From the NCBI RefSeq assembly GCF_015775515.1, contig NZ_CP065383.1, forward strand, positions 1,364,001 through 1,428,000: DNA of 64,000 nucleotides, given 5' to 3'. The notes beneath the pieces were generated by a model, which saw only the letters and a program-made list of their open reading frames with translations, did not search any database and was not told where the DNA came from. Below are positions 1 to 64,000 of this stretch, one piece after another; within the stretch, counting starts at the first letter, position 1; the number at the start of each line of letters is the position of its first letter. Source of the stretch: Atribacter laminatus. Lineage in GTDB: Bacteria > Atribacterota > Atribacteria > Atribacterales > Atribacteraceae. Both the position numbers and the translations under genes were made by a program.

Positions 1-565
1 GCTGAAAATATGCAATTTGGGAGGGATCGTTGATTGGTTGTTTTACCCATCCGGGAGGATCGGTAATGAATATTTGCTGCTTCTTCGCAGGGCTTACTGC
101 TGGAATGATTTGAGTTGTATTTTGTGAATCGGTATTTGTATCGATTGATTGGGGGGTTAGAGAAGGCTGGAGTAAAATATTTGGCGTTGCTAAATTTTCG
201 GGAAATGAGGTGGCTGTAATGCTTGGTTTAGGGGTTAATTGAGGTGTAAAATTTGGAGCTGAATCGGTTAGGGCGTGATCGTCAGGGAGAGAAGTTGTTC
301 CAACCGATGGTAACCCTCCAAGATTAGTTTCACATTGAAATTTATAGTTAAGAGCCTGAGTATTATTAGGATCGATCCTTAAAGCTGCTTCCAGCTCAAT
401 GTAAGCATCAAGGTAGCTTCCTTCTTGAAATAGTTGAATTGCTTTTCCCAAGATAGCATCAATTGGAGTTTGACTTTGGGCATTGGTTGATAAGGGAATA
501 AAAAAGGTCAAAATAAGAAAAATGAAGAAAGAAATTTGTAAAGACTTTTTTAGAAAAACCAACAC
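1..565 (-). CDS. Secreted TPR-like protein, 3' end beyond left edge
   Basis: An open frame runs from a GTG at 565 off the left edge. The start is chosen because AGGAGG lies nine bases upstream (575-580). Residues 1-28 form a basic start plus a hydrophobic segment ending near NAQSQ, which looks like a signal peptide. Residues about 31-60 (AIQLFQEGSYLDAYIELEAA) resemble one tetratricopeptide-type helix pair. The rest is a Pro/Thr/Ser/Gln-rich low-complexity linker ending in TDPPGWVKQP, so a further domain probably lies outside the window. It follows the acyltransferase gene after 51 bases with no terminator, so the two may be cotranscribed. Function unknown; export is inferred from the signal-like N-terminus. 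Confidence 0.75.
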   Translation of the reverse strand, partial: MLVFLKKSLQISFFIFLILTFFIPLSTNAQSQTPIDAILGKAIQLFQEGSYLDAYIELEAALRIDPNNTQALNYKFQCETNLGGLPSVGTTSLPDDHALTDSAPNFTPQLTPKPSITATSFPENLATPNILLQPSLTPQSIDTNTDSQNTTQIIPAVSPAKKQQIFITDPPGWVKQPINDPSQIAYFQ

Positions 566-616
566 TAAAATTTTCCTCCTCATTCTTGAAAATAAACCAT
601 TGTTATAGTATATCTT

Positions 617-1732
617 TTAATCGCTGGTTTCGTCACTCACCTGTCCAAGAATTTGTTTTTTTCTAATAACTATCCAATTATAAAGCAGGAAAGAAGTATA
701 TTTGCTTTTGATTTGAACTAAGGTATCTTCATAACGGAATTCAAGAATATCTCGAAAATGGGTATTCATTCCCTTAATTTTCTTAATATCCATAGGTATT
801 GTTCCAATTTGAATGGCATCATCATCAATGGTTAATCTTTGGTGTAGGGTTTTTATAAGACGAGTAGTCCGATCATTTCTAAAGGATGCCGTCACCGAAG
901 GGAAAGATACTTTGGGTGAATCGTTAACCCATTCAGAAAAAACCTCGATTTGACGATGAAACAAGTCGAGTAAGGTTTTACCTCCAATAAAGCCAGAATC
1001 ATTGATTGACCAGCGATTATGGCAGGACGAACAAATGACCTCGTCCTTTTTACCCAAAAGGGTGCGAAAACTTGAACAATAGGGACAGATCCAGAGTACT
1101 CGCTCTATCCCTTGGGCTTTTCTTTTCCCAGGGTAAGGAATACGGTGTTTTTTTTGCCATTCCCATTCTGAATGATGGATAAATTCCATTGCTAAATAAT
1201 CTGAGTAGGTATTAAAATTAACAAAAATTTTAGGTTTTCTCCCGTGATCTGCCCAAACTGGGTGCGATAACCAGGCTCCCTGAATGCAGGCAGCAACAAC
1301 AGGAACATCAAGAGAGAGGATAAGCTTATTCATACTTTTTGGAGAGATTAAATGATCTTGAAAATCACCGGTCCAGGTAATGGTCCCTTCAGGAAAAAGA
1401 CCAACAACTCCGCCTTTATTTAAAATGTCATAAATAGAATAAAGCATGGCAGGGTCAGGTCGTGATTTAAACTTTTGGATAGCTCCTATTTTATTGAGAA
1501 AAAAACGTTCAATCGGATTTTGGAAGGAAATTTGGGCAATAACCCAGGAAATAGGTAAATCAATATAGGGTGCAATAAAGAATGGATCGAACGGGCTTAC
1601 ATGATTACTGATAAGGAGGAAAGGTGGCTTAGGGATTCTTCCAGAAAATTCAATATGATAAATTTTACTTACAAATGGGGAAATCCACTTTTTCCCTATC
1701 TTCCACAAAAGAGTATCAGCTGGTAAACTCAT
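617..1732 (-). CDS. PlsC-family 1-acyl-glycerol-3-phosphate acyltransferase with C-terminal zinc ribbon
   Basis: The N-terminal 200 residues carry the PlsC/LPLAT motifs: NHVSPFD (catalytic His44 and Asp49) and FPEGT (113-117). The family transfers an acyl chain to lysophosphatidic acid or a related acceptor at the inner face of the membrane. The protein is 371 residues, longer than the usual 200-250 of bacterial PlsC. The extra part contains a zinc-ribbon pattern, CPYC at 216-219 and CSSC at 234-237, followed by about 130 residues with no domain I recognise. Metal binding by the ribbon is inferred from cysteine spacing. The exact acceptor lipid cannot be read from sequence. It lies upstream of the secreted protein at 1-565. 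Confidence 0.85.
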   Translation of the reverse strand: MSLPADTLLWKIGKKWISPFVSKIYHIEFSGRIPKPPFLLISNHVSPFDPFFIAPYIDLPISWVIAQISFQNPIERFFLNKIGAIQKFKSRPDPAMLYSIYDILNKGGVVGLFPEGTITWTGDFQDHLISPKSMNKLILSLDVPVVAACIQGAWLSHPVWADHGRKPKIFVNFNTYSDYLAMEFIHHSEWEWQKKHRIPYPGKRKAQGIERVLWICPYCSSFRTLLGKKDEVICSSCHNRWSINDSGFIGGKTLLDLFHRQIEVFSEWVNDSPKVSFPSVTASFRNDRTTRLIKTLHQRLTIDDDAIQIGTIPMDIKKIKGMNTHFRDILEFRYEDTLVQIKSKYTSFLLYNWIVIRKKQILGQVSDETSD

Positions 1733-1910
1733 GCTATATCACCAGTTTAAACCTTTAATTTCTTGCTTGTGCTTGGTTTCGAAATGCAATGGTAATGAAC
1801 AAGCTATAATTTCGTTAGATTATATCAAGTTATTGAACATAAATGATAAAAAATTGATTAAAAATTATTGAAAACTACAAAAAGGTTCGTTGATAAATGA
1901 AGAAATTAAC

Positions 1911-1946
1911 TTGTTCCTAAAGGAATCAAAGGTATAATAATATACC
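1911..1946 (+). promoter_or_regulatory. Promoter with palindromic -10 region
   Basis: TTGTTC at 1911-1916 and TATAAT at 1933-1938 are separated by 16 bases. The -10 box lies inside the perfect inverted repeat GGTATAATAATATACC (1931-1946), which could be an operator for the small gene at 1983. No experimental support; the repeat is AT-rich and could occur by chance. Confidence 0.45.
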
Positions 1947-1982
1947 AAGACTAAGAAATACAGTGAAGGAGGAACTAACCCA

Positions 1983-2165
1983 ATGACAGAAGAAATGCCA
2001 CATCCAGGCCATGATAAGCATCTTTGTCACCTTCAATACAACGGATATATGAATCAGAATTTTGATGATTTTAAAAAATTAGTCATAAATCCTCAATATA
2101 TATGTCGGAAGTGTGGAAGAGCTGCCAATCAGGCAAGCAGTCTTTGTCAGCCGGAAAAACTATAG
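1983..2165 (+). CDS. Small four-cysteine protein, probably metal-binding
   Basis: This 60-residue protein starts at an ATG with a good ribosome site (GAAGGAGG about ten bases upstream). It has Cys15, a CRKC pair at 41-44 and Cys55, plus several histidines in the first 16 residues, so it probably binds zinc or iron. The stretch NPQYICRKCGRAA resembles small conserved proteins of anaerobes that I remember only as hypothetical. It is transcribed towards the desulforedoxin gene and shares a hairpin with it at 2177-2198. Function unknown. Confidence 0.7.
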   Translation: MTEEMPHPGHDKHLCHLQYNGYMNQNFDDFKKLVINPQYICRKCGRAANQASSLCQPEKL

Positions 2166-2176
2166 AAAAGCTGAAA

Positions 2177-2198
2177 GAGGGTGGGGGAAACCACCCTC
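2177..2198. terminator. Hairpin between convergent small genes
   Basis: GAGGGTGG (2177-2184) pairs exactly with CCACCCTC (2191-2198) across a six-base loop. It lies between the stops of two convergent genes and may end both transcripts, although the T-run on either side is weak. Confidence 0.5.
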
Positions 2199-2202
2199 AA
2201 AA

Positions 2203-2340
2203 TTACTTTGCTTTTTGATTAACCAGTACCATGGGTTGACCACAGCAGATTAATTCACCACCACCAACTGTCTTTATTTCAACTACGTTTCCACATATTT
2301 TACACTCAAAAACCTGTCCAATTTTTTCAACTTTTGGCAT
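2203..2340 (-). CDS. dsr: Desulforedoxin-like rubredoxin-fold protein
   Basis: This 45-residue protein has Cys13 and Cys16 (CKIC) and adjacent Cys32-Cys33 followed by GQPM. The spacing matches desulforedoxin and the N-terminal domain of desulfoferrodoxin, where four cysteines bind one iron for electron transfer. GTVGGGEL-like residues between the pairs also fit the family. AAGGAGG lies seven bases before the ATG. There is no fused superoxide-reductase domain, so it probably acts as a free electron carrier, possibly in oxygen detoxification. The symbol is the common abbreviation and the partner is unknown. Confidence 0.85.
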   Translation of the reverse strand: MPKVEKIGQVFECKICGNVVEIKTVGGGELICCGQPMVLVNQKAK

Positions 2341-2847
2341 AACAGTTACCTCCTTGAAAGAAAACATTATTATTCTAATTATAAGTCAATTTACTTTGCT
2401 TCTATTCCAATATAGAATGCATGTTTTAGTGGACTCTCGATTGGATGAGAATTTTAACAAATGCTTTCAATATTCAATTTTTTAATTCCCTTCTGAGAGC
2501 TTTATTTCTATGTCTCAAATCACTCTCAGCCTTTTTCCCATATTTGGAGAGCTCCTTTCTTTTTTCCTCTCCCCTGGTGGGAGAGGATTCAGATGAGGGG
2601 GCAACTCTATTTTTCAACCTCATCTGATGCCACAATGTGGCTCAATTTCATCGGGTAACAATATTATTATATTAAATATCATGCTATTCTTTTGATTAAG
2701 GATAAGACTAAAATGGGAATCATTCACTATTAAAATGGGTTTTCATAAAAATATGAGATAAAAAAAAATTATGGAACTCGGTGAACTAAAAAAAAGTCAG
2801 AAATATATATGAATGGTATAAAAAGTAAAATTGGAGGTTGAACCAAG
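2341..2847. other. Intergenic region with one repeat fragment
   Basis: About 500 bases of AT-rich sequence without a supported gene. It contains the hairpin CCTCTCCCCTGGTGGGAGAGG (2566-2586) and a second inverted repeat, CAGATGAGG (2590-2598) with CCTCATCTG (2618-2626). Both resemble module D of the dispersed repeat family described below. The HtrA promoter should lie near its right end, but no clear -35/-10 pair stands out. Confidence 0.6.
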
Positions 2848-4251
2848 ATGTTCAAAAATAAAAAATTAAATTATGGATTTTTGTTATCAATGTTTGTGTT
2901 TTTTACCTTAAGCAGCTTTTCCTGGGCAGCTACTGTTCTGCCAGAAGTAAACGATATTATTCCTGATATCGTTGACCGGGTTAGTCATTCAGTAGTCAAT
3001 GTAAATACCTCAAAAACCATGACGGTTACTTCACCTTTTGCACCCTTTGCCCCTTTCTTTGATCAAATGCCTGAGCAGTTTCAACGTGAAGTACCTCAAA
3101 GAGGTCTTGGAACTGGTTTTATTTTTCGTGAAGATGGGTATATTCTTACCAATAACCATGTAATTGAAGGTGCTGATGAAATAAAAGTAACTTTATTGGA
3201 TGGAAGAGAATTTAATGGTAAAGTAATTGGTGCCGATCCTTTAACCGATATAGCTGTTGTTAAAGTTGAAGCGGAAAACCTTCCTACCCTTTCCTTTGGT
3301 GATTCTGATGCTGCCCGAGTTGGTGAATTTGTAGTAGCAATTGGGAACCCTTACGGTCTTTCTCATACGGTAACTATGGGAGTATTGAGCGCTAAAGGGC
3401 GTGCAGTACCATCGGGTGATACTGGTCAAGAATATGAGAACTTTCTGCAAACGGATGCAGCTATTAATCCAGGGAATAGCGGTGGGCCGCTCTTAAATTT
3501 GGATGGAGAGTTAATTGGTATCAATACTGCTATTATTCCTTTTGCCCAGGGAGTTGGGTTTGCGATTCCTATCAATATGGCAAAATCGATACTTGATCAA
3601 TTAATCGAAAAAGGAAAAGTTGTCCGAGCTTGGTTAGGGGTCTACATTCAAAATGTTACACCAGAAATTGGAAAACAGTTTGGCTATGAAGGAACTACTG
3701 GAGCATTAGTTGCCGATGTTATTGAGAATGGACCAGCGGCGAAAGCAAGTTTTCAACGAGGTGATATTATCCTTTCAGTCAATGATCAAGAAATCACAGA
3801 CACAAAACAACTTCAAAATACCATTCGATCTTTAAAACCAGGTGACTCAGCAAACATCCAAGTTTGGAGAAATGGTGAAAAGAAAACCATTGATGTACAG
3901 TTAGAAGAACTGGAAGATGAAGCAACCGTTATGCCATCTTTTGAAATAACTCCTGAAAAGGTTGAATTAGGTATGGAAATTAGTGAAATTACTGCTGACC
4001 TTCAACAGAAATATGGTTTTACTGAAAGCAAAGGAGTAGTTGTTGTTTTGGTTACACCGGGTGGTCCAGCCGAAGAAGCTGGGTTAAGAGCTGGAGACGT
4101 AATCCTTCAAATCAATCGGACTGATAGTACATCGGTCGAAGAGTTTAAAACGGTTTTAGCCAAAATTGAACCAGGAGATACAGCAATTCTTCTGATCAGC
4201 CGAGCTGGGCGGACATTGTTTGTTCCAGTTAAAGCTATTGAGAAAAAATAA
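2848..4251 (+). CDS. degP: HtrA/DegP-type serine protease with two PDZ domains
   Basis: A signal peptide covers residues 1-27 (ends SFSWAA), so the protein is exported. The trypsin-like domain has the triad His104 (TNNHV), Asp134 (LTDIAVV) and Ser211 (NPGNSGGPL). Two PDZ domains follow at about 255-345 and 370-465. At 467 residues this is the normal DegP/DegQ/MucD architecture, an envelope protease and chaperone for misfolded proteins. The ribosome site GGAGG is 10-14 bases before the ATG. The gene stands alone and ends in a strong terminator. A second, differently built HtrA-like protease lies at 29308-30783. Confidence 0.95.
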   Translation: MFKNKKLNYGFLLSMFVFFTLSSFSWAATVLPEVNDIIPDIVDRVSHSVVNVNTSKTMTVTSPFAPFAPFFDQMPEQFQREVPQRGLGTGFIFREDGYILTNNHVIEGADEIKVTLLDGREFNGKVIGADPLTDIAVVKVEAENLPTLSFGDSDAARVGEFVVAIGNPYGLSHTVTMGVLSAKGRAVPSGDTGQEYENFLQTDAAINPGNSGGPLLNLDGELIGINTAIIPFAQGVGFAIPINMAKSILDQLIEKGKVVRAWLGVYIQNVTPEIGKQFGYEGTTGALVADVIENGPAAKASFQRGDIILSVNDQEITDTKQLQNTIRSLKPGDSANIQVWRNGEKKTIDVQLEELEDEATVMPSFEITPEKVELGMEISEITADLQQKYGFTESKGVVVVLVTPGGPAEEAGLRAGDVILQINRTDSTSVEEFKTVLAKIEPGDTAILLISRAGRTLFVPVKAIEKK

Positions 4252-4267
4252 GTGATAAATTAAGAGC

Positions 4268-4310
4268 TGCAAGGAGAGATAAAATTGAATCTCTCCTTGC
4301 AATTTTATTG
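4268..4310 (+). terminator. Rho-independent terminator after degP
   Basis: A 12-base perfect stem TGCAAGGAGAGA (4268-4279) pairs with 4290-4301 and is followed by an AT-rich tail with T-runs. Confidence 0.9.
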
Positions 4311-4791
4311 GTTTCCATTAGATAAAATGTTTTTTAAACCTATTTCTTAGCGCCTAAAAAATGTTTCCGATCTTAAAGCCTGCAATTTATATACCGAAGT
4401 GGATTGATTAACTAAAATAAAATCATATCCTAAATTATTTTTTTTTATTTTTTTTGATTAATTCTATCTTTATTGAATTTTTTGTAAAAATAGCTTGTTA
4501 ACCATTGTTAATAAACGCTAACTATCCTTGTGGGGATTACAAAATTAGTTGATAATCTAAATAATTACTAACTTTCCCAATTGAGGGGGAGGATCCATGG
4601 GATGCCCATTTTAATCATTACTTACTCTGAGTTTGCAACTGAGTATCGGGAGTAAATATTATTTTGATTGGTCTTTATATAATTGAGTTATAATATGGCG
4701 AGGATTTTGAGTAAACTATAAAAATTCCATTCATAAATACACAATCGACCCTAACCGATGGGGATGATTGAGAAGGAGGTAAAACTTCGTT
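4311..4791. other. Long AT-rich leader region before phosphofructokinase
   Basis: No gene is supported here. A possible promoter has TTGATT (4664-4669) and TATAAT (4689-4694) with a 19-base spacer, longer than ideal. A short CCCAATTGAGGGGG segment near 4575 resembles the CCCCATTGAGGGG piece at 33183 in the repeat region. Nothing else is recognised. Confidence 0.4.
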
Positions 4792-6087
4792 ATGGGAAAA
4801 AAGAAAGTTGCAGTTCTGGTGGGCGGTGGCCCGGCACCAGGTTTAAACGGTGTTATATCTTCGGTAACGCTTGAATCTATCCAAAGAGGTTATGAAGTAG
4901 TGGGTATATATAACGGATTTAAATGGATTTCTTCAGCTTCTTTTGATCCAAAAGTACATACAATAGCTTTAGATCGAAAAGTTGTTGATGGGATTCATTT
5001 TAAGGGTGGATCGATATTAGGTACTGCCCGAGATAGTCTAATTAAAAATGGAAAAATCGATACTGAAAAAGTAAATAATGTGAAGAAAGCAATGGAAATA
5101 CTGGATATAGGTTACCTCGTAACAACTGGAGGAGATGATACTGCTTTTAGTGCCAGTATTGTATCCAAAGAAATTAAGAATTTTTATGTCGCTCATGTTC
5201 CTAAAACTATTGATAATGATTTACCCTTACCTGGTGAAATGCCAACCTTTGGTTTTCAAACAGCTCGTGAATTAGGTACTGACCTTTTAAAGAATTTATT
5301 AGAAGATGCTCGGACAACTGGCCGATGGTATTTTGTGGTTGCAATGGGGCGAAGTGCCGGACATTTGGCTTTAGGGATGGGAATAGCTGCTGGAGCGACC
5401 TTGACTATAATTCCTGAACAGTTTGGTGATGGAAAAACGACCTTAAAAAGTGTTTGTGATATCATCGAAGGTTCGATGCTTAAAAGAAAGCTTCAGGGCA
5501 TGGACTGGGGAATTGCTGTAGTAGCTGAAGGAGTAGCTTATAAATTTGGTGATTTTGACCAATTAGAAAAAGTTTTGGGGAGACCCATACCGAAAGATCC
5601 TCATGGACATCCTCGATTGGCTGAAGTTCCATTGGGTGATCTTTTAAAGCGGGAAATTGAGAACCGTTATGCCGAGAGAGAACAGAAAATTACAATAGTA
5701 ACCAAGGACATCGGATACGAACTAAGATGTGCTGATCCTATTCCATTTGATATTGAATATACTCGTGAGTTGGGATATGGAGCAATGGATTTTCTCCTTG
5801 GCGATGATTACAATGCTGACTTTAAAGAAGCCGGAGCTATGATCAGTTTGGTAGAAGGGAATCTTAATCCAATTCCTTTCCATCAAATTATGGATCCCGA
5901 TAGCGGAAAGAAGACCATTCGTTTGGTCAATACTTACTCATACAATTATAAGGTTGCCAGAGCTTTCATGACCTTGCTCCAACCCAATGAATTAAATAAT
6001 CCGGATCAGCTATCTAAACTTTCCAGTATTGCCAAGATGGATGAAATTACTATTAAAAAACACTTTGAGACTTTACCGAGAATTTAA
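4792..6087 (+). CDS. pfp: Pyrophosphate-type 6-phosphofructokinase
   Basis: The protein phosphorylates fructose 6-phosphate in glycolysis. GGGPAPGLNG (11-20) is the phosphate-donor loop. GGDD at 113-116 and PKTIDND at 137-143 are the signature residues of PPi-dependent enzymes: ATP-dependent enzymes usually have GGDGS and PGTIDND. The Asp and Lys therefore point to pyrophosphate as donor, which would make the step reversible. The length of 431 residues is longer than bacterial ATP-PFK (about 320) and fits the PPi group. The ribosome site GAAGGAGG is ten bases upstream. It is a single-gene unit ending at a bidirectional hairpin. Donor choice is inferred from motif residues. Confidence 0.92.
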   Translation: MGKKKVAVLVGGGPAPGLNGVISSVTLESIQRGYEVVGIYNGFKWISSASFDPKVHTIALDRKVVDGIHFKGGSILGTARDSLIKNGKIDTEKVNNVKKAMEILDIGYLVTTGGDDTAFSASIVSKEIKNFYVAHVPKTIDNDLPLPGEMPTFGFQTARELGTDLLKNLLEDARTTGRWYFVVAMGRSAGHLALGMGIAAGATLTIIPEQFGDGKTTLKSVCDIIEGSMLKRKLQGMDWGIAVVAEGVAYKFGDFDQLEKVLGRPIPKDPHGHPRLAEVPLGDLLKREIENRYAEREQKITIVTKDIGYELRCADPIPFDIEYTRELGYGAMDFLLGDDYNADFKEAGAMISLVEGNLNPIPFHQIMDPDSGKKTIRLVNTYSYNYKVARAFMTLLQPNELNNPDQLSKLSSIAKMDEITIKKHFETLPRI

Positions 6088-6092
6088 CTCCT

Positions 6093-6146
6093 AATCCATT
6101 TACCAGCTCACCTTTGATATTTTACCGGAGAGTTGGTAAATGGATT
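6093..6146. terminator. Bidirectional terminator
   Basis: A 17-base stem (6093-6109 with 6130-6146, one G-T pair) lies between the convergent pfp gene and the glycogen-binding-domain gene. It is flanked by AATT-rich tails on both sides. Confidence 0.8.
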
Positions 6147-6167
6147 AAAATTATTGATAAAGATTAA

Positions 6168-6842
6168 CTATTCTCCTACGGTGAGAATAGAATTTTCAGT
6201 ACCAAATTGGTTAAAAACGTGGGGGGTATTCGGGTCAGTGAACCATTGATTATCAACTAAATAACGATATTCATATTTTCCTTGAAGAAGACTAAGGGTA
6301 ACACTCCAATGTCCTTTGAGGGTTTTTTTGAGTGGGGTCGCGGTTGGATTCCAATCATTAAAAGATCCAACCAGGGAAACCTGTGAAGCATTTGGTGCCA
6401 TAAATTTAAATGTTACCCGAGCTTTTTGTTTGAGCTCAAAAATATTTTCAAGAGTTCCATACAACGAATCCACAATTTTATCCCCAGCATTGTTTAAAGT
6501 TGCTTTGATTCCTGATGCAGCGTGTTTGATATATTCTCTGGTTTTCGTCTTATTTAGCCCTGGTAGGTTTCGTATGGCTGCTATTATTCCTTCAATGGCT
6601 TTTTGGTTTAATTCTTCTGCTTTTTCTCGAGTTTCTTTTGTTCCTTCAATAATTCCTTCCATCGCATTTTGGGTTAAATTTTTCATTTTTTCTTGGGTTA
6701 AGCCAAGATTTTTGATTTCGGAGTTGATAATTTCTTCGGTTAATTTTTGTATTTTATCCTGTATCTCTTCCCCTTTTTCCACTGCTTTAATGACAGTTTG
6801 CCGAAAAATTTCCTTTACCCACTTTTCACGGTTTTGGCTCAT
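6168..6842 (-). CDS. Coiled-coil protein with C-terminal glycogen-binding (CBM48/AMPK-type) domain
   Basis: Residues 1-135 are charged helical repeats with recurring blocks such as NAMEGIIEGTKE and NQKAIEGIIAA, likely amphipathic helices or a coiled coil. Residues about 143-222 match the E-set glycogen-binding domain: VSLVGSFNDWNP, GHWSVTLSLLQGKYEYRYLVD and W-TDP spacing. Such domains are found on branching enzymes, isoamylases and AMPK beta subunits, but no catalytic domain is attached here. No signal peptide is seen, so it is probably cytoplasmic and could coat or anchor glycogen granules, which is inference. The glycogen branching enzyme at the right edge of the window shows that glycogen is made. 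Confidence 0.8.
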   Translation of the reverse strand: MSQNREKWVKEIFRQTVIKAVEKGEEIQDKIQKLTEEIINSEIKNLGLTQEKMKNLTQNAMEGIIEGTKETREKAEELNQKAIEGIIAAIRNLPGLNKTKTREYIKHAASGIKATLNNAGDKIVDSLYGTLENIFELKQKARVTFKFMAPNASQVSLVGSFNDWNPTATPLKKTLKGHWSVTLSLLQGKYEYRYLVDNQWFTDPNTPHVFNQFGTENSILTVGE

Positions 6843-7017
6843 AATGACCTCCCTTGTAACAAAATAGAGTAGTCGGGTTGGGATTTACCATTTATAATAG
6901 ATTTTATTTATAATGCAATATAACCATTAAAAGAAATATCTGTTCCCCTCATAGGGTTTTTTCAGTTAAACATGGTTTTTGCGCTATTTTTAAATGAATT
7001 TAAGGAGGTAGTATTCT

Positions 7018-7854
7018 GTGTTCTGGAATATTGTGATAATAATTTTTTTAGTTATTTTGATTTATCCTATCATTCAAATGAAAGCACTTCAGCAGCAAAG
7101 ATACTTTTTTATCCGGAGTCTGGAACGAAAACGAGGATCACGGGTTATTGTCCTTATTCATCGCCAGGAAGAAATGTCCTTTTTTGGATTCCCAATTGCT
7201 CGATATATCAATATTGAAGATTCTGAAAAAATTTTGAGGGCTATTCATTTAACCAACAAAAACATTCCTATTGATCTCATTTTACATACACCAGGAGGAA
7301 TAGTTCTTGCCGCAGAACAAATTGCCCGGGCTATTAAAAAGCATCCAGCAAAAGTGACGGTATTTATTCCTCACTACTCCATGTCAGGTGGGTCACTAAT
7401 TGCATTGGCTGCCGATGAGGTAGTAATGGATCCAAATGCCGTAATAGGACCGGTTGATCCCCAAATTGGAACTATGCATTCTCAATATCCAGCGGCTTCA
7501 GTATTGAAAGCATTAGAAGTTCCCAATCCCAACCGAGATGATGAAACTTTGATTTTAGGAGATATAGCTCGAAAAGCTATCAATCAAGTTTATCAGGTGG
7601 TTTATGATTTAGTCAAAGATAAGGTTGAAGAAGAAAAGGCTAAAAAATTAGCGGATAAATTAAGCACCGGTATCTGGACCCATGATTTTCCGATTACTGT
7701 AGAATTAGCCCAGGAGATGGAATTGCCAGTTCGTGTTGGTATTCCGCAGGAAATCTATGACTTAATGGAACTTTACCCTCAAACTCAGCAAAATCGTCCT
7801 ACTGTTGAGTTTATCCCCGGTCCCTACCGAAAACCGGATAAGAAAGGGAGTTAA
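7018..7854 (+). CDS. Membrane-anchored ClpP-fold serine protease (SDH proteinase family)
   Basis: Translation starts at GTG 7018 with TAAGGAGGT 9-16 bases upstream. Residues 3-20 are one membrane segment. The rest matches the serine dehydrogenase proteinase/SppA-like ClpP fold: DLILHTPGG (86-94, oxyanion region), HYSMSGG (119-125, likely nucleophile Ser123) and DPNAVIGPVDPQIG (138-151). At 278 residues it has the usual length of this family. The substrate is unknown; related proteins are thought to be membrane-associated peptidases. It is transcribed alone, convergent with the DUF1848 gene. Confidence 0.85.
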   Translation: MFWNIVIIIFLVILIYPIIQMKALQQQRYFFIRSLERKRGSRVIVLIHRQEEMSFFGFPIARYINIEDSEKILRAIHLTNKNIPIDLILHTPGGIVLAAEQIARAIKKHPAKVTVFIPHYSMSGGSLIALAADEVVMDPNAVIGPVDPQIGTMHSQYPAASVLKALEVPNPNRDDETLILGDIARKAINQVYQVVYDLVKDKVEEEKAKKLADKLSTGIWTHDFPITVELAQEMELPVRVGIPQEIYDLMELYPQTQQNRPTVEFIPGPYRKPDKKGS

Positions 7855-7884
7855 GTTTTATTTTAAGGAAAATTGAATTTGATT

Positions 7885-8796
7885 TTATTGTAGGTAAGGA
7901 AAGCTCAAGCTAGAGTTGGGTTTGAGTCGCTGAAAATCGGTTGCATAGCAATATCCACAACGATACCAACAGGTATGGTAAGCACCAATATCCTTACTTA
8001 TTGTACAGCCGCAATTCTCTCTTTGTCCGGGATCTTTTTTTCGTAATTTTTTTGGAATTTTTACCTTGGGAAGAGCAGCTTCAATATCACTAAAATGAAT
8101 ACATCGTCCCGGTTTAATTCCATTCCTATTCATAATTTCGGAAAATTCTCTTTTTTCACAGCATCCAAAAACCTCGATTCCATAACTACTGGCAACTTCT
8201 GTAATATTTTTAGTAAGATCTTCAATGTCTTTTATATTCGGTTCAATTATTTCAATACAATATTTTTTTTTCAGTGTTTTAAAAACTATTTGGTTTTTTC
8301 TATAAAAATCGAGAAAACTGATCACTATTTTCTTGGTAAAGGGATGCAATCTTTTTATTAGTTGGGAAAAAGCTTGTTTATGAAAGGTTAAATCAAATTT
8401 AAGATTCCCATTACAAAAGATAATTGGATCATAGCGCCAAATTATTCTTTTTTGTCCTATAGTATCAGCAAGCATGGAAAAAGTGTCCACTCTTTCTGAA
8501 AAAGGTGGAAGATAAGGTTCAAATACAGTTTGATAATAAGGATTTAAAGTAAAATGGAAAAGATAACGATTCTGAAAACCCAAATGATCTACTTCAGAAA
8601 GAATGGTAAAAAAAGGAAAAGGATTTTTACTCCAAAAGACAATTGCTTCAACATCATCAGGGCTAAGAGATTGGATACTAAAACGGTGAGCATTGAAAGG
8701 ATTAGGAATAACAACAAACCCATCTCGGAGCCGCCTCATAAACCACTCGCCATAAAAAGCGGGGATATCGGTTCGGCGACTGGCACTGATAATCAT
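7885..8796 (-). CDS. DUF1848 family protein, possible radical SAM-like iron-sulfur protein
   Basis: The N-terminus MIISASRRTDIPAFYGEWF and the block IVFWSKNPFPF are typical of DUF1848. The C-terminal third is cysteine-rich, with a CGC motif and the cluster CWYRCGYCYA, which resembles a radical SAM or other Fe-S cluster-binding arrangement but placed at the C-terminus. Length 303 residues is normal for the family. The biochemical role is not known to me. The start has AAGGAGG within ten bases. No operon partner. Confidence 0.85.
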   Translation of the reverse strand: MIISASRRTDIPAFYGEWFMRRLRDGFVVIPNPFNAHRFSIQSLSPDDVEAIVFWSKNPFPFFTILSEVDHLGFQNRYLFHFTLNPYYQTVFEPYLPPFSERVDTFSMLADTIGQKRIIWRYDPIIFCNGNLKFDLTFHKQAFSQLIKRLHPFTKKIVISFLDFYRKNQIVFKTLKKKYCIEIIEPNIKDIEDLTKNITEVASSYGIEVFGCCEKREFSEIMNRNGIKPGRCIHFSDIEAALPKVKIPKKLRKKDPGQRENCGCTISKDIGAYHTCWYRCGYCYATDFQRLKPNSSLSFPYLQ

Positions 8797-9214
8797 TCAT
8801 TCCTCCTTATATAAATAAACCAGCGATAATGATTTAATAATCTCTTAAGAAGATCATGTATTTATTATATCTCCCTTTTCTTTTTGTGAGGAACAGATTA
8901 AAATGAACCCAATTTTCAATTTTAACAAATTGATTGAGTAACTAAGTGATGATTAAAAAATGACGGTGAAAACCTTATATCGTAGGCAAGAGTATGGAGA
9001 CTGAGAAACATATCCTGAAAATCCACAGGCTTGATTTATTTCCACCGATTAAGGTAGCGGTATGCCATGGCATGGGGATTCTTGGGTTTTTTTCAACATC
9101 GGGCGCCGTTTTTCGACATGATGGTTTTCCTTTATAACAGCGACAAGGGAGCACCATTAATCAATAATGTTAAGATTATTTCTTAGAATTTATTAAAAAA
9201 TGAGGTGAGAAGCA
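8797..9214. repeat. Intergenic region with degenerate repeat fragments
   Basis: Around 9010-9075 lie fragments of a family also seen at 31457-31514 and 16383-16400: AGGCTTGATTTAT near 9029 and TGCCATGGCATGG near 9064. A CGGGCGCCG palindrome lies near 9104. No gene is supported; the class II aldolase promoter must lie at the right end. Confidence 0.5.
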
Positions 9215-9877
9215 ATGGATGAAAAAGAACTTCGGGAAGCATTAGTTTATTGGGGTCGGAAGATCATTGAAAAAAAATTAGTTGTGGGTGCTGGTGGCAA
9301 TATAAGCGCTCGATATAAAGATATCATGCTGATTTCACCCAGTGGGTTAGGATTTGATGAATTAGAACCACAAGACTATGTTGCAGTAAATCTGGAAACC
9401 GGAAAAACCGTATCCGATGGCCGACCTTCTTCTGAAGTAGTTATGCACTGGTTCTGTTATTTAGGGAGGCCGGATATTAATGCCGTTGTTCATACTCACC
9501 CTCCTCTTACCATTGGGGTTGTTGCCGGTGGGGGACAAATTGGACCAATGTTTCCAGATTTTGTAGCTTACTTGGGATCATTAGGTTATATCGACTATGT
9601 GACTCCTTGCACCGCTGAATTAGCCCGGACGGTTCAAGGCCAAGTAAAAGAAAAAAACGGAGTTCTCATGCTCAACCATGGTGCATTAACTGTCGGTCAA
9701 AATCTAAAAGAAGCCTTTCAAAGAACCGAATTAATCGAAGAATCAGCCAGGATACTGATTGCAGCAAAGCAATTTGGAGAGCCTCGAATTTTAACATCAA
9801 AAGAATGTGATGAAATTAGAAATCTCGATGCAGAAAAATATCGAATGGAACTCATAAAAAAAGCAACGAATCAATGA
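9215..9877 (+). CDS. fucA: Class II aldolase, fuculose-phosphate-aldolase type
   Basis: The zinc ligands of L-fuculose-1-phosphate aldolase are all present: Glu74 (SSE), His93 and His95 (HTHPP) and His155 (NHGAL). GNISAR (29-33) and SPSG (41-44) form the phosphate site. The family cleaves a ketose 1-phosphate or ulose phosphate to DHAP (or a related fragment) and an aldehyde. Length 220 is normal. The true substrate is not determined; ribulose-phosphate epimerase-like or methylthioribulose enzymes share the fold. It is the first gene of an operon, 30 bases before the CobT-like gene. Confidence 0.88.
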   Translation: MDEKELREALVYWGRKIIEKKLVVGAGGNISARYKDIMLISPSGLGFDELEPQDYVAVNLETGKTVSDGRPSSEVVMHWFCYLGRPDINAVVHTHPPLTIGVVAGGGQIGPMFPDFVAYLGSLGYIDYVTPCTAELARTVQGQVKEKNGVLMLNHGALTVGQNLKEAFQRTELIEESARILIAAKQFGEPRILTSKECDEIRNLDAEKYRMELIKKATNQ

Positions 9878-9907
9878 AGTTCTTAATAATGAGGAGGATA
9901 CATTTGA

Positions 9908-10900
9908 ATGTTTGTTTTAGTGATAAGTGGGAGCGACGTCAGTAAAATTCCTGGGGTATCAATTGCCGGCTTGAACCCGGAGGTTATCCCATATACTGCC
10001 CCAGCTGATGCAGATTTGCTTTTATGGGGAAAACCTCATGTCATCGATGCTATTCCCGTTGACCCTCAAGGACATCCAACTCCAGCAATAATTACCCATG
10101 CTGCTTGTTGTGAAGCTGGATTTCCTATTTTAATTGTTCGTTCTGGAACATATCTCCCGCCGGTGGTTCCTTATATTGAAATGAATGTGGAACCTGGACA
10201 AGATCCGCAAACCAACCAAGCGGTTTCAAAAGTAGAATTGTTAGTTGAAAAATCCAAATCTTTGGGTCAAATATTGGGGAAATCTTCAAAAAAGATTGTG
10301 ATTGCTGAATCGCTACCTGGTGGAACCACAACTGCCTATTTGATTTTAAAAGCTTTGGGGTATAATGGCATGGTTTCATCGGCAAGCCCAGTCAATCCAG
10401 TTAAACTTAAGGAGCAAATTTGGGAAAATTCCGCCCAGAGAATCGGAATAAAACCCGGTGGTCTTAGTGGTGACCCAATGAAAGCCATTCGCGAATTGGG
10501 TGACCCGATGCAAGCAACCGTATTTGGCATGGTAACTGGTGTTTTAGAAGAAACTGATATCATACTTGCCGGTGGAACTCAAATGTTGGCAGTAGCCGCT
10601 TTACTTCGTCATGCTGGATATAATAAACCACTCTTGGTTGCCACCACAACTTATGTAATTCGTGATAAGTTTGCTCATTTCCTTGACCTTGCCAGACAAA
10701 TCAGTGTTGAAATCTATTCTGCACCACTCGATTTTAGCCAGTCACCTTATCCTGGACTTAGTGATTATGAAAAAGGATACGTCAAAGAGGGTGTTGGTGC
10801 TGGAGGAGCAATTTGGTATGCTGAACAGCTTGGTGTAACACCAGATCGAGTAATAAGAAAAACCGAACAGCTATATCATGCGATGATTAAAAAGAATTGA
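9908..10900 (+). CDS. CobT-like nicotinate phosphoribosyltransferase family protein (TIGR00303 type)
   Basis: The sequence resembles the archaeal-type CobT homologues: an N-terminal VSIAGLNPEVIPYTAPADAD block, then AESLPGGTTTAYLILKALGY and a C-terminal VKEGVGAGGA glycine motif. Characterised relatives transfer phosphoribose from nicotinate mononucleotide to the lower ligand base of cobamides. Length 330 is normal. A ribosome site GAGGAGG precedes the ATG. It sits between an aldolase and a threonine aldolase with no other cobalamin gene in the window, so the cofactor link rests on homology alone. Confidence 0.82.
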   Translation: MFVLVISGSDVSKIPGVSIAGLNPEVIPYTAPADADLLLWGKPHVIDAIPVDPQGHPTPAIITHAACCEAGFPILIVRSGTYLPPVVPYIEMNVEPGQDPQTNQAVSKVELLVEKSKSLGQILGKSSKKIVIAESLPGGTTTAYLILKALGYNGMVSSASPVNPVKLKEQIWENSAQRIGIKPGGLSGDPMKAIRELGDPMQATVFGMVTGVLEETDIILAGGTQMLAVAALLRHAGYNKPLLVATTTYVIRDKFAHFLDLARQISVEIYSAPLDFSQSPYPGLSDYEKGYVKEGVGAGGAIWYAEQLGVTPDRVIRKTEQLYHAMIKKN

Positions 10901-10935
10901 TTATATTTGATTAAAATAGGAGGATGTGACAAAAG

Positions 10936-11994
10936 TTGTTAACTTTAAACCATTACCATAATCAATGGATAGATTTAAGAAGCGATACTGTAACTCATCC
11001 AACTGAAGAAATGCTAGATGCCATGGTTAAAGCCGACGTTGGTGACGATGTTTATCAAGATGACCCTACTACTTTGCAGTTAGAAGAATTAGCCGCAAAA
11101 ATGGTTGAGAAAGAAGCTGCATTATTTGTTCCTTCAGGGACTTTTGGAAATCAATTGGCTCTGATTTCCCACACCGAAAGAGGAGATGAAGTACTTATAC
11201 CCGAAAGTAATCATATAGTCATGCACGAGGTTGGAGCATCAGCGGTAATCGCTGGAGTTCAATTACGGTGTATCCCTGATGTAAATGGCTGTATCACCAT
11301 TAAAGATCTGCAGTACCGTTTTCGTGATGGGGATATCCATAATCCACGAACTGGTTTAATATGCCTTGAAAATGCCCATTCTTCAGGGAAGGTGATACCT
11401 CTTGCCGATATGCAAGAAATTTTTAATTATAGTAGATCATTAGGTATACCAATTCATCTCGATGGAGCTCGTATATTTAACGCAGCATTTGCCCTAAAGG
11501 TTGACGCGACTGATATAAGCCAATACTGTGATTCGGTAATGTTTTGCCTTTCCAAGGGTTTGTGTGCACCAATTGGATCAATTTTAGCGGGAAGCAAATC
11601 CTATATTGATCGGGCTCGGAAAAACCGTAAGTTGATGGGCGGGGGACTTCGTCAAAGTGGGTATTTAGCCGCTGCAGGATTAATATCATTAAAAAAAATG
11701 GTTCAAAGGCTTCCTCTTGATCATGAAAACGCTCAGTATTTAGCGAAACGACTCAGGGAAATCCCTGAGTTGGAAATTTTTGACGACCGGCTTGACATAA
11801 ACATGGTTTTTTTCCGAATTAAAAAGAAAAATTTTGATTCAGATGCCCTCGTTCATTATTTGAGTAAAAAAAATATTAAAATCAATCTTCCCATGGCAGA
11901 AGAGTTTCGCTTGGTTACTCATTATTGGATCGATAAAAGGAAAATTGATTGGGTAATCATGATAATAAAAGAGTATATGCAAAAAGCACTTTGA
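10936..11994 (+). CDS. ltaE: Low-specificity L-threonine aldolase
   Basis: PLP-dependent enzyme cleaving L-threonine or allo-threonine to glycine and acetaldehyde. The N-terminal DLRSDTVTHPTEEM and VGDDVYQDDPT are hallmark blocks, HLDGARI (174-180) holds the PLP-contacting Asp, and the Schiff-base lysine is Lys207 in CLSKGL. The start is a TTG at 10936 with TAGGAGG about 12 bases upstream; a GTG at 10926 is in another frame. Length 352 is typical. It ends the fucA-cobT-like-ltaE operon, 35 bases after the second gene. Confidence 0.92.
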   Translation: MLTLNHYHNQWIDLRSDTVTHPTEEMLDAMVKADVGDDVYQDDPTTLQLEELAAKMVEKEAALFVPSGTFGNQLALISHTERGDEVLIPESNHIVMHEVGASAVIAGVQLRCIPDVNGCITIKDLQYRFRDGDIHNPRTGLICLENAHSSGKVIPLADMQEIFNYSRSLGIPIHLDGARIFNAAFALKVDATDISQYCDSVMFCLSKGLCAPIGSILAGSKSYIDRARKNRKLMGGGLRQSGYLAAAGLISLKKMVQRLPLDHENAQYLAKRLREIPELEIFDDRLDINMVFFRIKKKNFDSDALVHYLSKKNIKINLPMAEEFRLVTHYWIDKRKIDWVIMIIKEYMQKAL

Positions 11995-12249
11995 AGGTTT
12001 TTATATATAGATGATAGAGTTTTTATGAATGAGGTGATTGCATATTTCTAGCGGAAATAAAATAAAAAAATGGGCCCTAACAAACCGTACGCATTCCTTG
12101 TCTGTTCAAATAGCCAGACATTTAGCCATAATAATTGCTCACCAACTACGGAGCTTTTTTAGAGAGACACACTCTCGTTTAAAGGCTTATTCGCATACCA
12201 GTTCCTCAGAGCCCACAATTCAATTTTAAATTGAATTCATTTAAAAGTC

Positions 12250-12284
12250 AATTGAACTAAATTTATTTCTCATTTAGTTCAATT
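12250..12284. terminator. Bidirectional terminator overlapping a stop codon
   Basis: AATTGAACTAAAT (12250-12262) pairs exactly with 12272-12284. It can end the ltaE operon on the plus strand, and it overlaps the TAA stop (12283-12285) of the minus-strand gene. Confidence 0.75.
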
Positions 12285-12648
12285 AATCGATTTTAATGGT
12301 GATAGTTTTGTCGCCGAACTTATTGCAAAGAGCGTAAACTTCAATTGTGTCTCCTGACTTAGCGTCTATAAGAAGATATTGAGCATCCTGAATACCTGAG
12401 GATGTTTGAGTAAGGAAATATTGAAGGACCATGTCTTTTCCGTTGAGTTTTACTTTAATTTCTTCAATATAGTGATCACCAGTTGGATTGGGAACATTAT
12501 GGAGAGCTTGAATGGTTAAGATCTTAGTATCTTGGTCAAAAGTTGCATTAATTGTTGAAGGTGGATGGGCAAAAGCAACCCCACTAAAAAGAATAAAACC
12601 AATTATGACATTGATAATCATACTTTTTTTGGTCGAAAATTTTAACAT
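12283..12648 (-). CDS. Exported superoxide-reductase-fold protein lacking canonical iron ligands
   Basis: Residues 1-27 are a signal peptide ending VAFA. The mature part follows the desulfoferrodoxin/neelaredoxin pattern: VPNPTGDHYIEEIKVKLNGK corresponds to VPHPM...HYIEWIE, and VYALCNKFG corresponds to AYCNxHG. Of the usual iron ligands, His59 (HYI) and Cys108 (CNK) are kept, but the HP histidine is Asn54 and the CNxH histidine is Phe111. It therefore probably does not reduce superoxide in the standard way. Length 121 fits one domain. The gene is a single unit with a GGAGG site before ATG. Function unknown. Confidence 0.7.
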   Translation of the reverse strand: MLKFSTKKSMIINVIIGFILFSGVAFAHPPSTINATFDQDTKILTIQALHNVPNPTGDHYIEEIKVKLNGKDMVLQYFLTQTSSGIQDAQYLLIDAKSGDTIEVYALCNKFGDKTITIKID

Positions 12649-12757
12649 TTGTAAAACCTCCTATGGAATTGAATTAGCATAATACAAGTAAACCACTCTT
12701 CTGTGGAAATATTTCTTAACTGGAATAAAAAAATAAGGGACAAACTAAAACCTAATA

Positions 12758-12786
12758 TTGTTTTATAGAATTTCGGAAATTATAAT
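12758..12786 (+). promoter_or_regulatory. Probable sigma-70 promoter
   Basis: TTGTTT at 12758-12763 and TATAAT at 12781-12786 are separated by 17 bases and lie 62 bases before the start of the gene at 12849. Confidence 0.55.
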
Positions 12787-12848
12787 TATATAAAGTAATA
12801 ATTTTTAAAGGGAAGAAAAATTGGATTTGGCAAAAAGGAGGGTTTATT

Positions 12849-13631
12849 ATGTTTAAAAAAGTTGTTTTTATTTTAATGGTGATATTTATTTTTAGTTTCT
12901 CGTATAATGTTTATGGACAAAATTTTGTTCCTTATCAAAATCCACAGAAGGGTTTTTCTATTCAAGTTCCGGCTGGTTGGCAACAGAGTGCACAAAATTT
13001 TTATGGCCAAGAAGTGATATATTTTATTTCACCAATGGAGTCACAACAAGATTACTTTCAAGAGAATATATCAATAATGATTTTTCCCCTGCAAAGCCAG
13101 ATGGATCTTGAAACTCTTGCCAATATGTATACTCAACAATCCCAATACCAGATTCCAAATCTTCAAGCTGTTCAGTCACAAAACATTACCATAGGAAATG
13201 TTCCAGCGAAGTATGCCCTTTATACCGGTTCAATGCAACAAATGAACATGGCGTTTTTAGTTGTCTATATTATCAATCAAAATCAAGCTTATATACTTCA
13301 ATGCACTTCCGATGCTAATAAATATCAGCAGTATCAAGCTGTATTTAGTCAAGTGTTAGGTTCATTTAGTTTCATGGCAGTTCAACCAACACCCTTTCAA
13401 CAGCAACAACCCTTTCAACAACAACAGCCCTTCCCACAACAGGAACCCCTTCAACAGCAACAACCTTTTCAACAGCAACAACAGCCCTTTCAACAGCAAC
13501 AGCCATTAGTACCAGAACAGCAACTTCCATTTATTCCTGAACAAACACCACAAACCAACCTCCCCCAGTTTGACCAACCAAGCATTCAACAAACACCGCC
13601 AACTCAAGATGCCTTACCACAATTTGATTAA
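12849..13631 (+). CDS. Exported PsbP/DcrB-like protein with Gln-rich repeat tail
   Basis: A signal peptide covers residues 1-23 (ends NVYG). Residues 28-178 (YQNPQKGFSIQVPAGWQQ...) look like the PsbP/DcrB-like fold often seen in small secreted proteins, which start with a FSIxxPxxW motif. Residues about 180-222 form a degenerate repeat of PFQQQQ units, followed by a Pro/Gln-rich tail. The repeat DNA (13390-13503) is CAACAGCAA-rich and could vary in length by slippage. GGAGG precedes the ATG. Role unknown; it may be cotranscribed with the Kelch gene 91 bases downstream. Confidence 0.75.
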   Translation: MFKKVVFILMVIFIFSFSYNVYGQNFVPYQNPQKGFSIQVPAGWQQSAQNFYGQEVIYFISPMESQQDYFQENISIMIFPLQSQMDLETLANMYTQQSQYQIPNLQAVQSQNITIGNVPAKYALYTGSMQQMNMAFLVVYIINQNQAYILQCTSDANKYQQYQAVFSQVLGSFSFMAVQPTPFQQQQPFQQQQPFPQQEPLQQQQPFQQQQQPFQQQQPLVPEQQLPFIPEQTPQTNLPQFDQPSIQQTPPTQDALPQFD

Positions 13632-13722
13632 AAGAGCCGCCATTAACGAATTTTAAAAAAATGTAAAGGATTAGATAAAAAAGCTTATTACAAGACCACA
13701 GGTTTCGGGAGGGTCGATTTAG

Positions 13723-14976
13723 ATGAAAATGAAATTGTGGTTATTACTGTTATTGGTTTTTTCCTTTACAATTTTTTCTTTTTATGCGCACGCTTCGGAA
13801 AAATGGGTTCAAATAGGAACTATCCCCCTTAACGGGAGAGTAAATTTCAAGGCTGTTGAGTTAAATGAAAAAGTTTATCTTCTTGGTGGTGCATCTTTTG
13901 AGAAGGGCATTACTAATTTAGTTGATGTATATGATCCCAAAAGCAATTCTTGGATGCTCGTGAATCCTATGAAGGAAAAGAAAACCAATTTTGCTGCTTC
14001 AGTCTATCAGGGGAAAATATATGTCATCGGAGGATACCGAGAAGATGGTCGGTTTTTTATGAACACTGTTGAAATTTATGATCCTAAAAATAATACCTGG
14101 AGCAAAGGGAAACCGCTCCCTTCCCGAAGAGGCTGGATGGAGAGTGCCGTATCCAACGATAAAATTTATGTGATTGGTGGCCGGACGGTTAATTTTCACA
14201 ATACCAATGCTGTTGAAATTTATGATCCAATACAGGATGAATGGTCATTGGGCCCAACCATGAAGGAGAGTTTATACAATTTTGGAATTGCCTCATTTGA
14301 AGATAAAATTTATGTATTCGGTGGAGTTGACGAGAGTGGAAAAATTCTTGATACCCTTTACATATTGAACACCAGAATTAATTCTTGGAGTAAAGGGACT
14401 CATTTGCCCACACCAAGAGAAAATTGCCAAGCTCTTCTTGTTGGAGAAAAGATTTATTTAATTGGCGGATATAATGATGGTGTAGGTCATTTAGCTTCGG
14501 TTGACGTTTATGATATTGTGAGTGAGACTTGGGATTCACTTCCTCCAATGAATACTCCTCGCTGGGGTTTTGGAGCGGCTACGGTTGGTGGTACAATTTT
14601 TGTTTTTGGAGGTGGAAAGGATTTTGGTCAGAGATCGGCATTTGTTAAAACTTATGAAAAGTTATTGGTTGAAGAAATAATATCTTCTGAAATAGATGAT
14701 TTTTCGCCAATCTCAATAGAAATTGTTGCACCCCTTTCTGGTACAGTCGTTTCTTCATCTGAAATAATTTTGGTTGCTGATCTAAAAGGGAATCTTGAAA
14801 GAGTTTATTTAAATGGGAAGAGAGTTTTAAAGCAAGACATAAGATGGCTTGCCGATGGGATTTATCAACTCCGTGTGGAATTAAGATTAAATAAAGGGAA
14901 AAACACCATATCAATCGAAGCTTATGATCCAGAAGAAAATAGCGCCCGACAAGATATTGAAATCATCCGGAAGTAA
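13723..14976 (+). CDS. Exported Kelch-repeat protein with C-terminal Ig-like domain
   Basis: Signal peptide at residues 1-25 (ends YAHA). Six Kelch blades follow at about 27-315, each with YVIGG or equivalent, then a VEIYDPKNNTW-type strand (for example 75-83 and 122-130 regions). This predicts a six-bladed beta-propeller. The last 90 residues (SIEIVAPLSGTVVSS...NTISIEAYDPEENSA) resemble a bacterial Ig-like or glucodextranase-type beta-sandwich. No catalytic residues are obvious, so a binding or scaffold role outside the inner membrane is likely. The ribosome site is GGGAGG eight to thirteen bases upstream. Confidence 0.85.
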   Translation: MKMKLWLLLLLVFSFTIFSFYAHASEKWVQIGTIPLNGRVNFKAVELNEKVYLLGGASFEKGITNLVDVYDPKSNSWMLVNPMKEKKTNFAASVYQGKIYVIGGYREDGRFFMNTVEIYDPKNNTWSKGKPLPSRRGWMESAVSNDKIYVIGGRTVNFHNTNAVEIYDPIQDEWSLGPTMKESLYNFGIASFEDKIYVFGGVDESGKILDTLYILNTRINSWSKGTHLPTPRENCQALLVGEKIYLIGGYNDGVGHLASVDVYDIVSETWDSLPPMNTPRWGFGAATVGGTIFVFGGGKDFGQRSAFVKTYEKLLVEEIISSEIDDFSPISIEIVAPLSGTVVSSSEIILVADLKGNLERVYLNGKRVLKQDIRWLADGIYQLRVELRLNKGKNTISIEAYDPEENSARQDIEIIRK

Positions 14977-15068
14977 CTGGAAACAGAAAAATTAGTTCAT
15001 TCAGGATAGTTAAATTTGAATAAAATTTTATGCTTATTAAGTGAGGTGATTTCCAATGAAATCTTATT

Positions 15069-16280
15069 TTAATTGGATCGTCTCGCTTCTGGTTTGTTGA
15101 TAAAAAAAGTTAATATTGAACCAGCTAAGCAAAATAAAGCAGAAACTGTATAACTGGTTTGATAAGTTCCAGTTATATCTCGAACCGCTCCACCCAATAA
15201 AGGTCCAAGAAATCCTCCTACTCCCCAGGCAGTCATGATAAATCCATAATTTACCCCTAAATTTTTTAAGCCAAAAAGCTGGGAAGTAATTACTGGAAAT
15301 ATGGTGAGCATTCCGCCAAAGGTAAATCCAACCAGGCCTTTCCCGATGAGGAGAGTATGCGGTGCAGTCATGGTATGAAATATTAAATAAATTATAACTT
15401 GAATTAAAAAAATGAGTAACAAAGCTTTTTTTTCTCCTATAACGTCAGAGATTGATCCCCAAGATATGCGTCCAAGAAAATTAAATACCGCATAAACCAT
15501 AACTAAAATAGCTCCATTTTCGATTCCTGCTTGTTCTTGACCAATTTTTGCCATTTGTCCGATTATGAGCAATCCAGAAAAGGTTCCAAAGAAAAATAAA
15601 ACCCATAGAAGATAGAACTGTGATGTTTTTAGCATTGTTGGGAAAGTAAAATCAATTTCCCTGGGATAGTTTTTCTGAGGCTTTTTTGATTTAAGCTGTA
15701 TCGGAAGATATCCTGAAGGTGGATTTTGAATAATAAAAGACAAGAAAAATATTGTAAGGAAAAAGAGGATACCTAGGGTTAAAAAGGTTGTAGGTAAACC
15801 AGTTTGATGAATTAGAAATCGAGTAAGTGGAGCAATATAGAAAGGGGCTAAACCAAATCCACTGACTACGATTCCAGAAATAAAACCACGATTAATAACG
15901 TGAAACCACTTTACTGCTGCGGGAGTCGGTGCTGAATATCCAAATCCCATAGCAAGTCCAAAGATTATTCCAAAAAAGATTGTTAAACCAATAACAGTAA
16001 CAGTTGTTGATGATAGGATAAAACCGAGTCCAGCAAGAATAGATGCAATGAGCAATGCTATCCGAGGACCGACTGAATCTTGTAATCTTCCCCCTGGAAT
16101 CATCGAAAGTGCAAAAACAACCGAGGCTACCATATAAGGGATTTGAGTTTGAGTTGCTGTCCACTGATAGTCGTCGATTAAAGCGGCTGAAATAACTCCC
16201 CAAGAATAAAGAACACCTAAGGACAAATTAACTCCAAAGCCAGCCCAGACAGTTTTCCAGGCTTTGCTCAAATAAATCAT
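15069..16280 (-). CDS. Major facilitator superfamily transporter, oxalate/formate antiporter (OFA) group
   Basis: About 12 membrane segments in 403 residues. GFGVNLSLGVLYSWGV at the start and the GGRLQDSVGPR loop between helices 2 and 3 are typical of the OFA group, which exchanges small carboxylates. I chose the ATG at 16280 (fifth codon of the longer frame) because GGAGG lies five bases before it. The substrate cannot be predicted; many OFA-like proteins carry monocarboxylates. It is a single gene, convergent with the Kelch gene. Confidence 0.85.
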   Translation of the reverse strand: MIYLSKAWKTVWAGFGVNLSLGVLYSWGVISAALIDDYQWTATQTQIPYMVASVVFALSMIPGGRLQDSVGPRIALLIASILAGLGFILSSTTVTVIGLTIFFGIIFGLAMGFGYSAPTPAAVKWFHVINRGFISGIVVSGFGLAPFYIAPLTRFLIHQTGLPTTFLTLGILFFLTIFFLSFIIQNPPSGYLPIQLKSKKPQKNYPREIDFTFPTMLKTSQFYLLWVLFFFGTFSGLLIIGQMAKIGQEQAGIENGAILVMVYAVFNFLGRISWGSISDVIGEKKALLLIFLIQVIIYLIFHTMTAPHTLLIGKGLVGFTFGGMLTIFPVITSQLFGLKNLGVNYGFIMTAWGVGGFLGPLLGGAVRDITGTYQTSYTVSALFCLAGSILTFFINKPEARRSN

Positions 16281-16755
16281 AACTGCCTCCATACTAACCG
16301 ACTTTTAATTTTATTTAACCGGGAGTTTTACAATAGCAAAGCTATTACAAAAAGTCTATACTGAGAATCCGTGCACGATCTTGATAAATCAAGCCCCTAC
16401 AAAGGTGACAAGAAAATCTTTCTAAATAATATTATTTCAAACAAATTGCTTTTATATCAGTTTCTTATTTTTGATAAATGAAAAATGTGGGGATTCAATT
16501 TATTCCTTTTTTTAAATTCCCCAATCTAAATGTAGAGATTTTTTTTGAGTTAGTGTTTAAACTTCATTTGGTGTTCCAACCTGGTATGAAGGACTATTCT
16601 GTAAATATTCTGAAAAAAAGAACGAAGGACCTCATAAATTGATAGAATTTGTTATGATAATAATATAGAGAATTTTTAAGATAATTGGCAATTATTGTAA
16701 ATTACAATGAACCCTATTAAAAGTAATGTAAAAAATCCGAAAAGGAGGAAAACCA
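16281..16755. other. Intergenic region with repeat fragment and promoter
   Basis: GATAAATCAAGCCCCTAC (16383-16400) is the reverse complement of the GGGGCTTGATTTATC piece at 31498 and thus part of the dispersed family. A promoter for the URO-D-like gene may be TTGATA (16639-16644) and TAATAT (16661-16666) with a 16-base spacer. No gene is supported. Confidence 0.45.
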
Positions 16756-18039
16756 GTGTCTGATCAAACTGCCTTTGGATTAACCACGCTGGCTGGTTCA
16801 ATCGTAAATATTGAATTGCCAAAGAATGATCGACAAATTTTAAGAAAACTGGCAAAAAAGGTATTTGAATTAGCAAATAGGCCTATTGAAGACCAGAAAA
16901 GGGATCTATGGTACCGGATAAATTCTTTACAACCAACTCGACCAGTCGTATTTTGCGATCCTGAGAACGGGTGGAATGAGATTGTGCTTGAAGAGAGATT
17001 GCAAAGCGAGTCGGAACTTGGTCGTTGTTGGGAGATGATACTCCGGAAGGAAATATTTTGGGGAGAGGAAATGGGTGACGATCGAGTCGTGGAAGCAATT
17101 TTCTCCATTCCTTATGTTTACTTGGAAAGTGATTGGGGAATGCACGAAGTGAAAATTGGTGGTACAGATGGTGGCTCTTACCGCTGGGATGCACCTCTGA
17201 AAAATTATAAAGATTTGGATAAGCTTCATTTCCCAGAGATTGTCGTCGATCACGAGAAAACGGAAAGAATGGTTATTTTAGCCGAAGAAACCTTTGGTGA
17301 TCTTTTAAAAATAAAGAAGCAAGGACTCTGGTGGTGGTCATTGGGGATGACTTGGACCTTAGTCAATTTACGAGGTTTGGAACAAATCATGATTGATATG
17401 TTTGACTACCCCAATGAGCTTCACCAGTTAATGGCATTTTTACGGGACGGTCATTTGGCAAAATTGGATTTTTTAGAAAAAAATCAGTTATTGACTCTCA
17501 ATAACGATGGAACCTATGTTGGTTCTGGTGGGTTTGGTTATACTCATGAGCTTCCTCAACCCGATTTTAATGGGAAAAGAGTTCGAACCATTGACATATG
17601 GGGTTTTGCTGAAAGTCAAGAGACGTGCTATGTTTCACCAGAAATGTTTGCCGAGTTTATATTTCCTTATCAATACCCAATTCTAGAGCGTTTTGGATTG
17701 AACTGTTATGGATGTTGTGAACCGATTAATACGAGATGGGATGTAGTGAAAAAATTTCCTCGACTCCGAAGAATATCGGTTTCTCCATGGGCTGATTTGA
17801 AAATTATGGCCGATTATTTAGGAGTAGATTATATATATTCGCTTAAACCAACCCCAGCAGACATTGCTGTTCCTCATATTGATGAAGAATATATAAGAAT
17901 GAAAATTCGTAATGCTTTTCAGATTACAAAAAACTGTCGAGTAGAAATCATCATGAAAGATAATCACACAATTGGAAAAAACCCGGAAAATGTGAAACGA
18001 TGGTGCCGGATAGCTAAGGAAGAAGCTGAAAGTTTGTAG
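16756..18039 (+). CDS. Uroporphyrinogen-decarboxylase (URO-D) family protein, divergent
   Basis: 427 residues, starting at GTG 16756 with AAAGGAGG ten bases upstream. The C-terminal half has the URO-D/methyltransferase barrel pattern: YVSPEMFAEFIFPYQYPILERFGLNCYGCCEPI followed in the family by a metal-site cysteine (YGCCEP), then ISVSPWADLKIMADYLG. True HemE arginines near the N-terminus are not evident, so heme synthesis is unlikely. The relatives with Cys here are often cobamide- or metal-dependent methyltransferases or unknown enzymes. The next gene, 1.4 kb downstream, begins a sugar ABC system; a second URO-D-like protein in this window is also beside a sugar transporter. Confidence 0.8.
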   Translation: MSDQTAFGLTTLAGSIVNIELPKNDRQILRKLAKKVFELANRPIEDQKRDLWYRINSLQPTRPVVFCDPENGWNEIVLEERLQSESELGRCWEMILRKEIFWGEEMGDDRVVEAIFSIPYVYLESDWGMHEVKIGGTDGGSYRWDAPLKNYKDLDKLHFPEIVVDHEKTERMVILAEETFGDLLKIKKQGLWWWSLGMTWTLVNLRGLEQIMIDMFDYPNELHQLMAFLRDGHLAKLDFLEKNQLLTLNNDGTYVGSGGFGYTHELPQPDFNGKRVRTIDIWGFAESQETCYVSPEMFAEFIFPYQYPILERFGLNCYGCCEPINTRWDVVKKFPRLRRISVSPWADLKIMADYLGVDYIYSLKPTPADIAVPHIDEEYIRMKIRNAFQITKNCRVEIIMKDNHTIGKNPENVKRWCRIAKEEAESL

Positions 18040-18055
18040 AAATTTACGCTTCTTT

Positions 18056-18424
18056 TCAGGATAGACCCTCATGCTGCTTTCGCAGCACCAGATGAGGATG
18101 AAAATAGGTATCCAGGAATCGTTTCCCCCTTTAGCAAAAGAGGTTAGGAAGATTTGGATTTTTTCTGCTCCGTCATTGCGAGGAGCGCAGCGACGTGGCA
18201 ATCTCATTGAGCCATTTTTTTATTCTGAGGAGGGTGGCGTTTTTACCGGACATTATAAGAATCTCATTCATTCCAATTCCACAATTCAACAAATAATAAA
18301 AGATGACTCATGAGATTGCCACGACCTCAAAAAACCAGGTATCGCAATGACGACGAGACGTTCCTTCTCCCTTGATGGGAGAAGGCGAGGATGAGGGTGA
18401 AAGTCCAGGATGAGATCCTGGTGA
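18056..18424 (+). repeat. Composite intergenic repeat, modules A-B-C-C'-D
   Basis: Module A (18056-18106) has the hairpin TGCTGCTTTCGCAGCA. Module B (18121-18157) is a degenerate CCCCCTTTAGCAAA element. Module C (18172-18207) contains GCGAGGAGCGCAGCGACG. Module C' (18309-18353) begins TGAGATTGCCACGACCTC. Module D (18361-18405) holds CCTTCTCCCTTGATGGGAGAAGG. The same modules, in the same order, recur at 31541-31773 and partly at 33258-33420, 39243-39355 and 60808-60905. Confidence 0.85.
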
Positions 18425-19432
18425 GTTGCTCTAAAAAAATTCCATCAAAAAAACGTTCTGGTATTTTCAGAATAGGCTCCTTTAATGAATATAAAATACC
18501 TATTCAAATCACAATTATGAGGAATCTAATCGTGCTTTGGTTGGACAACGTGACATCTCATCCACCCACTTCGTCATTTTGAGGAGTGTATTTTACGACG
18601 GGAGAAGCTCTCATTTTTTCATTATTCTATATCCTTTCATTTGGATATTCATTAAAAATAAAAAAGAGACTCCCCAAAGTAAAGCGCTAACTCTCCCAAT
18701 GAGGGAATTATTCTATTTATTCTCTCGTTGGAGGGAAGGATTGAGAAAAACGTACTTTTCTAATAGTTCTTTTTGAGTCTTATTTTCAAAAAGAACTATT
18801 TATTGTAGAATAAAAACTTGAGCGGTTTTGCTCACCCCGTATAATCACCGCATCTTTTAGTTCTTAAAATTAAATTTAATAATACCCGAGAGCATAAAAT
18901 CATTGAGATATAAAATGGTATCAATCTAAAACTAATTACACATTATATCTAAAATAGAAAATATAATATGATAAAAAAATTTGTATGTTATAATAATTCG
19001 TAATAAAAAAGAAATGGGGAGATAAATTTAGGAATAATAAAACAAACACTGAAAAAATACTTAAAAAATATATTATAAGGATAATAAATTAAGATAATTA
19101 AAAGTTTTCATAATTTGAGTTGAAGATGTATTTGAGTGTATTTTCAAAACAACAAACAATTGTCAAATGTGATTAAAATTTCAAATGAGGTTGGGATTAA
19201 AGTTATAATTAAGACAGATAAGGGAGTCAAAAAACTTCATAAAAATTTTGGTTAATAATGAAAAATAACTTATTTTAAATCTCCTAGATAATCACAATTA
19301 TTCAAAAACCAATGTTTTATATCTTTTTTAAATTTTTATTGAAGAACATACCAGAAGGAGGTGAAAAGTTTTCTTAAAAAAGCCACATTTTAACCCAAGA
19401 AAGGTAAAAATTTAAAAAAGGAGGAATGAATT
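18425..19432. other. Long AT-rich non-coding region before sugar ABC operon
   Basis: No supported gene. 18560-18620 still shows decayed repeat sequence (TCATTTTGAGGAG...ACGACGGGAGAAG). A strong 15-base stem hairpin lies at 18762-18800. 18800-19400 is extremely AT-rich with no recognisable structure; the promoter of the binding-protein gene is expected there. Confidence 0.6.
18762..18800. terminator. Long perfect hairpin, possible terminator
   Basis: AATAGTTCTTTTTGA (18762-18776) pairs exactly with 18786-18800. It is far from any stop codon, so it may be a remnant repeat or may end a long transcript from the URO-D-like gene. Confidence 0.45.
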
Positions 19433-21058
19433 GTGAGGAAAAAAGGAACAAAAATTTTATTAGGAGTATTGGTTTTACTCGTTGTTTCAGCCTTAATAAC
19501 ATTTGCTTTTGCTCAGGATATGGATCAATTGGAAAAAGATACTGCCGATGCGGCGTTTGAAGCATCTGATAAGGGACAGCCTGATCCCTCCTGGCAAGGA
19601 AAGAAATTCACAGTTGCAGTTTTAGCATCAGGCCCCCACGGAGCTATTTCTGGTCCTCTCTACTTTTGGCGTCCTTACTGGGAACAATTAACCGGTGCGA
19701 CCTATGATATCGCCGAAATTCCTTTTGGTGAATTACAAGCAAAAATCTTTACTGATTTAGCAACAGAAACTGGGAATTATGATGTTATAGTTGGCCCGAG
19801 CTTTTTCTATGGTGATTATATTGCCAATGATTGGATTATACCCATAGATAAATATTTTGATGACCCCAGAATGCCCAAGTGGGATCGGGATGGAATTGCC
19901 GCACCGATTCGTAAACTTCATCAATGGGGCGGAAAATGGTATGGATTTAATAACGACCACGATGGAATGGTCATTTATTTCAGGAAAGATCTCTTCAATG
20001 ATCCAAAGTGGCAAGAAGAATTTAAAAATGAATTTAATTATGATTTACCCACCCGCCCGGATAGTTGGCAGGAAATTCTTGACTTGGCAAAGTTCTTCAA
20101 CGGGAAAGATTGGAATGGGGATGGAAAGGAAGACTTTGGAATCAGCATGCATCTCAAAGTTGGCGAGCAGGGTTTCTTTAACTATATTGCCTTAGCAGGT
20201 GGTTTTGTTGTCATGCCGGCACCAGGTGACGATTCAGCTAAGGTAACTCGTTATTACAATCAATTCTGGTTTGACCCTGAAACTATGAAACCTCTCATTA
20301 ATACCCCTGGACATGTAAGAGCTATGGAAATGTTGGTTGAACTCTGCAAGTATGGTCCAGCTGCCATGGTTGGTTGGGGATTAGGAGAAGCCTGGGATTT
20401 ATTCCTTAGAGGCGATTGCGCGATGGTCTTTACCTTTGGTGATATTGGAACATCCTCTCAGGATACTAGGATTTCAGTCATCAAGGGAAAACTTGGTGTA
20501 GTTCCTATTCCCGGTAGCAGCGAAGTTTATAATCTCGAGACCAATGAATGGGTGGAACTGGATGAACCGAATTTGGTTGCGAATGAATCAGGTGCTTCTT
20601 GGCATGGAGTTATCACTAAATATGCAGAAGAACCGGATATGATCGCTCATTTCTTATCCTGGCAAGCAACACCAGAGATTAACCACTGGAACGTTGCTTG
20701 GGGTTGGACTGGAGTCGATCCCGGAACAGTCTATGACTTCTTAGAACCTGTTGGTCAAGCCAAAATCGAAGACTACACTACTACTGGTTATAATGAAGAT
20801 GACGTTCGAGAATTTCTGGATGCATACAATACCATGTGGTTTGGATACCCACATAGCATTCCTTATTTGAGAATTGCCGGAGCGGCCGATTACATCGAAA
20901 GTTTGGATATTCATATGTCTGAAGCTTTAACCGGTCAGGCGACACCTCAAGGAGCTCTTGATCGTACCGCCCAAGATTGGGAAAATATTACCGAAGAATT
21001 AGGCAGAGAAGAACAGAAAGCCTTATATTGGGATGCAATAGGTTATTCTGGAGAATAA
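19433..21058 (+). CDS. Sugar ABC transporter substrate-binding protein (family 1)
   Basis: A 541-residue periplasmic-type binding protein. Starts at GTG 19433 with AAAGGAGG upstream. Residues 1-27 are a signal peptide (ends FAFAQ); there is no lipobox cysteine, so it is probably soluble in a periplasm. FTVAVLASGPHG begins the mature fold, DWNGDGKEDFG (about 224-234) is a typical EF-like loop of family 1 binding proteins. It is about 100 residues longer than common MalE-like proteins. Two permease genes follow; there is no ATPase gene in the operon. A hairpin at 21095-21127 separates it from the permeases. Sugar specificity is unknown. Confidence 0.9.
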   Translation: MRKKGTKILLGVLVLLVVSALITFAFAQDMDQLEKDTADAAFEASDKGQPDPSWQGKKFTVAVLASGPHGAISGPLYFWRPYWEQLTGATYDIAEIPFGELQAKIFTDLATETGNYDVIVGPSFFYGDYIANDWIIPIDKYFDDPRMPKWDRDGIAAPIRKLHQWGGKWYGFNNDHDGMVIYFRKDLFNDPKWQEEFKNEFNYDLPTRPDSWQEILDLAKFFNGKDWNGDGKEDFGISMHLKVGEQGFFNYIALAGGFVVMPAPGDDSAKVTRYYNQFWFDPETMKPLINTPGHVRAMEMLVELCKYGPAAMVGWGLGEAWDLFLRGDCAMVFTFGDIGTSSQDTRISVIKGKLGVVPIPGSSEVYNLETNEWVELDEPNLVANESGASWHGVITKYAEEPDMIAHFLSWQATPEINHWNVAWGWTGVDPGTVYDFLEPVGQAKIEDYTTTGYNEDDVREFLDAYNTMWFGYPHSIPYLRIAGAADYIESLDIHMSEALTGQATPQGALDRTAQDWENITEELGREEQKALYWDAIGYSGE

Positions 21059-21094
21059 TTTTTCGGTGTTGATTAGCAGAAGTTAATGGATCTG

Positions 21095-21127
21095 GAGGGG
21101 CTGGTTGACATGGGAACCAAGCCCCTC
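21095..21127 (+). terminator. Attenuating hairpin after binding-protein gene
   Basis: GAGGGGCTGGTT (21095-21106) pairs with AACCAAGCCCCTC (21115-21127) with one bulge, followed by TATTTTG. Probably partial termination between the binding protein and the permeases. Confidence 0.65.
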
Positions 21128-21149
21128 TATTTTGAAGGAGGAGGTTGCA

Positions 21150-22031
21150 TTGGGTGTGAAAAAAAAGAAGACACCTCTTAAAGAGCAGGGAAAGAAATGG
21201 TTTATTGCCCCCGCCATAACCTGGCTCATGCTGTTTACTTTAGCTCCCCTCATCTATACTGTTTATTTAAGTTTTCACGGATCCCGTTTTTTACAGGTTA
21301 CCCGTTTTGTTGGATTAAAGAATTTTATTAATGTACTTACTGATTATCGGTTTTGGGGGGCATTTCGGGTCACTATCATCTTTGTTTTAGGTGGTTTGGT
21401 GCTTAGCGTGGGATTGGGTCTTTTATTTGCATTATTGTTTAACCGTCAAATAAGAGGGGTTCAAGTATTTAGAACATTGTCAACAATGCCTTTGTTCACT
21501 GCACCTGTTGCTTTGGGTTATATTTTTATGATCATATTTTATGAAAATGGAGGCCCAATTAACAATTTTCTTACTATGGTTATTTCAAAACAAGTGCCGT
21601 GGTTATCCAATCCTAGTTGGGCGGTATTTTCGGTACTTATTGCCGATACCTGGCAGTGGACACCTTTTGCCTTTTTGGTTTTATTAGCTAGTCTTCAAGC
21701 AGTTCCAAAAGACCTTTATGAAGCAGCCAGTCTTGATTCTGCTTCAAGCTGGGATATTTTTAAGCATATCACCTTTCCTCTTATTTCCCCCGTTTTAGGG
21801 ACCGTTATAATTCTCCGCATTGTCGAAGCCTTTAAAGTATTTGACCTTCCCTTCGCACTGACTAATGGAGGTCCAGGTTTGGCAACCAGAACCTTGACTT
21901 TTAACGTTTATACCAATGGGTTGAGAGACCAGAATTTGGGAACTGCCAGTGCTACGGCTATCGTACTCTTGGTAATTGTTTTATTGGTGAGTGTATTGTT
22001 CTTTAAACGCTATGGGTCTAACTATGAATAA
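21150..22031 (+). CDS. Sugar ABC transporter permease 1 (MalF/UgpA type)
   Basis: Six membrane segments in 293 residues. The EAA loop is present as DLYEAASLDSASSWDIFKHITFPLISP, which contacts the ATPase. The frame opens at 21105, but the TTG at 21150 is the better start because AAGGAGGAGG lies just before it and the upstream codons overlap the hairpin; GTG 21156 is the alternative. Second gene of the sugar operon, 18 bases before permease 2. Confidence 0.9.
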   Translation: MGVKKKKTPLKEQGKKWFIAPAITWLMLFTLAPLIYTVYLSFHGSRFLQVTRFVGLKNFINVLTDYRFWGAFRVTIIFVLGGLVLSVGLGLLFALLFNRQIRGVQVFRTLSTMPLFTAPVALGYIFMIIFYENGGPINNFLTMVISKQVPWLSNPSWAVFSVLIADTWQWTPFAFLVLLASLQAVPKDLYEAASLDSASSWDIFKHITFPLISPVLGTVIILRIVEAFKVFDLPFALTNGGPGLATRTLTFNVYTNGLRDQNLGTASATAIVLLVIVLLVSVLFFKRYGSNYE

Positions 22032-22049
22032 GGCCATGAGGTGTTAAAA

Positions 22050-22901
22050 ATGAGAAAACGTAGAGGCAAAATCATAGTAAACATAATTCTTTGGATTATT
22101 GTGGCCATTGTCGCTGTTTGGATGCTTTTCCCTTTTTATTGGGCAGTGATAACTTCAATAAAAAAGCCCGCTGATGTATTTCGGTTATCTTTCATCCCGG
22201 GTGTTCAATTCGATCCCACTTTAGACAACTGGAAGTCGGAGTTCCAATTGCGAGGTAAAGAAATTACTCGTGCTATGGGGAATTCACTGGCAATCGGCAT
22301 TGGTGCTGCTTTTATTGCTTTGGGGGTTGGTACCTTAGCCGGATATGGATTAGCCCGTTTCCGTTATCGTGGCTGGTCGAATAAAAGCATTTCAATGTGG
22401 ATATTATCACAGCGTTTTCTTCCTCCAGCTGCAACTGTTATTCCCTTCTTCTTGATTTTTAAAAATTTAGGTTTGATAGATAATGTAGTTGCTTTGATTC
22501 TTGTAAATGCAACCTTCACTATTCCTTTTGCCGTTCTTATCTTACGTGATGCTTTTAAAGAACTCCCAGAAGAAATTGAAGAATCAGCTTTGGTTGATGG
22601 TTGTTCTCGGTTTCAAGCCTTTTTTCGAATGGCATTACCATTGGCCGCACCTGCTTTGGTATCAGCTGGTATAATTTGTTTTTCTTTTGCTTGGAACGAG
22701 TTTTTATTCGCTTTCATAATGACTTATGCAAAGGCTTCCCCGATGACGGTTATTATCGCTGGCACTCAAGATACTCAAGGGATTCAGTTTTGGTATGTAG
22801 CTACTCGAATGCTGTTAGCAATTGTTCCTCCAGCAGTTCTTGCTTTGACAGTTCAGAAATATATTGTTAGAGGTTTGACCTTTGGTGCAGTTAAAGGTTA
22901 A
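22050..22901 (+). CDS. Sugar ABC transporter permease 2 (MalG/UgpE type)
   Basis: Six membrane segments in 283 residues with the EAA motif EEIEESALVDGCSRFQAFFRMALPL. The ATG at 22050 has a GAGGTG ribosome site six bases upstream; a GTG at 22041 is less likely. The operon ends here without an ATP-binding subunit, so it must use a shared MsmK/UgpC-type ATPase encoded elsewhere, as is common for family 1 sugar importers. Confidence 0.92.
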   Translation: MRKRRGKIIVNIILWIIVAIVAVWMLFPFYWAVITSIKKPADVFRLSFIPGVQFDPTLDNWKSEFQLRGKEITRAMGNSLAIGIGAAFIALGVGTLAGYGLARFRYRGWSNKSISMWILSQRFLPPAATVIPFFLIFKNLGLIDNVVALILVNATFTIPFAVLILRDAFKELPEEIEESALVDGCSRFQAFFRMALPLAAPALVSAGIICFSFAWNEFLFAFIMTYAKASPMTVIIAGTQDTQGIQFWYVATRMLLAIVPPAVLALTVQKYIVRGLTFGAVKG

Positions 22902-22927
22902 ATAGATCGTTTTCTTTAAGCTATGAG

Positions 22928-22956
22928 TTGAATACGAAAACTATTTTATTTATAAT
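22928..22956 (+). promoter_or_regulatory. Sigma-70 promoter for CDF leader
   Basis: TTGAAT (22928-22933) and TATAAT (22951-22956) are spaced by 17 bases. Transcription would start near 22963, giving a leader of about 126 bases before the CDF gene. Confidence 0.65.
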
Positions 22957-22962
22957 AAAATA

Positions 22963-23088
22963 AATTTGGAGCAGGCGATTGATCTGGATTGATCAGGTTA
23001 ATGGGGCTGGGCAAAAAGCAACAGGTAAAAACCTGTGGGACCATTATTGGTCTTACAGGTTTTTTTGTTTAATTTTGGAGGGTTGTTG
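22963..23088 (+). promoter_or_regulatory. Structured 5' leader with antiterminator/terminator, candidate riboswitch
   Basis: The segment ACCTGT (23031-23036) can pair upstream with ACAGGT (23021-23026) or, as AAACCTGT (23029-23036), downstream with ACAGGTTT (23055-23062). The downstream form, with an inner GGACC/GGTCT stem, is followed by a seven-T run, so it is a terminator; the upstream form would prevent it. Before this lie TGATC/GATCA (around 22979-22994) and GGGGCTGGGCAAAAAGC (about 23003-23019), which could be the sensing part. The downstream gene is a divalent-metal exporter, so metal sensing is plausible. I could not match it with certainty to the known NiCo (czcD), manganese or fluoride classes. 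Confidence 0.55.
23029..23070 (+). terminator. Leader terminator upstream of CDF gene
   Basis: AAACCTGT (23029-23036) with ACAGGTTT (23055-23062), inner GACC/GGTC pairing, and a T-rich tail to 23070. It lies before the start codon, hence premature termination. Confidence 0.75.
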
Positions 23089-23961
23089 ATGACTGAACGA
23101 ACCCGTTATTTTACAATTCGAAATGTATTGCTGGGAATTTTACTCCTGAATTGGGGAGTAGCCTTGACGAAGTTATTATACGGGAGGTTTATTGGTTCAG
23201 CGAGTATGGTTGCCGATGGATTTCATTCTCTTTCCGATGGAGCTTCGAATATTATTGGATTGATAGCGATTTCTATCTCAGTTCGACCTGCCGATGTTAA
23301 CCATCCTTATGGGCATAAAAAGTTTGAGAGCTTTGCTTCAATTGCCATTGCCCTGCTCCTTTTTATTGTGAGTATCGATATTTTACGAGGAGCAATTGAC
23401 CGTTTAAGTAAACCGGTTATTCCAGAAGTAGCTCCTACAAGCTTTATTGTTATGGCAATTGTTTTATTTGTTAATATAGTCGTGGTGAGTTTTGAAACTC
23501 GAATAGGTCGGCGTCTTCATAGCGATATTCTTACCAGTGATGCCCTTCATACTCTGAGCGACATTTTTGTTTCTATTTCGGTTGTTGTCACATTGATTGC
23601 AGTTCGATTGGGAGTAACCTGGTTAGATGTGGTCGCGGCTATGGTTATTGCTGGTTTAATTTTAAAGTCTGGGATTGAGATTCTTTTAAGAAGCTCTGAT
23701 GTTTTATGCGACCGTGTCATTGTTGATCCTGCAGTAATTACCGATATTGTTCTTTCTATTTCTGAGGTCAAAGGTTGCCATAAAATAAGAACTCGAGGCC
23801 GAAAAGATGATATCCATATCGATCTTCATCTATTGGTTGCTGACCATATGGATGTTCAAAATGCCCATGAAATTGCGAATCAAGTCGAAGATGCTTTAAA
23901 AAAGAATATACCCGGGGTTACGGATGTTGTAGTTCACATAGAACCGGTTACCGAAGTTTAA
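23089..23961 (+). CDS. Cation diffusion facilitator metal exporter
   Basis: 290 residues with six predicted membrane helices and a C-terminal cytoplasmic domain from about 205. The transport site motifs are HSLSD (His46, Asp50) in helix 2 and HTLSD (His154, Asp158) in helix 5. The His/Asp combination is typical of zinc- or cobalt-type members rather than DxxxD manganese types. A histidine-containing loop NHPYGH follows helix 2. The ATG at 23089 is chosen because GGAGGG lies 6-11 bases upstream; an earlier in-frame start would be inside the leader terminator. It likely exports Zn, Co, Ni or Fe. Expression is probably controlled by the leader. Confidence 0.92.
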   Translation: MTERTRYFTIRNVLLGILLLNWGVALTKLLYGRFIGSASMVADGFHSLSDGASNIIGLIAISISVRPADVNHPYGHKKFESFASIAIALLLFIVSIDILRGAIDRLSKPVIPEVAPTSFIVMAIVLFVNIVVVSFETRIGRRLHSDILTSDALHTLSDIFVSISVVVTLIAVRLGVTWLDVVAAMVIAGLILKSGIEILLRSSDVLCDRVIVDPAVITDIVLSISEVKGCHKIRTRGRKDDIHIDLHLLVADHMDVQNAHEIANQVEDALKKNIPGVTDVVVHIEPVTEV

Positions 23962-23977
23962 AAAAATGAAATTTAAA

Positions 23978-24015
23978 ACTTCGCTTTGGGCTTATGAGTA
24001 AATCCAAAGCGAAGT
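23978..24015. terminator. Bidirectional terminator
   Basis: ACTTCGCTTTGG (23978-23989) pairs exactly with 24004-24015, between the convergent CDF and signal peptidase genes. Confidence 0.85.
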
Positions 24016-24021
24016 GAGTCT

Positions 24022-24603
24022 TTACTTCAATATAGTAATATGAGTCAGAGGCCAGTAGATGAGAAATGCCCGCCCCAAGACATTCTTTCGAGGGACGTAC
24101 CCCCAAAAACGACTATCATCGCTATTTATGCTGTTATCACCGAGAACGAAGTAAGAGTCTTCTGGAACGGTTTTTTCTCCTTCTCCATAAAATCCATAGT
24201 CATAATAAGTACGACCATACTTATCTCCCTGAAGAGGTTCACCATTTACGTAGATCATCCCATTCGAAATTTTGATCTTTTCACCGGGAAGTCCAATGAC
24301 TCTTTTTATTAAATTTTTTCGGTCATCTATTGGATATCGAAAAACAATAATGTCTCCCCTCTGTGGGTCAGTGACTCGGTAGTAAAACTTAGCTACCAGT
24401 ACCCGTTCTCCTGGGACTAAGGTGGGCTCCATTGAGCTTGAAGGAATATAAAAACTTTGAACAACGAAATGAATGATTAATAAAGCAATTACCAAAGACC
24501 AAACAATGGTTTCGATGGCTTCCCGTAGGGGACTTTTCTTTTTTGTTTCTTTTGGTGGATGAGTGTTATTATCAACCTTTGAAGGAGATTTTTCTTTTTT
24601 CAT
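24022..24603 (-). CDS. lepB: Signal peptidase I
   Basis: Membrane serine protease that removes signal peptides from exported proteins. One membrane segment lies at residues 34-50 after a lysine-rich N-terminus. The catalytic Ser57 is in PSSSMEPT and the general-base Lys100 is in NLIKRVIGLPGE; box E is GDNSINSDDSR. I chose the ATG at 24603, with GAGGTG five bases upstream, over the ATG at 24618. Length 193 is typical of the single-membrane-span type. It is a single gene. Confidence 0.95.
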   Translation of the reverse strand: MKKEKSPSKVDNNTHPPKETKKKSPLREAIETIVWSLVIALLIIHFVVQSFYIPSSSMEPTLVPGERVLVAKFYYRVTDPQRGDIIVFRYPIDDRKNLIKRVIGLPGEKIKISNGMIYVNGEPLQGDKYGRTYYDYGFYGEGEKTVPEDSYFVLGDNSINSDDSRFWGYVPRKNVLGRAFLIYWPLTHITILK

Positions 24604-24779
24604 TCTGCACCTCTTCATTTGTGGAAGTAATCAAATCTCTTATTTCCTTAAGGATTCTATTCACTCCTTATCAAGTTACCATATAAAATGTTCCAGATAA
24701 AATGGCCTATAGGAAAGAACAAAAAGGGAATAAATGTCAATTTCTCTAGGTATCATTATCCCTTATTTTCTCAATGGTA

Positions 24780-25427
24780 TCAATGATAACCAACATGCAT
24801 AATAACTTTTCCAACGATGCGTGCAGGTTTATCAATCAGGATTATGGGGTCATATTTGGGGTTTGCGGACTTCAGGATGACTGCCTGATCTTGAAAAATA
24901 ACTTCTTTGATACATAAACCGAGGTCTTCAAGCTCAATGATAGCAATATCTCCAGAAATAGTTTGAAGGTCGGGAGAGAAAATCACCAAATCGTTTTCGG
25001 TAATTCCTTTGCCGGTCATTGAATCTCCTTTGGCGCGGACAATGAATAAACGAATCTTATCCTGGTATGAATTTCCGGTTTTCATTTGGATAAGTGATTT
25101 TTTAAAGACCTCATAGCCAACAGTATAGGCATCAAAATCGTTTTCGGCAATTCCACAAGGAATTTTTGAGGAAAGGATAGGGATAGCAATATCATCATCA
25201 TCTAAAGAAAAAACGTCACGATTGACAATGCCTGTAATAAGGAGTAACTCCCAATCAGGAATTTTCAGTGTTTTCCCGATTTTTTGCAAAGTAGTGATAT
25301 CTGGTTCTCTTTCGCCTTTGAGCCATCGACAAATGGCTGCTTGGGAAACGCCGGAAGCGTGAGCCAGTTGGACTTGATTCCAATTTTTTTCTTTCATTTT
25401 TTCTTGAAGCCAATCTTTGAATGCCAT
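24780..25427 (-). CDS. XRE-type repressor with S24 self-cleavage domain (LexA/CI-like)
   Basis: Residues 5-60 are an XRE helix-turn-helix (NQVQLAHASGVSQAAICRWL). Residues about 80-213 are an S24 peptidase domain with Ser136 (GDSM) and Lys174 (CIKE), spaced as in LexA and UmuD. The place of the Ala-Gly cleavage bond appears as Cys91-Gly92. This architecture is that of phage CI-type or SOS-like repressors, but no phage gene lies nearby. The inverted repeat GTCATTATATGAC immediately before the start suggests autoregulation. Target genes are unknown. Confidence 0.88.
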   Translation of the reverse strand: MAFKDWLQEKMKEKNWNQVQLAHASGVSQAAICRWLKGEREPDITTLQKIGKTLKIPDWELLLITGIVNRDVFSLDDDDIAIPILSSKIPCGIAENDFDAYTVGYEVFKKSLIQMKTGNSYQDKIRLFIVRAKGDSMTGKGITENDLVIFSPDLQTISGDIAIIELEDLGLCIKEVIFQDQAVILKSANPKYDPIILIDKPARIVGKVIMHVGYH

Positions 25428-25430
25428 AGC

Positions 25431-25443
25431 GTCATTATATGAC
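25431..25443. promoter_or_regulatory. Candidate operator of the S24 repressor
   Basis: GTCATTATATGAC is a perfect 5-bp inverted repeat with a 3-bp centre, only three bases upstream of the repressor start codon. Autoregulatory binding is inferred from position. Confidence 0.45.
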
Positions 25444-25534
25444 AGTAGTAAAATATTATCAAGCTATTATTCCACAAGAAAATTGATAAGCATTACGATG
25501 ATGATTAGATAATTAGTACAATCAATAATCTTGA

Positions 25535-26923
25535 TTATTCATCGTTGCCATTGGATTTCTTTTCATTGTTGTTTTTTAAACGAGATAAGACTTCTTGTTC
25601 AACATCGGGGAGAGCATAAAGAAATCGGTGAACGATCTCGAAAAGATTTTCCTTTTGATTGGCTTCAAAACGAAGAGTAAACATCGGTTCGGTTACTGAT
25701 TTTCTAACCAATCCCCATCCTTCTAACCAATCTATCCGAATACCATCAATCGTAGTAACATTTTTTTCCTTGGAATGAGATTTTTCGAGTATACTCATTA
25801 AATTGGGATGGGAACGGGTTTGTATGCGAATATCAGGAGTAACGTGTGGAGAAGGATAGGTTTCGATGATTTTAGAAAGTGGTAAATTTTGTGATGAAAG
25901 ATAACCAAGAAAAACCATAGCAGCAAAAAGCCCATCATCACGGTGAATTTCGCGAAAAAAGTAATGTCCACTAATTTCGCCAGCCATAATTGCATCTTCT
26001 CGGATCAGACGGGTTTTTATGTAGGTATGTCCGGACCTTTCGACCAAGGGAATGCCACCTAAACGCTGAACCTCATCAGCAACAATTCGAGAGCTCTTTA
26101 TATCATAAACAAATTTTTGACCAGGAGAATTATGGGAAAAGAGATGGCGAATGAAAAAAATCATTCCATGTTCAGGGAGAATGACTTGACCTCTTTCATC
26201 GGCAAAGATCACTCGATCACCATCTCCATCAAATGCAATCCCAACATCAGCCTGATGTTGAAGAATTATTTGGCAGAGATCACTTAAATTTTCGGGTTGC
26301 GAAGGATTTGGTGAGCGGTTGGGAAAAGTGCCGTCTGGTTCGCAATAAAGAGGAATAACACGGTATCCCAGCGAGGTTAAAAAACCAGGGGCAATACCAG
26401 CATAGCTTCCATTTCCACAATCAACCGCGATAGTTAATTTTCTTTTAGGCTGGTTCAAAAAATTTTTTAAAAACCAGAGGTATTCATCTTGGTAATTCTT
26501 GATTTGGTCAACTTGTCCATTTTGAGATCGGAAGATTTTTCCCCCAACCCTTTTTTTTACCTCCTTTATATCTTGTGGCGTTATTGGCATTTCATCTAAA
26601 AGGATTTTAAAACCATTATAGGCGGCTGGATTGTGAGAAGCGGTTACCATAATACCTCCTCGAAAGTGGAGGTAATCGATAGCAAAATAAAGGAGAGGGG
26701 TGGGAACGATTCCTATATCAGTCACCCGGATTCCACTATCTACTAAACCGCGTATTAAGCTTTTTTTTAAGGAGGGAGTACTGATTCTTACATCTCCGCC
26801 AACCGCAAAACAACTTCCGGTGGGGACCATTGAACCCGCAGCTCTTCCAATTAAATAAGCAATTTCTTCGTTTATTTCATCAGGATAAATGCCTCGTATA
26901 TCACAATCTTTGTAAATGCTCAT
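25535..26923 (-). CDS. manB: Phosphomannomutase/phosphoglucomutase
   Basis: Alpha-D-phosphohexomutase interconverting hexose 1- and 6-phosphates for polysaccharide precursors. The phosphoserine loop is TASHNP (Ser96), the metal loop is DGDGDR (232-237), and GEISGHYF is the sugar-binding loop. N-terminal CDIRGIYPDEI is typical of AlgC/ManB-like enzymes. Length 462 is normal. It overlaps the end of the upstream epimerase gene by 23 bases, so the two are translated from one transcript. Confidence 0.92.
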   Translation of the reverse strand: MSIYKDCDIRGIYPDEINEEIAYLIGRAAGSMVPTGSCFAVGGDVRISTPSLKKSLIRGLVDSGIRVTDIGIVPTPLLYFAIDYLHFRGGIMVTASHNPAAYNGFKILLDEMPITPQDIKEVKKRVGGKIFRSQNGQVDQIKNYQDEYLWFLKNFLNQPKRKLTIAVDCGNGSYAGIAPGFLTSLGYRVIPLYCEPDGTFPNRSPNPSQPENLSDLCQIILQHQADVGIAFDGDGDRVIFADERGQVILPEHGMIFFIRHLFSHNSPGQKFVYDIKSSRIVADEVQRLGGIPLVERSGHTYIKTRLIREDAIMAGEISGHYFFREIHRDDGLFAAMVFLGYLSSQNLPLSKIIETYPSPHVTPDIRIQTRSHPNLMSILEKSHSKEKNVTTIDGIRIDWLEGWGLVRKSVTEPMFTLRFEANQKENLFEIVHRFLYALPDVEQEVLSRLKNNNEKKSNGNDE

Positions 26924-27887
26924 TGGTTTTACCCCAGGATAATTTTTTTTGAAGAATTAAATCATTTAAGGCTTCTCGAACTGCATCTTCAGGGCTATAG
27001 CGGGGTGAAAAATTGAGCATTTCCATTGATTTACTCATTGAGACGCAACATCCCTGACGAACGTGATCGGCAGCCATGGTTGGATAACCAAAGTTTTCAG
27101 CGTATTCTTCTATGGAAATGTTTCTGTAATGGAATTCAACATCCATGAGCTGGGCAAGATAATGGCCTAATCCATAAAAAGTCATGGCGTGGGTTCCTCC
27201 ACAATTAAAACATTCGCCAATGGTATAATCCTTTTCTTCGATACATCTTAAAAAGAGAAAAGCAATATCAGCAGGATGAACATGCTGCAAAGTGCTGAAG
27301 CCTCCATCAAGGAGATAAACTTCCTTTCCATTCATCATATCTTGTAAGGTTTTAAGATTATTATCCCCAAAGGGAGTAATGAAGGGCTTGCCTGGTCCGG
27401 TAATATGAGTTGGATGAATAAGAGTTGCCTGGATATTACCATCGCGGGTATAAGAAAGAAGAATTTTCTCGATATCCACCTTTTTTTGTGCATAGTCATT
27501 TTGAGGATTACGAGGTGCTGTTTCAGGGGTTGGTATTATACAAGTTTTTCCGTATATCCAAGTAGTGCCACAGGTTAGAAGATGGACGTCTACTTGGTCA
27601 ATGGTTTCCGCCATTATTTCTGCACTATTTGGATCAAAACAAATGAGATCGACAATTATTTCAGGTTCAAGGTCCTTGATTCGTTCTTGCCAGTTCCCAT
27701 TTTTTTCTTCTCGTTCTCGATCAATTTTTATCTGATCTATATTTCTCCAAATTATTGATCCCGGATAGGGTCTAGTTGAACCTCGAGAAAATACCGTAAC
27801 CTCATAGTTTCTACTGACCAGGAGCGGGACCAAGTAACTTCCAATATGTCCAGTCCCACCAATAACCAGGACTTTTTTAGCCTTCAT
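26901..27887 (-). CDS. NAD-dependent epimerase/dehydratase family protein
   Basis: Extended short-chain dehydrogenase fold. The Rossmann motif is GGTGHIG (10-16) and the catalytic pair is Tyr132/Lys136 (YAQKK). The pattern of the C-terminal half (HVHPADIAFLFLRC, NCGGTHAMTF) resembles RNA-binding-protein-like or isoflavone-reductase-like NDP-sugar epimerases; the substrate is not clear. It is the first gene of a two-gene unit with the phosphohexomutase, hinting at nucleotide-sugar synthesis. The ATG is preceded by GGATGAAAC, a weak ribosome site. Confidence 0.82.
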   Translation of the reverse strand: MKAKKVLVIGGTGHIGSYLVPLLVSRNYEVTVFSRGSTRPYPGSIIWRNIDQIKIDREREEKNGNWQERIKDLEPEIIVDLICFDPNSAEIMAETIDQVDVHLLTCGTTWIYGKTCIIPTPETAPRNPQNDYAQKKVDIEKILLSYTRDGNIQATLIHPTHITGPGKPFITPFGDNNLKTLQDMMNGKEVYLLDGGFSTLQHVHPADIAFLFLRCIEEKDYTIGECFNCGGTHAMTFYGLGHYLAQLMDVEFHYRNISIEEYAENFGYPTMAADHVRQGCCVSMSKSMEMLNFSPRYSPEDAVREALNDLILQKKLSWGKTNEHLQRL

Positions 27888-28227
27888 GTTTCATCCTCCA
27901 TACATCATTTTTAAATAGATTTAAATTTTCAAAAGCATCTTTCATTATATATCAACCATGGTGACAGGTCGATTTATCCTTTGATTCATTGTCAGAAAAA
28001 TTATAATTTGTTGAATTGTACAGGAATTGGAATGAAAAAGAAGGGTGAAACTCTTCGGTTTTATTAAGTGCTGTTTTTTTGTGAATCCTTTCCTACTCAT
28101 TCCCACTTACAGTTTTTATACTCCTCTCAGTGTTTCCATGATAGAATGTTACAATATTAGTTGGTTTAATATCTCATTTTTATAGATTTACAAAAGAACA
28201 AGAAAGTCCAAGATTGAAAGGAGCTAA
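27888..28227. other. Divergent intergenic region
   Basis: 340 bases between the divergent epimerase and aldolase genes. I see no gene, repeat module or strong hairpin. Promoters for both genes must be here; none can be assigned with confidence. Confidence 0.5.
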
Positions 28228-29181
28228 ATGAATATTATGGAAAATTGGAAAAAAGTAATGGAAAAAGCTACTCTTAAAAAAGTAATGGAAGCAGCGAGTA
28301 ATCAGCATCTTGTTATACCGGCTTTTAATATTCCCTATCTTCCCATGATGGAAGCGGTTATTGAAGCTTTAAAAGAAATTGAGTGCTTTGCACTCATTGA
28401 GGTAGCCCGACCTGACATCACTCGCTTTGAAGCACGCAGTTTTGCGGCAATAAAAAAGGAATTTGATCGGTGTAAAGATACGTCGGTCGCTCGACTTCAT
28501 CAAGATCATGTTCCAGTTATTGACGAAGAAGGAAAAGAAGTCGATTGGAAGCTCTTGGTAACCGAAGCAGTCGACCTTGGTTATGATTCGGTGATGATTG
28601 ATGGATCACGACTGTCTTTGGAAGAAAATATATCAATTTCCAAAGAAGTTGTTGGTATTGCTCATCCTTCAGGAGTGCTAGTCGAAGCTGAGTTGGGAGC
28701 AGTTATGGGTCATGAAAGTGGGCCGATGCCTCCCTATGATGAAATATTTGCTTCGGGAAAAGGATTTACTTCACCGGAAGATGCCGCCTATATGGTTCAA
28801 AGTACTGGTATTGATTGGTTATCTGTTGCTATTGGGAATATCCATGGAGCGATTACCGGTGTGGCGAAAGACCAAAAAAAGGTTCAAGCCCGATTAAATA
28901 TTGAACATTTAAAGAAACTGGTTCAGAAAACTGGAATCCCGTTGGTTCTTCATGGTGGATCAGGAGTCCAAAAAGAATATGTTTTACAAGCTATTCAAAA
29001 CGGAATAACCAAGATTAACGTTGGTACCGAGATTCGTCAAACTTATGAGAAAGCTATGAAAGAAAGTGGTAATAATGTTAATGTTGCACAAAAAGCCTTA
29101 AAAGAAAAAACCAAAGAAATCATGAATCAATATTATGAAATGACGCAAACAGCTCGCAAAATTGGAGAAGCTTTATTCTAA
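28228..29181 (+). CDS. Class II fructose-bisphosphate/tagatose-bisphosphate-type aldolase
   Basis: Zinc-dependent aldolase of the Fba/KbaY/GatY family. The motif HQDH (His91, Asp93, His94) matches the usual HLDH zinc and catalytic Asp region; EAELG and LVLHGGSG are the later metal and phosphate-binding motifs, and NVGTEIR closes the site. Length 317 is slightly longer than KbaY (about 286). The two-residue deviation HQDHV instead of HLDHG suggests a substrate other than FBP, so it may act on another ketose phosphate. Single gene with AAGGAG before the ATG. Confidence 0.85.
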   Translation: MNIMENWKKVMEKATLKKVMEAASNQHLVIPAFNIPYLPMMEAVIEALKEIECFALIEVARPDITRFEARSFAAIKKEFDRCKDTSVARLHQDHVPVIDEEGKEVDWKLLVTEAVDLGYDSVMIDGSRLSLEENISISKEVVGIAHPSGVLVEAELGAVMGHESGPMPPYDEIFASGKGFTSPEDAAYMVQSTGIDWLSVAIGNIHGAITGVAKDQKKVQARLNIEHLKKLVQKTGIPLVLHGGSGVQKEYVLQAIQNGITKINVGTEIRQTYEKAMKESGNNVNVAQKALKEKTKEIMNQYYEMTQTARKIGEALF

Positions 29182-29252
29182 AACGGTAAAAGTAGGTAAT
29201 ATTATCCTAATTTTGATCTAATAATCCGGTTTGGGAATTTCACTCAATAATA

Positions 29253-29298
29253 AATAGAAAAAAGCGCCTTGGTTTTTTTGGAGGCGCTTTTTTCTATT
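29253..29298. terminator. Strong bidirectional terminator
   Basis: AATAGAAAAAAGCGCC (29253-29268) pairs with GGCGCTTTTTTCTATT (29283-29298); it serves both the aldolase gene and the convergent protease gene. Confidence 0.9.
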
Positions 29299-29307
29299 GT
29301 TGGTTTT

Positions 29308-30783
29308 TTACTGTAAATCCAATGAACGATCTTCTCGAATCTTGTAGGTGGCAAGGATTTGAGGATTGGCTTGTTTAACTTTTTCACGATTTAAGACAAT
29401 CTGTTGATTGGAATTATTTTCCAATATGACAAATGAATTCCCTTCATCGTTTTCAATAGCTTGTTGCAGTTCTTCCATATTAAGAATTTCTTTGCTATTT
29501 ACTTTTTTTACAATCCATGGAGCATAGTTTTGATACCCGTCATTAACCGATGCTGGTAAAACCCGTAAAAGAATAATGACTTGTTCTTCTTCGACTGTTG
29601 GGATGTTATTGGCGAGCAATGCGACCAATTCTTTAGGAGCATTATTAAACCAGTTAGAACCCCATATATTAAACAAGTTAACACTTAAAGGAGAAAAAAC
29701 TAAGCCACCATAAATGTAATAGGTCGGTAGGGTTTCATATTGCTCATAGGGGATCAACCAATTTTTTTCATAAGAGCTGCTAAGATTTACCGATAGGCTT
29801 TGAATTTCGCCGTTGCGTAAAATTTTAAGATTTAAATCATCGCCAATTTGATGTTTTTGAACAATATAGGCTAAATTGGTTCTTTCTTTTGCACGAAATT
29901 CCACTGTTCCATCGTTAGCAATAAGTGAATCGTCTATCGAGAGGATAACGTCCTCGGGCTGGATGATACCATCAGCGGACGAACCAGGGATAACTTGATT
30001 TACCAAAATCCCGGTTATATTTGCTGGCATGGTGTATTTTTCTCGAATATCAGGGTTTTCCATGTATTGCATATAAACTCCGAGGTTGGGAAAACCATCC
30101 AATTTTCCATCTGAAAGGTCTTCAAAAAAATGTTTTATGATCGGTGCTGGAACCATGTATCCAATATTTTGGGAACTGGGAATCCCTTGCATAACTACAC
30201 CGACAATTTTACCGTCAACAATTACCGGACCACCGCTGTTTCCTGGATTGATAGCTGCATCTATTTGGCCGGCTAAAAGTGCAATAGAGCTATGTACATA
30301 AGGTTGGTGTTCAATGCGCGATACAACTCCTTTAGTGATGCTCAGCGTATCGCCCCCCATGGGGAAACCATAAACCAATACTTCTTGGTTGGTAGCCGGA
30401 AGGTCCCCAATGGGCAAAGGATCGATATTTTGAAAAAAACTAGGGTCATCAACGGTAATCAAAGCAAGATCACATTGATGGGATATTGCCAATAATCGAG
30501 CTGGATATCGTTGCGTGTCGCCATACCGGCGAACCTGGAGAAAGGTAAGATCACTTACAACGTGGGCATTAGTAAGGATACGATTCCCTTCGATAATAGC
30601 CCCTGAACCAGTGACCGAAGAAGGTCCCATCATGTTCCAAGGATTTAAGTAATCAGGAGGATCAGATACAGCGTATACTTTTACAATGGTGTCGGATATG
30701 TCGGACGCCATTACTGGTAAGGAAAAAAGTAATAACATAAAGACAATTATTAAATTGAACGAATAAATTTTTTTTCTAATCAT
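29308..30783 (-). CDS. HtrA-like exported serine protease with variant C-terminal region
   Basis: Signal peptide 1-26 (ends PVMA). The trypsin-like domain has His74 (TNAHV), Asp105 (CDLALI) and Ser183 (NPGNSGGP), all intact. A first PDZ-like domain lies at about 230-335 (GILVNQVIPGSSADG...IQPEDVILSID). The last 150 residues resemble the extended PDZ2 region of plant Deg9-like proteases more than DegP. At 491 residues it is distinct from the HtrA at 2848. It is a single gene. The physiological substrate is unknown. Confidence 0.88.
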   Translation of the reverse strand: MIRKKIYSFNLIIVFMLLLFSLPVMASDISDTIVKVYAVSDPPDYLNPWNMMGPSSVTGSGAIIEGNRILTNAHVVSDLTFLQVRRYGDTQRYPARLLAISHQCDLALITVDDPSFFQNIDPLPIGDLPATNQEVLVYGFPMGGDTLSITKGVVSRIEHQPYVHSSIALLAGQIDAAINPGNSGGPVIVDGKIVGVVMQGIPSSQNIGYMVPAPIIKHFFEDLSDGKLDGFPNLGVYMQYMENPDIREKYTMPANITGILVNQVIPGSSADGIIQPEDVILSIDDSLIANDGTVEFRAKERTNLAYIVQKHQIGDDLNLKILRNGEIQSLSVNLSSSYEKNWLIPYEQYETLPTYYIYGGLVFSPLSVNLFNIWGSNWFNNAPKELVALLANNIPTVEEEQVIILLRVLPASVNDGYQNYAPWIVKKVNSKEILNMEELQQAIENDEGNSFVILENNSNQQIVLNREKVKQANPQILATYKIREDRSLDLQ

Positions 30784-31077
30784 CGATTTCCATCTCCTTG
30801 ACAGCTGATTGGTATCATACTAATAGTTAAAATGTATTCATATCATACCTGATATTGTTTATCGTGACCATCAGAAAGAGTTCATTTCAAAAGATCTTTC
30901 CTTTAAAATTTAAATTTGATTAGTAAAAGCCTCTTAAAACATGGTCTTTTTTCTCAATCAAAAAATTAAAAATACGTTAAAATTGAAAGAGGTGGGATAT
31001 TTATTTCTTTTTGTTTTTTCCATTACAAAAAAATGGCCGGAATAAGAAGTAATTTTTAATAAACAAAGGAGGATAAA

Positions 31078-31290
31078 ATGGTTGATCCAGCTGAAAAAAT
31101 TGGGAGCATATTAGGAGAAATTGAACGAACCAAGGGAATAGTGAAATCTCCTGATAGGAGGTCTGCCTATTTGACTCCGCTTTATACTCAGTTAGCTCAA
31201 GAAATTATTAACGAAGTGAAGAAGCAGGTAAAAGAAGATATCATGAAAGAGCTACGAGATGAAATAAGAGGGACCTCATTCCTTGAATAA
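31078..31290 (+). CDS. Small hypothetical helical protein
   Basis: 70 residues with a strong ribosome site AAAGGAGG before the ATG. The sequence is highly charged and probably helical (LYTQLAQEIINEVKKQVKEDIMKELRDEI). No cysteines, membrane segment or known motif. Placed alone between the divergent HtrA-like gene and a repeat region. Function unknown; considered real because of the ribosome site and coding-like composition. Confidence 0.6.
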   Translation: MVDPAEKIGSILGEIERTKGIVKSPDRRSAYLTPLYTQLAQEIINEVKKQVKEDIMKELRDEIRGTSFLE

Positions 31291-31409
31291 ATTTTTTAAA
31301 TATTAAATTTTATTCAACCAATACGATGATAAGAAATATTTATGGAAATTCGCCGTAGTCCATTACAAGAATTGCTCTGATAGCAATAAACTATTTGATA
31401 AGCGTATAG

Positions 31410-31773
31410 ACCTTCATACCAAGTTGTGGCAGCAGATGAGGATAAAAATCCAAATTCGACATGCCATGGCATGTCGCTACATTAAAATTCTTTTTTAGGG
31501 GCTTGATTTATCATGCTCTCATATAGGTTTCCAGGATAGACCGTCATGCTGCTTTGCAGCACCAGATGAAGATGAAAATACCTACCCAGAAATCGTTGCC
31601 CCCTTTAGCAAAGGGGGTAAGGGGGATTTGAGTTTTTGTAAACCAATCGAATCCCAATACTTCCCCCTTTAACCAATGGGAGAATAATAAAAAATGAATC
31701 ATGAGATTGCCACGACCTCAAAAAACCAGGTCTCACAATGACGACTCAAAGTTCCTTCTCCCTTGATGGGAGG
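31410..31773 (+). repeat. Composite repeat, interrupted at its right end by IS481-type element
   Basis: A divergent module A copy (31409-31452) is followed by the perfect 20-bp palindrome CGACATGCCATGGCATGTCG (31457-31476) and GGGGCTTGATTTATCATG (31498-31515). Then come module A (31540-31580), B (31596-31632), C' (31700-31746) and the left half of D (31751-31773). D continues at 33078 on the other side of the insertion (GAGAAGGTGAGG). Confidence 0.8.
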
Positions 31774-33077
31774 GTATGATCCGGACACATAGGTAACAGA
31801 AAGTTCCTGACACATAGGTAACACTTTGTATACTACTGGCATAAGGAGGAATGCCTTATGCCATGGACGGAGGTACACAAAGTGGATCTCAGACAAGAAT
31901 TGATTTATCGTTATCTCAACAAGGAAAAGGTGACAGATTTGTGTCGAGAATATGGAATCTCTCGAAAAACCGCCTATAAGTTTATTCATCGTTTTCAAGC
32001 CTTTGGTTTGGATGGACTTAAAGATCAATCCCGACGTCCTCATCACCTGGCGGGTCAAACTGATGCCCTGACCGAGCAAATGATTCTGGATACCAAATTC
32101 AAGCATCCCAGTTGGGGAGCTAAAAAGCTCAAGCCCGCCTTGGAAAGACAGTATCCCGATATTGTCTTTCCAGCAATCAGTACCATCAGTGCCATCTTAT
32201 CTCGCCATGGACTGGTGAGATCACACCCTCGTCGATTGAGAAGAAGTGTGCCAACCAGTCAACTTCGAACCAGCCATGAACCCAATGAGATCTGGTGTGT
32301 CGACTTTAAAGGACAATTTCGAACCCAAGATCGGAAATACTGTTATCCTTTAACCATCACCGATCACTATAGCCGGTATCTCCTTGCCTGTGAAGCTCTT
32401 TCCTCTCCCAGCATTCAAGAATCCCTTCCGGTCTTCAAAGAGTGCTTTTCCACATATGGTCTTCCCCAGGTGATCCGCAGTGATAACGGGAGTCCCTTTG
32501 CTTCTCTTCACTCTCCCTTTGGACTCACTCAACTCTCGGTGTGGTTAGTGAAACTCGGCATCATCTTAGAGCGCATTGATCCGGGACATCCAGAACAAAA
32601 TAGCCGTCATGAACGGATGCACCGCACCTTAAAAGAAGAGGCCTGTCAAAAACCAGCCACCAATCTTTTCACCCAACAAGACCGCTTTGAAACCTTTAAA
32701 ACCATCTATAACACCGTACGACCCCATGAAGCAATCAACCAAGAAACCCCAGCTTCCTGGTACCACAAAAGTGACCGGCCCTATCCAAAAACCTTAAGTG
32801 ATTGTGAATATCCTCATCATACGCTCACTCGTAAAGTCGATTCCTCAGGACGGATTTCTCTTTATGGCAACCGTCTGATCAGAATCAGTAAAGTCTTTGC
32901 TGGTGAACTTCTCGGATTCAAAGACTATACTCATTCCTGGTTAGTTAGTTTCTCTACCTATGATATTGGTATAATTGATAAAAAGACCCTTACTTTTGAA
33001 TCAACGGAGATTCAAGATGATTAAAAAGTGTTACCTATGTCCTTAGACTAAAGTGTAACCTATGTCCCCGTTCGTAC
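31774..33077 (+). mobile_element. IS481-family insertion sequence
   Basis: About 1.3 kb with imperfect terminal inverted repeats: GTATGATCCGGACACATAGG at the left and, read inwards from the right, GTACGAACGGGGACATAGG. A second internal copy of GACACATAGGTAACAC/GGACATAGGTAACAC occurs about 30 bases inside each end. It carries one intact transposase gene. It is inserted in module D of a dispersed repeat; no clear target duplication longer than about three bases is seen. Confidence 0.85.
31858..33024 (+). CDS. IS481-family transposase
   Basis: 388 residues. An N-terminal helix-turn-helix (VTDLCREYGISRKTAYKFI, 25-43) is followed by an integrase core with the DDE triad: Asp149 (CVDFKG), Asp209 (RSDNGSPF) and Glu252 (HERMHRTLK). 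Full length and without frameshift, so possibly active. AAGGAGG lies seven bases before the ATG. GC content appears higher than in the neighbouring genes, as expected for a transferred element. Confidence 0.95.
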   Translation: MPWTEVHKVDLRQELIYRYLNKEKVTDLCREYGISRKTAYKFIHRFQAFGLDGLKDQSRRPHHLAGQTDALTEQMILDTKFKHPSWGAKKLKPALERQYPDIVFPAISTISAILSRHGLVRSHPRRLRRSVPTSQLRTSHEPNEIWCVDFKGQFRTQDRKYCYPLTITDHYSRYLLACEALSSPSIQESLPVFKECFSTYGLPQVIRSDNGSPFASLHSPFGLTQLSVWLVKLGIILERIDPGHPEQNSRHERMHRTLKEEACQKPATNLFTQQDRFETFKTIYNTVRPHEAINQETPASWYHKSDRPYPKTLSDCEYPHHTLTRKVDSSGRISLYGNRLIRISKVFAGELLGFKDYTHSWLVSFSTYDIGIIDKKTLTFESTEIQDD

Positions 33078-33605
33078 AGAGAAGGTGAGGGTGAGGATGA
33101 AAGCTCTGGATGACGAATGAAAAGCACCCTCCCCGCCGCGAAAGCGGCACCCCTCCAAGGAGGGGAATTGCTGAATTCATTCCCCCATTGAGGGGGGATT
33201 AAGGGGGGGTGTGCCTTTTTCTTTTTTTGTTTATTCTTTTTTCACCAATATTGGTATTTTCAGGATAGACCCTCATGCTGCTTTTGCGGCACCAGATGAC
33301 AATGAAAATATGTAAATACCAATCGATTTCCCCCTTTAGAAAAGGGGGTGAGGGGGATTTGAGTTTTTTACTGTTCCGTCATTGCGAGGAGCATCCTATG
33401 CGACGTGGCAATCTCTGCCACCTAATTTGTCATTCTGAGGAGTCCGGTGTCTTCTCCCGGACGACGTGAGAATCTCATCCTTTTAAATCTTTTCCAAAAT
33501 TAAAATATAAAAAGATGAGATCCTCACGGCTTCTGAATGCGAAGCCTCAGGATGACGGATTAAAGAATTCATCTGATGGTATTTTCAGGATAGAAACCAA
33601 AACCA
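33078..33605 (+). repeat. Dense cluster of dispersed repeat modules
   Basis: Right half of module D (33078-33106), then module E (33125-33212), which includes CCGCGAAAGCGGC and CCCCTCCAAGGAGGGG hairpins. Module A (33258-33310), B (33326-33365) and C (33378-33417) follow. Two variants of C come after: GTCATTCTGAGGAG...ACGTGAGAATCTC (33430-33479) and GATGAGATCCTCACGG...CAGGATGACGG (33514-33560). Confidence 0.85.
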
Positions 33606-34007
33606 TAATCCGATTAATAAATAGACCAAAAATTTAAAACCCATTAAAAAGTTATGAAGAGAAGGGGTTTGGGGATGGGGAATTATGTCTGGAAATAATC
33701 ATCAGAATGATAAGACTTCAGAGGCATCCAACGAAAAAAAACCGAGCCAGAGAAGGGTGAAATCTAAAAAAATGGAATACCTTGGAGCAATCATTGGGAA
33801 CTTCGTTCTCTTGTATATCGTCAATCATCTAATGCAATGGCACATTCCTTTCATCACTGAAAATTTTTATAAAGTTCTCCCTTATATGAATTGGTCAATT
33901 GGTGCTTCTATTGTGGTAAATATTCTCTATATTTTTTTTGATCAAAAGTTTATACGTTTGGGAACTGTGCCGGTATTAAATATTCTTAGTTTATTATCAG
34001 TATTTAT

Positions 34008-35519
34008 CTCAACTTTCGCACATAAATAAATGCTAAAAATCCTTGATTATAAAGGGTTTTTTAATGAAAACACCCCTCCTTTCTGGTAGAATTGACTTAG
34101 GAAAAAAAACCAATCACCACAAAGAGAGAGGTGTCTTCATGACTATCCTACCAGAAAATTTGGAAAATGAAAGGACTCTATTCCCAATGTTTTCCTCCTT
34201 TATGAAGGAGTTCAAATTGAACCAGCTTTTCCGGAAATGTTCCATCCGGAAAGAGAAAGGGTTCCCAGTCAAAGACGTCTTTCAGATGATCTTTCTCCTT
34301 GTCTTTACCGGAAAAAACGTCTCTGGGATATTTTGCTCCAAGAATCCCATTTTTCAAGGAAAGAAAGACACTCTTTACCGTTTCCTCCACAAGACTGGTG
34401 GGAACTGGCGTAAATTCCTTTTCCTCTTGAGCACCAAAGTGGTCTCTGAAGCGCTCCTTCCTTTTACCAGTTTGAAACGCTACACCTGGGTGGTGGATGA
34501 TTCCCCCTATGAACGGCCTCGGAGCTTGAAAGTTGAAGGGCTCTCTCGATTCTATGATCACGCCCAAGGACGGTTCAGTCGGGGTTTCAGAATGCTCACT
34601 TTAGGACTCACCGATGGTGCTACATTCATTCCCTTTGCTTTTTCATTGTTAAGTTCTCACCAAAAAGAAAACCAGCTCTGTCCCATGGATGCCTCCATTG
34701 ATGGGCGGAGCAAAAGAGCTCACCTTCGGAAAGAATCCCAAGAAAAAACTCCAGAAGTCTTCTTCAACCTCCTGGATGGAGCCTTAAAACACTGTCCTTT
34801 GGTCTCAACTATTCTCTTTGATAGTTGGTTCAGTTTTCCAGCCCTCATCCGCAAATGTGCTCTTCGCGGATTATCAGTGGTGTGCATGCTCAAAAACACC
34901 CCAAAAATTTACTATTCTTTTGGTGGAAAAGTTCTTTCTCTTTCCTCTCTTTTCAACCGGATTCAGAAAAGACCACAGGGTCCGATCCTTGGATCTTGTG
35001 TGATTAATCTCAATTTGACTGATAACCCCCTGTATGCCCGCATCGTCTTGGTCCGAAGTGAAAAACAAAAAAACCAGTGGCTGGCACTTCTTTCAACCGA
35101 TCTGTCTCTTTCTGAAGACGAGATCGTCACCCTCTATGGGAAACGCTGGGATATCGAGGTTTTCTTCAAGATGGTGAAATCCTTCTTGAAACTCACTCGA
35201 GAATTTCAGGTTCGATCCTATGATGCTCTGGTATCCCATACCAGTATCGTCTTTATCCGCTATATCATGCTCGCGGTTATTGCCCGGAGAAACACCGATC
35301 CCCGAACCTTTGGCGAGCTTTTCTATGCCTGCTATGATGAAATTCAGGATATCACTCTTATGGAAGCACTCACTCTTCTTCTTGAGCTCCTGAAGACGAC
35401 CATCAAACAGATTTTCGTTCTTTCAGAAGAAAGAGTCAAAGAGCTAGTTGCTTATTTTGTGAATAGTCTTCCAGCGTGGTTGAAAGGAAAAGTACTATTA
35501 TTGAACTGCGAAAGTTGAG
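34008..35519 (+). mobile_element. IS4-type insertion sequence with target duplication
   Basis: 1512 bp bounded by perfect 13-bp inverted repeats CTCAACTTTCGCA (34008-34020) and TGCGAAAGTTGAG (35507-35519). A direct target duplication TATTTAT flanks it (34001-34007 and 35520-35526). The transposase stop codon lies inside the right inverted repeat. The intact ends and exact duplication indicate a fairly recent insertion. Confidence 0.95.
34139..35518 (+). CDS. IS4-family DDE transposase
   Basis: 459 residues from ATG 34139, which has GAGAGGTG about six bases upstream; the frame is open from 34043. Likely catalytic residues are Asp120 or Asp121 (VVDDS), Asp228 (LFDSWF) and Glu340. The IS4 signature Y-x2-R-x3-E-x6-K is exact: Tyr333, Arg336, Glu340, Lys347 in YGKRWDIEVFFKMVK. 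No frameshift. The codon usage is richer in C-ending codons than in flanking genes. Confidence 0.95.
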   Translation: MTILPENLENERTLFPMFSSFMKEFKLNQLFRKCSIRKEKGFPVKDVFQMIFLLVFTGKNVSGIFCSKNPIFQGKKDTLYRFLHKTGGNWRKFLFLLSTKVVSEALLPFTSLKRYTWVVDDSPYERPRSLKVEGLSRFYDHAQGRFSRGFRMLTLGLTDGATFIPFAFSLLSSHQKENQLCPMDASIDGRSKRAHLRKESQEKTPEVFFNLLDGALKHCPLVSTILFDSWFSFPALIRKCALRGLSVVCMLKNTPKIYYSFGGKVLSLSSLFNRIQKRPQGPILGSCVINLNLTDNPLYARIVLVRSEKQKNQWLALLSTDLSLSEDEIVTLYGKRWDIEVFFKMVKSFLKLTREFQVRSYDALVSHTSIVFIRYIMLAVIARRNTDPRTFGELFYACYDEIQDITLMEALTLLLELLKTTIKQIFVLSEERVKELVAYFVNSLPAWLKGKVLLLNCES

Positions 35520-35742
35520 TATTTATGTTATTTAAAATTTTTCCTTTTGATTTCAAATCAGTGGGAATGGGAGTCTTGAATCAAGTCGGTAAAATATTGT
35601 TAGGATTGGTAGTGGTGGGAGTCGTCATTAGTATCGTAGTGGATTGGTACAAATTAATCCGAGATTATTAAATTTTTTACCTGGTTTTTTCGCTTTGTTT
35701 TGAGATTTTATAGGAGGAACGGAAATCGAAGAAGTTCTTTTA

Positions 35743-35940
35743 ATGTTTATGAGTGCCCTGATCTATGCCGGAATATTTTTAATTATCACCCTTCCTTTCA
35801 GGATTTTCGGTGCTTTTCGAAAGGGACAGAAAGAGATTGCCATCCGAAATATTTTTATTTGGGGCACCATGGTTTTAACGTTAATTCTTCTTGAAATATC
35901 TAAGCTGATAGATATTGAAGAATATCTGTTTTTCTGGTAA
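35743..35940 (+). CDS. Small two-span membrane protein
   Basis: 65 residues from ATG 35743 with two membrane segments (about 4-19 and 38-53) separated by a basic loop FRKGQKEIAIRN. The ATG has no good ribosome site. A perfect AGGAGG (35712-35717) instead lies seven bases before an in-frame ATC at 35725, which would give a 71-residue protein beginning with EEVLL. The gene follows the split membrane-protein gene by 71 bases and may belong with it. Function unknown. Confidence 0.6.
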   Translation: MFMSALIYAGIFLIITLPFRIFGAFRKGQKEIAIRNIFIWGTMVLTLILLEISKLIDIEEYLFFW

Positions 35941-36011
35941 TTAAATTACTGAGAATAATAAGTGTGATTTTACTATGTTTATAGGACCACTTCATTTTTT
36001 TTAATGAAAAG

Positions 36012-36040
36012 TTGACAGGGAATGAGGCGGTCTCTATTAT
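36012..36040 (+). promoter_or_regulatory. Consensus sigma-70 promoter for amino acid ABC operon
   Basis: TTGACA (36012-36017) and TATTAT (36035-36040) with a 17-base spacer, 52 bases before the start codon. Confidence 0.75.
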
Positions 36041-36092
36041 GAATAATACAAAAAGTTAATGTAAGCGAATATTGAACTATAGGAGGAAAGAA

Positions 36093-36854
36093 ATGAAAGG
36101 AAAAGTATTTTTTATCGTTGTTATTGCTCTATTGGTTTCAATGGTTTTGGGTAGTACCGTGTTAGCAAATGAGGAAAAGACATATATCGTTGGGATTGAT
36201 GGTGATTATTACCCCTTTTCATTTATTGATAAAGATGGAAATCCAGCTGGATTCGACGTTGAGTCCATTCAGTGGATAGCGAATGAAATGGGTTTTAAAG
36301 TGCAAGTCGTTCCAATGGCATGGGATGGGATAATCCCGAGCCTTTTGGCCAAAAAGATTGACCTCATTTACTCGGGAATGACAATTACTGAGGAAAGAAA
36401 GCAGCAAGTTGATTTTTCTGATGTTTATTGGGTTGTCAATCAAGCAGTAGCAGCTCGTGAAGGTGAAAATTTGGATATTGAGAGTTTTAAAGCAGGAAAA
36501 TACACTGTTGGAACCCAAAGAAGTTGTACCGCGGCTATGTGGATTGAAGATAATTTAGTAAAAACTGGAATTCTTCCTAAAGATAACCTCAAACTTTATG
36601 ATAACTTCCCCTTGGCGGTAAATGATTTGATTAATGGTCGAGTTCAGGTGGCTATGATGGATGAACCAGTCGTATCTAAAGCAATTGATGGAAAACCTCT
36701 GATTAAAATTGGAGTAATTAGTACTGGAGAAGAATACGGAATCGCTATTCGTAAAGAAGATACCGCTTTAAAAGATAAATTGAATGAAGGGCTAAAAAAG
36801 TTGATGGCTTCGCCCTTTTGGGAAGAACTCATGGTCAAATACGAAATGAAGTAA
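36093..36854 (+). CDS. Polar amino acid ABC transporter substrate-binding protein
   Basis: 253 residues from ATG 36093, chosen for TAGGAGG upstream; a frame-internal start at 36072 lacks one. Signal peptide 1-26 (ends TVLANEE). The fold is family 3: VGIDGDYYPFSFIDKDGNPAGFDVE at the mature start, then GMTITEERKQQVDFSDVYW, which binds the amino acid. Specificity is not determinable. First gene of a four-gene operon with two permeases around the ATPase, and followed by an attenuating hairpin. Confidence 0.93.
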   Translation: MKGKVFFIVVIALLVSMVLGSTVLANEEKTYIVGIDGDYYPFSFIDKDGNPAGFDVESIQWIANEMGFKVQVVPMAWDGIIPSLLAKKIDLIYSGMTITEERKQQVDFSDVYWVVNQAVAAREGENLDIESFKAGKYTVGTQRSCTAAMWIEDNLVKTGILPKDNLKLYDNFPLAVNDLINGRVQVAMMDEPVVSKAIDGKPLIKIGVISTGEEYGIAIRKEDTALKDKLNEGLKKLMASPFWEELMVKYEMK

Positions 36855-36881
36855 TATAATTTTCGAGATCAATAGAGTTTT

Positions 36882-36923
36882 ATTAGGGAGCAGGAATAAA
36901 GTATCTTGCTCCCTAATTTTTTT
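36882..36923 (+). terminator. Terminator-like hairpin after amino acid binding-protein gene
   Basis: ATTAGGGAGCA (36882-36892) pairs with TGCTCCCTAAT (36907-36917), followed by TTTTTT. Likely partial termination before the permease. Confidence 0.8.
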
Positions 36924-37029
36924 CATCTCACAAAGAATATTCAGTTTACCATTCACTCTATTTGAATTATCAAGTATAATCACTTTCAGTTATTTATAAC
37001 ACTGAGTAATTTTAGTTGAGGTGGCACCA

Positions 37030-37698
37030 TTGCAGGCAGTTATTGAGTCGTTTCCCTATATCATTTCTGGTATGGGTGTGACACTTGGATTGGTTGGATT
37101 GGCATTGGCATTGGGATTGATGGTAGGTATCCCGATGGCAGTTGGACAGGTTTATGGAGGAAAATGGACCGGGAAATTCATTGCTTTTTATGTCTGGATC
37201 TTTCGAGGGCTTCCCAACTTGGTTTTATTGTTTCTATTTTATTTTGGTATATTCCCGCTTATGGGTTTGAATGTTTCGGCTTTTTTTATTGGTGCACTGG
37301 CTTTGGGCTTAAGAAGTGCTGCTTATCAAACTGAAATATTTCGAGGAGCCATTTTGTCTCTCGGCGAAGGGCAGATGTTAGCTGCCCGATCATTGGGTAT
37401 GAGTAAAAATCAAGCCATATTAAACATAATGCTTCCTCAGGCACTCCGAATTGCTTTACCGGGGTGGTCAAATGAATACCCAATTTTACTCACCGATTCA
37501 TCAGTTTGCTACGCTATAGGTGTCATGGAAATTATGACCCGGGGAAATCAAATGGTGACTCGAACCTATCAACCAATGCCGATTTATTTTGCTTGTGCCT
37601 TAATATTTATTTTAATGAATTATGGTGGTTTAAGTCTTTTTCGTGCAGTTGAAAAACGGGTTCATGTTCCCGGTTTTGGAAGTAGTGATCAATCATGA
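37030..37698 (+). CDS. Polar amino acid ABC transporter permease 1
   Basis: HisM/GlnP-type permease with five or so membrane segments. The conserved SLGEGQMLAARSLGMSKNQAILNIMLPQALRIALPG is the EAA loop. I prefer TTG 37030 because GAGGTG (37018-37023) is six bases upstream; GTG 37021 overlaps that site. It overlaps the ATPase gene by four bases (ATGA), so translation is coupled. Confidence 0.92.
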   Translation: MQAVIESFPYIISGMGVTLGLVGLALALGLMVGIPMAVGQVYGGKWTGKFIAFYVWIFRGLPNLVLLFLFYFGIFPLMGLNVSAFFIGALALGLRSAAYQTEIFRGAILSLGEGQMLAARSLGMSKNQAILNIMLPQALRIALPGWSNEYPILLTDSSVCYAIGVMEIMTRGNQMVTRTYQPMPIYFACALIFILMNYGGLSLFRAVEKRVHVPGFGSSDQS

Positions 37699-38468
37699 CT
37701 GATTCAAAATATGTCCTTGTCGTTGAAGATATCCATAAATCTTTTGGAGAAACTGAAGTATTGCGGGGTGTCTCTTTCCAGGTAGCCAAAGGAGAGACCC
37801 TGGTTTTTATTGGACCCTCGGGTACCGGGAAAAGTACTCTGTTGCGCTGTGTTAATCAATTGACTGTTCCTGACCGTGGGAAAGTATGGCTCAATGGTGA
37901 AGAGGTAGTCCATTCCCATGGAAAAATAAACCTTTATCGTCAAAAAATGGGGATGGTTTTTCAAAATTTTTACCTGTTTGATCATCTTACTGCCTTGGGA
38001 AATGTTGAAATATCCTTGCTAAAAGTTAAAAAAATGAACAAAAAAGAAGCCAAAGAAAAAGCCATGCATGAGTTGGAACGGGTTGGCATGGTGCAAAAAG
38101 CTAATTTTTATCCAGCTGAGCTATCCGGAGGACAGGCTCAGAGGGTATCTATAGCTCGCGCTTTGGCAATGGATCCGGAAGTCATGCTATTTGATGAACC
38201 GACCTCGGCTTTAGATCCGGAGTTAACCGGAGAAGTCTTGGATGTTATGAAAAATCTTGCTCAAGCCGGAATGACCATGTTGGTCGTTACTCACGAAATG
38301 GGATTTGCTTCCTCGGTAGCCAATCAAATTCTGTTTTTGGAAGATGGAATTATTTTGGAAAGAGGATCACCGGAGAAAATTTTTTATCGACCTGAGTTTG
38401 AGCGAACTCAAAGGTTTCTCAGCAAAATGACCGAACTATACGGTGATCTGGGTCAAAAAAATGGATAG
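37695..38468 (+). CDS. glnQ: Polar amino acid ABC transporter ATP-binding protein
   Basis: 257 residues. Walker A GPSGTGKST (40-48), signature LSGGQAQR, Walker B VMLFDEPT and the switch histidine in VVTHEM are all present. It is of the GlnQ/HisP type and energises the two flanking permeases. Start and stop overlap both neighbours, indicating a tightly coupled operon. Confidence 0.95.
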   Translation: MTDSKYVLVVEDIHKSFGETEVLRGVSFQVAKGETLVFIGPSGTGKSTLLRCVNQLTVPDRGKVWLNGEEVVHSHGKINLYRQKMGMVFQNFYLFDHLTALGNVEISLLKVKKMNKKEAKEKAMHELERVGMVQKANFYPAELSGGQAQRVSIARALAMDPEVMLFDEPTSALDPELTGEVLDVMKNLAQAGMTMLVVTHEMGFASSVANQILFLEDGIILERGSPEKIFYRPEFERTQRFLSKMTELYGDLGQKNG

Positions 38469-39141
38469 TTACGTATTTATTCAGGAACAACTCCTTCCGG
38501 CTCTTTTAGAAGGAACAGTGGTTACTGTCAAGCTTATTCTGCTTTCGGTACCTTTTGGTTTGTTGACCGGGATTTTTATTGCTGTCGGGCGAGTCTATGG
38601 AAGTAAATCAATTTCAATGTTTTGTCGGCTCTACGTTTTGTTTTTTAAGGGCTGCCCCTTATTACTGCTTTTATTTATGATATATTTTGGTTTGCCTCCC
38701 TTAGGAATATCGTTCTCGCCAATAGTAGCATCAGTCTTGGGATTTGTGCTTTGTAACGGGGCGTACTCCTCGGAGTATATCCGAGGTGCGATTCAATCGG
38801 TAAAAATTGGTCAAATCACTGCTGCAGAAGCCTTAGGAATGACTCGTTTACAGGGTGTTTTGTATATAATTCTTCCCCAAGCTTTTCGTCGAGCACTTCC
38901 CGGAGTGGGGAACGAGATTATCTATTTAATTAAATATTCTTCTTTAGCTTATATGATTACCTGCATCGAGCTGACTGGTGCTGGGAAAATTGTTGCTGCT
39001 CGCTTTTTTCGTTTTACTGAAACATTTATTGTGATTGGAATCATTTATTTGATATTGGTAACCATAGCAACAAAGTTACTCAATTTCGCTGAAAGAAAGC
39101 TCTATTACCCTGGCATGGGTCCTACTAGCTTTAAGGGTTAA
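38461..39141 (+). CDS. Polar amino acid ABC transporter permease 2
   Basis: 226 residues from ATG 38461, overlapping the ATPase stop by eight bases; a GTG at 38443 would give six more residues. The EAA loop is SVKIGQITAAEALGMTRLQGVLYIILPQAF. With permease 1 it forms a heterodimeric channel, as in HisQM-type importers. Last gene of the operon; a strong terminator follows at 39197. Confidence 0.92.
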   Translation: MDSYVFIQEQLLPALLEGTVVTVKLILLSVPFGLLTGIFIAVGRVYGSKSISMFCRLYVLFFKGCPLLLLLFMIYFGLPPLGISFSPIVASVLGFVLCNGAYSSEYIRGAIQSVKIGQITAAEALGMTRLQGVLYIILPQAFRRALPGVGNEIIYLIKYSSLAYMITCIELTGAGKIVAARFFRFTETFIVIGIIYLILVTIATKLLNFAERKLYYPGMGPTSFKG

Positions 39142-39196
39142 GTTGTCATACCTCATCAAAACACCAAATGAGTATGAACATACCTTTATTCAAATT

Positions 39197-39242
39197 ATTA
39201 CCCTTCTTTATCTCCCTTAATCAAAGAGATAAAGAAGGGTAA
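39197..39242 (+). terminator. Terminator of amino acid ABC operon
   Basis: ATTACCCTTCTTTATCTC (39197-39214) pairs exactly with 39225-39242, followed by TTACTC. Confidence 0.8.
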
Positions 39243-39465
39243 TTTACTCATGAGATTACCGCGTCGTCTAACCAAAGAACGGTTGGTCTCCTCACAATAA
39301 CGGATTTAGGTTCCTTCTCCCTTGATGGGAGAAGGTGAAGATGAGGGTGAAAGTCATAATAAAAAACTAAGCTTGGTGTTTTAAAATAAAGCTTGAGAGA
39401 AATGTCTGGGTTTCCCCCTTGCCTTGATTCTCTCCCACCAGGTGAGAGGAAAAAAAGAAAAATGG
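39243..39465 (+). repeat. Dispersed repeat modules C' and D
   Basis: A C' variant (39248-39302) contains its own internal hairpin CCAAAGAACGGTTGG region, then module D (39309-39355, CCTTCTCCCTTGATGGGAGAAGG). A CTCTCCCACCAGGTGAGAGG hairpin (39431-39450) resembles the one at 2566. Confidence 0.75.
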
Positions 39466-39480
39466 GGGAGTAAAGATTCG

Positions 39481-40674
39481 TTATTTATAAATAAGATATT
39501 TCTCTCTGACTCTTTTAAATATCTCTAAGGACTCTTGATAATCTTTTTTTATATCTTGACAGGAAACATCATTTTCTATTAATTGACCAATTAAACCTGT
39601 CCCCATAATTTTATCGAACATGGTTAATTCATTTACACTTTTTGGCACAGGATAAGAAATCAATTTATGGGAACAGGATAGAATGCACAAACCGGTAGAG
39701 ACCGGCTGAAAGGTTCTCATATCGGTGATAGAAAGACGTACTCCACCGAACTCTCCTTTGGTTTCAGGAACAAAGTGAACCCCTGGAAGACCAATTTGCT
39801 TCAATTCTTGGGCAAAAATTCGGGAATCAATGCCTTTTCCTCCAACCCATTTAAAATAATCACCTTGTCGAATTCCCGTCCCTTCACCCAAACCAGTAGC
39901 CATATATAATAAAGCCGAAAGGAAATCAGGAATCATTGGTGAAGTGGGAATCCAATAAAGACCAGTATCGGGAAACATCATATCACGAAAATACCCATCC
40001 ATGGGCACGACGATTAATTTCACTCCAATTAGACGGTTAAAATAGCGTGCTATTTCACCAATGGTCATACCATGTGCCATTGGAAGGATATCAACACCGA
40101 CGAAGGTGAGGAAATCCTCTTCAGAAATTGGTCCATCAACGATGAGCCCACCCAGGGGGTTAGGACGATCTAAAACCACGACAGTTTTTCCATTTTCCTT
40201 GGCAGCCCACATACAATAGTTGAGAGTAGATATATACGTATAAGTACGAGCTCCAATATCCTGGATATCAAAAAGAAGGAGGTCAACATTCTCTAACATT
40301 TTAGGAGTTGGTTTTCTCGTTGGTCCGTATAAACTGTAAACGGGAATTTTAAATTGATCGTGAAGATAGGATTCAACGTATTCACCGGCCTTAGTCTTGC
40401 CATCCAACCCATGTTCGGGTGCGAATAAGGCTACCAGGTTGGTTTGATTATTATTAGCTAAAAGATCAACAGTTGATTCAAATCGACTATTTAATCCGGT
40501 TTGATTGGTAATTAATCCTATTCGCTTTCCTTTAATAAGGTCGAAATGTTTTTCAAAAAGGACCTCGTTTCCTAATTTGATTTTAATGTTCTCATCATAG
40601 ATATGAGAAGATAAGATATTCAGAAGGATGATGAATATACCAATAAAAGAAATAAATTTTATAATTTTCTTCAT
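39481..40674 (-). CDS. namZ: DUF1343 family protein, NamZ-type exo-beta-N-acetylmuramidase
   Basis: 397 residues with an N-terminal hydrophobic segment (6-24), so exported or membrane-anchored. The family blocks are clear: IGLITNQTG, LFAPEHGLDG, YSLYGPTRKPT, LLFDIQDIGARTYTY and LDRPNPLGG. Characterised NamZ releases N-acetylmuramic acid from the non-reducing end of peptidoglycan fragments, serving wall recycling. Gene stands alone. The exact activity is inferred from the family. Confidence 0.88.
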   Translation of the reverse strand: MKKIIKFISFIGIFIILLNILSSHIYDENIKIKLGNEVLFEKHFDLIKGKRIGLITNQTGLNSRFESTVDLLANNNQTNLVALFAPEHGLDGKTKAGEYVESYLHDQFKIPVYSLYGPTRKPTPKMLENVDLLLFDIQDIGARTYTYISTLNYCMWAAKENGKTVVVLDRPNPLGGLIVDGPISEEDFLTFVGVDILPMAHGMTIGEIARYFNRLIGVKLIVVPMDGYFRDMMFPDTGLYWIPTSPMIPDFLSALLYMATGLGEGTGIRQGDYFKWVGGKGIDSRIFAQELKQIGLPGVHFVPETKGEFGGVRLSITDMRTFQPVSTGLCILSCSHKLISYPVPKSVNELTMFDKIMGTGLIGQLIENDVSCQDIKKDYQESLEIFKRVREKYLIYK

Positions 40675-40860
40675 ATTTTTATCTTATATTTTTTCAGTAA
40701 GATAAACAATACTCAGCTATTTTTAATGCTTTGTCACACCGACTTTTTTCACACAAAAAAAATTTTTCCAATCCCTTTTTTTCATCTCGACTTTTCGTTA
40801 TAATTCTCGCAATTATATATAAATAGGAACTGGAATCACGCACGATACGAGGCAGAAAAT

Positions 40861-41415
40861 GTGTTTGAAATATTGGTAATTGCTTTTGGACTTGGTCTTG
40901 ATGCATTTTCTTTAGCGGTAGCTTTTGGAATGTGTCAGAAAGTATGTACCCTCAATACTAGATTTCGTTTATCTCTGTCTTTTGGTCTCTTCCAGTTTTT
41001 TATGCCTCTGGCTGGTTTTTATGCGGGGCTTAAAGTTGCCCGATTTACTGAATCTATTGACCATTGGATTGTTTTTGCGATATTGAGCTTTGTTGGAGGA
41101 AAAATGATTTATGAAGCTCTGAGTAAGGACGATAATGAAACTATGGTTGATATTAGCCGGGGAATTCCCTTGCTGATAGCTTCGGTTGCTACCAGTATCG
41201 ATGCCTTAGCCGTCGGATTTTCTTTTGCACTGCTAAAGGATGGGATTCTTTTTCCTGCAATTATTATCGGTATAGTTGCTTCAATTATGACTTTTGTGGG
41301 AGTAACTTTTGGTTATCGGGTGGGAAGAAAATATATTTCGAAACCGGAAGTTGTAGGCGGAATAGCAATTGTATTAATTGGGTTTAAAGCTCTTTTGGAA
41401 CACTTTATTAGTTGA
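40861..41415 (+). CDS. mntP: MntP-family putative manganese efflux pump
   Basis: 184 residues, six predicted membrane helices. The paired Asp motifs GLDAFSLAVAFG (12-23) and SIDALAVGFSFA (about 113-124) define the MntP/YebN family, which exports Mn(II). Start is GTG 40861; an ATG two bases earlier is in another frame. No yybP-ykoY-type leader is seen. It overlaps the open frame of the following radical SAM gene. Confidence 0.9.
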   Translation: MFEILVIAFGLGLDAFSLAVAFGMCQKVCTLNTRFRLSLSFGLFQFFMPLAGFYAGLKVARFTESIDHWIVFAILSFVGGKMIYEALSKDDNETMVDISRGIPLLIASVATSIDALAVGFSFALLKDGILFPAIIIGIVASIMTFVGVTFGYRVGRKYISKPEVVGGIAIVLIGFKALLEHFIS

Positions 41416-41450
41416 GGAAACCAATCTTTAAAAATTCGCTGACAAGGACG

Positions 41451-42224
41451 ATGAGAAGAATGAAAGAAAAATGCATTTTTGGTCCGGTTCAATCAAGACG
41501 CTTAGGCATGTCACTTGGTATAAATTTAACTCCCTATAAAACTTGTAGTCTCGATTGTGCTTATTGTGAGTGTGGAAAGACTACCGATTTAACTATAATT
41601 CGAAAGGATTATATACCTATTGAGCAGGTTCAGAAAACCTTAAAAAGGTATTCGAAAAGTTCATTATTTCGATCGAAACCTCCAAGCTGCGTGACTTTCG
41701 CCGGATTTGGGGAGCCGACCCTTCATTCTGGTTTTGGATCAATTGCTCAATTTGTTAAAAAAACCTTTCCTGATCAACATTTAGTACTCATTACTAATGG
41801 AACGCTTTTCCCAACTCACCCCGAGCTATTCCAAGAAGTTCAACCGATAGACATCATTCTTCCTTCGCTGGATGCTGGTAGTGAAGAAATTTTTAAAAAG
41901 ATTGACCGACCTCATCCCTCAATAACTTTAGCTTCTTTAGTCGATGGATTAATCCAATTGCGGGAAAACTATCACGGACAAATATGGTTGGAGGTATTCA
42001 TTGTTGAAGGAATCAATGATAGCGAATCCGAGCTTTACCTAATAAGAGATGCTATAAGCCGCATTTCACCTGACCGGGTTCAATTGAATTCCTTGGACCG
42101 AAACCCTGCCGAAGATTGGGTCAATTCAACCTCTCCCCAGCGATTAATTGCCATCGCTGAGTTCTTAGGAGCAGAACTCCTCTCGAAAAATTCCATTAAC
42201 ATTCAAGTCGACGCCTTGGTGTAG
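41451..42224 (+). CDS. Radical SAM protein
   Basis: 257 residues. CSLDCAYC is the CxxxCxxC motif for the SAM-binding 4Fe-4S cluster, preceded by GPVQSRRLGMSLGINLTP, which is typical of a group of uncharacterised radical SAM proteins. GFGEPTLH is the GGE-like SAM-binding motif. No auxiliary cluster domain is visible. The start is uncertain: ATG 41451 or ATG 41460; a TTG at 41412 would overlap mntP. It lies between mntP and mutY, 17 bases before the latter. Substrate unknown. Confidence 0.85.
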   Translation: MRRMKEKCIFGPVQSRRLGMSLGINLTPYKTCSLDCAYCECGKTTDLTIIRKDYIPIEQVQKTLKRYSKSSLFRSKPPSCVTFAGFGEPTLHSGFGSIAQFVKKTFPDQHLVLITNGTLFPTHPELFQEVQPIDIILPSLDAGSEEIFKKIDRPHPSITLASLVDGLIQLRENYHGQIWLEVFIVEGINDSESELYLIRDAISRISPDRVQLNSLDRNPAEDWVNSTSPQRLIAIAEFLGAELLSKNSINIQVDALV

Positions 42225-42241
42225 GAACTGAATTTTTTGGG

Positions 42242-43324
42242 ATGGAAACGAGTCTGCTTCACCAACAAATATCTTTACCCTTGGTGAACTGGTTTGATAC
42301 TCATCAAAGGAAACTTCCCTGGCGTGAGGAATATTCTCCCTATTCAGTATGGATTTCTGAAATCATGCTCCAACAAACCCAAGTCGACCGGGTGATTCCC
42401 TACTATCTCCGCTGGATGCAACGATTCCCTACCCTTGAATCGGTATCAATAGCTTCTTATGAGGAGTTATTAAGGCTATGGGAAGGGATGGGGTACTATT
42501 CCAGAGTAAAATTTATTCATAAAACGTCGAAAATTATTTTAAATCAGTTTGGTGGCCAATTTCCCGAGAACCTTGATGAGCTTCTTAAGCTTCCTGGTAT
42601 AGGACCCTACACAGCGGGTGCCATCATGAGTATTGCCTTTAATCAAAATTATCCTCTGGTTGATGGGAATGTAATACGGATTCTTGCTCGAATTTTTAAT
42701 ATTGAAAATTCAGTTGAACATAGAGAAACCAAAAATTTTATTTGGAAAAAAGCTGAGGAACTCATTCTCCCTGGGCGGGCTCGATGGCTTAATCAGGCAT
42801 TGATGGAATTAGGTGCGCTTATTTGTACACCCAAATCTCCGGTTTGTCAGGGGTGTCCGGTTCAAAAACCTTGTTTGAGTTTTCATCTTGGATGTACTGA
42901 ACAAAGGCCAGTAGTTCAACCTTCAAAAAAGGCCATTCCAATAAAAGTGGTTGTGGGGGTTCTTCAAAAAGATGGTTTGTTCTTTATTCAACAAAGACCT
43001 GCAAATGGTTTGATGGCAGATTTATGGGAATTTCCTGGTGGAAAAATAAACCAGGGAGAAAGACCCGAGGATGCTTTGGTTCGGGAATTTCAAGAAGAAC
43101 TTCAATTTAATGTTCAAGTCGGGGAAAAAATTATAACTTTGAAGCATGGATATACTAACTTTTCGGTGACTCTTCATGCCTATTTTTGTAAATTAGTTCC
43201 AGAAAATCAATCACCGATCCTCCATTTTGCCTCCGACTATCGCTGGATTAAATCCGAAGATTTCAGAGCTTACGCTTTTCCTGCTGCTAATCGCCGATTA
43301 ATAAATTTATTAAATAAACTATAG
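42242..43324 (+). CDS. mutY: A/G-specific adenine glycosylase with intact Nudix motif
   Basis: Removes adenine mispaired with 8-oxoguanine. Catalytic Glu40 (ISEIMLQQTQ) and Asp141 (LVDGNV), helix-hairpin-helix LPGIGPYTAG (118-127), and the 4Fe-4S ligands Cys195, 202, 205 and 211. The C-terminal MutT-like domain (about 232-358) normally only recognises 8-oxoG, but here the Nudix box G-x5-E-x7-REFxEE (267-286) is nearly complete. It could therefore also hydrolyse a nucleotide. Length 360 is normal. Confidence 0.94.
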   Translation: METSLLHQQISLPLVNWFDTHQRKLPWREEYSPYSVWISEIMLQQTQVDRVIPYYLRWMQRFPTLESVSIASYEELLRLWEGMGYYSRVKFIHKTSKIILNQFGGQFPENLDELLKLPGIGPYTAGAIMSIAFNQNYPLVDGNVIRILARIFNIENSVEHRETKNFIWKKAEELILPGRARWLNQALMELGALICTPKSPVCQGCPVQKPCLSFHLGCTEQRPVVQPSKKAIPIKVVVGVLQKDGLFFIQQRPANGLMADLWEFPGGKINQGERPEDALVREFQEELQFNVQVGEKIITLKHGYTNFSVTLHAYFCKLVPENQSPILHFASDYRWIKSEDFRAYAFPAANRRLINLLNKL

Positions 43325-43702
43325 AATAATTAGGGTGAATACTTCAATCGAGGTAATTAAAAAATTTTGAATTGAAAAGACCAAAAACTACCCTTTTTTT
43401 GTGTCAAATAATATTGAGAGTTTCCTTTTTGTATTTCTTTAACCTGAATTCTTGTATTAAAAAGTTTAAAGATTTTATTATTGGTCCTTTTTTATATTCT
43501 CATTTTCAAAATTGCATGAAGTAAGCAAAAGGCAAGTCTTTTCTGAATGGTATAAATTGAATTAGACAGGTATCATATGAAATATTTTAAGGTGAATCTT
43601 TTAGAAAGATAATTCGTAAAAAATTCTAATAGATATAAATATTTATTGATTAATATGAATAGTGTCTTATGGTTAAAGGATTTTTTTAAAGGAGGGAAAT
43701 GA
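43325..43702. other. AT-rich intergenic region
   Basis: 378 bases without repeat modules, strong hairpins or a supported gene. The promoter of the 54-residue membrane protein is expected near 43600-43680. Confidence 0.5.
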
Positions 43703-43867
43703 ATGTATAAAACACTTCTTATGGTTTATTCTTGGCTTTTGTTAATTATGGGTATTTTAGGAGCCATTCCTGGTATTGGAATAGGAACTGAACCAATATG
43801 GCATGCAGTTTTAAAAATTATTTTAGGATTGATTGGTATTTTGGTAACTTTTAGGAAAGAAAAATAG
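43703..43867 (+). CDS. Small two-span membrane protein
   Basis: 54 residues, ATG 43703 with AAAGGAGGG eight bases upstream. An earlier ATG at 43699 hits a stop after three codons. Two hydrophobic stretches (7-25, 34-49) with a short loop containing GIGTEPIWHA, and a basic end RKEK. No family recognised. A strong hairpin follows directly, so this is probably a monocistronic gene. Confidence 0.65.
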   Translation: MYKTLLMVYSWLLLIMGILGAIPGIGIGTEPIWHAVLKIILGLIGILVTFRKEK

Positions 43868-43895
43868 TAAGATTCGAGATTTACTGAGTAATTAT

Positions 43896-43929
43896 CATAA
43901 AGCCGGTCTGAGTTCAGACCGGCTTTATG
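43896..43929. terminator. Bidirectional terminator
   Basis: CATAAAGCCGGTCTGA (43896-43911) pairs exactly with 43914-43929. It lies between convergent genes and overlaps the stop codon of the methyltransferase gene. Confidence 0.9.
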
Positions 43930-44797
43930 ATTTATGGACGACTTCGGCAATCGCTTGAATATGTTTTTCGGTAGTCCCACAACATCCCCCAACCAGGTTT
44001 ATATTCAAATCGAGGAGCTCTTTAGCGCCCTGAGCGAAATCTTCAGGCGTTTCGCTATAAAAGACCTGGCCGCCTTGAACTTTCGGAATACCAGCATTAG
44101 GTTTACACAAAAGATAACCAGGATAATGTGATCGATAAACACCAGCTATTTTAACCATTTGCTTCATACCTGTACCGCAATTGGCACCTAAAACAGCGAT
44201 CGGATAGGATTGAAAAACTTGGGTGATTTTTTCCGGTGTTTCACCCATCAAAGTGGTAAACCGTCCATCTTCTCGTGGTTCAAAAGTAAAGCTGGATATA
44301 ACCTCGCCGCCAAGCTCTAAAATAGTTTCGGTAGCAGCTATTGACTCGGCTGATGATATAAAAGTTTCTAAATTAAAAATTTTGATTCCTTCGGAAAGAA
44401 GTATATCTACCTGTTCTTTGAAAACATCTTGGACGTCTTTTTTGGTAAGGTCACCATAAGGTTCAATAAAATCTCCTACTGGTCCTAATGATCCACAGAG
44501 GAGCGTGGAAGAACCAAGGGTTTCGCGAGCAATTTTCACGGCTTGACGATTGATTTCACGGATTTTTCTTTCTAATCCGTATTTTTTAAGAATTAAGCGA
44601 TTTGATCCAAAAGTATTAGTTTGTACAATATCTGAACCTGCTTCAACATAACTGCGAATAATATCGTAGACAATGTCGGGGTGAGAAATATTCCACTCAT
44701 CAGGAAGATGGCCAGCCGGTAATCCTGCTTTTTGTAAACGTGTTCCCATGGCTCCATCGAGAACCAATTTTTTCTTTGATAGTAAGTCAGTAAGCAT
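43925..44797 (-). CDS. Homocysteine S-methyltransferase family protein
   Basis: 290 residues equal to the N-terminal MetH module or BHMT-type enzyme. DGAMGTRLQ opens the barrel; the zinc ligands are Cys207 (GANCG) and the pair Cys272-Cys273 (GGCCGTT). KPNAG (232-236) is also conserved. It would methylate homocysteine using a methyl donor that is not evident: no cobalamin- or folate-binding domain is fused and none is adjacent. Single gene. Confidence 0.9.
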   Translation of the reverse strand: MLTDLLSKKKLVLDGAMGTRLQKAGLPAGHLPDEWNISHPDIVYDIIRSYVEAGSDIVQTNTFGSNRLILKKYGLERKIREINRQAVKIARETLGSSTLLCGSLGPVGDFIEPYGDLTKKDVQDVFKEQVDILLSEGIKIFNLETFISSAESIAATETILELGGEVISSFTFEPREDGRFTTLMGETPEKITQVFQSYPIAVLGANCGTGMKQMVKIAGVYRSHYPGYLLCKPNAGIPKVQGGQVFYSETPEDFAQGAKELLDLNINLVGGCCGTTEKHIQAIAEVVHKS

Positions 44798-44942
44798 AGT
44801 TTTGCTCCTGCTGAATAAAACCTTTAATCAAGGTATATACAATTAACAGTCTGGGGATATTATTCAATATTTATTGAAAGAAATCAATAAAAAGTTAATG
44901 TTTTTCTAATAAAAACTCAATTATAATATTAAGGATCATGTT

Positions 44943-44971
44943 TTGACTTAAAGTTTTTGGTACAATAAACT
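44943..44971 (+). promoter_or_regulatory. Possible promoter for FGGY kinase operon
   Basis: TTGACT (44943-44948) and TAAACT (44966-44971) with a 17-base spacer, about 120 bases before the start codon. Confidence 0.45.
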
Positions 44972-45089
44972 TTAGGAGTAATAAAAGAGAGCAAGTGAAT
45001 AAAAAAATAAATTACCATTGAGTTTTTAATTTTTTTAAGAATAAGCCAATAAAGAATCAAATATTTGATAGATTAACGGGGGTGTTGAA

Positions 45090-46619
45090 ATGTATTTATT
45101 AGGAACTGATATAGGAACACAAGGAACAAAGTCTGTTCTGGTTAATGAGAAGGGTGAATTGATAAGCGAAGGCTTTAAAGAATATGGAGTTATAACCCCC
45201 AGACCTTCCTGGGCGGAACAATGGCCGGATATTTGGTTGGATGCGGTGGTAGAAACCTTAGCGGAATGTGTGAAAAAGTCAGGGATCAAACCATCTGAAA
45301 TCGCAGGAGTTGCCATCAGTGGTCTCTATGGTGGTTCAGGAGTGCCGGTGGATAAAGATATGAATCCGCTAAGACCATGTTTAATTTGGATGGATCGACG
45401 AGCTCGTGCTGAGACCCAGTGGGTGAAAGATAATGTTCCCAAAGAAACCATATTTGGAATTACCGGAAATTATGTAGATTCATATTTTGGATTTACCAAG
45501 ATGATGTGGATTCGCAATAACGAACCGGAAATTTGGAATAAAATTTATCAGTTTGTTACACCCAAGGATTATGTTGTATATAAGCTGACCAATCAATTGG
45601 CTATTGATTATTCTTCGGCTGGTAACATCGGAGGTGTATTTGATATAAAAAAGCGAACTTGGTCGGATGAAATGTGTCAGATATTAAATATCCCTCGAAG
45701 AATGTTATGTGAACGCATCGTGAAATCCTCTGATATTGTTGGACCATTAAATCGAGAGTTCTCTAATCGGACCGGACTTCTGGAAGGAACTCCAATCGTT
45801 GCAGGTGGTATCGATGCGCCAGTTGCACAGCTTTGTGCTGGAGTATTGAGCGAAGGTGAACACGTAGCCATGGCAGGTACCTCAATGTGTTGGGGTAGTG
45901 TTCACGGGGGACAATATCTCACTCCAGGTTTGGTGAGCATGCCTTATGTAGTATATGATGATCAAAAAATATATACATTTGGTGGAAGTGCTACCTCAGG
46001 AGCCTTAGCTCGTTGGTTTCGGGACGAATTTGGTCAGTATGAGAAAGAAGTCAGTAAAAATACTGGCATATCAGCTTATACTTTACTTGAATTAGAAACC
46101 AACGGAATTGGGCCTGGGAGTGAGGGAGTCATTGTTCTTCCTTATTTTATGGGCGATCGTTCTCCGATTTGGGATCCTGATGCTCGTGGAACGATTATGG
46201 GTTTGTCTCTCTATCATACTCGAGCTCACGTTTACCGAGCTATGTTAGAAGCGGCAGCTTATTCATTAAGACATAACATGGAAGAAGCAATTAAGGTTGG
46301 AATGAAGCTCGATCCCGACTGTTGGATTGTAGGCGGTGTCGCCAAATCAAATTTTTGGGTTCAAATATTTGCTGATATCACTGGATTTAATATGAAAAGA
46401 CTTTCAAAAGATGTCGAAGCACCCTTTGGCGATGCATTTCTGGTTGGTTTGGGAACCGGGGTTTTCGATAAACCCGAACGTATCAAGGAATGGGGCGATT
46501 TTCGACCAGTTATTACTGTTAACCAAGAAAACCATGCTCTTTATAACAAATACTATAAAGTTTTCCGTGATCTCTATGAAAATACCAAAAACATCATGAA
46601 AGAGCTGGTTGAGATATAA
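45090..46619 (+). CDS. FGGY-family carbohydrate kinase
   Basis: 509 residues, the usual length of xylulokinase/gluconokinase-type enzymes. GTDIGTQGTKS (5-15) is the phosphate-1 loop; the catalytic Asp is Asp242 in GGIDAPVAQ. GGVAKSNFWVQIFADI forms the ATP site. It would phosphorylate a pentulose, aldonate or similar sugar imported by the ABC system encoded downstream. The exact sugar is not evident. First gene of the 45.1-51.9 kb cluster; a hairpin at 46648 lies between it and the next gene. Confidence 0.9.
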   Translation: MYLLGTDIGTQGTKSVLVNEKGELISEGFKEYGVITPRPSWAEQWPDIWLDAVVETLAECVKKSGIKPSEIAGVAISGLYGGSGVPVDKDMNPLRPCLIWMDRRARAETQWVKDNVPKETIFGITGNYVDSYFGFTKMMWIRNNEPEIWNKIYQFVTPKDYVVYKLTNQLAIDYSSAGNIGGVFDIKKRTWSDEMCQILNIPRRMLCERIVKSSDIVGPLNREFSNRTGLLEGTPIVAGGIDAPVAQLCAGVLSEGEHVAMAGTSMCWGSVHGGQYLTPGLVSMPYVVYDDQKIYTFGGSATSGALARWFRDEFGQYEKEVSKNTGISAYTLLELETNGIGPGSEGVIVLPYFMGDRSPIWDPDARGTIMGLSLYHTRAHVYRAMLEAAAYSLRHNMEEAIKVGMKLDPDCWIVGGVAKSNFWVQIFADITGFNMKRLSKDVEAPFGDAFLVGLGTGVFDKPERIKEWGDFRPVITVNQENHALYNKYYKVFRDLYENTKNIMKELVEI

Positions 46620-46647
46620 TATATAATTGTTAAAAAATATTTATTGT

Positions 46648-46689
46648 TTGATTGTGGAATAGAAAAAGATAAATTCCACAATCAATTTA
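46648..46689 (+). terminator. Hairpin after FGGY kinase
   Basis: TTGATTGTGGAAT (46648-46660) pairs with ATTCCACAATCAA (46673-46685), followed by TTTATC. Could be a complete or partial terminator. Confidence 0.7.
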
Positions 46690-46781
46690 TCAAAAAAAAA
46701 TTGAATGTCGAATTCATTGTGAGAAAATAATGGTAATATTAAACAAGAATAGGTTAAAATAGAGCCTTGGAGAGGAAAGAA

Positions 46782-47906
46782 ATGAATAGTCGAGAACGAA
46801 TCAGGAAAACAATAAATCATCAAGAACCCGATCGAGTCCCTCTGGATTTGGGAGGGATCGTAAGTGGTATTACTCGAGTGGCTTATCGCAACCTCAAAAA
46901 TGAACTTAATTTTCCAATTTCTTCAAGTGAATGTGTGATTGATCGAATTCAGCAGCTGGTAAAACCTGATGAAAAGATTCTTGATCGGTTTCAAATCGAT
47001 ACCAGGTATGCTTATCAAGAAGTTCCTCAGGAAATATGGAGCAAGGATACCCCGGATTCTATTTGGGTGGATGAATGGGGTATAAAGCGGCGTTTTACTG
47101 GACTCTATTTTGATATGATAGGGCATCCGCTTTCTCAAGTGGAATCCCTAGCAGATCTTAAAAAATTATCATGGCCTGATCCACATCAAGATCAAACCTC
47201 CTATGATTTACTTCAAAACCAAGTTGAAAAATTATATCAAAGCGAGAAAGCGATTATTGTCAATATCATTGGCTCCTGTTTTGAATTTGGTTGGTATCTA
47301 CGTGGGTTTGAAAAAATTATGATGGATTTGGCACTCAACCCTGATTTAGCCTGTGGTATTTTAGATATTATGCTTGAGTTTCAAATAGGACAATTTGATG
47401 AGTTGCTTAGTCGAACTGGAAACCTTGTAGATGTGATTCTATGTGGGGACGACTTAGCCACTCAGAATAGTCCGTTTGTTTCTCTTGATTTTTATCGCCG
47501 GTATATTAAACCTCGCCAGAAAAAGCTCTACGATTTTATCAAAACCAAAACCAATGCGCCCATTTTTTATCATTCCTGCGGTGCAGTATCTTCTTTCATA
47601 CCAGAATTAATTGAAATTGGCGTTCAAATCCTTAATCCGGTTCAAGTAAAAGCACGGGGTATGGATTTATGCAAACTAAAAAAAGAGTTTGGGAAGCAAA
47701 TAGTTTTCTGGGGTGGGATTGATACCCAATACATTCTTCCTTTTGGAAAACCATCGGAGGTTCGAGACGAGGTACGGCGCCGGATTGACGAATTAGCTCC
47801 AGGAGGTGGTTATATATTGGCGGCAGTCCATAATATTCAGGCCGATGTACCGCCCCAAAATATTATCGCTATGTTTGAAGAAGCTATTCAATATGGGAGG
47901 TATTAA
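46782..47906 (+). CDS. Uroporphyrinogen-decarboxylase (URO-D) family protein
   Basis: 374 residues from ATG 46782, with AGGAAAG upstream. Typical of the MtaA/MtbA-related URO-D group: MNSRERIRKTINHQEPDRVPLDLGG at the N-terminus, FYHSCGAVSSFIPELIEIG with a histidine/cysteine likely to bind zinc, and FWGGIDTQ near the end. HemE catalytic arginine/aspartate pattern is absent, so heme synthesis is unlikely. It sits between an FGGY kinase and a sugar ABC system, suggesting a role in the metabolism of the imported compound, perhaps demethylation; that is inference. Confidence 0.85.
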   Translation: MNSRERIRKTINHQEPDRVPLDLGGIVSGITRVAYRNLKNELNFPISSSECVIDRIQQLVKPDEKILDRFQIDTRYAYQEVPQEIWSKDTPDSIWVDEWGIKRRFTGLYFDMIGHPLSQVESLADLKKLSWPDPHQDQTSYDLLQNQVEKLYQSEKAIIVNIIGSCFEFGWYLRGFEKIMMDLALNPDLACGILDIMLEFQIGQFDELLSRTGNLVDVILCGDDLATQNSPFVSLDFYRRYIKPRQKKLYDFIKTKTNAPIFYHSCGAVSSFIPELIEIGVQILNPVQVKARGMDLCKLKKEFGKQIVFWGGIDTQYILPFGKPSEVRDEVRRRIDELAPGGGYILAAVHNIQADVPPQNIIAMFEEAIQYGRY

Positions 47907-48001
47907 AACCTGGAATTCCTGATAGGAGGTGGTGCGATTAAATAGGTTATTAAGAATTAAATTCTAAATGAAAACTGAGAAAAATATTAGGAGGGCAGAA
48001 A

Positions 48002-48988
48002 ATGAAAAAAAATTGGTTAATTTTATTAATTATTACGGTGTTAATGATAAGTATGTCTTCTCTCGCTTTTGGTCAGGAGAAACCTGGCGAGGGTATGTAC
48101 TTTCGTTTAGTAACCCATGGTGGCGATGACCCCTTCTGGGCGGTTGTCCAGCAAGGTATGTTGGAGGCGGCCAAAGAATTAGGTTGCCAGGTTGATATTG
48201 ATTTAGCTGGTTCGGATTTAGCTCTGCAGCAAAAAAGATTGGCTGAAGCCGTCGCTCAAAAACCGAATGGGATCGCTTTAGTTGTTAATGATGATACCGC
48301 TTGGGATAAACCGGTTGAGGAGGCTTTGGCTGCTGGTATACCAGTTATTGGAATAAATAACGACGATTCTCAAGGCCCTGCTGGGAATAAGCGACTTTGC
48401 TATATCGGCCAAAGTGAAGAAAGAGCTGGATACATGATTGGATTACGCTTGTTCCAGGAAGCAAAAGAGAAGGGAATTGATCTCACCAAAGCTCACGTAG
48501 CCATGCCGGTTGAAGTTCCGGGAGCTAATTACGGTGTTGTTCGTTCTAATGGTATTAAAAGAGCGGGCGAAGAATTTGGAATCACTTCGTTTGAGATTAT
48601 TGATGGTGGCGGTCTGGAAATGACCACCATGGAACAAAGAGAAACTTCCTATCTCTTAGCTCATCCAGAAACCACTTTTATGATCGGTTTAGGTGGAATC
48701 GCTACTGACCGCTTGACCGATTCTCTTAAGGCTGCTGGTAAAGAACCGGGTGAGGTTATTGCTGGAGGATTTGATACCACTGCTGCAACTCTTAACGGAT
48801 TACGGGAAGGGTATGTAACGGCAACTATCGATCAGCAGCAATTCTTGCAGGGTTATTATGCAGTATATGTACTTTATCTCTACAATAAATATGGATTTAC
48901 TCCAAATATAGATACCGGTGGGTACTTGGTTGATAGTATTGAAAAGATTGACTTGATTGAGAAGCTTTCTCCATTACATGTCAGATAA
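48002..48988 (+). CDS. Ribose-type sugar ABC transporter substrate-binding protein
   Basis: 328 residues. Signal peptide 1-24 (ends SLAFG). The mature part is a type I periplasmic binding fold: VTHGGDDPFWAVVQQGMLEAAKELG, then DLALQQKRLAEAVAQKPNGIAL and GINNDDSQGPAGNKRLCYIGQ. Good AGGAGG before the ATG. Delivers a sugar to the two permeases downstream. Followed by a terminator-like hairpin at 48995. Confidence 0.93.
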   Translation: MKKNWLILLIITVLMISMSSLAFGQEKPGEGMYFRLVTHGGDDPFWAVVQQGMLEAAKELGCQVDIDLAGSDLALQQKRLAEAVAQKPNGIALVVNDDTAWDKPVEEALAAGIPVIGINNDDSQGPAGNKRLCYIGQSEERAGYMIGLRLFQEAKEKGIDLTKAHVAMPVEVPGANYGVVRSNGIKRAGEEFGITSFEIIDGGGLEMTTMEQRETSYLLAHPETTFMIGLGGIATDRLTDSLKAAGKEPGEVIAGGFDTTAATLNGLREGYVTATIDQQQFLQGYYAVYVLYLYNKYGFTPNIDTGGYLVDSIEKIDLIEKLSPLHVR

Positions 48989-48994
48989 ATTTAG

Positions 48995-49032
48995 ATTCCG
49001 GCTGGTCGCTAAAGTAACCAGCCGGAATTTTC
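48995..49032 (+). terminator. Hairpin after ribose-type binding-protein gene
   Basis: ATTCCGGCTGGT (48995-49006) pairs exactly with ACCAGCCGGAAT (49017-49028), followed by TTTC. Likely partial terminator. Confidence 0.75.
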
Positions 49033-49071
49033 TGATGTTATACCATACCATATGATAAAAGAGGTCGGAAG

Positions 49072-50040
49072 ATGAACTCCTTACGAAAAATATTGACCTT
49101 CCGCTCATCAAACACTTTATGGGTTTTTATCGCTTTAGTAGTTGTTTTTTCCCTTTTTACTCCCAATCGGATTTTTATTAATGTACGGAATATTTCTGCC
49201 ATTGGAAAACTTTTTCCTGATCTGGGGATCATTACCCTCGGAGTCGGGATGTTGATGGTATGTGGAGAATTTGATCTGTCGGTAGCAGCAGTACTCCCTT
49301 TTTGTTCGTACGTATTTGCACGTCTTCTTTTTATTGGAACCAGTCCATTAATCAGTTTTATCGTTGCTGTTTTAGTAGGCATGGTTTTAGGCTATTTAAA
49401 TGGATTTATTACGGTGAAAACCCGGATGCCTTCGTTTATTACTACCTTGGGAACTCTGTGGTTTTGGAGAGGAATTCTCTATGTTTGGTCCAAAATGATG
49501 CCCATGAGTATTCGTACTTATGTTCCCAATAACACTCCTTTTCAGTTGGCCATGGCCGGTAATTTGACCCCCTATTTTCCTGTCCAGGTACTGTGGTTTC
49601 TCATTTTTGCTGTGATACTGGGAATTATTCTCCATTATCATCGCTTTGGAAACTGGGTGTTTGCTACTGGAGATAATCGAGATGCTGCTCGAGCAATGGG
49701 AATCAAAACCGATTTGGTAAAAATTATCTGTTATGTCATCGTCGGTGCTTTATGTGGTTTCTGTGCCTGCATGCAAGCGGTTCGGCTTGGTTCTTTTGCT
49801 GCAACGCAAGGAGTTAATTTTGAGTTTAAAGCAGTTGCAGCCTGCGTGGTCGGAGGGACTTCTCTCCGTGGAGGAATCGGAAGCATGCTAGGAATTGTTT
49901 TAGGGGCGCTTATCATTCCAATCATTGATAATGGTCTCATACTCATGAGAGTTCCGGTGTTTGCGATTAGTGCTTTTATTGGTTTAGCAACCGTTCTATT
50001 TGTATTGCTTAATACATATATTGAAAGGAAAATGAGATAA
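49072..50040 (+). CDS. Ribose-type ABC transporter permease 1 (RbsC family)
   Basis: 322 residues with about nine membrane segments. Family blocks include IGKLFPDLGIITLGVGMLMVCGEFDLSV and AVAACVVGGTSLRGGIGSMLG. It is similar to the second permease of the same operon, so the channel is probably a heterodimer. ATG 49072 with GAGGTCGGAAG upstream. Confidence 0.92.
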   Translation: MNSLRKILTFRSSNTLWVFIALVVVFSLFTPNRIFINVRNISAIGKLFPDLGIITLGVGMLMVCGEFDLSVAAVLPFCSYVFARLLFIGTSPLISFIVAVLVGMVLGYLNGFITVKTRMPSFITTLGTLWFWRGILYVWSKMMPMSIRTYVPNNTPFQLAMAGNLTPYFPVQVLWFLIFAVILGIILHYHRFGNWVFATGDNRDAARAMGIKTDLVKIICYVIVGALCGFCACMQAVRLGSFAATQGVNFEFKAVAACVVGGTSLRGGIGSMLGIVLGALIIPIIDNGLILMRVPVFAISAFIGLATVLFVLLNTYIERKMR

Positions 50041-50069
50041 TTCACTTCTAACAAAGTGAGGTTTAGCCG

Positions 50070-50828
50070 ATGACAACAGAAACCAATCAGAATAATGATA
50101 TGGTGAAAATGGTCGATATCCATAAATGGTTTGGCCGGGTATATGCCCTGAGAGGGGTTGATTTTAACCTCAAACGAGGTGAAACTTTAGGTTTATTGGG
50201 AGATAATGGTGCCGGCAAATCGACCTTGATTAAGATTCTTTCAGGGTATCATGTTGCCGATAAAGGAGAAATTTTTTTTGATGGAAAAAAAGCCACGATT
50301 CGCTCTCCCCGAGACGCTCGGAAGCTTGGGATTGAAACAGTTTACCAAGAACAAGCTTTAGCTCCCAATTTAAGCATTTCAAGAAATATCTTTATGGGTC
50401 GAGAGCCATTGAAAGGATTAGGACTACTGGATAAAAAAATAATGGACGAGGAAAGCATGCAAGCGCTCAAACACTTGGGGTTGCGATTGCGTTCACCTGA
50501 CGTTCCGGTGATTACCCTTTCAGGAGGGGAGCGTCAAGGTGTTGCAATTGCTCGAGCTATCCATTTCAAAGCCAAGTGTGTTATTCTCGATGAGCCAACC
50601 GTTGCCCTTTCGGTGAAAGAAGTAAATGAAGTTTTAGAATTCATTCAGCAGATTAAACGTGAGGGGATATCATCTATTTTTATTACCCACAACCTTTATC
50701 ATGTATACGATATTGCCGAACGGTTTGTGATTATGGCTCGAGGAAGAAAAATGGCCGATGTAAAAAAAGAAGAAGTAACGCGTGATAACCTTTCGGACTT
50801 GGTGATAAAAAGTGCTATGGTTGAATAA
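50070..50828 (+). CDS. Ribose-type ABC transporter ATP-binding protein, single domain
   Basis: 252 residues with one nucleotide-binding domain: Walker A GDNGAGKST, signature LSGGERQG, Walker B VILDEPT and TTHN-like switch ITHN. RbsA of E. coli carries two such domains; here there is one, as in FrcA-type systems, so it would act as a homodimer. It lies between the two permease genes. Confidence 0.93.
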   Translation: MTTETNQNNDMVKMVDIHKWFGRVYALRGVDFNLKRGETLGLLGDNGAGKSTLIKILSGYHVADKGEIFFDGKKATIRSPRDARKLGIETVYQEQALAPNLSISRNIFMGREPLKGLGLLDKKIMDEESMQALKHLGLRLRSPDVPVITLSGGERQGVAIARAIHFKAKCVILDEPTVALSVKEVNEVLEFIQQIKREGISSIFITHNLYHVYDIAERFVIMARGRKMADVKKEEVTRDNLSDLVIKSAMVE

Positions 50829-50854
50829 AATGGAATTTCTGGGAGAAAGGAGCA

Positions 50855-51850
50855 ATGGGAAAACCGGTGAAACAGCAAAATAGTTATTTAAAAAAATTAT
50901 TAACTACCCGGTCGTTTAGTATCCTGGTGGTTTTGATAGCGCTTCTCATCATATTTACCGTTTTTTCTCCCGGTGGTAACTTTTTAAATACTGCAAATTT
51001 AAAAGTACTTCTGGCTTATGGTTCGGAATTTAGTATTATTGCATTAGGAGTCGGTGTACTGATGATTGCCGGAGAATTTGATTTGTCAATTGGCTCCATC
51101 CTGGTTTTTTGCTCATATCTTTTTCTGATATTTTATAAACTCAACTTAAATTATTTCTTAGTATTAGCATTGACCATCTTAGGGGGTATTGCCCTTGGCT
51201 ATATCAATGCAATAGTCACAACCAAAGGCCATATTCCTTCCTTTATAACTACCTTGGGAACCATGATGTTATGGAGGGGATTAACCCTCTGGTTTTCAGG
51301 AGGCCTGCAACAAGCTTGTGATGTTTCTTCGTCTCCAGCTTTTCTTTCTTTTTTAAACGGCACAATAGGAGGCGTGTTTCCGGTTCAAGCTTTATGGTTT
51401 ATTATATTTGGAATTGTTTTAGGATTGTTGCTTCATTACACCCGCTTTGGAAACTGGATCTATGCGACTGGTGACAATGCTGACGCAGCGCGGGCTATGG
51501 GGATTCGAACCCATATGGTAAAAATGATGGCATTTATCATTGTTGGAATTTTGTGTGCATTTGTGGCTGGAATACAGATCGCACGGGTAAGTTGTTTTAC
51601 CTCCCGAACCGGTGAAGGTTGGGAGCTAAAAGCAATTGCCGCCTGTGTAGTGGGAGGGACATCCCTACGGGGTGGCATTGGTGATATGGCTGGAATTTTT
51701 TTAGGTGCTTTTGCCATTTCGGTGATTGAAAATGGTTTGGTGGTTCTGAGAATTCCCTATTTTTGGACCTACACAGTATTTGGTTTAGTTATTGTATTTT
51801 CAGTTTTATCCAGTATGTATTTAGAAAAGCAAAAATGGGCTCAAAAATAA
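50855..51850 (+). CDS. Ribose-type ABC transporter permease 2 (RbsC family)
   Basis: 331 residues, about nine membrane segments. YGSEFSIIALGVGVLMIAGEFDLSIG and AIAACVVGGTSLRGGIGDMAG correspond block by block to permease 1, so the two arose by duplication. AAAGGAG lies seven bases before the ATG. Last gene of the operon; terminator at 51967. Confidence 0.92.
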   Translation: MGKPVKQQNSYLKKLLTTRSFSILVVLIALLIIFTVFSPGGNFLNTANLKVLLAYGSEFSIIALGVGVLMIAGEFDLSIGSILVFCSYLFLIFYKLNLNYFLVLALTILGGIALGYINAIVTTKGHIPSFITTLGTMMLWRGLTLWFSGGLQQACDVSSSPAFLSFLNGTIGGVFPVQALWFIIFGIVLGLLLHYTRFGNWIYATGDNADAARAMGIRTHMVKMMAFIIVGILCAFVAGIQIARVSCFTSRTGEGWELKAIAACVVGGTSLRGGIGDMAGIFLGAFAISVIENGLVVLRIPYFWTYTVFGLVIVFSVLSSMYLEKQKWAQK

Positions 51851-51966
51851 AAATATTTTAGAAAAGTTATAAAAAGAGCACTTATTTTAGACAAATTTTT
51901 GATAAAATAGTACAATCCTTAATAGGTATTAATTTTTTGGTTGGGTTCTTTCATAATACAGTTGGG

Positions 51967-52000
51967 AGAAGACCTTAAGGGTCTTCTTTTTTTTTGGATT
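51967..52000 (+). terminator. Rho-independent terminator
   Basis: GAAGACC (51968-51974) pairs with GGTCTTC (51980-51986) and is followed by a run of ten T. It lies 117 bases after the last permease stop. Confidence 0.9.
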
Positions 52001-52125
52001 ATTTATCTTAGGCCTTGTTGGAGCAAAATTCGGGGAAAAGTGATATGGAATTAATTGTTTTGAGGGAAATATTTTAATATATTTATTGTTTTTGTATGCT
52101 ATTGGCGTAAAAGCACGGAGGTGTT

Positions 52126-53394
52126 ATGGTGCACTGGTTCTGGGACGAGGTTTGGATAAGACCGGGAGTTGCGTTTTTTATCGTTTATCTTTTTATTTAC
52201 TGGGTTTATCAAATTTTAATAGCTGTACGTGGTGCATGGAGTCCACCACCACTTCCTCGTGCGAAAAACTTACGTCGATTTGCCGTTTTAATTCCAGCCC
52301 ACAATGAGGAAAGAGTGATTGGAAATTTATTAGAGAGTTTATTAAAACAAACATATCCCAAAAATTACTTTGATATATATGTTTCCTGTGATAATTGTCA
52401 AGATAAGACTGCCAAAATTGCCAAAAGTTATAATGTAAAGGTATTAGAAAAACACGATAATGCCCACCTAGGTAAAACCGGTAATGTTCAATGGGCTTTA
52501 AGAGAAATTCCTTTGGAAAAGTATGATGCTGTGGCGATGTTTGATGCTGATAACCTAGCTGAAAAAAATTTCTTAACCAAAATGAACGATTACATGGAAA
52601 GTCATTCTAAAGCCCAAGCCATCCAGGGATATCTCGATACCAAAAATCCCGATGATACTTGGATCAGCCGATCATATGCATTAAGCTATTGGTATACCAA
52701 TCGATTTTGGCAGTTGGCTCGTTCCAACTGGGGACTTTCGGCTGCTTTAGGTGGAACTGGACTGGTTGTTACCGTTAGTTGTTTAAAGACCATAGGATGG
52801 GAATTAAAAAGTCTCACCGAAGACCTTGAGTTTTCTACGCGGATTATTTTGAGCGGGAGTCGGGTTCACTGGAATAACGAAGCCATAATATTTGATGAAA
52901 AACCGCTGACTTTTTGGGCATCCCGTCGGCAACGAACTCGTTGGATGCAAGGGCATTACTGGGTACTCATGAAATATGGTCCCCGTTTGTTATTACAATG
53001 GTTTAAAACTTGGAAAATACAATATCTTGATTGGTTATTTTACCTTCTTTCAGCAGTAACAACGGTGATAGGATTCACTGTACTCGCTGTTCGAATAGCA
53101 ATTGGTTCATCCTGGAATTTTGGAATTTCTATTTGGCCCCTCTGGCTGGCTTCGGGTTTAATCCAATGTGCCTTTAATGTGATTATGGGTCCTTCCTTTT
53201 ATTGGGGGAAATTTACTTTGCGCTACGTTCCTGATATATTGAGTTATTTTCTTTATGGATTAACCTGGCCACCGATTATGTTTTATGCGGCTTTTTTAAG
53301 TCGGAATCAAAACCAATGGGTGAAAACGGTTCATACCAGGGATATTGGCGTTTCTGATGTTCGTGCTAAAGAGAAAACATTAGATATTATTTAA
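52126..53394 (+). CDS. Membrane glycosyltransferase family 2
   Basis: 422 residues. One membrane segment at 13-33, a GT-A domain at about 50-285 and three more segments near the C-terminus. Motifs: PAHNEE (57-62), DADN (140-143, metal-binding DxD), TEDLEF (231-236, catalytic Asp) and RQRTRWMQG (268-276, Q/RxxRW). The layout fits processive beta-glycosyltransferases of the cellulose/hyaluronan/N-glycosyltransferase group. Product unknown. GGAGGTG before the ATG. Single gene. Confidence 0.9.
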   Translation: MVHWFWDEVWIRPGVAFFIVYLFIYWVYQILIAVRGAWSPPPLPRAKNLRRFAVLIPAHNEERVIGNLLESLLKQTYPKNYFDIYVSCDNCQDKTAKIAKSYNVKVLEKHDNAHLGKTGNVQWALREIPLEKYDAVAMFDADNLAEKNFLTKMNDYMESHSKAQAIQGYLDTKNPDDTWISRSYALSYWYTNRFWQLARSNWGLSAALGGTGLVVTVSCLKTIGWELKSLTEDLEFSTRIILSGSRVHWNNEAIIFDEKPLTFWASRRQRTRWMQGHYWVLMKYGPRLLLQWFKTWKIQYLDWLFYLLSAVTTVIGFTVLAVRIAIGSSWNFGISIWPLWLASGLIQCAFNVIMGPSFYWGKFTLRYVPDILSYFLYGLTWPPIMFYAAFLSRNQNQWVKTVHTRDIGVSDVRAKEKTLDII

Positions 53395-53425
53395 TATCTT
53401 ATAAAAAGACTGTTCTCTACCGTGA

Positions 53426-54199
53426 TTAGGAGAGGGATTTTTCACGAGCTATGTAAGCAGCTCCGAGAGCAGCAGTAATAAGTGGATTGGGAGGAACAAG
53501 CGGGGCGAAAGAAAGTTCTCTTTTTAAAATTGTTATGATTCCCCGATTTTTGGCTACACCTCCAGTGAAGACCAGGGGGCGAGTGATGCTGATTTTCCCG
53601 GCAAGAGTTAAAACTCTTTTGACCACCGAATGGCAGACTGCACGAGCAAGGTCTTCTTTCTTTTTCCCCTGGGCAATTAAGCTCACTAACTCTGATTCTG
53701 CAAAAATTGCACAGGTGTTGGACAATTCAATCAGTTCCCTTGATTGGGTAACTAAGGGTCCGTAATCTTCAAGTTGGATGCTTAAAACTTGAGTCATTAA
53801 TTCTAAAAAACGACCAGTCCCTGCTGCACACTTGTCGTTCATCATAAAATCGATCACTCGGCCGTTTTTACCGAGAAGGATTATTTTAATATCCTGTCCA
53901 CCAATATCAAGAACCATCCTCGCTTCAGGAATGAGTTCTTGAACCCCCCGAGCTTGGCACGTAATCTCGCTAACCTGTTCATCGGCTTCTGCCTGATAAC
54001 GGCCATAACCGGTAGCTATTAAAAATTGGACATCTGATCGAGATAGATTGGCTTTTTCCAAAACCAGATGAAGGGTTTCTTCTCCAATTTGCTTCGGGTT
54101 TACACCGCTTGGCATAAGAGCGTGAGCAACAATTTCCTTGTCATTAATAATGATTGCACAGGTGGATTGAGAACCGATATCTAGCCCAGCAAATACCAT
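53426..54199 (-). CDS. 2-hydroxyacyl-CoA dehydratase activase (HgdC/BcrA/BadF family)
   Basis: 257 residues of the ASKHA ATPase fold. DIGSQSTCAII (7-17) and LDIGGQDIK are the phosphate loops; Cys124 (NDKCAAGTGRF) and Cys163 (SNTCAIFAESE) would bind the 4Fe-4S cluster shared by the homodimer. The family drives a low-potential electron into a partner enzyme with ATP. It lies five bases after the D-component-like gene, so the trio is one operon. Confidence 0.93.
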   Translation of the reverse strand: MVFAGLDIGSQSTCAIIINDKEIVAHALMPSGVNPKQIGEETLHLVLEKANLSRSDVQFLIATGYGRYQAEADEQVSEITCQARGVQELIPEARMVLDIGGQDIKIILLGKNGRVIDFMMNDKCAAGTGRFLELMTQVLSIQLEDYGPLVTQSRELIELSNTCAIFAESELVSLIAQGKKKEDLARAVCHSVVKRVLTLAGKISITRPLVFTGGVAKNRGIITILKRELSFAPLVPPNPLITAALGAAYIAREKSLS

Positions 54200-54204
54200 A
54201 ATAA

Positions 54205-55440
54205 TTATCCCTCCAGCATTTCATGAAATGCTTCTATCCGTGTACGAAGTTGCTCTTCTGAATAGAATTTCTTATCAATATGATCTCCATCCAATAATAA
54301 CACGGGATAGCCTTTTTGCTGAAGGGTATTTTTGAGTAGAAAATTCATTCCTTGGCTTTGACGACACCCCCATTGATTAAATTGGATAACCCCATCAGCT
54401 TGAAATTGATCACACCAATGAAGGACTCTATCTATTCTTTTTTCTGGAACAGTTAAATTTTGGCTGGAGATGATTTTATTAGTTAGAGATTCAAAGGGTT
54501 TCTCCGGTTCCAATGGTTTCCAAAATACCGAAGCAAACTCGTCATATACTACATCAAAATGGTACTCATTGAGGAGAGCGGTTAATTGATTGGGATAAAA
54601 GGGTTTGAGATGTAGCCATACCAACCGATGAAATTTGGTGGGTGATTTTTCTAACTTTTGGAGGTGGAACAAAAACTTTTCAAAAAATAATTTTGACACT
54701 GGTGATCCGAGAAATTGAAAGTAATAGGGGAGATAGTCTAAATTTTTAGTTGGCGGTTGAATAGCAAAATTTTTTTGTTTTCTTAATGCTTCGATTTGTT
54801 GAATGGTTTTAACGGTTGAATTTGATAATGAAAATGCGTCTTCCCAACGAAATTGGCAATTGAGTTGGGAAGAAATGTGTGAAGTAATTGAGGAGAGCTG
54901 GTTTTTGACATAATTATTTGCTTCTGGGGTCGTTTGATAGGGAACATCAATTAGAAAGCAAGGTATTTTCCAAATGTCGGCTAATGACCGGAAAAACCCA
55001 GCGGTACCTCGACAAATACTGGTTGTTGCCACTAAGCAATCGGGACGAGGAAAGAGTTTCAAAAGGCTCATCCCCACTCCTGCTCGATGATAACTACAGA
55101 GGTCCTGAGAATACCAATTTTTTTCGGCGGATTCTAATGGAATATTCGAGAAACCAAGAGCGGCAACTAATCCAATGGTTATTTCGGGGTAAAAAGGAAT
55201 GGCACCAATAGCATGGATAAATTCACAGGGGAAAAAAAGGCTGGACCAAATCACAGGTCGAGAATGACTATAAAGTTCACGAACAGTTTTAATGGTTAAT
55301 TGGTAGGATGTTTGAGGTAAGGTTGGTTCTGAAAATTTTCTCTTTAACCACCATTCATAAAATTTTAGTAAATGGAAAAGACTTTTCCTATTTGCGAAAA
55401 ACCGGGCCAGTGAAAGAGCTGTTGAGGTTTTTAGGTTCAT
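54205..55440 (-). CDS. 2-hydroxyacyl-CoA dehydratase/benzoyl-CoA-reductase-like subunit (HgdB/D type)
   Basis: 411 residues from ATG 55440, whose ATGA overlaps the stop of the upstream gene. Cysteines likely to bind a 4Fe-4S cluster are in SSLFFPCEFIHAIGA, QDLCSYHR and NQWGCRQSQG, as in HgdA/HgdB proteins. N-terminal about 60 residues are basic and unlike the family. Substrate not known; the usual CoA-transferase partner gene is absent from the window. Confidence 0.87.
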   Translation of the reverse strand: MNLKTSTALSLARFFANRKSLFHLLKFYEWWLKRKFSEPTLPQTSYQLTIKTVRELYSHSRPVIWSSLFFPCEFIHAIGAIPFYPEITIGLVAALGFSNIPLESAEKNWYSQDLCSYHRAGVGMSLLKLFPRPDCLVATTSICRGTAGFFRSLADIWKIPCFLIDVPYQTTPEANNYVKNQLSSITSHISSQLNCQFRWEDAFSLSNSTVKTIQQIEALRKQKNFAIQPPTKNLDYLPYYFQFLGSPVSKLFFEKFLFHLQKLEKSPTKFHRLVWLHLKPFYPNQLTALLNEYHFDVVYDEFASVFWKPLEPEKPFESLTNKIISSQNLTVPEKRIDRVLHWCDQFQADGVIQFNQWGCRQSQGMNFLLKNTLQQKGYPVLLLDGDHIDKKFYSEEQLRTRIEAFHEMLEG

Positions 55441-56408
55441 TGGTTTGATAATATTTCCCGAAAAGCATCGATGCGAGTTTCCCACTGTCCTAAAGAGGAA
55501 TAGGATATATCGTGCTCAAGGGGAAGTATAGGTATTTTTATATGCTTTTTTAAAAATGATAGATCGTAAAGCGATTGATCACAAAATTTTGGATAAAAAT
55601 AGACAATGCCTCGCAAACCGATTCGATTGATAAATATTTGTAATATTTCCAAGCGTTTCTGTGGATTATAACCGGGACAAGGGACTTTGTTTACCAAATA
55701 CCATTGAGCTAAGGTATCTAAGGCATGATGTTCAGGAGTGTATTCGATATCGGGGAAAATACAACGTCTCATCCCCATGGCCGATCCATCATAGACTTGA
55801 AATTCCTTTTCTTCCAATAGTTGAATGATGTCTTGAACAAAAAGATGGGAAGCAAGCAGAAGAATTGAAGCTTTTTGAGGGTTCTCAATAGGTAAGTTGT
55901 TATGAAGGCATTTTTTCCCCTGTAACAAAGAGTCACCAGAAAGTTTTCCAGCCAAGAATGCTTCAGTTTGGGTTTCTTTTACTGTGTAAGATTTATTAAG
56001 GGCTATTGCAAGGTTTTCGTTAAATTTATGTTGCGATATTCCTTGGAAGGAAAGGAGTTCGTTTACTAAAACATAGAGAGAGTGATGATAAAATTTTAAA
56101 GATGCTTCATTATTGATCAAAGGAATATGAAAGTAATGACAGGGAATTTTTGGTTGAAGCGAAATAAAAATATCATAAAGTTTTTTCCCTGCATCACAAC
56201 CTCCCCCAAAGATTAAAAAATCAAGGTCCTGGCTTTTCTCAGCAAGGAGAGTATTGAGAAGAATTTTGGCAAATGAACAAAAGGGAGTAGGAAGATAAGG
56301 TGTAGCTTGAGTTATAGTAAGTGAATCGGGCGTTAAAAACACCGGTACTGCACTACAGGCTTGGATTGCTTCTTCAGGTATATAGGTACAAAAATATCCT
56401 ACATTCAT
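55437..56408 (-). CDS. 2-hydroxyacyl-CoA dehydratase-like second subunit
   Basis: 323 residues from ATG 56408, which has GGTGGAG seven bases upstream; a longer frame to 56456 would overlap the terminator. Family blocks: GYFCTYIPEEAIQACSAVP at the start, TPFCSFAK and FYPKFCDQSLYDLSFL near the end, the last being a typical cluster-ligand region. It forms one operon with the second subunit and the activase. Its partner substrate is unknown. Confidence 0.85.
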   Translation of the reverse strand: MNVGYFCTYIPEEAIQACSAVPVFLTPDSLTITQATPYLPTPFCSFAKILLNTLLAEKSQDLDFLIFGGGCDAGKKLYDIFISLQPKIPCHYFHIPLINNEASLKFYHHSLYVLVNELLSFQGISQHKFNENLAIALNKSYTVKETQTEAFLAGKLSGDSLLQGKKCLHNNLPIENPQKASILLLASHLFVQDIIQLLEEKEFQVYDGSAMGMRRCIFPDIEYTPEHHALDTLAQWYLVNKVPCPGYNPQKRLEILQIFINRIGLRGIVYFYPKFCDQSLYDLSFLKKHIKIPILPLEHDISYSSLGQWETRIDAFREILSNQ

Positions 56409-56433
56409 TGCTTCTCCACCTAAAATGAAATAA

Positions 56434-56463
56434 ATAAGGCTTGGTCGTCTAACCAAGCCTTAT
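56434..56463. terminator. Terminator between small membrane protein and dehydratase operon
   Basis: ATAAGGCTTGGT (56434-56445) pairs exactly with ACCAAGCCTTAT (56452-56463). On the minus strand it follows the gene at 56472-56681 and is trailed by TTATTTCATT. Confidence 0.85.
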
Positions 56464-56471
56464 GGACAGTT

Positions 56472-56681
56472 CTAGAAAATCAATCGAAGGACCCAAACCA
56501 CAACCCCAATTAGAAGTAATAAGATAAGTATGGGTGCAGCAATAATAGCAACACCGGTTAAAAGGAGAATCAATAGTATAGCACCAATTACCACCAAAAC
56601 ACCCGCAGTAATAATCGGTAAAAAGCGAAAAGCTAAAATAACGAGAAAAATTACTCCAAGAATAGATAAAATCGTTCTCAT
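56472..56681 (-). CDS. Small highly hydrophobic membrane protein
   Basis: 69 residues that are almost entirely hydrophobic; two or three membrane segments (3-19, 25-45, 48-66). AAGGAGGGTAA precedes the ATG. No family recognised; similar tiny proteins are seen in many envelopes. It may be cotranscribed with the SYLF gene 24 bases upstream on the same strand. Confidence 0.7.
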   Translation of the reverse strand: MRTILSILGVIFLVILAFRFLPIITAGVLVVIGAILLILLLTGVAIIAAPILILLLLIGVVVWVLRLIF

Positions 56682-56705
56682 TGCTTTACCCTCCTTTAAT
56701 AACCA

Positions 56706-57401
56706 TTATTCAGTCGAATTTTTTCTAATTAAATCTTTTATCATTTGTATTAGGCGCAAAGATGTAGGGTTTGATGAAATCTTTGACATAAGAATTTCTT
56801 CTGGATCGACTCTTTCTTTATAGAGTTGTCGATTTGCTTGACTATTTTGCTTGATTTGTGCCCCTTGGACCGATAGACCGATATATAAACCTCGAGATTG
56901 TGAATAGGAATAGATTGAAGAATCTAAGTTCAAATCGACTTCGGCAGAGAAACTTCTTCCAATTGGCCCCGCAGCAATACTTGCGTTTCCTCCCAAAGTT
57001 AAGCCATCATTATAAAAAATTTCCATCCCTTCCTGGTTCATAATTAAAAGAATTAGGCTGGTAGATTGAATTCCGGCTTGAGGTCCAAAGCTTACACCAT
57101 ATATTTTATAAAAAGCTGGACCATACCAATCATTTTTATTAAATTCTTTTCGATATACTAAACCATCACCATATTGAGCACCTAATCCGAGTCCTAATCG
57201 GACTACCTTGGGAAAAATAGCAATTGCTTCGGCGTTTTCCAAAAGGTAGAAGAATACATCTCGCTCAGGTATTTTCGAAAGGTCGTAAAGAGCTTCGATG
57301 GATTGATCGATTATTTCATCGTTTGCATCGGCGATAGGATTTAATGAGAACAAAACGGTTAGAATTAAACTTAGCAAGAGAAACCTTTTGGTTTTATTCA
57401 T
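56706..57401 (-). CDS. Exported SYLF-domain (Ysc84-like) lipid-binding protein
   Basis: 231 residues from ATG 57401 (start with AAGGTGGTAAGG upstream). Signal peptide 1-26 (ends PIADAND). The rest is a SYLF domain: AIAIFPKVVRLGLGLGAQYGDGLV, FGPQAGIQSTSLILLIMN and LTLGGNASIAAGPIGRSF are the family blocks. SYLF domains bind phosphoinositides in eukaryotes; bacterial exported copies are uncharacterised and may contact the outer membrane. Confidence 0.87.
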   Translation of the reverse strand: MNKTKRFLLLSLILTVLFSLNPIADANDEIIDQSIEALYDLSKIPERDVFFYLLENAEAIAIFPKVVRLGLGLGAQYGDGLVYRKEFNKNDWYGPAFYKIYGVSFGPQAGIQSTSLILLIMNQEGMEIFYNDGLTLGGNASIAAGPIGRSFSAEVDLNLDSSIYSYSQSRGLYIGLSVQGAQIKQNSQANRQLYKERVDPEEILMSKISSNPTSLRLIQMIKDLIRKNSTE

Positions 57402-57422
57402 TGCCTTACCACCTTTTTCCAT

Positions 57423-57657
57423 CTTAACGGAAATTTATAACACTATTATATTCTAATTTATTTAACTATAGATTTTTATTCACGAAACGATGAGGGAAAA
57501 TCTTTTACAAATTCAGGAATCAACTCCCTTCCCTAAGAGGGAGGTGAAAAACCAGGATTAAGTCTAAGAGGTTGCCACGTCACTGAATTCATCACAGTGA
57601 TGTTTTATTTTAAATCCCTTCTCTCGTTAAAGAGAAGGGAAGGATAAAAGCGAAATT
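57423..57657. repeat. Repeat fragments between SYLF and acyl-CoA ligase genes
   Basis: CTCCCTTCCCTAAGAGGGAG (57526-57545) and CCCTTCTCTCGTTAAAGAGAAGGG (57618-57641) are hairpins resembling module D. Between them AGAGGTTGCCACGTCA (57568-57583) resembles module C'. Confidence 0.6.
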
Positions 57658-59154
57658 TTAATCGTTCACTTCAATTTCATTACCAGAAGAGGAAATCATA
57701 AATTTCATAACTTTACCGGTAACGGTTTGAGGAAGCTCGGCAACGATTTCCACGATACGAGGAACCTTGTGAGATGCTAATTCTTTTCGGCAAAACCTTA
57801 CTATTTCGGTTGGATCAAGAGTTGTGTTTTCATTGGGCACGACATAGGCTTTAATCATTTCACCACGAGATGCTCTTTGAACTCCTACTACTGCAGTGCG
57901 GGCGACTCCTGGGAATGACATGATTATTTCTTCAATTTCTTGAGGAAAAACGTTAAAACCAGAAACGATAATCAATTCTTTTTTTCTGCCTTCGATATAA
58001 AGAAGACCGTTTTCATCTATTTTTCCCAAATCTCCAGTGTAAAACCACTGATTACGGAATGAGATTTGGTTTTCTTCAGGGTTATTATAATAACCAGGTG
58101 AAATGGGATCTCCAGAAAGAATTATTTCTCCAATTTCACCAGTTGGCAGTTCATTGCCATTGTCATCAACAATTCGAAGATTGATGGCTTCAATTACCGG
58201 ACCTGCTGATCCTGGTACTCGGGTAAGAGGAGAGGGATTGATGGAAACCACCGGGGATGCTTCAGTTATCCCGTATCCTTCCATGATGTTTAATCCGAAA
58301 CCTTTTTCGAAAGCTTCTCGAACTCTTTGAGGAAGAGCATCTCCACCACAAATAGGGAGACGGAGAGGACTTAAGTCAAAGGGGACTTTAGCACGGGCAC
58401 CAGCTAATATTGAAAAGACAGCTGGAACACCCAAAAAAACTGTAGATTGATATTTTTTGAGTGATTCAATCAGGTTGTTTGCAGGATAAAGTGAAGGGAC
58501 AATAGTTAGGGTCATCCCTTTGGCTAAAGGAAGCATGTAGGCAATTGAAAAACCAAAAACATGGAACATGGGAAGCACACCTAACATGCGATCTTCAGGA
58601 TAGATATCGACTAAATCGAAACAACTATCGATGTCCGAAAGGATGTTTTTATGAGTAAGCATAACCAATTTGGGAATTCCAGTTGTTCCTGAAGTTGAAA
58701 AGAAAGCGGCAATAGGTGAGTCAAAAGAGGGCAAATCGTTAACCGCTGCATCTATTTTATCAGGGAATCCGATTTCTCCATTTTCTCCAATAGCAGCGAA
58801 AGGGAGTCGGTCGGCAAGCTCTTGATGTGATGATTGGGCAACCAACAAGCTGGCTTTGGCGTTTTGGAAAATCTTTTCAACTGATTTTGGAGGGTATTTC
58901 GGCGATAAGAGCAGAGGAATTGCTCCAATTTGAAAACAACCGAGGATAAGTCGTAAAGTATGCCAATGATTGGGAAGTACAATGACAACCCGCATTCTTT
59001 CTTTTACGCCAGCCTTTTTCAATTTTAAAGCTTCTTTATCAATCTCAGTAACCAGTTCATTATAGTTTATAAACCAGTCTCCCATTGAAACGGCAATTTT
59101 TTTCCCATATTCCTGACTCATTTCTCGAATTCTTTCGGTTATAGTTGTTATCAT
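57658..59154 (-). CDS. AMP-dependent acyl-CoA synthetase/ligase
   Basis: 498 residues from ATG 59154, with GAGGAGG six bases upstream. The adenylate-forming motifs are STSGTTGIPK, GYGITEASP, the YTGDLG motif and the C-terminal hinge GRKKELIIVSG; the catalytic lysine is in TVTGKVMK. It activates a carboxylic acid, probably a fatty or aromatic acid, to its CoA thioester. It could supply the acyl-CoA for the nearby 2-hydroxyacyl-CoA dehydratase-like enzymes, but this is speculation. Confidence 0.9.
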   Translation of the reverse strand: MITTITERIREMSQEYGKKIAVSMGDWFINYNELVTEIDKEALKLKKAGVKERMRVVIVLPNHWHTLRLILGCFQIGAIPLLLSPKYPPKSVEKIFQNAKASLLVAQSSHQELADRLPFAAIGENGEIGFPDKIDAAVNDLPSFDSPIAAFFSTSGTTGIPKLVMLTHKNILSDIDSCFDLVDIYPEDRMLGVLPMFHVFGFSIAYMLPLAKGMTLTIVPSLYPANNLIESLKKYQSTVFLGVPAVFSILAGARAKVPFDLSPLRLPICGGDALPQRVREAFEKGFGLNIMEGYGITEASPVVSINPSPLTRVPGSAGPVIEAINLRIVDDNGNELPTGEIGEIILSGDPISPGYYNNPEENQISFRNQWFYTGDLGKIDENGLLYIEGRKKELIIVSGFNVFPQEIEEIIMSFPGVARTAVVGVQRASRGEMIKAYVVPNENTTLDPTEIVRFCRKELASHKVPRIVEIVAELPQTVTGKVMKFMISSSGNEIEVND

Positions 59155-59953
59155 ACTTTCCTCCTCAAAGCTTATATAGGTCAACCTTTTAATGTGTAAA
59201 TACCGTATAAAACAATTTTCTTTATGTATTTTATTCTATATTTCTTATTTCTGCCACCATCTGGCTATTCTTTGTTGGTTAAATAAGAAAAAACAGTCAG
59301 AAAAAAAATAGAAAACCTTAAGGATTAGTAATAAACCTTTGATGAGTAGATAAAAATGATCAAGATGGACACCCATGCCACTTTGTGGTACCAGATAAGA
59401 ATGAAAATCCCTATCTAAATCAGTCATTGCGAGGAGGTCAACCGTTTTTTGGTTGAACGACGTGGCAATCTCATTTAGTATTTTTTTTAAAATAATTAAA
59501 AGATGAGATCCTCACGCGGGAAAGCACCGCTCAGGATGACACCCGTAGCGTCAGATGAGATCCTCACGCCCGCAAAGAAGCGCAGGCTCAGGAAAATAAC
59601 CCTCCTCAATGGGGGAATTCATTTGATGATATTTTCGGATAAAATAATAGAATAACATATCACAACCAACCAGAAATTTGAGTTCAAATCGCAGGTTAAG
59701 ATAATTCATGTAAATATTTCTTCCGATGTAATAAACAGAACCGAGGAAAGTCTGATCAATTGCTATTCAAATAAAAAAAAATAAAGGAAGAGTATGAAAT
59801 TTTCAAAAAATATTAAGTCCTTTATCATTTCTAAAATGAAGCTATGAAGGACGAAAGGTTTTGGGGTACAATATCATTATAAGAGCCAAAAATCCAAATC
59901 CATATAAAAAAGCAATTAATTGAATTTAAAACCAATGAAGGGAGGCTGAGGTA
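59155..59953. other. Intergenic region with repeat modules
   Basis: No gene seen. Repeat modules occupy 59360-59600: a divergent A (59362-59410), module C with a long internal hairpin GGTCAACCGTTTTTTGGTTGAAC (59426-59475) and two GATGAGATCCTCACG variants (59499-59541, 59556-59598). 59640-59950 is AT-rich; the FSA-like gene's promoter lies there. Confidence 0.7.
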
Positions 59954-60607
59954 ATGAAGTTTTTCATTGATACAGCCAGCGTGAAGGAAATCAAAGATGC
60001 CTTGCAATTAGGAGTTTTAGATGGTGTTACCACCAATCCGACTTTGGTAGCAAAAACCGGGAGAGGGTTTAAAGAAGTCATCATGGAAATATGTAATATT
60101 GTGAATGGCCCAGTTTCTGCTGAGGTGGTGAGTCTCGAAGCTGAAGGTATGATTCGTGAAGGACGCTTACTTGCCGGATGGGCTCCAAACATCGTGGTAA
60201 AAATACCCATCCTTCCTGAAGGATTGAAAGCTATCAAAACCTTGTCTCAAGATAATATTAAAATCAACACCACCCTTATTTTTAATCCATTGCAGGCTCT
60301 TATGGCGGCAAAAGCTGGAGCTACTTATGTAAGCCCATTTTTGGGTCGCTTAGACGATGTTTCCTCGGATGGGATGAATTTGGTTCGAGATATCAAAATC
60401 ATACTTGATAATTATGGGTTTAATACCCAAATTATTGCTTCATCGATTCGTCATCCGATGCATGTTGTTGAAGCGGCGAAAATAGGAGCCCATGTTGCTA
60501 CGATACCTTATTCGGTCATCAAGAGCTTAGTCAAACATCCTCTTACCGATATTGGTATAAAGAATTTTCTTACCGATTGGGAAAAGGTTCCAGAAAAACC
60601 TTTTTAA
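59954..60607 (+). CDS. fsa: Fructose-6-phosphate aldolase/transaldolase-like protein
   Basis: 217 residues, the short type of the transaldolase family. KFFIDTAS (2-9) opens the barrel, GVTTNPTL (24-31) and the Schiff-base lysine Lys83 (VVKIP) are in place. At this length members act either as transaldolase or as fructose-6-phosphate aldolase; sequence alone does not decide. Single gene with GGGAGG before the ATG. Repeats lie on both sides. Confidence 0.9.
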
Positions 60608-60905
60608 ATAGATTTAGATGAACTCCATACACCCCTCACAAAGCGAGGGATGAGGATCGCCGATGAAAGGCACACCCTCCTAACCCCCCCCTCAGCGGAG
60701 GAATTTTAGTGATACTGACTTATGATGACAGAATTTTTTAAAATCTTTTTTAGGGATTTGGATTATCCTGTCCGTAGATTTAAAAGAGAATAAATAATAA
60801 AGATTAACCTCAAGAGATTGCCACGACCTCAAAAAACCAGGTCTCGCAATGACGACTAAAAGTTCCTTCTCCCTTGATGGGAGAAGGTGAGGATGAGGGT
60901 GAAAC
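60608..60905 (+). repeat. Repeat modules E, C' and D
   Basis: A module-E-like stretch (60631-60706) contains CCCTCACAAAGCGAGGG. Module C' (60809-60857) begins AGAGATTGCCACGACCTC, and module D (60862-60905) contains CCTTCTCCCTTGATGGGAGAAGG. Order as in the larger copies. Confidence 0.8.
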
Positions 60906-60989
60906 GTAGGATTTTGATTCAAAGTGAGGTATTTTATAATAGAACTTATGGAAGGCATTTCGATACTGTCTTTATAATAGGAGGCTATG

Positions 60990-62138
60990 ATGGTAAATAT
61001 TGCTGAAGATGTCGCCAGATTACCTCGCTCAGGAATTCGAGAGCTCATGGGATTGGCTCTGACTATTCCTGATGCGATACACTTGGAGATAGGAGAACCT
61101 CATTTTCCCACCCCAAGTTTTATTTTAGATGGTTTAAAAGAGTTTTATTCCAAAGGAGATATTAAATATACACCCACTGTTGGTATTCATTCCCTAAGGG
61201 ATAAGATAGCTAAAAAGTTGTTAAAAGATAAAAATTGGAGAGTTGAAGCTGATGATGTAGTTATTCTCCCTGGTTCACTTTTTGGAACCGTGGTTGCTTT
61301 TAGAACCATTTTAGACCCAGGAGATGAAGCTTTGATTCCTGATCCGGGTTTTACCAATCATTTCTCACAGGTCGAACTAAGCGGAGGACGGATAAAAAGA
61401 TATTTTCTTTTACCAGAGAATAATTACTTACCTGATTTTGAATCGATTCGTAAGTCTATAACATCCAGAACGAAAATGATTTTAGTCAATACTCCTTCTA
61501 ATCCATTAGGTGTAGTCTTTCCTGAAGAAGTTATGAAGTCGATTTCCGATTTGGCCGAAGAATACAATCTGGTAGTTGTATCCGACGAAGCTTATGAAAA
61601 ATATATCTATCAAGGTGAGCATTTTGGGATGTACCGTTATGTTCGACCGGAAAGATTAATCAGTATTTTTTCCTTTTCTAAAACCTACGCCTTAACTGGC
61701 TGGCGAGTGGGATATATGGTGGTCCCAAAGGATCTCCTGATTCATTTAATGAAGGTTTCCGAATATCTCATTGCCTGTACTTCCCACCTATCGCAAAAGG
61801 CTGCTGAAATTGCTTTGGACATGCCTGAAGAAGAGATTCAAAGGATGGTTGATTCTTATCGGCAAAACTGTGAATTGTGCTGTTCAGGTTTGGAAGATGC
61901 TGGTTTTAAAGTGTATCGTCCCGGCGGTGGATACTATGTTTGGGTGGATATCAGAGAATTTGGTATGAAATCACTTGAATTTTGTAAAAAATTACTTCAA
62001 AAAAGCCATGTCGCTGTTGCACCAGGTGACACTTTTGGGCAAAGTTCGGATGGATTTATCCGTATCTCAATCTGCAGGAAAAAAGGAGAAATCGAGGAGG
62101 GCATAAAAAGAATCATTGCTGCTCGGAGTGAGCTATGA
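60990..62138 (+). CDS. Class I/II PLP-dependent aminotransferase
   Basis: 382 residues. The PLP lysine is Lys231 in SFSKTYALTGWRVGY; NTPSNP and SDEAYE hold the ring-contacting Asn and Asp residues. Substrate is probably an alpha-amino acid such as aspartate, alanine or an aromatic one. Two ATGs are adjacent at 60987 and 60990; the second is five bases from AGGAGG and is preferred. The stop overlaps the start of the PdxA-like gene by four bases (ATGA), so the two are coupled. Confidence 0.9.
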   Translation: MVNIAEDVARLPRSGIRELMGLALTIPDAIHLEIGEPHFPTPSFILDGLKEFYSKGDIKYTPTVGIHSLRDKIAKKLLKDKNWRVEADDVVILPGSLFGTVVAFRTILDPGDEALIPDPGFTNHFSQVELSGGRIKRYFLLPENNYLPDFESIRKSITSRTKMILVNTPSNPLGVVFPEEVMKSISDLAEEYNLVVVSDEAYEKYIYQGEHFGMYRYVRPERLISIFSFSKTYALTGWRVGYMVVPKDLLIHLMKVSEYLIACTSHLSQKAAEIALDMPEEEIQRMVDSYRQNCELCCSGLEDAGFKVYRPGGGYYVWVDIREFGMKSLEFCKKLLQKSHVAVAPGDTFGQSSDGFIRISICRKKGEIEEGIKRIIAARSEL

Positions 62139-63163
62139 ATCCAAGATTGCCAATTATTGCTATTACCCTGGGGGATCCCAGTGGTATTGGACCAGAAATT
62201 ATTATACAAACTTTACAAAAATGGAGTTTCCCTGCTATCCCTCTGGTTATTGGTAATCGAAAGGTATTAAACCAGGCCGAGGAGGTCACTAAAACTTCAA
62301 TCAGTTGGCAAAAATTTTCAGAATCGATTTCAAATCCAGGACCTTACCTTCTTGATTGCAGCAATGTTGATTTATCTTCCTTTCGATGGGGAGAGGTTTC
62401 TTCTCGGTCGGGGCAAAGTAGCTTTGATTATATTCAGACCGCTATCCAGTTAGCTTTAAAAGGAAAAGTCGATGCAGTGGTGACTGCACCCATCAGCAAA
62501 GAAGCACTGCATCTTGCTGCTGTTCCGTTTATCGGACATACTGAGATTTTTAAAGAATTAACTAAAAGTTCCGTTGCATTGACCATGTTTCAACTTGATC
62601 AACTCCGAGTTTTTTTTCTTACTCGTCACCTCTCGCTTTTAGAAGCGGTCAAGGAAGTAAAAAAAGAGAAGATATATAAGTTTTTACTCGAAATGGATCA
62701 ATATTTAAATTCAATGGGGCTATTTTCAGCAAGAATTGCTGTTGCGGCTCTTAATCCTCACGGAGGAGAAAATGGTTTGTTGGGTCAAGAAGAAATCAAA
62801 GAAATAAACCCGGCTATTGAAGAATCACGAAAATTGGGAATTGATGTAAAGGGTATCTATCCTGCTGATTCGGTTTTTTGGTTTGCCCGACAGGGAAGAT
62901 TTGATGCGGTGCTTTCTCTTTATCATGACCAGGGACACATTGCTACTAAATGTATGGATTTTTATGGAACGGTAAGCGTTACTCTGGGTCTTCCTTTTAT
63001 TCGAACTTCACCTGACCATGGCACCGCTTTTGATATTGCTGGACAGGGCAAAGCCAATCATCGTAGCATGGTTGAATCCTGTCGCTGGGCGGTTGAATAT
63101 GCTTTTGCCTATCGAGATTTTATCAAAAGAACTTCGGGAAAAAAGGAAAGTAATTCAGACTAG
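62135..63163 (+). CDS. pdxA: PdxA-family 4-hydroxythreonine-4-phosphate dehydrogenase-like protein
   Basis: 342 residues. Divalent-metal ligands of E. coli PdxA are matched by His165 (TRHLSL), His209 (NPHGGENG) and His264 (YHDQGH). N-terminal TLGDPSGIGPE and the SPDHGTAFDIAG block complete the family. It oxidises a hydroxy acid phosphate with NAD. It could serve vitamin B6 synthesis or, as PdxA2-type proteins, breakdown of four-carbon acid sugars; the coupling to an aminotransferase leaves both open. Confidence 0.9.
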   Translation: MNPRLPIIAITLGDPSGIGPEIIIQTLQKWSFPAIPLVIGNRKVLNQAEEVTKTSISWQKFSESISNPGPYLLDCSNVDLSSFRWGEVSSRSGQSSFDYIQTAIQLALKGKVDAVVTAPISKEALHLAAVPFIGHTEIFKELTKSSVALTMFQLDQLRVFFLTRHLSLLEAVKEVKKEKIYKFLLEMDQYLNSMGLFSARIAVAALNPHGGENGLLGQEEIKEINPAIEESRKLGIDVKGIYPADSVFWFARQGRFDAVLSLYHDQGHIATKCMDFYGTVSVTLGLPFIRTSPDHGTAFDIAGQGKANHRSMVESCRWAVEYAFAYRDFIKRTSGKKESNSD

Positions 63164-63451
63164 GAACTCATGGGATCAATCTATCATGATTCTATGCTTT
63201 GCCTGATAAGGACTGATCCCTAGGCATCTTTTGTTGCTCAAAGAAAGCAAAAAATACCTTTCTAAAACCGTCGCTGCGAGGAGCGCAGCGACGTGGCAAT
63301 CTCACCCGCCCACTCCGTCATTGCGAGGAGCGCAGCGACGTGGCAATCTCATTTAAAAAAATGTTTTTTATGAGAAAACAAAAAGGCGAGAAATCCACGC
63401 CATTGAAAAACAATGGTTCTGATGATGTCATTTTTCAATTTATTCCTATTT
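63164..63451. repeat. Two tandem copies of repeat module C
   Basis: The copies at 63270-63305 and 63317-63351 differ in four bases at most over the core. The first has a perfect 9-bp stem GTCGCTGCG/CGCAGCGAC around AGGAG. No gene is supported here. Confidence 0.85.
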
Positions 63452-64000
63452 TTAGGAAATCGGTTTTAAAACCACACAACCTAGTGGGGGGAGATTTAAA
63501 TCCACCGAATAAGGTTTTCCATGGCTGGGAATATTCTGAGCATAAACCTGCCCAAGGTTTCCAATATTACTTCCCCCATAATTTTCAGAATCACTGTTCA
63601 ATACCTCGTGGTAAATACCTTTTTTAGGAACACCAAGTCGATATCCCAAGCGTGGGACGGGAGTAAAGTTACAGGCAAAAATTAAAAATTCATCAGAGTT
63701 TCTGCTTTTTCGAACAAAGGAAAGAGTTGAGTTTTCTGAATCATCACAATCGATCCATTCAAAACCATTCCAAGAATTGTCAATTTCCCAGAGTGATTTT
63801 TCTTGCTTATATAAATAATTGAGATCCCTTACAAATAATTGAAGCTTTCGATGGGTATCATAATCGAGTAGATTCCAATTCAAACCAGCATCATGATCCC
63901 ATTCGCTCCATTGGCCAATTTCGTTTCCCATAAAGAGAAGTTTTTTTCCCGGAAATCCAAACATGGTTGCATAGCTTAGGCGAAGATTGGCAAATTTTTG
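63452..64000 (-). CDS. glgB: Glycogen branching enzyme, C-terminal part (5' end beyond right edge)
   Basis: The frame runs from the stop at 63452 to the window edge without an intervening stop. It reads FANLRLSYATMFGFPGKKLLFMGNEIGQW at its upstream end, the characteristic late block of 1,4-alpha-glucan branching enzymes. The C-terminal all-beta domain follows, ending VDLNLPPLGCVVLKP. The conserved GH13 catalytic region must lie outside the window. It makes alpha-1,6 branches in glycogen. The ATG at 63964 is internal and not the start. Confidence 0.93.
   Translation of the reverse strand, partial: QKFANLRLSYATMFGFPGKKLLFMGNEIGQWSEWDHDAGLNWNLLDYDTHRKLQLFVRDLNYLYKQEKSLWEIDNSWNGFEWIDCDDSENSTLSFVRKSRNSDEFLIFACNFTPVPRLGYRLGVPKKGIYHEVLNSDSENYGGSNIGNLGQVYAQNIPSHGKPYSVDLNLPPLGCVVLKPIS

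Follow-up and report, generated by a model that had tools for sequence, protein, structure and literature searches.

The leader of a CDF-family cation exporter gene in the window (the whole 64-kb stretch of DNA analysed here) is very probably a riboswitch of the NiCo (czcD) class that acts as a transcriptional ON switch, a reading to which we give a probability of about 0.94. It is an ordinary Atribacterota example of an already known metal-sensing RNA class, through which an efflux pump is produced solely when transition metals abound, and it leaves knowledge of how this class works unchanged. The original prediction, made from the sequence, had described the logic of a riboswitch ahead of a metal exporter and held that no known class could be assigned with certainty. 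The first part is supported, that is, metal sensing in the ON direction through a terminator/antiterminator exchange before a CDF exporter, whereas the second does not, as RF02683 matches at full length above its gathering score.

The features are as follows, all on the forward strand.

22928..22956, +, sigma-70-type promoter, TTGAAT-17-TATAAT (consensus scan, 10/12, best of the region)
22957..23045, +, NiCo (czcD) riboswitch aptamer matching RF02683 over the whole model, with structure beginning at about 22967 (47.3 bits)
22967..22972, +, P1 5' strand, pairing with 23039-23043 (Rfam alignment; two P1 pairs changed on both sides)
22974..23008, +, P2 hairpin (Rfam alignment; closing pairs 100% kept)
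23009..23011, +, GGG of the GCYGGGC core (invariant in 12 sequences)
23011..23019, +, P3, 2 bp (G-C, C-G) closing an A-rich loop, against 5 bp in the Rfam consensus (Rfam alignment)
23021..23036, +, P4 antiterminator hairpin, ACAGGT-AAAA-ACCTGT (sequence, Rfam alignment; three pairs changed on both sides)
23027..23066, +, intrinsic terminator with T-run, its 17-bp stem (23027-23064) using the P4 and P1 3' strands (consensus scan, folding, covariation)
23037..23038, +, GG of GGGAC, J4/1 (invariant in 12 sequences)
23077..23082, +, Shine-Dalgarno sequence GGAGGG (sequence)
23089..23961, +, CDF-family cation exporter, 290 aa (PF01545 1e-39, PF16916 6e-21; TIGR01297 218 bits)

Class assignment and aptamer architecture

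Reading the sequence confirmed the predicted 126-base leader (22963-23088, its given start lying 7 nt past the promoter), which is directly followed by the ATG of the CDF gene at 23089. The good promoter predicted for it scored highest in the region, and three congeneric leaders (L083, L084, L088) share its hexamers and spacing. Upstream, an ABC transporter operon ends at 22901, and the promoter sits between this operon and the hairpin.

We scanned the window with all Rfam families at gathering score, and the leader also at E<=10. RF02683 was the sole match in the window, scoring 47.3 bits where gathering requires 37 (E 1.2e-7 for the 64-kb window), and it covered model positions 1-96 of 96. 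This is the one NiCo copy in the 3.1-Mb genome. Among the three classes that the original prediction had proposed for a covariance scan, NiCo was positive, whereas the yybP-ykoY (Mn) and fluoride riboswitches gave no match in the window at gathering score or over the leader at E<=10. No other competing Rfam class was found over the leader at E<=10. A high score by a known model had been named beforehand as the outcome that would speak against novelty; because RF02683 matches at full length above gathering, at 47.3 versus 37, novelty is refuted on the prediction's own terms. Conservation outside the terminator, the lack of which would have counted against the prediction, is evident: AGGC, GCYGGGC and GGGAC are invariant across the 12 aligned sequences.

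The Rfam alignment places the four helices P1-P4 around the junction, with P3 shortened to 2 bp. The stretch GGGGCTGGGCAAAAAGC, pointed out earlier as part of the sensing region, was found at 23003-23019, where it forms the P2/J2-3/P3 part of the aptamer. In the 4RUM crystal structure, the Co2+-coordinating guanines are G45-G47, G87, and G88 (PMC7689651). Judged by motif, GGG 23009-23011 would correspond to G45-G47 and GG 23037-23038 to G87/G88. In the window leader, P2 contains a G.G mismatch at one pair. The only distinctive local trait is P3, which in the window and most congeners retains about 2 pairs around a short A-rich loop; this shortening may explain some of the lower score. L090 diverges further in P3 and P4.

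The 47 bits of the window leader are modest against 58-88 for most among the matches listed. This score, below that of most other listed members, and the short P3 are what a new metal-riboswitch class unrelated to the known ones could appeal to. We regard such a class as extremely improbable, since the RF02683 match spans the full model, exceeds the gathering score and contains every core motif, and 9 of the 11 matches in the phylum pass the cut-off.

Alternative pairing and the proposed switch

As the original prediction had noticed, ACCTGT (23031-23036) has a possible partner on either side, namely ACAGGT at 23021-23026 upstream of it and ACAGGT at 23055-23060 downstream of it. Pairing with the latter forms part of the predicted terminator before the ribosome site, for which we found 17 pairs (-24.7 kcal/mol for the stem alone), a T7 at 23060-23066, and then GGAGGG. 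The 5' arm of this terminator is exactly the P4 3' strand plus the P1-closing GGGACC. When transcripts of increasing length were folded, P4 was favoured until roughly position 23057 and gave way to the terminator at about 23060. The complete leader has its lowest free energy in the terminator form. Folding alone is no proof of switching, because a minimum in the terminator form is expected without ligand.

Covariation was assessed in 12 homologous leaders. For the aptamer pairs, 92.2% of cells were standard and 5 pairs had changed on both sides (1/500 shuffles); for the terminator pairs, the values were 96.8% and 4 pairs (0/500 shuffles). Pairing in both structures exceeds nearly all shuffles and all slid registers; shuffles can be inflated by sequence kinship, yet the slid registers, which preserve kinship, fall far below. 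The shared strand covaries with both of its alternative partners. The P4/terminator overlap and the T-run were present in 39/39 placeable NiCo leaders, comprising 11 from Atribacterota (window included) and 28 others (L046 and 27 from the sampled class of G053); 3 of the 30 additional leaders were left unscored, the motif search having found no core in them. Swapping terminator arms among all leaders gave -19.2 kcal/mol for native and -15.4 kcal/mol for foreign arms, with many single foreign arms equally good. This is weak evidence, because the arms are so alike that many foreign ones match the native one.

These results bear on whether the hairpin could be just an intrinsic terminator or attenuator that senses no ligand, such as one that ends the upstream ABC operon. 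The stem is indeed strong and that operon does end upstream, at 22901, but a promoter intervenes between the two, the stretch preceding the terminator shows the conservation and covariation of a NiCo aptamer, and the design is identical in all 39 placed leaders. We consider a plain terminator very unlikely.

For the NiCo switch, we propose the following course of events. Without metal, the nascent RNA would refold so that AAAAACCTGTGGGACC pairs with GGTCTTACAGGTTTTT, a pairing that the sequence itself shows, and the resulting hairpin would be expected to terminate transcription before the CDF gene. Going by published work on the class, Ni2+/Co2+ or Fe2+ would bind guanines at the four-way junction, and P1 and P4 would then be held together, with their 3' strands withheld from the terminator. 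With the terminator unavailable, RNA polymerase would read through and the exporter would be made. The published work describes a platform in which bound metal keeps an overlapping intrinsic terminator from acting, so that the exporter gene is transcribed (PMC7917058, PMC7689651, PMC7266159). Since the P4 3' strand and GGGAC lie in the terminator 5' arm and both helices covary, metal should block the terminator here and switch the exporter ON, as has been described for this class.

Distribution and genomic company

NiCo matches occurred in 10/50 Atribacterota genomes, namely in 10/10 of those sampled from the window's family and in none outside it. CDF relatives from Candidatus Atribacteria MAGs (L002, L003, L004, L013) have proteins 83-91% identical to that of the window. 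Within the family, NiCo precedes both the window's CDF and a different one (L085, 32% identical), and in G007 it precedes a P-type ATPase (L082, G007:C75) that is closest to the PMR1 type. This places a known metalloriboswitch in one Atribacterota family, where the several exporters behind it are unrelated to one another: CDFs of two kinds and a P-type ATPase, the latter in a single genome. One NiCo-linked CDF (L089, G006:C80:17343-18192) is split over two reading frames (residues 6-68 and 66-287) by a frameshift or an assembly error.

The element was absent before the CDF orthologues of about 55% identity in the neighbouring Atribacterota family (L098-L102); four of these five are immediately preceded by what looks like coding sequence, as would be seen inside an operon. 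Among the leaders scanned from remoter CDF relatives outside Atribacterota, L046 alone reached the cut-off. In the sampled class of G053, 41/291 genomes had a NiCo match, before CDFs or similar P-type ATPases, so the genomic company in the window is that of the class. NiCo aptamers also precede P-type ATPases at L121, L123, L125, L128-L135, and L141. A plasmid scan for NiCo gave no match, and none of the papers searched connects riboswitches with Atribacter.

The exporter, the sensed metal, and known systems

The CDF exporter that had been predicted downstream of the leader is borne out by PF01545 and PF16916 directly 3' of it. A heavy-metal exporter, as looked for in the NiCo class, is accordingly in place, and the relatives of the aptamer precede CDFs or P-type ATPases. 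The metal site of the protein is HxxxD-HxxxD (H46, D50, H154, D158; residues checked). This is the pattern of Zn/Co/Ni-type CDFs. E. coli FieF instead has DxxxD-HxxxD, as seen in the alignment with FieF 3h90. The CDF metal site by itself does not fix specificity. An inverted repeat, ACTTCGCTTTGG...CCAAAGCGAAGT (window 23978-24016), separates the CDF gene from the signal peptidase I gene that converges on it and is probably a terminator common to both. The same genome has a second CDF gene outside the window (G000:C1:1088698-1089471), which is without a NiCo element.

The cognate metal of the NiCo class is disputed, Ni/Co (Furukawa 2015) being set against Fe(II) (Xu and Cotruvo 2020) (reviewed in PMC7689651, PMC9294342). 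Members of the class are characterised by cooperative binding of Ni2+/Co2+ (or Fe2+). The leader may therefore belong to the NiCo class and yet have Fe(II), or another first-row metal, as its physiological ligand, with the exporter serving as an iron-efflux or broad divalent-metal pump; we put this at slightly short of even odds. Xu and Cotruvo (2020) found that the aptamer responds to Fe(II), and Fe(II) and Mn(II) are regarded as the only metals whose cellular availability suffices for binding (PMC7689651, PMC9294342). The nearest solved CDF structures are annotated FieF, but the window's CDF departs from FieF in its metal site, and the first characterisation saw a response to Co and Ni and none to Mn or Zn (PMC7689651). 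L082, the one NiCo-linked P-type ATPase that was typed against models, is closest to the PMR1 (Ca/Mn-type, P2A) model and not to heavy-metal pumps of the P1B type, a point of possible relevance to the dispute. It is unlikely that the short-P3 form seen in the window's genus represents a NiCo sub-variant whose metal preference or threshold has shifted (say, through tuning to Fe(II) in an anaerobe); if true, it would help to settle the dispute. As a divergent natural member, the window leader could serve to test which metal the class really senses.

Compared with the NiCo riboswitch of RF02683 (Erysipelotrichaceae bacterium structure, PDB 4RUM), the window leader shares the four-way-junction aptamer, the GCYGGGC and GGGAC cores, the overlap of P4 with an intrinsic terminator, the CDF exporter downstream, and the predicted ON logic. 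It differs in its P3 of 2 bp, against 5 in the class, and in its host, a member of Atribacterota. The yybP-ykoY (Mn2+) riboswitch is likewise a metal-sensing RNA ahead of divalent-cation exporters, but its model gives no match in the window, even when applied permissively over the leader.
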